Under the pieces are notes generated by a model. That model saw nothing but the letters and a program-made list of their open reading frames with translations, was not told the origin of the DNA and ran no database searches. A program made the translations under genes and the position numbers. From positions 1 to 22,631 of the IMG/VR virus record IMGVR_UViG_3300025127_000309: a stretch of 22,631 bases of DNA, one strand, 5' to 3'. The DNA is from a virus. Positions within the stretch are counted from its first letter, which is position 1, and each line of letters opens with the position of its first letter. This document shows, piece after piece, positions 1-22,631 of this stretch.

Positions 1-1067
1 AGTTCGGAATTCCAGTCTTTGATACACCACATAACGATGTTAGAGGACCGCATGGTCAATTAATAGATATTGGTGTTATAGATTATTGGGAGAATGAAGT
101 TGAAGGTTTAAAAGATGATCAAGACGCTTTAAATGAATTTTATAGACAGTTTCCTAGAACAGAAGAGCATGCGTTTAGAGATGAAACAAAAAATTCTTTA
201 TTTAATCTTGTTAAAATCTACGAACAAATCGATTACAATGAAGGAAATAAAAATTCATCTGTATTAACGGTTGGTAACTTTCAATGGCAGCAAGGTGTTA
301 AAGATACTAGAGTAGAATTTAATCCCGACCCTAGTGGTAGGTTTAAAGTTAGTTGGGTGCCTAGTGGAAATATGCAAAATAATGTAATACTTAAAAATGG
401 CATTAGATACCCTGGCAATGAACACGTTGGTGCGTTTGGTTGTGATAGCTATGACATTAGCGGTACTGTTGATAGTAAAGGATCTAAAGGAGCGCTACAT
501 GGATTAACTAAGTTTAGCATGGAAGATGCACCTGCTAATACTTTCTTTTTAGAATATATAGCTAGACCGCAAACTGCAGAGATATTTTTTGAAGATGTAT
601 TAATGTCTTTAGTATTTTACGGTATGCCAATACTTGCTGAGAACAATAAACCTAGGCTTTTATATTATTTAAGACGTAGAGGTTATAGAGGTTTTAGTAT
701 GAACAGGCCAGATAAAATATGGAATAAACTATCAACAGCTGAAAAAGAAGTTGGTGGTATACCAAATTCTAGTGAAGATATAAAGCAAGCTCACGCAGCT
801 GCTATTGAAATGTATATTAATGATCACGTAGGTTTACTTCAAGATGGTACATATGGTGCTATGTATTTTAACGAGACGTTAAATGATTGGAGTAAGTTTG
901 ATATAAACAAAAGAACTAAGCACGATGCTTCTATAAGTAGCGGTTTAGCTATAATGGCTTGCAACAGGCAGTTGTACGCGCCTAACCCAGAAACCAGAAG
1001 ACAACCTTTAAATATTAAAATATCCAAGTATAGAAATACTGGTTTTAATTCAACAATAATAAAATAA
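1..1067 (+). CDS. terL: Phage terminase large subunit, C-terminal (nuclease) part, 5' truncated by window edge
   Basis: The frame is open to the left edge; the first complete codon is at position 3 and about 354 residues are present. The ATG-initiated reading at 357 is not a real start, because coding sequence continues upstream without a stop and with good protein character (for example FPRTEEHAFRDE). The visible part fits the RNase H-like nuclease half of TerL, which cuts concatemeric DNA during packaging. GCDSYD supplies the first metal-binding aspartate after a hydrophobic beta strand. An acidic pair lies near FYGMPILAENNK, followed by an arginine-rich stretch, and a late aspartate lies in the YINDHVG helix region. 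The N-terminal ATPase with Walker motifs lies outside the window. The stop is 2 bases before the portal ATG, the classic terminase-portal order. The family call rests on motif pattern plus synteny; metal-ligand assignments other than the first Asp are inference. Confidence 0.85.
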   Translation, partial: FGIPVFDTPHNDVRGPHGQLIDIGVIDYWENEVEGLKDDQDALNEFYRQFPRTEEHAFRDETKNSLFNLVKIYEQIDYNEGNKNSSVLTVGNFQWQQGVKDTRVEFNPDPSGRFKVSWVPSGNMQNNVILKNGIRYPGNEHVGAFGCDSYDISGTVDSKGSKGALHGLTKFSMEDAPANTFFLEYIARPQTAEIFFEDVLMSLVFYGMPILAENNKPRLLYYLRRRGYRGFSMNRPDKIWNKLSTAEKEVGGIPNSSEDIKQAHAAAIEMYINDHVGLLQDGTYGAMYFNETLNDWSKFDINKRTKHDASISSGLAIMACNRQLYAPNPETRRQPLNIKISKYRNTGFNSTIIK

Positions 1068-1069
1068 AT

Positions 1070-3385
1070 ATGGCAGAGTCTGGCATGAATTATTTTCCTT
1101 CTCAAGCAGTTAGTGACTTAGAGAAGATGACAAACGAGTACGGTATTAAGGTTGCTAAAGCTATAGAGCTTGAGTGGTTTAATGGTAAAGCTTCAAGATA
1201 CAACTCTGGTAATTATAGTCAAAACAGTAGATATGGAGATAACATAAATAGTTTCCACAATCTTAGGTTATACGCTAGAGGTGAGCAGTCTATAGAGAAG
1301 TATAAAAACGAGTTATCTATAAACGGTGACTTAAGCTACTTAAATCTAGACTGGAAGCCTGTACCTATAATACCTAAATTCGTAGATATTGTTGTTAATG
1401 GTATGTCTCAAAGAAACTACGAGATAAACGCTTTTTCTCAAGATGAATACGGTATAGCTCAAAGAACAGAATACATGGAGTCTATACTAAGAGATATGAG
1501 GTCTAGAGAGTATAATGATGCCATTGAAGCTGGTGTAGGTATAAACTTATATGAAAATAATAAAGATACTTTACCTGAAAGTGAAGAAGAATTATCTTTA
1601 CATATGCAGCTTAGCTACAAGCAGGCTATTGAGATAGCTGAAGAACAAGCTATAAATACTTTAATGGAAGGTTGTAACTATGATTTAATTAAACGTAGAT
1701 GTTTGTACGACTTAGTTACTATAGGTATAGGTGCAACTAAAACAAACTTTAACTATAGCGACGGTGCTAAAGTTGAATACGTAGATCCAGCTAACTTAGT
1801 TTATTCTTACACTAACTCACCTTACTTTGATGATATATATTATGTAGGTGAAGTTAAGTGTATACCCATAAATGAATTAGTAAAAGAGTTTCCCAACTTA
1901 ACAGAAGAAGAGGTTAAGTATATAGTTGACAATTCAAGAACTTTAGTAGAATCTAAATATAATAAGGATAGAAACGAAGTTCATGTACTTTATTTTAACT
2001 ACAAGACTCACGCTAATAATGTTTATAAGCTTAAAACAACAGGTACTGGTGCTGAGAAAGTAATAAAGAAAGATGACACGTTTAACCCACCTGAAAATAT
2101 GGAAGGTGATTTTAGTAGGTTAGATGAGGTTATTGAAGTAATGTATGAAGGCGTTTATGTTTTAGGTACTAACAAGTTGCTTAAATGGCAAATGTCACCT
2201 AACATGATGAGAAGTAAGTCTGACTTCGGTAAAGTTAAAATGAACTATAACATAGTTGCACCTAGAGTTTATGAAGGAAGAATACAATCATTAGTAAGTA
2301 GAATAACAGGTTTTGCAGATACTATACAGCTAACTCACTTGAAGATACAACAAGTTATGAATCGTATGGTACCTGATGGTGTTTATTTAGATGCTGATGG
2401 TTTAGCTGAAATAGATTTAGGTAATGGTACGAACTATAACCCACAAGAAGCTTTAAATATGTTCTTCCAAACTGGTTCTGTTATTGGTAGATCTTTTACT
2501 TCTGACGGTGATATTAATCCCGGTAAAGTACCAATACAGCAAATAAACAACGGTAGTGGCGGAGGAAAACTCCAGAGTTTAATAGCTACATATAATTATT
2601 ATTTACAAATGATAAGAGATGTAACTGGATTAAACGAAGCTCGTGATGGTAGTATGCCAGATAAAAACGCTTTAGTTGGTGTACAAAAATTAGCTGCTGC
2701 AAATAGTAACACTGCCACTAGACACATACTACAATCAATGCTATACTTAACTGCTGAAAATGCAGAGTGTTTATCGCTTAGGATAGCTGATATACTAGAG
2801 TACTCTCCAACTAGAGAAGCTTTTGTTAGAGCTATAGGAGCTCATAATGTAGCTACATTAGAAGAGTTAAGTGGTTTACACTTATACGATTTTGGTATAT
2901 TTATAGAGTTAATGCCTGATGAAGAAGAAAAAGCTATGCTTGAAAATAATATTCAAGTAGCACTTAGTCAAGGATTAATAGACTTAGATGATGCTATTGA
3001 TTTAAGAGAAGTTAGAAACGTTAAGCTAGCTAACCAGTTGTTAAAAGTTAAACGTAAGAAAAAGCAAGAGAGAGATCAGTTGATACAACAACAAAATATT
3101 CAAGCTCAATCACAAGCTAACGCTGAAGCACAGGCTGCCGCTGCTAGAATAGAAATGAAGAAGCACGAGATAAAATCTCAAGCAGAAGCTCAAATGGAAC
3201 AAATGAAGTCTCAAAATAAACTTAAGTTTCTTCAACAAGAAGCTCAAGTTAAAAAAGAATTAATGCAGCTTGAGTTTGAGTTAAATAGTAGACTACAAAA
3301 AACAAAAGAGGGTGAATCAGTTAAAACTTTTGAATCATCAGGTAATGATATAGTAACAGGTGAAGCGGGATTAGATAAATTCTAA
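1070..3385 (+). CDS. Portal protein
   Basis: This 771-residue protein would form the dodecameric ring at the unique capsid vertex through which DNA enters and leaves. Support comes from position (directly after terminase, before scaffold and capsid), size (larger than the T7 portal, nearer the P22 portal) and architecture. An alpha/beta N-terminal body includes a conserved-looking stretch around residues 90-115 (DWKPVPIIPKFVDIVVNGM). A central region follows around residues 415-560 with a probable crown/stem segment and GLNEARDGSMPDKNALVG. The tail, about residues 645-745, is a long Gln/Ala/Lys/Glu-rich helix with strong coiled-coil character, comparable to the C-terminal helical barrel of P22-type and crAss-like portals. 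There is no signal peptide or membrane segment. The leader is only 2 bases, implying translational coupling to terminase. Resemblance to crAss-like or marine podovirus portals is from memory, not a search. Confidence 0.85.
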   Translation: MAESGMNYFPSQAVSDLEKMTNEYGIKVAKAIELEWFNGKASRYNSGNYSQNSRYGDNINSFHNLRLYARGEQSIEKYKNELSINGDLSYLNLDWKPVPIIPKFVDIVVNGMSQRNYEINAFSQDEYGIAQRTEYMESILRDMRSREYNDAIEAGVGINLYENNKDTLPESEEELSLHMQLSYKQAIEIAEEQAINTLMEGCNYDLIKRRCLYDLVTIGIGATKTNFNYSDGAKVEYVDPANLVYSYTNSPYFDDIYYVGEVKCIPINELVKEFPNLTEEEVKYIVDNSRTLVESKYNKDRNEVHVLYFNYKTHANNVYKLKTTGTGAEKVIKKDDTFNPPENMEGDFSRLDEVIEVMYEGVYVLGTNKLLKWQMSPNMMRSKSDFGKVKMNYNIVAPRVYEGRIQSLVSRITGFADTIQLTHLKIQQVMNRMVPDGVYLDADGLAEIDLGNGTNYNPQEALNMFFQTGSVIGRSFTSDGDINPGKVPIQQINNGSGGGKLQSLIATYNYYLQMIRDVTGLNEARDGSMPDKNALVGVQKLAAANSNTATRHILQSMLYLTAENAECLSLRIADILEYSPTREAFVRAIGAHNVATLEELSGLHLYDFGIFIELMPDEEEKAMLENNIQVALSQGLIDLDDAIDLREVRNVKLANQLLKVKRKKKQERDQLIQQQNIQAQSQANAEAQAAAARIEMKKHEIKSQAEAQMEQMKSQNKLKFLQQEAQVKKELMQLEFELNSRLQKTKEGESVKTFESSGNDIVTGEAGLDKF

Positions 3386-3420
3386 TTCACTATTTTTTTA
3401 ATATTTTATAAAATTTTATT

Positions 3421-4566
3421 ATGGAAATAACTAAAGTAAATTTAGATAGTAAAGAACCAGAGATCTATAAAGTAGATTTAGATAATCCACCAAACCAAGA
3501 AACTGAAGAAGTAACCAATGAAACTGAAGAAACAACAGCTGACCCAGCAGGAGTGGTGGGAAGCGATGAAAACGCCGAGCCCGCACAAGAACAAGAAGAG
3601 GTACAACCGCAAGGAGAAGTACAAGAAGCAGAAGCACCAGTATTAGAAGAGATAACTGAAGAAGATGTTAAGCAAGAAGTTGAACAGGTCGAAGAAGTTG
3701 TTGAAGAAGCTATAGCTGAAGCTGAGGCAACTGGCAAACCTCTTCCTGAAAATATACAGAAGTTAATTAACTTCATGGATGAAACTGGTGGTAGTTTAGA
3801 AGACTATGTTAGATTAAACACTGATATTAGTAAGCTAGACACTACAGATGTTCTTGACGAATATTACAGACAAACAAAACCTCATTTATCTGGAGAAGAA
3901 AGAAGTTTTTTATTAGACGAAACTTTTAGCTACGATGAAGAAGTAGATGATCCTAAAGATATAAAGAGAAAGAAAATAAAACTAAAAGAAGAAGCTGCTA
4001 AAGCTCGTAAGTATTTAGAAAAACAAAAAGCTAATTACTATGAGGAAATAAAAGCTGGTAGCAAGTTAACGCCAGAACAACAAAAAGCAGTAGACTTTTT
4101 TAACAGGTACAATAAAGATACTGAAGCTCAAACAAAAGCTACAGAAGAAAATAAAAGAAAATTCAGACAGAGAACAGATGCAGTTTTCAATAATGAGTTC
4201 AAAGGTTTTGATTTCAATGTTGGAGATAAAAAGTATAGGTACAATGTTAAGAATATAGATGAGGTTAAGACATCTCAAAGCGACTTAAATAATTTTGTCA
4301 ATAAGTTTATTGGTGAAGATAATTCTATTAAAGACGCTGCGGGTTATCATAAATCTCTGTTTGCGGCTATGAATCCAGATGCTATAGCTAAACACTTTTA
4401 CGAACAAGGCAGGGCTGACGCTGTAAAGCAAAGCGTTGCAGAAGCTAAAAACGTTAACACTGAGGCGAGGTCGTCTCACGGTGAGGTTACAGCTGGAGGT
4501 TTAAAAGTTAGGGTTTTAGGAGACGATTCAAGATCGCTTAAATTTAAAATAAAAAATAAACGCTAA
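3421..4566 (+). CDS. Probable capsid scaffolding protein
   Basis: This is a 381-residue, highly charged protein between portal and capsid, the usual place of the scaffold. Residues 1 to about 115 are extremely acidic and repetitive (Glu, Gln, Val, Pro, Ala) and probably disordered. Residues 120-250 are helical and Lys/Glu-rich, with coiled-coil potential (KDIKRKKIKLKEEAAKARKY). The C-terminus ends in a short basic segment (SLKFKIKNKR), and in several phages a basic C-terminal helix of the scaffold binds the capsid protein. No catalytic Ser/His protease signature is visible, so a head maturation protease is less likely. The start is preceded by an A/T-only leader without a Shine-Dalgarno motif. 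The assignment rests on position and composition; scaffolds diverge too fast for confident recognition by eye. Confidence 0.7.
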   Translation: MEITKVNLDSKEPEIYKVDLDNPPNQETEEVTNETEETTADPAGVVGSDENAEPAQEQEEVQPQGEVQEAEAPVLEEITEEDVKQEVEQVEEVVEEAIAEAEATGKPLPENIQKLINFMDETGGSLEDYVRLNTDISKLDTTDVLDEYYRQTKPHLSGEERSFLLDETFSYDEEVDDPKDIKRKKIKLKEEAAKARKYLEKQKANYYEEIKAGSKLTPEQQKAVDFFNRYNKDTEAQTKATEENKRKFRQRTDAVFNNEFKGFDFNVGDKKYRYNVKNIDEVKTSQSDLNNFVNKFIGEDNSIKDAAGYHKSLFAAMNPDAIAKHFYEQGRADAVKQSVAEAKNVNTEARSSHGEVTAGGLKVRVLGDDSRSLKFKIKNKR

Positions 4567-4583
4567 TTTAAAAATTTTACAAA

Positions 4584-6053
4584 ATGGCAATTAATCCAGG
4601 TAATAATTTGAATAGTGTACCTGCTCAAAAGCAGCAAGCACTAGCTACAAATTATCTAGATCTCTCTTCTAATCAAGGATGGGGTCAACAATACGTTCCA
4701 GATTTAATGGAAAAAGAAGCTGAAGTTTTCGGACCGAGAACTATTTCAGGTTTCTTAGAGCAAGTCGGAGCTGAAGAAGCAATGACTGCAGATCAAGTTA
4801 TTTGGTCTGAACAAGGTAGATTACACTTATCTTACAAAGGTAAAATGGCTGACGCTGGTGGTAATAAAATATTACTACAAGCTGATATTGACGAAGCTAC
4901 ATATGTTCAAGCTGGTCTTGACAAAGATCACGGTGTTAGAGTAAACGATACTGTTATTGTTTCTAACGCTAATGTAGTTAAAAAATGTTTAGTAACAGAT
5001 GTTGCTGCTACTGGTGAGATAACTGTAGCTCCTTACGATGGAAGCACTATAGCTCAATTAAATACAGATAAGACTACTACTGTATTAGTTTATGGTTCTG
5101 AATATGGTAAAGGTACTGCTTATTATACTGGTGCTGCTGCTGCTGCTGCTGAGAGACACGTAGCTAATGAGCCACAGTTTAAAACTTTTAGTAACAAGCC
5201 TATCATCATGAAAGACTACTACGAAGTATCAGGATCTGATGCATCTCGTATTGGTTGGGTTGAAGTTTCTTCTGAAGGTGGAGCTTCTGGTTATTTATGG
5301 TATGTAAAAGCTGAGTCTGATACTCGCGCTCGATTTAATGACTATATTGAAATGTCTATGCTTGAATCAGTTAAAGGTACTGGTTCTAACGGTGTTGACG
5401 ATTTCTTAAGAGCTACAGGCGATAATGTAGGTACTCAAGGTTTGTTTGATGCTATCGTTGATAGAGGTAATGTTACTTCTGGTATTTCAGGTGTTAACGC
5501 TGCTACTGATTTAGCTGAATTTGATTCTATCTTAGCAGAGTTTGACAAGCAAGGCGCGATTGAAGAGTATATGTTATTTGTTAACAGAGCTTCTTCTCTA
5601 GCTATTGATGACATGCTTGCTTCAATGAACTCTTACGGAGCTGGTGGTACTTCTTACGGAGTATTTGATAACGACGAAGATATGGCTTTAAACTTAGGTT
5701 TCTCTGGTTTCAGAAGAGGTTCTTACGACTTCTACAAATCTGACTTTAGATACTTGAACGATAAAGCTACTCGTGGTGGTATTAATGATGCAAACACTGC
5801 TGAAGCTATTCGCGGGGTATTTATTCCTGCAGGTACTTCATCTGTATATGATCAAACTGTTGGTGCTTCAATGAAGCGTCCGTTCTTACACGTACGTTAC
5901 AGAGCTTCACAAACTGATGATAGAAGAATGAAGACTTGGGTAACAGGTTCTGTAGGTGCTGCTACGTCTGCTTTAGACGCGATGTCTCTACATATGTTAA
6001 CTGAAAGATGTTTAGTAACTCAAGGTGCAAACAACTTTATGTTAATGAAGTAA
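4584..6053 (+). CDS. Major capsid protein (HK97-fold type)
   Basis: This 489-residue protein has the length and position expected of the shell protein, downstream of portal and scaffold and upstream of a strong terminator. An N-terminal arm is followed by a segment around residues 50-80 (ISGFLEQVGAEEAMTADQV). Residues of about 90-185 form a beta-rich insertion containing a six-alanine tract. A conserved-looking stretch around residues 200-250 (NKPIIMKDYYEVSGSDAS, then GYLWYVKAESDTRARF) probably belongs to the E-loop/P-domain spine, followed by an Asp/Gly-rich A-domain and a hydrophobic C-terminus. These stretches match what I remember of marine crAss-like and flavophage capsid proteins. The leader AAAATTTTACAAA has no Shine-Dalgarno. 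The terminator just after the stop should let the head module be expressed as a unit ending with the most abundant product. Confidence 0.85.
   Translation: MAINPGNNLNSVPAQKQQALATNYLDLSSNQGWGQQYVPDLMEKEAEVFGPRTISGFLEQVGAEEAMTADQVIWSEQGRLHLSYKGKMADAGGNKILLQADIDEATYVQAGLDKDHGVRVNDTVIVSNANVVKKCLVTDVAATGEITVAPYDGSTIAQLNTDKTTTVLVYGSEYGKGTAYYTGAAAAAAERHVANEPQFKTFSNKPIIMKDYYEVSGSDASRIGWVEVSSEGGASGYLWYVKAESDTRARFNDYIEMSMLESVKGTGSNGVDDFLRATGDNVGTQGLFDAIVDRGNVTSGISGVNAATDLAEFDSILAEFDKQGAIEEYMLFVNRASSLAIDDMLASMNSYGAGGTSYGVFDNDEDMALNLGFSGFRRGSYDFYKSDFRYLNDKATRGGINDANTAEAIRGVFIPAGTSSVYDQTVGASMKRPFLHVRYRASQTDDRRMKTWVTGSVGAATSALDAMSLHMLTERCLVTQGANNFMLMK
5133..5150 (+). repeat. GCT trinucleotide run (6 copies) inside the capsid gene
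   Basis: Six consecutive GCT codons encode a six-alanine run in the beta-rich insertion of the major capsid protein. Pure triplet runs can slip in replication, but only whole-codon changes keep the frame. Confidence 0.8.
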
Positions 6054-6055
6054 TA

Positions 6056-6089
6056 TAAGATGGGGCTTCGGCCCCAACTTATTTTTTTT
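6056..6089 (+). terminator. Intrinsic terminator after the major capsid gene
   Basis: A GC-rich stem TGGGGC/GCCCCA with a UUCG tetraloop (6061-6076) is extended outward by AAG/CTT pairing across an A-A mismatch and is followed by eight T residues at 6082-6089. It lies 3 bases after the capsid stop. In otherwise AT-rich DNA this is an unambiguous Rho-independent terminator. Confidence 0.93.
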
Positions 6090-6109
6090 AATTTTTATTT
6101 TATTATATT

Positions 6110-6949
6110 ATGGCAAAAAAGAAAACAAAAGCTGCAGTTAAAGAAACTGTAGTTGAACAAGTAGTGGAGCAAACTATTGAAACTGTAGTTGCACCACCAA
6201 AACCAAAAGTTCAAAAAGAAGTTAAACCTGTTTGGGAAATAAAAGATAGGGTTTACTATTTAACTAGTGATAAAAAACCTTTATCAAGAAGTATTAAAAG
6301 CTCTGGTATATACTGGTTCGATGAATCAAAAGGCTACGAAAGAGAGCTTAAGTATTGTGAAAACCAAAAGACTTGTTTTGTAGATGAGATGCAAGGTGAT
6401 CAAAGGTTAGCACATATTGTATTTAGAAATGGTGCTTTATACGTACCAAAAGAAAAAACAGTATTACAAAAAATGCTTTCAAATTATCATCCTAATAGAG
6501 GTCAACTATATTATGAGTACAAACCTCAAGAAATAGCTAAAAACGAAGTTGATGTTCTTGAGCTAGAAATTGAAGCTCTAATGATAGCAAAAGACTTAGA
6601 TATTGATATGGCAGAGGCTGTTATGAGAGCTGAGATTGGATCTGAGGTATCTAACATGAGTTCTAAGGAACTTAAACGAGATTTATTACTATACGCAAAG
6701 AATAATCCTGAACTGTTCTTAGAATTAGTTAATGATGATAATGTACAGTTAAGGAACTTTGGTATCAAAGCAACTGAACTAAACATTATAAAGTTATCTT
6801 CTGATCAACGCTACTTTATGTGGGGATCTAACGATAGAAAACTAATGACAGTTCCGTTTGATGAACACCCATACTCCGCACTAGCACAGTGGTTTAAAAC
6901 TGATGAAGGTATGGAAGTATATACTAATATTGAGAAGCGGTTATCATAA
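6110..6949 (+). CDS. Conserved virion-cluster protein of unknown function, downstream of capsid
   Basis: This 279-residue protein has no function I can name. Residues 1-40 are a Lys start followed by a Val/Glu/Pro-rich, probably flexible tail. Residues 40-135 look like a small mixed beta domain (RVYYLTSDKKPLS; FRNGALYVPKEKTVLQKML; NYHPNRGQLYYEY). Residues 140-215 are helical with many acidic residues (VDVLELEIEALMIAKDLDID). The C-terminal part ends DEGMEVYTNIEKRLS. There is no signal peptide or TM segment. Its place just after the capsid terminator, plus a remembered similarity to proteins in the same slot of uncultured marine phages, suggests a head-associated or assembly role, but that is inference. 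The start follows an A/T-only leader. A hairpin spans its stop codon. Confidence 0.75.
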   Translation: MAKKKTKAAVKETVVEQVVEQTIETVVAPPKPKVQKEVKPVWEIKDRVYYLTSDKKPLSRSIKSSGIYWFDESKGYERELKYCENQKTCFVDEMQGDQRLAHIVFRNGALYVPKEKTVLQKMLSNYHPNRGQLYYEYKPQEIAKNEVDVLELEIEALMIAKDLDIDMAEAVMRAEIGSEVSNMSSKELKRDLLLYAKNNPELFLELVNDDNVQLRNFGIKATELNIIKLSSDQRYFMWGSNDRKLMTVPFDEHPYSALAQWFKTDEGMEVYTNIEKRLS

Positions 6950-6958
6950 CCGCATCTC
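6932..6958 (+). terminator. Possible hairpin/weak terminator overlapping a stop codon
   Basis: GCGGTTA and TAACCGC (6937-6943 and 6947-6953) pair around a 3-base loop, extended by GAGA/TCTC across an A-A mismatch. The stem includes the TAA stop of the upstream gene. The downstream T-run is short (TCTCTTTAA), so this may be a weak terminator, a processing site or an mRNA 3'-end stabiliser rather than a full stop. Confidence 0.4.
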
Positions 6959-6973
6959 TTTAATTAATATCAC

Positions 6974-7004
6974 AAACCTTAATCCTTAAACTTTAAACCT
7001 TAAT
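6974..7004 (+). repeat. Two copies of AAACCTTAAT in the leader of the small-paralogue operon
   Basis: The 10-mer AAACCTTAAT occurs at 6974-6983 and 6995-7004 (21-base period), with a related sequence (AATCCTTAAAC) between. The spacing is two helical turns. It lies in the longest leader of this part of the window, upstream of the 7041 gene, so it could be a regulator or polymerase recognition site. No recognisable -10/-35 is asserted. Confidence 0.35.
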
Positions 7005-7040
7005 TCGTAAACAATTATTAATTATTAAACAAAAAACAAA

Positions 7041-7376
7041 ATGGAAACATTACTTTACTTTAGTGATGCATCTCTTAATTCTGACGATGATGCTTTTGTA
7101 GCAAGATCATCAGATTTTTTAGGTATGGAAATAGCTAGTAAAACAACTGTTAAACTTTCTTTTAGAGGTTCTGCCGATAGAGACAGCGTTGACACAGCTA
7201 CTTTAACTGTGGCTGACTTAGAAGTAGCTTCAAACCCAACGTTTAAAGATATTTCTAATGTTATTAACGGTTATTTAAACGGAGATAAGGATAAGCTTTA
7301 TGTTATAGCTGATCAAGCGAACAATGTATATGCTCCCGGTTTTTCTGGTGCTGTAACTGTAGCTTTAGCTAACTAA
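7041..7376 (+). CDS. Small beta-rich structural-type protein, paralogue 1 of 3
   Basis: This 111-residue acidic protein starts METLLYFSDAS and has the layout beta strand, Asp/Ser loop, alternating hydrophobic strands (VKLSFRG, ATLTVADLEV), a helix (FKDISNVINGYL) and a final pair of strands ending in an Ala/Val-rich C-terminus. It shares this layout and N-terminus with the next gene (MKTLLF) and, in its second half, with the gene at 7732. There is no signal peptide. Small paralogous beta proteins between capsid and tail genes in marine phages are often virion decoration or tail components. The role is inferred from context only. The leader is A/C-rich without a Shine-Dalgarno. Confidence 0.7.
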   Translation: METLLYFSDASLNSDDDAFVARSSDFLGMEIASKTTVKLSFRGSADRDSVDTATLTVADLEVASNPTFKDISNVINGYLNGDKDKLYVIADQANNVYAPGFSGAVTVALAN

Positions 7377-7400
7377 TCATTAATACTTAAAAAATAAGAT

Positions 7401-7721
7401 ATGAAAACATTACTTTTTACAAAAGCCGCACCAGCTGATGCAGCTGGAGATGCTTTACTACTTCCTGCAAGTAGTTTTATATGCGCTGGTATAGTTAGCG
7501 ATTCTACTCTAGATTTAGATTTTAAAAAAATAGATGGTACACACGACCAATCTAGAGTCACTTTAACTTTTACAGCAGGTAAAGGATTTGAAGCTATGAA
7601 AGCTGTTTTAGCTACTATAGCTGGTAATCCAAAGTCAAACATTGTAGACGTTGTTGATATAGCCAACAATGCTTTAATGGCAGATACAAATAGTTTATTC
7701 ACAGCGGTAGCATTCGCATAA
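7401..7721 (+). CDS. Small beta-rich structural-type protein, paralogue 2 of 3
   Basis: This 106-residue protein starts MKTLLFTKAAPAD and lies 24 bases after the previous gene. It keeps the same order of elements: N-terminal strand, SSFICAGI segment, LDLDFKKIDG strand, VTLTFTAG strand, helix FEAMKAVLATIAG, and an Ala/Val C-terminus. This aligns with METLLYF, SSDFLGM, VKLSFRG, ATLTVADL and FKDISNVINGYL of its neighbour. The duplication is ancient, since little exact identity remains. The function is unknown and a virion surface role is plausible. The reverse-strand ORF covering this gene is a shadow. Confidence 0.68.
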   Translation: MKTLLFTKAAPADAAGDALLLPASSFICAGIVSDSTLDLDFKKIDGTHDQSRVTLTFTAGKGFEAMKAVLATIAGNPKSNIVDVVDIANNALMADTNSLFTAVAFA

Positions 7722-7731
7722 AAATATTAAG

Positions 7732-8385
7732 ATGAAAGATAAATATTTAATATTCGCAACATCGTTTGGTACTGAGACGATTTCAAACAACGATGCAACA
7801 ATACAGGCTACAACTAGTTTGGTAAACCCTGTATCTCAATTAAACGCTAACTCTATTACTAACGGTATACTTAAGGTTGAGTTAACGGCTCATGATGGAC
7901 ATTCGTTTGGTAGTGCTTACGGAAGTCCAACAGCTGGAGATATTGTAGATGTTTCTGCTGGATGCACTGTAGGAGCTTCAAACGGAGTAGTAACACTAGC
8001 TAATCATACAGCTGATACTACTAACGGTGTAACTCTAGACGGTACTGGAACTAACAATGTAGTTAAATTATCATTATTAAGAATTATAGATGGTGGCGGT
8101 AGAATGAACGCTTGGCCTGCTAGTAAGTTTAAAGGAATACAACTTGTAGATGCTGATGAAGCTAAGTTGTTTTTTGAGGCTGCTACAGGTGATGCTGATG
8201 ACGTAGATAACGTTAAGCTAAAATTCACTGGTACTTTTAAACAACTATGTGATATGGTTAACGATGCTATATCTTCTGATAAAACAGGAGAGGCTATTGT
8301 CTTTGCTCATGAAGGTAGAGGTATATTCTTTAATGGTAACCCTGCTGGTGTAACTGAAGTAGATATTACTATGGACGGTGCTTAA
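7732..8385 (+). CDS. Beta-rich structural-type protein, larger paralogue 3 of 3
   Basis: This 217-residue protein begins MKDKYLIFATSFG, 10 bases after the previous stop. Residues 1-115 are Thr/Asn/Gly-rich with alternating hydrophobics (ILKVELTAHDG, GVVTLANHT). Residues 118-217 repeat the layout of the two upstream proteins: WPASKFKGIQLVD, KLFFEAATGDADD, VKLKFTGTFKQLCDMVNDAI and a terminal VDITMDGA strand. It therefore looks like a fusion of an extra N-terminal beta domain with the shared module. There is no export signal. It ends just before the strong terminator at 8406, so the three paralogues form one short operon segment. The function is unknown. Confidence 0.68.
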   Translation: MKDKYLIFATSFGTETISNNDATIQATTSLVNPVSQLNANSITNGILKVELTAHDGHSFGSAYGSPTAGDIVDVSAGCTVGASNGVVTLANHTADTTNGVTLDGTGTNNVVKLSLLRIIDGGGRMNAWPASKFKGIQLVDADEAKLFFEAATGDADDVDNVKLKFTGTFKQLCDMVNDAISSDKTGEAIVFAHEGRGIFFNGNPAGVTEVDITMDGA

Positions 8386-8405
8386 TTACTAAGCAACTTA
8401 ATATT

Positions 8406-8437
8406 AATAGCCATCCTTTCGGGTGGCTATTTTTTTT
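8406..8437 (+). terminator. Intrinsic terminator after the small-paralogue genes
   Basis: An 11-bp stem (8406-8416 AATAGCCATCC with 8421-8431 GGGTGGCTATT, one T-G wobble) has a TTTC loop and is followed by a run of T up to 8437. It lies 20 bases after the stop at 8385 and closes the second transcription module. Confidence 0.92.
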
Positions 8438-8508
8438 ATAGGGTAATAAAACTCGCTAATGTGTAATACTCTATTTATAGCAAAGTAAACAATTTAAAAC
8501 ATAATATT
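8438..8508 (+). promoter_or_regulatory. Probable leader/promoter region of the adhesin operon
   Basis: About 70 non-coding bases separate a strong terminator from the 8509 gene, so transcription of the downstream block must either read through or start here. The segment is very AT-rich (CTAATGTGTAATACTCT, TTTATAGCAAAG). I see no clear match to the flavobacterial -7 TAnnTTTG element, so the promoter call rests on position only. Confidence 0.3.
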
Positions 8509-8850
8509 ATGGGAATTAATTCAACGGAAGTATCATATAGCTTTGGTCAGCTAGGTAGTGGATTCTGTCGTACGTTAGGAGCTTTCACTCCACCTAGCGG
8601 TAAAGTTATAGTAGGTATTCAGTTTTTGGAAGACACAGAGTTAGCTGCTCTTACTGCTGACACAACTCAAGGTGATGATGCAGCATTTGTAGGTTTTTCG
8701 ACTACTGATAATGCTAATGGTGTTGGTTCTGACGCAATAGTTAACACGTCTTTATTTCCAGCAGGCATGACTATATATGGAAGATGGACTAGTGTTACAT
8801 TAGCAGCAGAAACTACAACTGGTGGTATAATCTGTTACTTCGGAGAATAA
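8509..8850 (+). CDS. Small virion-type protein of unknown function
   Basis: This 113-residue protein is predicted to be almost all beta strand: VSYSFGQLGSGF, GKVIVGIQFLED, IYGRWTSVTLA, GIICYFGE. The pattern (N-terminal FGQLGS, central PPSGKV, FPAGMTIYGRW near the end) matches small proteins I remember from uncultured marine phages, located next to tail or decoration genes and without known function. There is no signal peptide. Its stop shares one base with the start of the large adhesin (TAATG), so the two are probably translationally coupled and may act together, for instance as an attachment or decoration protein for the fibre. That last step is inference. Confidence 0.65.
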   Translation: MGINSTEVSYSFGQLGSGFCRTLGAFTPPSGKVIVGIQFLEDTELAALTADTTQGDDAAFVGFSTTDNANGVGSDAIVNTSLFPAGMTIYGRWTSVTLAAETTTGGIICYFGE

Positions 8851-11800
8851 TGCTAGGTTTATCTTCAGGCTTAATAAAAGGTGCGTCAACGCTACGCTCT
8901 ATAGTAAAATCAGGTTTACAAGCTTGGTATAAGTCGGATAGAACTCAAGCGCCTTTAGGTGAAGAATTAGTTGTTAATGGAGGTTTTGCTATAGGACACG
9001 AAATACTTCCAGTTGAAGATTTAAGTTCTTTTAGCGTGGGCGTTTTAGCTACAGATATTGGTTTTGTAGGTTCATCACAGAGTGATAGTAACTCACCTGC
9101 ACCTGCTATAGTAGAAGTTAACGGAAGAAAAGGTATTAGATTAGTCACAACTGGCAGTATTGTTCAGCTTAACTTAAACAATGCTTTAAACGTAGGTAGT
9201 AGTTATCTTTTAAAATATGAAGTGTTAGAACACAATACAGGCGTTATTCAAGCAGGTGGATGGGACACTAACTATGATGGAGTTACAGAAGATCCTACGT
9301 TACCTAACTCTGTTGGTAAACATGAATTTTTATTGAAAAACAAATCTAGTGTTCACTCTCATTTTTCTATAAAAAGACATAGTAGTAAAAATCCTTTAGA
9401 TATTGTTATAACTAATTTGTCTTTAAAACAAGTAAATCCTAATGATAGTTTTGTAAATAATGGTAATGTTACGTTTGAAGATGGTGTAGCTAAATTAGCT
9501 AGAAACACTGGTGTTAGCGGTGGTTTGAGACAAAACGATTTATTTTCATTTGGTAAAACTTATGAGATAACTTATGAAATAACACAGACCCAATCAAATA
9601 GTATTTACATTGAACAACAAGGTCAAGGAGAAGATCTTGATGGATCTGTTGGTGTACATAAACATATATATACACCAGGTGGATCTAGTTTTACATATTT
9701 AAGTATTCAAAGAAGGAATCCTAACGATTCTTCTGAAATACATTTTAAAAGTATATCTGCAAGAGAAGTAACAAACTCTGTTAAAGATCACTCTAGTAAT
9801 AATAATACTGCTACTTTATACTCTGGTGTTTGTTTAGATTTCGATGGGTCTAATGATGAAATATGTATAGATAATAGACCTATATCTACAGGGACTAGTA
9901 TAACAGCAGCTTTTTGGATTAAGCCTGATACTAGTACAGTTAATAGAATATTTTTATCTAATGGTAGATACCAAGAACATGGGTGGTATATATGGCAAAA
10001 TGGAGCTCAAATTAAAGTCACGTTAAATAATGAAGATGGTGGTGTAGGTAGTCTTCACACTACCCCTGCACAGGATAATTTTTATACTAACGATGCTTGG
10101 CAAAGAGTAGTTGTAGTAATACCACCTAATGGCCAGGTAAGTTTCTACAAAGACGGTGAGCTAAAGAAAACTGAAACTGCTTCTTATACTTGGAAAGCCT
10201 CTCAAAGTGATGATAAATTAGTTATAGGTAATTTATATACTGGAAATTACCAGTACAAAGGACAACTTGCTGATGTTCAAATATACGATAAATTATGGAC
10301 GGGTTCAGATGTAACTTTCGATTATAATAACCCTGATAAAGACGTTTTTGATAATATTAATTCAAGTATATTACCATCAAACTGTAAAGCCCTATATAGA
10401 CTAAACGAAGGCGCTGGTAATAGACTTTATGATGCCGCACCTGTTTTAGGTGATAATTTACTACCAGCGATTAGCACGTTTAATATTAACGGTCCTAACA
10501 CAGATGAAATTTCAATTGTTAATGGTAACGCAGTATTTAACAGTAGTTCGGTAGGTAATGAATATTTATTAAAAGGAGGTATTTCTAACATTAACACTAG
10601 TGGTATTTTAGAAATATCTATAACTGTAGAAAATCATGTTAGTGGATCAGTAAGAGCTTATTTTGGAGATCCAGATACGCTAGGTAATGGTAAAGTGATT
10701 GCTACTGGTAATGGAACGTTTAAGCTTATTGTAAAGCCTGATGCTAATGATTTTTATATACAAGCAAATAATCCAGGGTTTGAAGGTACTGTTACAGCTA
10801 TAAGTGCAAAAGAAATAACACCTGCGAGCTCTGTAGTTCAAACGTCTTGGGTTGCGAGTAACTGGGTAGTATCTCAACCTTATATTCCTCAATATGCTAA
10901 ATCATCTTTTTCTAAAAAACTTGTATTTACAGATGTTGATGTTGATGTAGACGTAGGTGCTCAATCAATACCTGACAATCAAGCTTTCTCTGTTTCTTTT
11001 TGGTACGCTCAAACTGCTGACTCTACTTCAGACAACTATATACTATCTAAACACGACAGTAAAGATGATTATATAAAAATTTTTGATCAAAATACACACG
11101 TAGAATTTAAGGTTAATGGTGGAACAGTAGTATCTTTTAATATAACCGATTTAACTGATTTTAAACTTAGTCATATAGTACTTACTAGAGCTTCAGGGAA
11201 TAATCCTATTACTAAATGTTATGTTAACGGTATTTTAGAAGCTACAGATACTAGTGCTAATGCAGATGGTGTTTTTGAATACCAGCAAATAGGTGCTGGT
11301 GGTACAGATAATGCTGGTACTTTCTTTTTAGATGAATTAGCAATATTAAATAAAGAACTTTCTTTAACTGAAGTTCAAGAAATATTTAACTCTGGTACAG
11401 CTTTAGATGTTAGAAATCACAGTGCTTATTCTAACTTAATAGGTTACTGGAGAAATAATGGTGCAGATACTTGGACTGATTTATCTACTTATAGTAATGA
11501 CGGTACTGTCAACGGTACACCAACGATAATAAAGCTTCAAGAAGTTCCATTGTTTAATAAAGATACTTTAGGTTTACCGATGAACAGACCTAACGAAGGA
11601 AGTTTAAACTTTGATGGAGACGGTTATGCTAGTATTTCAAGTGATCCTTCTCTTACTAGTCCTAGTGTTTCTGTAGAGTGCTGGATTAAACTAAAAGAAA
11701 ATCCAGAAATTCTTTTAGGTGCCGTATCTAAATACCAAACTAATCAAACAAAACCTTGGCTTTTAGGTATTACCAATAGCCGTTATGTAAAGTGGTTTCA

Positions 11801-12161
11801 AAATGGTGGAACCCATCCTATAGTTGCTGATGCTAGCACTTCAGATAGATTAAGTTTAGACACTTGGCGTCATGTAGCTGTTACTTATGATGGAGGTACT
11901 TTAGAAACTCCGGTGTCAACAAACAACGCTAGACAAATATTTATAGATGGAGAATTAAGAGCTTCTGATACAGATTCTAGTGCTGAAGATGGTCCTATAA
12001 TAGACACTCACAACACAGAAGTAGAAATAGGTAGGTATGCTGAGCAAGCTAGCAAATCGGATAACGCTTATATTGATGATGTTAAAATATATAATAGAGT
12101 TTTGACAGCTGCTGAAGTTAAAAAAAATTACAACGCGACTAAAGGTAAACACAAAAACTAA
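8850..12161 (+). CDS. Large multi-LamG (concanavalin-like) adhesin, probable tail/head fibre or receptor-binding protein
   Basis: The 1103 residues are built from repeated beta-sandwich modules. Three LamG/concanavalin-A-like domains are visible at about residues 325-495, 688-849 and 917-1099. Each opens with a strand such as LDFDGSNDE, KLVFTDVDV or LNFDGDGYA, continues with a W-containing strand (AAFWIKPD, VSFWYAQ, VECWIKL), a WxxVVVxP/WRHVAVTYD strand and a xxxFYKDGE/FIDGEL hairpin, and ends with a DVxIYxxxL-type strand. Other modules of about 110-150 residues, ending near residues 195, 307 and 657 with xxISxKEV-like motifs, resemble carbohydrate-binding sandwiches. Linkers of the type LIGYWRNNG/ALYRLNEGAG join them. 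There is no signal peptide and no catalytic site that I recognise. LamG modules commonly bind glycans, so attachment to host surface polysaccharide is the likely role. It overlaps both neighbours by one base (TAATG). Confidence 0.8.
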   Translation: MLGLSSGLIKGASTLRSIVKSGLQAWYKSDRTQAPLGEELVVNGGFAIGHEILPVEDLSSFSVGVLATDIGFVGSSQSDSNSPAPAIVEVNGRKGIRLVTTGSIVQLNLNNALNVGSSYLLKYEVLEHNTGVIQAGGWDTNYDGVTEDPTLPNSVGKHEFLLKNKSSVHSHFSIKRHSSKNPLDIVITNLSLKQVNPNDSFVNNGNVTFEDGVAKLARNTGVSGGLRQNDLFSFGKTYEITYEITQTQSNSIYIEQQGQGEDLDGSVGVHKHIYTPGGSSFTYLSIQRRNPNDSSEIHFKSISAREVTNSVKDHSSNNNTATLYSGVCLDFDGSNDEICIDNRPISTGTSITAAFWIKPDTSTVNRIFLSNGRYQEHGWYIWQNGAQIKVTLNNEDGGVGSLHTTPAQDNFYTNDAWQRVVVVIPPNGQVSFYKDGELKKTETASYTWKASQSDDKLVIGNLYTGNYQYKGQLADVQIYDKLWTGSDVTFDYNNPDKDVFDNINSSILPSNCKALYRLNEGAGNRLYDAAPVLGDNLLPAISTFNINGPNTDEISIVNGNAVFNSSSVGNEYLLKGGISNINTSGILEISITVENHVSGSVRAYFGDPDTLGNGKVIATGNGTFKLIVKPDANDFYIQANNPGFEGTVTAISAKEITPASSVVQTSWVASNWVVSQPYIPQYAKSSFSKKLVFTDVDVDVDVGAQSIPDNQAFSVSFWYAQTADSTSDNYILSKHDSKDDYIKIFDQNTHVEFKVNGGTVVSFNITDLTDFKLSHIVLTRASGNNPITKCYVNGILEATDTSANADGVFEYQQIGAGGTDNAGTFFLDELAILNKELSLTEVQEIFNSGTALDVRNHSAYSNLIGYWRNNGADTWTDLSTYSNDGTVNGTPTIIKLQEVPLFNKDTLGLPMNRPNEGSLNFDGDGYASISSDPSLTSPSVSVECWIKLKENPEILLGAVSKYQTNQTKPWLLGITNSRYVKWFQNGGTHPIVADASTSDRLSLDTWRHVAVTYDGGTLETPVSTNNARQIFIDGELRASDTDSSAEDGPIIDTHNTEVEIGRYAEQASKSDNAYIDDVKIYNRVLTAAEVKKNYNATKGKHKN

Positions 12162-12373
12162 TGGAAATATTTAAAGATAATAATGACTGGAACGAAAAAG
12201 CAGTGGTTGGTTTTATAGCTTTTGCAGTTATGTGTTTAATAATGATAGCTGACTTAGTCACTGGTTGGACAGGTCAAGATTTAATAATAAACGAATACGT
12301 ATACAACTCATTTGTTTGGGTTGTACTTGGTTGCTTCGGTATATCAGGTGTAGAGAAGTTTGCTAAAAAATAA
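12161..12373 (+). CDS. Two-transmembrane small protein, candidate holin
   Basis: This 70-residue protein has two hydrophobic helices, about residues 14-34 (VVGFIAFAVMCLIMIADLVT) and 47-64 (YNSFVWVVLGCFGI), separated by a short polar turn, with a charged N-terminus (MEIFKDNNDWNEK) and a basic end (EKFAKK). Size and topology fit small class II-type phage holins, which permeabilise the inner membrane at lysis. Similar short membrane proteins occur in marine phage late operons, usually uncharacterised. No endolysin gene is in the window, so the lysis role is unconfirmed. The start overlaps the adhesin stop by one base. Confidence 0.6.
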   Translation: MEIFKDNNDWNEKAVVGFIAFAVMCLIMIADLVTGWTGQDLIINEYVYNSFVWVVLGCFGISGVEKFAKK

Positions 12374-12377
12374 AGTT

Positions 12378-12545
12378 ATGGCTTTTAAAATGAAATCACC
12401 TTTTAAAAAGAAAGGCACTAAAGATGCTTGTTATCACAAGGTAAAATCAAGAGTTAAAGTATGGCCTTCTGCCTACGCTTCAGGTCAGCTTGTACAATGT
12501 AGAAAGAAAGGTGCTTCTAACTGGGGTACTAGCAAAAAGAAGTAG
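12378..12545 (+). CDS. Small basic protein 1 (MAFKM-SPFKKK tag)
   Basis: This 55-residue Lys-rich protein starts at the ATG at 12378, 4 bases after the holin-like stop. The longer reading from 12360 adds MLKNKV and overlaps the upstream gene; it is disfavoured because the next gene begins with the same tag (MAFKMKSPFKKK here, MAFKMNSPFKKK there). The body has two cysteines and the stretch KVWPSAYASGQLVQCRKKGA, a motif I remember as widespread in marine phage small proteins, without assigned function. High charge suggests nucleic-acid association or packing inside the virion, which is inference. Confidence 0.65.
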   Translation: MAFKMKSPFKKKGTKDACYHKVKSRVKVWPSAYASGQLVQCRKKGASNWGTSKKK

Positions 12546-12546
12546 T

Positions 12547-12810
12547 ATGGCGTTTAAAATGAACTCACCATTTAAGAAAAAGATGGGTGACTTTAAACAC
12601 TCTGACGCACCAGATGCTAAGGGTAAGTTCAAAGAATTGTCAGCTCCATCGTTGGCTAGCTGGATGATTAAGTCTCGCAAAGGTAATTTATCTAAGATTA
12701 TTAGTAGCTTAAATCAGCAAGTTGTTTTTAGAAGAGGTAAAGATCCTAAGTACGCAGCTAAAATGCGTAGAACTATGGATATAGTTAGAAAAAGATTAGG
12801 TAAAAAATGA
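12547..12810 (+). CDS. Small basic protein 2 (MAFKM-SPFKKK tag)
   Basis: This 87-residue protein follows the previous stop (TAG) by one base. The start at 12547 is chosen because it gives the N-terminal tag shared with the preceding protein; the upstream ATG at 12490 lies deep inside that gene. After the tag comes a probable helical domain (LSAPSLASWMIKSRKG, LSKIISSLNQQVVFRRGKD, KYAAKMRRTMDIVRKRLGKK) with a strongly positive charge. I recognise no enzyme or DNA-binding fold. The stop overlaps the next start (ATGA), implying coupling. It is possibly a virion-packaged protein. Confidence 0.65.
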   Translation: MAFKMNSPFKKKMGDFKHSDAPDAKGKFKELSAPSLASWMIKSRKGNLSKIISSLNQQVVFRRGKDPKYAAKMRRTMDIVRKRLGKK

Positions 12811-13271
12811 AAGCTTACAGAGGTGTTTTAAAAGCTAGAATATCTAAGTTATACGGAGGAGATGTGACTATAGAAAAAGCTAGAAAATTAAAGTCTAGAA
12901 AAGACGCTACAGCTAGAGATAAGCAGTTGGCTAATTGGTTTATTAACATGCAGACTAACAGACCTTCACCTGCTAAAAAACGTAAAGATCCTTTAGTTGG
13001 TACTGGTAAAAAACCTAAAGGTAGCGGCAGAAGATTATACACAGATGAAAACCCTAAAGATACTGTATCTATAAAATTTGCTACAGTATCTGATGCTAGA
13101 AAAACAATAGCTAAAGTAAAAAGAATAAACAAGCCATACGCTAGAAAAATACAAATACTTACAGTGTTAGAGCAGAGAGCTAGAGTTATGGGTAAAATGG
13201 AACAATCAAGATTAGCTAAACAAGCTAAAGCACAACTAAAAAAACAAAATGAGTTACGTACAAAAAAATAA
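12807..13271 (+). CDS. Small basic protein 3, conserved marine-phage type, function unknown
   Basis: This is a 154-residue, Lys/Arg-rich protein. The N-terminal half has helical character (ISKLYGGDVTIEKARKLKSR; ARDKQLANWFINMQ). A Pro/Lys/Gly linker follows (KKPKGSGRRLYTDENPKDT), then a conserved-looking block at about residues 90-130 (SIKFATVSDARKTIAKVK; INKPYARKIQILTVLEQRA) and a basic helical tail. The middle block matches proteins I remember from many uncultured marine phages, none with an assigned role. It begins through an ATGA overlap with the previous gene, and the next gene starts 23 bases before its stop. Confidence 0.68.
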   Translation: MKAYRGVLKARISKLYGGDVTIEKARKLKSRKDATARDKQLANWFINMQTNRPSPAKKRKDPLVGTGKKPKGSGRRLYTDENPKDTVSIKFATVSDARKTIAKVKRINKPYARKIQILTVLEQRARVMGKMEQSRLAKQAKAQLKKQNELRTKK

Positions 13272-13527
13272 TCCTATAAAAAAGATTAAAGGTGGAGGCA
13301 CAAAGAAAGTTTGTTTGCCTGCTGCTAAAGTTCGTAGCATGAGTGCTAGTGAAAGATCTAAAGTTACTAGCGCTAAACGTAAAGCTGCAGCTAGTGGTAG
13401 TTATAGAAGATCTAGTAAATCAAACGTGAAAGGTGCTAGAAAAAAAGGTGCTACGCTTAGAGACTGGTTTAAAAAAGAAAACTGGGTACAAGTAGGTAAT
13501 CCAAAGAAAAAATGTGGTGAGAACTAA
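13249..13527 (+). CDS. Small basic protein 4 (KNNP tag)
   Basis: This 92-residue protein starts inside the previous gene in another frame. The start is supported by the N-terminal match between MSYVQKNNPIKK here and MAYKQKNNPYPV in the following gene. Features are two cysteines, a serine/lysine-rich middle (SMSASERSKVTSAKRKAAAS) and a C-terminal KGATLRDWFKKENWVQVGNP block ending KKKCGEN. A similar ATLRDWF-W block occurs in short proteins of phages and large DNA viruses that I remember as a domain of unknown function. Extreme basicity suggests nucleic-acid contact. Its stop codon shares one base with the next start (TAATG). Confidence 0.65.
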   Translation: MSYVQKNNPIKKIKGGGTKKVCLPAAKVRSMSASERSKVTSAKRKAAASGSYRRSSKSNVKGARKKGATLRDWFKKENWVQVGNPKKKCGEN

Positions 13528-13856
13528 TGGCATATAAACAAAAAAATAATCCATATCCTGTTACATCTTGCGGTAGACGTAGAACGTTTATGCAAGACAA
13601 TCCTTTAAAAAAGCTTAGAAAAACTACTAGAGGAAAAGGTAGACATTTTCTTCATGCCAAAGAGGGTGCGGGTATGACTGAAGCTGGTAGAAAAGCTTAT
13701 AAAAAAGAAAATCCTGGTAGTACTTTATCAGCACCAGTAACAGGTAAAGTTAAAGCGGGTAGTAAAGCTGCTAAACGTAGAAAAAGTTTTTGTGCTAGAT
13801 CAAGAAGCTGGAAAAGCGAAAGAGGTTTAGCTGCTAGAAGAAGATGGAAATGTTAA
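13527..13856 (+). CDS. Small basic protein 5 (KNNP tag), DUF6321-like
   Basis: This 109-residue protein is very rich in Lys and Arg. It begins MAYKQKNNP and has a second tag-like element (FMQDNPLKK) near residues 27-35. The rest carries EGAGMTEAGRKAYKKENPGS, then AGSKAAKRRKSFCARSRSW and a terminal AARRRWKC. This block strongly resembles a phage-associated domain of unknown function that I recall as DUF6321; the name is from memory. Four cysteines are present, so a metal site is possible. It is the last of the basic series, and the secreted T9SS-type gene starts 11 bases later. Confidence 0.68.
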   Translation: MAYKQKNNPYPVTSCGRRRTFMQDNPLKKLRKTTRGKGRHFLHAKEGAGMTEAGRKAYKKENPGSTLSAPVTGKVKAGSKAAKRRKSFCARSRSWKSERGLAARRRWKC

Positions 13857-13867
13857 TAAATAAATCA

Positions 13868-16126
13868 ATGAAAAAAATACTTTACTTACTACTTTTTACT
13901 AGCGTAGCTTCTAGCGCTCAAGACTCTTTACTATATGATTGTTTAGGTAATGACGTTACTGGTATTGAATCTTGGATAGGTGACGGCTTTTGTGATGATG
14001 GTGCTTACTCGTGGAACGGTTACGACGTTTACTTTAACTGCCCTGAGTTTAACTTTGATAATGGTGATTGTCCTCTTCCTATATTAGATACTATATTTGG
14101 TTGTATGAACTTTATGGCTTGGAACTACGTACCTGAAGCAAACTATGATGATGGTTCTTGTGACATGCCTATTATAGGTTGTATGGACTCTGAAGCTATA
14201 AACTACAACCCATTAGCAGAGGTTGACAATGGTGGTTGTGCTAATACACAATGCCAAGACGGAGAAGCTAAAATGCTTTTTGAAATAACATTAGATCAGT
14301 ACCCAGGCGAGACGGGATGGATATTAACAGACATATCAAATGGCCAACCAGTAGCAAGCGTTTCACCTGGTGATTACTCTTACGATCAAGCGAACACAAC
14401 TATACCTTATCAGTTATGTGTACCTGAAACAGGAGTAGAACTTATATTAAGTGATACTTACGGAGACGGCATGACTGGTTCGTTGTTTAATAATGACTCT
14501 GATGACGGTAGATTTACTATACTAGCAGACTTAGAACCTTGCGGTAGCCCTGATGTTATATGGGAACTAGAAGATGCAGGCTTTGGTAGTGCAGCTTACT
14601 CGGGCGCGATATGGATAGAGCATTGTGATATACCTGTGAACTATGGTTGCACTGATAATAGTTACGTAGAGTTTGATCCTATGGCTGAAGTGGATGACAG
14701 TAGCTGTGTAACACCTCATGTTGTAGGTTGTTTAAACTGGAACTCTTTTAATTATGATTCACTAGCTACGTTAAACGAAATAATACCTGTGTGTGAGTAT
14801 AGGATGGTTTTAAATGATAGTGGTGGTGATGGTTGGGGTGATTCTCATTTAGTTATCACACAGGGTGATAGTATAATTGGAGTATACACGTTAGGACCTG
14901 GTATATACGAAGAGGTTAAGTGGTTGTATCTTAGAACAGATATACCTATTGAAATAAAGTACTTTGAAGTTGGGCCACCTCAAGTACCACAAGAAGAGCT
15001 AGAGTTTCAAACAATGCACAACTCTTTCTTTTTGTTTAACGATGCTGTAGATTTATTAATAGCGGGCGGTGCTAATCCTTTTGCATTTAACGGTGCTGGT
15101 GCTCTTCAACCGTTTGAACCACCGTTTTGGCACACATACACTGCTTTACCTTATTGTGGTGATTATTGTATAGATGTAGTAGAAGGATGTATGGACCCTG
15201 AAGCTTTTAACTACGATTCGTTAGCTAATACAGATCATGGATATTGTGTTCCTGTAGTTGAAGGTTGTACAAATGAATTAGCTTTTAATTATGATTCGTT
15301 AGCTAATGTAGATAACGAAGGTTGCATACCTGTAGTTGTAGGTTGTATGGATGTCGTAGCTTGGAACTATAACAGTTTAGCTAATACATCGGATGAATCT
15401 TGTTTATACTTCGGCTGCATGGATCCTGAAGCAGATAATTACGATCCTAACGCTAATGTAGATAACGGTGGCTGTTTTACTACTATATTAGGTTGTACTG
15501 ACCCTGAAGCTTTTAATTATAGTGAAGAAGCAAACACAGATGATTTCTCTTGTGTACCTGTTATATATGGTTGTTTAGATTCGCTAGCATTTAATTATGA
15601 CACCTCAGCTAATACTAGTAATGATAACTGCTTAGAGGTTATTGAAGGTTGCATGGATAACACAGCATATAACTATGACGCTTTTGCAAATACTGAAAGC
15701 TACGATTGTTTATATGACGCTGGTTGTATTGATGGGCCTGGTATTCCATACTGGTTAAACGATACATGTTATGCTTGGGTTATTATGATTGATCCATACT
15801 GCTGTAATAATAACTGGGATGAGAAGTGCCAACAGTTATATTGGCATTGTTACGGTGATACTGAGTTAGATGTGAGAGATTTAATGAGAACAGCTGACAT
15901 AGCTATATACCCAGTACCGATGGGTGATAATGTTAATATATTAACTAAAGGTAAAGTTGCTATTAAAATACATGATATTCAAGGTAAACTTATTAAACAT
16001 ATAAGAGAGAGGCAAACTATAAAAGGTTTAAATACTTTAAATGTAAAATACATGCCATCTGGTATTTACAGTTTTAGCGTAACTTATAAAGGTGTAACAA
16101 TGACTCAAAAAGTAATAAAACAATGA
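13868..16126 (+). CDS. Secreted Cys-rich repeat protein with a C-terminal type IX secretion (T9SS) sorting domain
   Basis: The chosen start (MKKILYLLLFTSVASSAQ) gives 752 residues and a clean Sec signal peptide; an upstream ATG at 13844 would add eight residues and overlap the previous gene. Residues 36-68 resemble a Lin12/Notch-like Ca-binding repeat (WIGDGFCDDG, FNFDNGDC). Eleven copies of a 21-residue Cys repeat follow, consensus GC-M/T-D..A.NYD then AN.D...C, at residues 78, 104, 260, 287, 440, 466, 492, 516, 542, 568 and 594. Beta domains with Asp/Gly motifs (SDTYGDGM; NDSGGDGWGD) lie between them. Near residue 640 is a DPYCCNNNWDEKC motif. The last 70 residues match a type A T9SS sorting domain (AIYPVPMGDNVNI, KIHDIQGKL, YMPSGIYSFSV, QKVIKQ). 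T9SS cargo is normally exported across the outer membrane, the domain cleaved, and the product released or anchored to lipopolysaccharide. Such proteins are typical of Bacteroidetes hosts and very unusual in a phage structural operon. Confidence 0.85.
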   Translation: MKKILYLLLFTSVASSAQDSLLYDCLGNDVTGIESWIGDGFCDDGAYSWNGYDVYFNCPEFNFDNGDCPLPILDTIFGCMNFMAWNYVPEANYDDGSCDMPIIGCMDSEAINYNPLAEVDNGGCANTQCQDGEAKMLFEITLDQYPGETGWILTDISNGQPVASVSPGDYSYDQANTTIPYQLCVPETGVELILSDTYGDGMTGSLFNNDSDDGRFTILADLEPCGSPDVIWELEDAGFGSAAYSGAIWIEHCDIPVNYGCTDNSYVEFDPMAEVDDSSCVTPHVVGCLNWNSFNYDSLATLNEIIPVCEYRMVLNDSGGDGWGDSHLVITQGDSIIGVYTLGPGIYEEVKWLYLRTDIPIEIKYFEVGPPQVPQEELEFQTMHNSFFLFNDAVDLLIAGGANPFAFNGAGALQPFEPPFWHTYTALPYCGDYCIDVVEGCMDPEAFNYDSLANTDHGYCVPVVEGCTNELAFNYDSLANVDNEGCIPVVVGCMDVVAWNYNSLANTSDESCLYFGCMDPEADNYDPNANVDNGGCFTTILGCTDPEAFNYSEEANTDDFSCVPVIYGCLDSLAFNYDTSANTSNDNCLEVIEGCMDNTAYNYDAFANTESYDCLYDAGCIDGPGIPYWLNDTCYAWVIMIDPYCCNNNWDEKCQQLYWHCYGDTELDVRDLMRTADIAIYPVPMGDNVNILTKGKVAIKIHDIQGKLIKHIRERQTIKGLNTLNVKYMPSGIYSFSVTYKGVTMTQKVIKQ
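15185..15709 (+). repeat. Seven in-frame tandem coding repeats of about 78 bp
   Basis: GC-D/NYD/AN-C units start at 15185, 15263, 15341, 15413, 15491, 15569 and 15647 (periods 78, 78, 72, 78, 78, 78). Four more, irregularly spaced, copies lie upstream at 14099, 14177, 14645 and 14726. The copies are similar in protein but diverged in DNA, pointing to old duplications under selection for the Cys/Asp scaffold. Confidence 0.85.
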
Positions 16127-17211
16127 TGAAGTGGTTTAAAGGTTTTTTATTAGAAACTTTAATTAGTATAGGTCTTGTTATAATATTTTCTTTTGCTTTA
16201 ATAGCAATATCTAAAAGTTGTAATGGTCAAGGTTTAAACAAGATATTTAAGTACTCTACATTTTATGCCGCTGTTAATGGTGGTACATCATTAGGTGATG
16301 ATCAGATATTTTCTATATCATCAGGTTTATTAGAGCAACAGATAATTGAAATGCCATTTGATTATTCTTTATCTATAGGTATTAGAAAGATTAAAAGGTT
16401 TGGTTACGAAAATAGAGCTAATACATTTTACAATGGTACTGAAAACTCTTACTCTGACGCAGCAACAATAGGTAGAGTAGATGGGTTTGAATACTTATTT
16501 GAATCAGACTTTGTAAGACGTTTAGGTATAAACTATATTAATCAACATCACTTTGTTAGATATGTTGCTGATGATTGGGTTGCTAAAGTAGAATACCTTG
16601 AAGATGGTTTTGCTGATATAAAGTATTTTGAGGCATCTCAGAGATACAGAAAACAATTTGGTGAAGGTAAACTATCTTTAAACGCAGGAGCTGTTCAGAG
16701 GTTGTCTGAGCCATACGGATTTGATCCTCTAGCTGATTGGATATTAGACAATGGTTCACTGCACTATACATACTTAGCTTTACAAGAAGGTTACGATATA
16801 AGCTTAGATGGTATATACTTAGCCCCTGACGGTACTATAGTTGCTAATAGCCAAGAAGTGTGGGAAGAAGTTGTTATACCACAAGTTATAGATGAGTATG
16901 TAGAAAAAGAAAGAAGTGCAATACCTAATATATTAGAATATTCTATAGTTGTGGGTTTGGACTATTACTATTTTACAAAAGATTTTTGGTTTCATTCATG
17001 GGGAAACGTAATGCCGTATCACTTAGAAACAAAAAACGAATATTCATATCAAAAGTTCAACGGTGGTCAATGGGTTGATTACTCTGGCGGGCTTATATTT
17101 GGTTATAGATTTAACAAAAGCTTAGGTGTTTTTGTTGAGGGTAGATACAACAAGTACTGGAACAGGGACTGGCACAACTTTAGTGTTGGTGTAAACTATG
17201 TAATATTTTAA
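16123..17211 (+). CDS. Predicted outer-membrane beta-barrel protein
   Basis: This 362-residue protein has an N-terminal hydrophobic segment (about residues 11-31, LETLISIGLVIIFSFALIAI) followed by SKSCNGQG, consistent with a Sec signal or anchor. The mature part alternates polar and aromatic residues in strand-length blocks (STFYAAVNGGTSLG, DYSLSIGIRKIKRFGYEN, GKLSLNAGAVQRL, YSIVVGLDYYYFT, GGLIFGYRFNKSLGVFVEGR) and ends SVGVNYVIF. A C-terminal aromatic in a final amphipathic strand is the signal recognised by the BAM outer-membrane assembly machinery. It resembles small OmpA/porin-like barrels without a periplasmic domain, and I recall similar proteins in marine Bacteroidetes phages. Possible roles are altering envelope permeability or masking receptors; neither is shown. 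The start overlaps the T9SS gene stop (ATGATG); the second ATG at 16126 is an equally good start. Confidence 0.72.
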   Translation: MMKWFKGFLLETLISIGLVIIFSFALIAISKSCNGQGLNKIFKYSTFYAAVNGGTSLGDDQIFSISSGLLEQQIIEMPFDYSLSIGIRKIKRFGYENRANTFYNGTENSYSDAATIGRVDGFEYLFESDFVRRLGINYINQHHFVRYVADDWVAKVEYLEDGFADIKYFEASQRYRKQFGEGKLSLNAGAVQRLSEPYGFDPLADWILDNGSLHYTYLALQEGYDISLDGIYLAPDGTIVANSQEVWEEVVIPQVIDEYVEKERSAIPNILEYSIVVGLDYYYFTKDFWFHSWGNVMPYHLETKNEYSYQKFNGGQWVDYSGGLIFGYRFNKSLGVFVEGRYNKYWNRDWHNFSVGVNYVIF

Positions 17212-17213
17212 TT

Positions 17214-17498
17214 ATGGCAAAAGAATTAAACGAAGACACAACGTTACAACTAAGCATAAAAACTTTAGCAGGTATAGCAGTTTTAATATTTACCCTGGTG
17301 GGTATGTGGTTTACGTTGCAAGCAGATATAACAGAGGCAAAAGAATTACCATTACCTCCAGATCCAGAAATTACTCGTATGGAGTACGATATGAAAGATC
17401 AGCTTATACGTCAGACTATTATGACTACTCAAGAAGACGTTAAAGAAATAAAGGATCAAATGATCCGTATGGAAAGCAAGATAGACAAACTTAACTAG
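17214..17498 (+). CDS. Single-TM, coiled-coil small protein (spanin- or holin-accessory-like)
   Basis: This 94-residue protein has a short cytoplasmic-type N-terminus (MAKELNEDTTLQLS), one strong TM helix at about residues 15-34 (IKTLAGIAVLIFTLVGMWFT), a Pro-rich hinge (LPLPPDPE) and a C-terminal heptad-like helix (residues 56-94, MKDQLIRQTIMTTQEDVKEI...IDKLN). That N-in/C-out, TM-plus-coiled-coil layout is that of inner-membrane spanins (Rz-type) and of several phage accessory membrane proteins. The gene immediately downstream encodes a small exported protein, but it is not an obvious lipoprotein partner. Function is unproven. It starts 2 bases after the beta-barrel stop. Confidence 0.62.
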   Translation: MAKELNEDTTLQLSIKTLAGIAVLIFTLVGMWFTLQADITEAKELPLPPDPEITRMEYDMKDQLIRQTIMTTQEDVKEIKDQMIRMESKIDKLN

Positions 17499-17499
17499 T

Positions 17500-17835
17500 A
17501 TGAAAAAAATTATATTAGCATCACTATTAAGCTTTAGTTGTATTGCTCAAGACTTCCCTGATGGCTTAGTAGTTGTAGAGTTTAACGCAAGCTTTAATCA
17601 AGCAAATGCTGTTGAGTGGCTACCTAAATTAACTGACTGTGAAATACAGAGAGTTGATATAGCTGCAGACTCACGTTGGGCAAGTGAATATAAAATAGTT
17701 GTAGTTCCTACGTTAGTTGTATTTAATAATAACGAAGAGGCTGCAAGATTTCAAGCTAACATTATGATGACGATGGAAGCTACAAGAAAAGAACTGCAAG
17801 ATGCAGTTGATGAAATAACAATGGAAGCATTTTAA
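17500..17835 (+). CDS. Exported thioredoxin-fold protein lacking the CxxC active site
   Basis: This 111-residue protein has an N-terminal signal peptide (MKKIILASLLSFSCIAQ) whose end in AQ is typical of Bacteroidetes; the Cys three residues before the probable cut makes a lipoprotein possible but the lipobox is poor. The mature part follows thioredoxin topology: strand VVVEFNASF (where thioredoxins have the WCxxC turn, here SFNQA), helix, strand EIQRVDIAAD, then VVVPTLVVFN with the cis-proline segment and strand, and a final helix. Only one cysteine (LTDCEI) remains in the mature protein. The fold is therefore likely retained while disulfide chemistry is lost, suggesting a binding or structural role in the periplasm. 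The start lies 1 base after the previous stop. I remember similar genes in uncultured marine phages next to tail genes. Confidence 0.68.
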   Translation: MKKIILASLLSFSCIAQDFPDGLVVVEFNASFNQANAVEWLPKLTDCEIQRVDIAADSRWASEYKIVVVPTLVVFNNNEEAARFQANIMMTMEATRKELQDAVDEITMEAF

Positions 17836-17837
17836 CT

Positions 17838-18530
17838 ATGGCGGTAAATGTAAACAACGTATATCAAACTGTTTTAGCTTTAGCTAACAAAGAACAAAGA
17901 GGTTATATAACACCTCAAGAGTTTAATTTGTTCGCTAACCAAGCTCAGTTAGAAATATTTGACAATTATTTTTATGAGCTTGACAGAGCATTAAGATCAC
18001 AAGCTAACGACACTGTTTATGCAGATAAAGTAGATTCGTTAAGAGAAAAAATAGAAGTGCATGAAGCTTTTAATGAAACTGTAACAATGAATGGTAATGT
18101 TGGTACTTTACCTAGTAACACTTATAAGTTAGGTAAAGTTTCTACATCCGTTGGTATTGAAATACAGTTAGTACCTCAAAACGAGTTAAATCACTATTTA
18201 AACAACAACTTGTTAAAACCTACAGAATCACACCCATTGTTTGTTAGAACAGGACAGAACTCTATAAAAATATATCCTTCAACAATAATAGATAATGTTG
18301 TGTGTAATGTTGTAAAAAAACCTACAGCTGTTGAGTGGGCTTATGTTATTATTAATGACAAAGCCTTATATAACGCAAACTTGAGCGTTGACTTCGATCT
18401 TCATGATTCAGAAGAAAGACATTTAGTGACAAGAATATTAGAGATGGCAGGTATAACAATAAAAGATGAGTCATTGTCAGCTTCAGCTTTTAGAGAAAGA
18501 GCTAACAACAACGCTATAAAAACTAGTTAA
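17838..18530 (+). CDS. Head-tail connector/adaptor-type virion protein
   Basis: This 230-residue protein begins MAVNVNNVYQTVLALANKEQ and continues GYITPQEFNLFANQAQLEIF, a helical N-terminal pattern I recall at the start of the tail/ring cluster in crAss-like and marine Bacteroidetes podoviruses. The middle (residues 75-175) is beta-rich (TVTMNGNVGTLPSNTYKLGK, SIKIYP). The C-terminus is helical (HDSEERHLVTRILEMAGI, FRERANNN). There is no signal peptide, which marks the return from exported to virion proteins. It sits 2 bases after the thioredoxin-like gene and 2 before the next connector, so all are co-transcribed. A ring or adaptor between portal and nozzle is the most likely role, by synteny. 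Confidence 0.65.
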   Translation: MAVNVNNVYQTVLALANKEQRGYITPQEFNLFANQAQLEIFDNYFYELDRALRSQANDTVYADKVDSLREKIEVHEAFNETVTMNGNVGTLPSNTYKLGKVSTSVGIEIQLVPQNELNHYLNNNLLKPTESHPLFVRTGQNSIKIYPSTIIDNVVCNVVKKPTAVEWAYVIINDKALYNANLSVDFDLHDSEERHLVTRILEMAGITIKDESLSASAFRERANNNAIKTS

Positions 18531-18532
18531 CT

Positions 18533-20275
18533 ATGGGATTACTAACTCAAAACCAAAACGAATATTACGATTCTGGTAATTTATCGAATTACGGTGATTA
18601 TCAATTTGTTAGTTTAAAACACATTATAAGTGGTTTTATAGTTTCTTATGTTGGCGAAGGTAAAATAATAAGTAAGGTTAATAAAGCTGACGTACAATTC
18701 CATGCTATGCGAGGTTTGCAAGAGTTTAGTTATGACGTGTTTAAGTGTGTTAAGTCTCAAGAAATAGAAGTACCTAATACTCTTAAAATGATACTACCTC
18801 AAGATTACGTTAACTACTCTAAAATAACTAGAGTAGATAATGATGGTGTTGAAAGAATACTATATCCTACAGGTAAAACATCAAATCCTCTAGCCATAAA
18901 TCAAAACGATTTAGGTGAGTATAATTTACAGCAAGGTACTAATGATAGTGATTTTAGACAAATTGAGATACAGTGTCCAGACGGTGCTACGTTAGTAGAC
19001 GGTGATTATATAGAGTTAGCTTACTACGATTCTTCTAATCCACCAGGCACCGCTGCAGATGCAACGAGTATTTACTTTATTTTTAGTAGTGACTCTGATT
19101 TTACCGATGGTGCTAACCCTTCTCCAAGTAATAGTACGCCTAGACACTTTGTTAATTTTCACCCTAGCAATGGTGCGGTTGGTGTGGCTCAGTTTTTGAC
19201 TAGAGAAATAAATGACACTAAACATTTTAAAGCTACTTACAATAGTGCTGGTGTAGTAACCGTAACTTATCTTACAAAAGAATTTACTTTAGACGTTACA
19301 GGTTCTACGGATGCTGATAGAAATGAAGGGGCTTACGCGGCTGACGGTACTGTTACAAGTAGGTTTACTATAACAGAAGTTTCTCAATTTAAAAAATTTA
19401 AAATAACTTGCAAGGCTGGTGATCAATTTAATGATGGTGACATTTTGACTTTACCGTACATCCAAGGTGATGGGGTTACCGAGGGTAACATTAATATTCT
19501 TTTTGACAAATCAATACCTGGCAATCTGCATGACAACACTTTCGTTGGCGAACAAAATGCTTCACCTAGGTTTCACATTCAATTTAATAATAATAACAGT
19601 GCTGAAGTAATGGCTACAAAGGTGGAAAAAGCAATAAAAGAAACTAATAGATTTACTGTTGTTAGAGTTGGTAGCGATGTGTTTGTAACTTTTAAAGATA
19701 ATCTTAGTCAAAACATTGTTGCTTACAGCTCAATCCCTGTTTTTGGTGCTCCAGCTAACAATCAACTTATTGTAGCTACGTTAAGTGAAGGTTTCTTTGG
19801 AGATCTGTCTTTAAAGTCTGAATCAGAAACTTGGAGTAGATATAAAAGTGGTAATACTAACTCTACTACAACGGAGGATTATGATAGAGAAGATCATACG
19901 CTTGATGTTTTAGGTAGAAGATATGGCCTTGATCCGCAGCACGCACAAGGTAATGGTACTTTCTATATCGATACTAAAACTGGATTTATACATTTTGGCT
20001 CTTCACTTTCTGGTCAGACTATAGTTTTACATTATATTAGCGATGGTTTAGGTACTGACGATGAAATGGTAGTACATAAGTTTGCTGAAGAAGCTATATA
20101 CAAATGGATAGCTTATGGTATTGTAGCTTCAAGATCTAACATGCCAGAGTACATCGTACAAAGATTTAAGAAGGAAAGATTTGCAGAAGCTAGAAAAGCT
20201 AAAATAAGATTATCTAATATTAAGATAGAAGAATTCGCTCAAATAATAAAAGGCTTAAGTAAACCTATAAAGTAG
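18533..20275 (+). CDS. Tail connector/ring protein (gatekeeper position) with a duplicated inserted domain
   Basis: The conserved core is split. Residues 24-130 (SLKHIISGFIVSYVGEGKII; FHAMRGLQEFSYDVFKCVKS; ILPQDYVNYSKITRV) and residues 425-580 (GTFYIDTKTGFIHFGS, LHYISDGLGTDDEM, HKFAEEAIYKWIAYGI, IVQRFKKERFAEARKAKIRL) look like one helical/beta connector of the gatekeeper or ring type (T7 gp11 or P22 gp4 position, crAss-like ring proteins). Between them are two homologous beta-rich domains, about residues 141-255 and 286-400. Both run I-x-C-P/K-x-G, DGDxIxL, I-x-F/L-F, PRHF/PRFH, FN/FH...N, EINDTKHF/AIKETNRF, VxV...T. The core probably contacts portal and nozzle; the insertions probably project outward, since core packing must be kept. 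The TAG stop precedes the next ATG by one base. Confidence 0.7.
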   Translation: MGLLTQNQNEYYDSGNLSNYGDYQFVSLKHIISGFIVSYVGEGKIISKVNKADVQFHAMRGLQEFSYDVFKCVKSQEIEVPNTLKMILPQDYVNYSKITRVDNDGVERILYPTGKTSNPLAINQNDLGEYNLQQGTNDSDFRQIEIQCPDGATLVDGDYIELAYYDSSNPPGTAADATSIYFIFSSDSDFTDGANPSPSNSTPRHFVNFHPSNGAVGVAQFLTREINDTKHFKATYNSAGVVTVTYLTKEFTLDVTGSTDADRNEGAYAADGTVTSRFTITEVSQFKKFKITCKAGDQFNDGDILTLPYIQGDGVTEGNINILFDKSIPGNLHDNTFVGEQNASPRFHIQFNNNNSAEVMATKVEKAIKETNRFTVVRVGSDVFVTFKDNLSQNIVAYSSIPVFGAPANNQLIVATLSEGFFGDLSLKSESETWSRYKSGNTNSTTTEDYDREDHTLDVLGRRYGLDPQHAQGNGTFYIDTKTGFIHFGSSLSGQTIVLHYISDGLGTDDEMVVHKFAEEAIYKWIAYGIVASRSNMPEYIVQRFKKERFAEARKAKIRLSNIKIEEFAQIIKGLSKPIK

Positions 20276-20276
20276 T

Positions 20277-22631
20277 ATGGCAGAGATTAAACGTACATTT
20301 TCTACAGGTAGAATGAATAGGGATCTAGACGAAAGACTAGTACCTAATGGAGAATATTTTCACGCCGAAAACATACAAGTAAGAACTAGTGATGGTAGTA
20401 GTGCTGGTGCTGTTCAAAACATTAAAGGTAATGTAAGCATTGGTGTTGCTGGTCCGTCTACTGATATTTCTGATCAAACCTGTATTGGTTCCATATCTAA
20501 CGAGCAAACAAATTCTTCTTATTTTTTATTTGCTTGCACCTCTCCAAGTTCTAAAAGTCCAGGAAATATTAGCACTAAAAAAAGATATATAGATACTATA
20601 CTAGAAGTTACTGACAACGGTAGATCTAGAACTATATTTACAGATTTATATGCTGTTGAACATAGTTACGTTACATTAGGCTCTCCTACAACTGTCGGTG
20701 GTACTAATTGGGTTGAACTTAATGGTTTAGATTCATCTGATACGAAAGACTTAAGATCAGGTATGAGTGTTATAGCTTACAATAGTAACGGTGAAGTGTT
20801 GACCGAACCAAATACTATTATAAGAAAAATAACTAATACTACTATTACTGTAAATAAAAAACAACCTATTGATATATCTGGTTCAGTTACACCTACTGAA
20901 AGAGCTGTTTCTTTTAGATTTGAAGCTAAAAAAGTTTTAGGTTTTAATAAATCAAAACAAGTAACAGGTATAAATATAGTAGACAACCTTTTGTTTTACG
21001 TGTCTGAAGGCGAACCAAGAAAAATAAATCTTAGTGCAGCTCGTGTAGGTACTAATAGTAATGAAGATCACACTTTAAAAACTGTTAGTAAAGTTAGACA
21101 AGGAAAGACAGGTCACGTGAAAGTTGAGTACGAAAGTGATGATGCAATATACTTAGCGACTGGAATAAAAGAAGAAGATATAACTGTTATTAAGAAAGCT
21201 CCTAAATTAGCTCCAGCATTAAAGCTTTTTTCTGATAAAAGAAGTGGTGGAAATACTTGGATTGTAGAAAATTATTCAGGCTTTATTACAGATGATTTTA
21301 GTGCTCAATCAGTTGGTTACGAAGGAGTTTTACCTGGGTTAGAAGATTTTACTCAGTTTTCTTCTGGTGATATAATAGATTTGACTAGTCAAGTTGACGG
21401 TGGTGATGTTATAAGTGTTTCTATTAAGATAATTTCTATAACTGAACAAGGTGATGTTAACTATAAAATAGTTTCTATAAATCCTGCTATTCAAGCAGAT
21501 AACACTGTTTGGACAGCTACATCTAGAGCAAATGCTAAGAAGATATTTGAATATAAGTTTCCTAGATTTGCTTTTAGATATAAGTATGACGACAACGAGT
21601 ACTCGTCTTTTGGACCTTTTAGTGAAGTAGCATTTTTACCAGGCGACTACACTTTAGATAGAAAAGAAGGTTATAACTTAAGCATGGTTAATAATTTATC
21701 TAAAATTGAAATAACAAATGTTTTTGGTGATGATTTTAGTTTAGATAAAAGCGTTAAATGTATTGATATATTATATAAATCTACAGATTCACCAGCAATA
21801 TATGTTGTAAAAACTTTAGAAAGAGATAAGGATCCAGAGTTTGCTTCAAAGTCTACAACTATCACTATAGATACTGATATGATAAATCAGATTGTTCCAG
21901 ATGATCAAATACTTAGAGCTTGGGATAACGTTCCTATAGAAGCTAAAGCTCAAGAGATTGTAGGAAATAGGATCGTATATGGTAATTATACGCAAGGGTA
22001 TGATATACCTTTTAAGCCTTTATTAGAGCAGTCTATTATTTCTACATTTTTAACGAACGAAACTAGTACTGTTGAGAAATCTATAAAATCTATTAGAGGT
22101 TATAAGTTAGGGGTTGTTTTTGGTGATAAGTATGGTAGAGAAACACCTGTAATATCTCTTGGTACTAGAGACGTTGATAAAGAAGAAGGTCCTTATATAT
22201 ATGGTAGCGATGATGTAATAGTAGATAAGTCTTTAGCTAGAAGAGCTAATAAGTTTCAAGTAAGACAAAACTGGACAACGCAGATTTTTTCTAGTGTGCC
22301 TCCAAAAGAGTTAGAGTATGTAAAGTACTACATTAAAGAAACATCTAGTGATTATTACAATTTACTAGTAGATAGGTGGTATGATGCAGGTGATGGTAAT
22401 ATATGGTTAGCTTTTCCTTCTTCTGAAAGAAATAAGTTAGATGAAGATACTTATTTAATACTTAAAAAAGCTAGTGGAAGTAATACAGCTGTATCTGGGG
22501 ATTATAAATATAAAGTCTTAGCTATAAGTAGTGAAGCTCCTGAATTTATTAAAACTTCTTATGGTCCTCCTATAAGCTTAGATGCTACAAACAGCACTAT
22601 GCACTGGTTAGATCCTAACCCACCAGCGTGA
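20277..22631 (+). CDS. Tail nozzle-like protein (T7 gp12 / crAss muzzle position)
   Basis: This 784-residue reading starts MAEIKRTFSTGRMNRDLDER and continues LVPNGEYFHAENIQVRTSDG and GAVQNIKGN. This opening, 'no bias or signal, then xMNxDLxxRLVPNGEYxxxxNIxV...G', is the hallmark of podovirus tail nozzle proteins, where residues close to the N-terminus line the DNA channel. The rest is beta-rich with repeated strand-turn-strand blocks (KVLGFNKSKQVTGINIVDNL, KKIFEYKFPRFAFRYKYDDN, QEIVGNRIVYGNYTQGYDI), as expected of a propeller-like nozzle. It ends at a TGA that coincides exactly with the last base of the window, so nothing after it can be judged. Homologues I remember may be longer, and a frameshift or early stop cannot be excluded. 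It ends the co-directional tail series. Confidence 0.72.
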   Translation: MAEIKRTFSTGRMNRDLDERLVPNGEYFHAENIQVRTSDGSSAGAVQNIKGNVSIGVAGPSTDISDQTCIGSISNEQTNSSYFLFACTSPSSKSPGNISTKKRYIDTILEVTDNGRSRTIFTDLYAVEHSYVTLGSPTTVGGTNWVELNGLDSSDTKDLRSGMSVIAYNSNGEVLTEPNTIIRKITNTTITVNKKQPIDISGSVTPTERAVSFRFEAKKVLGFNKSKQVTGINIVDNLLFYVSEGEPRKINLSAARVGTNSNEDHTLKTVSKVRQGKTGHVKVEYESDDAIYLATGIKEEDITVIKKAPKLAPALKLFSDKRSGGNTWIVENYSGFITDDFSAQSVGYEGVLPGLEDFTQFSSGDIIDLTSQVDGGDVISVSIKIISITEQGDVNYKIVSINPAIQADNTVWTATSRANAKKIFEYKFPRFAFRYKYDDNEYSSFGPFSEVAFLPGDYTLDRKEGYNLSMVNNLSKIEITNVFGDDFSLDKSVKCIDILYKSTDSPAIYVVKTLERDKDPEFASKSTTITIDTDMINQIVPDDQILRAWDNVPIEAKAQEIVGNRIVYGNYTQGYDIPFKPLLEQSIISTFLTNETSTVEKSIKSIRGYKLGVVFGDKYGRETPVISLGTRDVDKEEGPYIYGSDDVIVDKSLARRANKFQVRQNWTTQIFSSVPPKELEYVKYYIKETSSDYYNLLVDRWYDAGDGNIWLAFPSSERNKLDEDTYLILKKASGSNTAVSGDYKYKVLAISSEAPEFIKTSYGPPISLDATNSTMHWLDPNPPA

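Follow-up and report, generated by a model that had tools for sequence, protein, structure and literature searches.

A phage late gene with a type A T9SS sorting domain lies in a recurring gene module of marine flavobacterial phages

Cargo proteins for the type IX secretion system (T9SS) encoded by phages have been described before (de Jonge 2019, Bellas 2020; PMC6949934, PMC7468147). Sorting-domain proteins are present in crAss-like cluster 2 phages (PMC6949934), and the sorting domains of Cryophage were called a unique occurrence by the authors (PMC7468147). On the host side, Cellulophaga baltica with gliding or T9SS mutations shows extracellular phage resistance, and adhesins exported by the T9SS are possible receptors (PMC13288928). 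That a phage envelope protein can exclude superinfecting phages is known from Llp of phage T5 (PMC9586334).

The locus described here was analysed in a viral contig of 22,631 nucleotides (IMG/VR record IMGVR_UViG_3300025127_000309, positions 1 to 22,631; hereafter, the window), which carries terminase (partial), portal, capsid, neck, and muzzle genes. The phage is a podovirus of marine, flavobacterial hosts and kin to Elemovirus and Pervagoviridae; its portal relatives, at 26–52% identity, comprise Elemovirus, Cellulophaga phage phi38:1 and others, Maribacter phage Panino, and an uncultured Manatee Spring podovirus. Membership in the Crassvirales is not claimed, as the muzzle profile PF25731 was the sole match and the portal relatives belong to Elemovirus, Pervagoviridae, and Pachyviridae. 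In the closest portal-relative lineages, the capsid gene and the gene next to it are followed by the neck genes directly or past a few small genes. In the window, about 10.9 kb separates this capsid-gene pair from the neck genes and contains a LamG-domain protein, small basic proteins, and the T9SS cargo with its neighbours, so that the cargo gene sits among late/structural genes. The LamG-domain protein (8850–12161, 1103 residues) has three LamG/ConA-like stretches and is possibly a host- or glycan-binding appendage. It is followed by a two-TM, holin-like protein of 70 amino acids (12161–12373, plus strand; topology by inspection, no family match), which is often found near the module, and by five small, very basic proteins in a row (12360–13856) just upstream of the cargo, which are kept in close relatives.

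The cargo gene (13868–16126, plus strand, as are all features given below) encodes an acidic protein of 752 amino acids (116 D+E, 23 K+R) with 38 Cys, to which an alternative in-frame ATG at 13844 would add eight residues; its homologues in IMG/VR are 32–82% identical. The leader, MKKILYLLLFTSVASSA followed by Q, was read by inspection as a type I Sec signal peptide (13868–13918) with predicted cleavage after Ala17 (between SSA and QD), and a similar leader, ending in SQ, AQ, or GQ, starts almost all complete cargo homologues. The body comprises an LNR-like Cys/Asp motif, GDGFCDDG...FNFDNGDC (13979–14071; by inspection, no profile match), two beta-rich domains predicted with AlphaFold2 (residues 133–248, 14264–14611, pLDDT mostly 73–85 with weaker loops; residues 308–426, 14789–15145, pLDDT mostly 78–88 with a weaker C-terminal end), and tandem Cys mini-repeats of the form GCMDPxAxNYDxxANxDxxxC (residues 434–615, 15167–15712). 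Such repeats are common to many large host proteins and were found in 39 of 99 genomes drawn from the order of the module-bearing metagenome-assembled genome (MAG).

Residues 680–752 of the cargo (15905–16123) are a type A T9SS sorting domain (CTD). PF18962 (Por_Secre_tail) matched residues 680–750 with 37.4 bits (cut-off 27, E 3e-9), and TIGR04183 matched residues 680–752 with 34.9 bits (cut-off 23, E 1e-8) over 72 of 72 model positions; searched with the C-terminus alone, the scores were 43.4 and 40.9 bits, respectively, whereas the type B model TIGR04131 reached 17.3 bits on the cargo, far under its cut-off of 35. In the AlphaFold2 model, built from 34 sequences, the CTD has a pLDDT of 81–88 and forms a compact seven-stranded sandwich as in solved CTDs. 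Its top fold match in the PDB was 8glk_D, a structure of NucA-CTD inside the T9SS translocon of Flavobacterium johnsoniae (TM 0.81 by target, rmsd 1.7 Å). By target length, TM was 0.77 for 8glj_D and 0.73 for 8gl6_D, and the matches ranked after NucA-CTD include FspA-CTD, mirolase CTD, and RemA-CTD; a sequence profile search of the PDB agreed with these. For type A domains, the motifs PxGxY and KxxxK are expected within the last 22 residues (PMC5445135). The cargo has PSGIYSFS close to its C-terminus, and its basic end, QKVIKQ, holds K-x-x-K, not K-x-x-x-K. A preliminary description had placed a type A domain at 15898–16126, within which the genome-level profile match falls, and had pointed out IYPVP in place of YPNP; the domain is borne out by two curated profiles and by the fold match, and the YPVP variant is genuine, being shared by several relatives, whereas YPNP is found in the majority of relatives. 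TIGR04183 was above cut-off in 19 of 20 close uncultured relatives and gave no match in any of seven cultured/reference records even at E ≤ 1, which, together with the fold match to NucA-CTD, argues against a chance occurrence of the domain. In the likely host group, T9SS cargo is widespread, since TIGR04183 proteins were present in 53 of the 60 Flavobacteriales genomes drawn.

The start codon of the next gene (16123–17211) overlaps the cargo stop (ATGA). Its product, 362 residues long, is a predicted, phage-specific outer-membrane beta-barrel protein based on AlphaFold2 and Foldseek; the model has a mean pLDDT of 61, so that the general fold alone is trusted, and its structural matches are porins and the barrels of autotransporters, with E about 1e-8 at best. 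An outer-membrane barrel is encoded beside a T9SS cargo in the SprB/SprF pair as well. Homology of the phage barrel to PorV or SprF was rejected, as hhalign gave probabilities of 1–7%, compared to 85% for the SprF–PorV positive control, and neither PF11751 (Pfam) nor any NCBIfam model was matched, nor was profile homology to NF033709 found; a direct role of the barrel in the T9SS is thus unsupported. Downstream, a protein of 94 amino acids (17214–17498) has a single N-terminal TM segment followed by a predicted coiled coil, i.e., an i-spanin-like topology by inspection, and is retained in the modules of relatives. An exported thioredoxin-fold protein of 111 amino acids (17500–17835; PF00085 at E 9e-5, just below cut-off) has no CxxC, which is also missing from the thioredoxin-fold relatives listed. 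This redox-dead protein is conserved beside the Cys-rich cargo.

Cargo, predicted outer-membrane barrel, one-TM coiled-coil protein, and redox-dead thioredoxin-fold protein form a recurring module. Scanning IMG/VR for the barrel family yielded at least 549 loci, from which the best 80 by similarity to the window's barrel were kept; after removal of repeats and addition of five loci from MAG contigs, 82 loci were examined. The CTD protein ended directly upstream of the barrel gene in 69 of these and lay elsewhere in the locus in six; another six did not have enough flank, and the last, a fragment located where its contig ends, had no CTD protein (i.e., a nearby CTD protein in 75 of 76 loci with informative flank). 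TIGR04183 was above cut-off in 50 of the 50 barrel-ascertained viral records searched with this model. Two barrel contigs (L116 and L117) were binned with Candidatus Nitrosopelagicus and Maricaulis MAGs and are probably mis-binned virus contigs. Records G029 and G062 have a TIGR04183 match near each contig end, perhaps due to terminal redundancy. The barrel occurred in one of 198 genomes drawn from the order of the module-bearing MAG, this one being the same MAG that the barrel scan had picked up. The barrel, coiled-coil, and thioredoxin-fold families had no match in the searched stretches of the seven cultured/reference records, and cargo, barrel, and thioredoxin-fold protein were all unmatched in tblastn searches against cultured phages. 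In the larger contigs, PHROG scans of the flanking regions for signs of differing phage backbones turned up no structural markers that were clear. The preliminary description had overlooked the more telling fact, namely the place of the cargo in this recurring module and the exchangeability of its sorting tail.

A control sample independent of barrel similarity was chosen via the capsid and consisted of 27 records of at least 20 kb each. Here, the barrel was present in 15 of 27 records and TIGR04183 in 2 of 27, with several records stopping near or inside the barrel gene, so that absence there is not always informative. The generalisation from the 75 of 76 loci that the barrel always lies beside a type A CTD protein was corrected accordingly: the linkage between barrel and exported partner is robust where readable, and the link to the type A domain is not universal. 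The order of the module genes was permuted among the capsid-ascertained loci. Four loci (L223–L226) encode the same cargo body but end in a tail of about 36 residues, e.g., DLLGRP...NKLLLFIYDDGNVEKKFIK, and in the three of these tails that were scanned no sorting-domain model of Pfam or NCBIfam matched at E ≤ 10. The tail, with the pattern DxLGRx...NxLLFYIYDDGTVEKKIIxE, occurred in 21 of the 60 Flavobacteriales genomes that were drawn, with up to 43 matches per genome, and formed the extreme C-terminus in 11 of 12 host loci examined by pattern (L236–L247), often in proteins with a signal-peptide-like N-terminus. This short tail could be an alternative signal for sorting. In a divergent barrel branch (L230–L234), a Cys-containing exported protein of 236–268 residues is encoded close downstream; its C-terminus, VIYNINGQAI..GLYI.NGK or a similar sequence, is perhaps a further short tail.

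Cargo pairs were found with near-equal bodies and quite different CTDs, as well as the reverse. In L075, for example, the body is 84–87% identical to those of its relatives and the CTD just 25–30%, although the record still passes TIGR04183. Synonymous divergence is unequal between body and CTD of the same pair (dS of 1.33 and 0.43 in L045–L060, for instance), as recombination would give, and dN/dS of the CTD is 0.17–0.36, i.e., below 1. Between the window and L001, the CTD differs though both of its flanks are similar; this case counters simple co-evolution of CTD and barrel, despite a Spearman correlation of 0.54 between CTD and barrel distances among close barrels. These comparisons indicate that phages exchange sorting domains as whole units and without regard to the cargo body, the incoming domain again being a sorting domain. 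The cargos hold on to a sorting signal rather than to any single sequence, a pattern better explained by real use of the T9SS than by decoration of a virion protein.

The best overall explanation, to which we assign a probability of roughly 40%, is that the cargo is a phage-made T9SS substrate used in a late change of the cell surface. The cargo would be exported by Sec and then fold in the periplasm with many disulfides, the host SprA/PorV translocon would recognise it through its C-terminal domain, and it would end up displayed at the infected cell's surface or shed from it, beside the phage barrel and the two further envelope proteins of the module. The changed surface would then no longer allow further phages or the phage's own progeny to adsorb (superinfection exclusion or progeny protection). 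Very probably, the cargo is indeed exported, and cargo and barrel probably act jointly; that the cargo blocks adsorption is a tentative proposal. Surface blocking would be useful, as T9SS and gliding mutants of C. baltica show extracellular phage resistance and T9SS adhesins are possible receptors (PMC13288928). The position of the cargo among late genes counts against a role in exclusion, because exclusion factors are often early, and the small share of capsid-ascertained records with TIGR04183, along with the four bodies carrying an unrecognised short tail, was counted against the explanation as a whole. The module, with its phage-made outer-membrane protein, suggests that these phages remodel the surface of the cells that they infect. 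Many marine flavophages might carry such a T9SS-dependent surface-remodelling module, with the cargo tail, type A CTD or short, being swapped to fit the export signals of the host, which is conceivable but somewhat doubtful. From the preliminary description, the type A domain, the T9SS address, and the late/structural gene setting stand, whereas the uses that it had put forward (sealing of the surface, superinfection exclusion, or help with release) are still hypothetical; phage-encoded T9SS cargo as such has the precedents cited at the outset. Among the proposed roles, we would rank late surface blocking first, a role in lysis second, and adhesion third.

In lysis, the barrel and the one-TM coiled-coil protein would span the envelope instead of spanins, and the T9SS cargo would weaken or open the outer surface for escape of the progeny. 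In most loci whose barrel is close to that of the window, an M15 endolysin and a three-TM holin are encoded about 1.7–2.5 kb downstream of the point at which the barrel gene starts, DUF5675 proteins (possible endolysins) lie near the barrel in other lineages, the 94-residue protein has an i-spanin-like topology, and no spanin was recognised among the annotated proteins. Yet the spanin identity of the 94-residue protein was judged by eye, profile searches recognised no lytic domain in the cargo, and the window's own subclade (window, L036/L001, and L037) kept the module with no such endolysin or holin found in the flank, which makes a lysis role rather unlikely. Less likely still is that the cargo is a surface adhesin by which infected cells stick to cells or particles, leaving progeny near new hosts rather than excluding phages. 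The long stalk of Cys mini-repeats, of a type abundant in large marine Flavobacteriales proteins, and the surface address (PF18962, TIGR04183) would fit an adhesin, but no adhesion domain was recognised in the cargo by profile search, and the benefit would have to come within the brief period that precedes lysis. Virions often bear Ig-like domains, and the location of the cargo gene between capsid and neck genes would agree with the CTD being an Ig-like domain borrowed to decorate a virion protein and having no use in export; the signal peptide at the opposite end, the Cys-rich body, the exported-looking neighbours, and the replacement of the CTD by a tail that also terminates exported host proteins render this very improbable. 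That the cargo is a passenger gene acquired from a host and has no phage function, as the similarity of its repeat region to host proteins might suggest, is the least credible reading in view of a dN/dS well below 1, its recurrence across many contigs and gene orders, and the near absence of the barrel from the 198 host-order genomes.

If late surface remodelling by T9SS cargo is correct, viruses of abundant ocean bacteria would rebuild the cell surface via the very host system that also exports candidate phage receptors, and superinfection exclusion or release in Bacteroidota phages would gain a molecular basis that can be tested. Swaps of sorting domains between otherwise similar cargos would represent a natural experiment on acceptance by the T9SS, and the short tail hints that marine Flavobacteriales may have one more export signal.

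The four-gene module and the swapping of its tails appear to be new to the literature: no description of either was found in the literature searched, in which subscription journals were thinly covered. Compared to the crAss-like cluster 2 phages and Cryophage, the window shares phage-encoded T9SS sorting-domain proteins, located near head genes in the crAss-like phages; theirs, however, carry BACON or other domains along with the sorting domain, or are an endoglucanase, a GH39 and a PA14 protein, and the passages on them make no mention of linked genes for a barrel, a coiled-coil protein, or a thioredoxin-fold protein (PMC6949934, PMC7468147). With Llp of T5, the proposed role has in common that a phage envelope protein halts further adsorption, a comparison of how the proteins work only, as Llp is a small periplasmic lipoprotein jamming FhuA (PMC9586334) and the cargo is a large, predicted T9SS-exported surface protein. 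SprF/PorP and PorV resemble the window in that an outer-membrane barrel gene lies beside a T9SS cargo, but differ in that the window's barrel has no detectable profile homology to them. Similar in architecture are the type A cargos of Bacteroidota (e.g., NucA, FspA, and RemA of F. johnsoniae), which combine a signal peptide, in the phage cargo a predicted one, with a C-terminal seven-stranded sandwich of about 72 residues, PxGxY, and a basic end, and whose fold agrees with that of the phage domain in the substrate CTDs 8glk, 8glj, and 8gl6; in the window, however, this architecture is found in a phage late gene, coupled to a phage-specific barrel, and with a sorting domain exchanged among phages.
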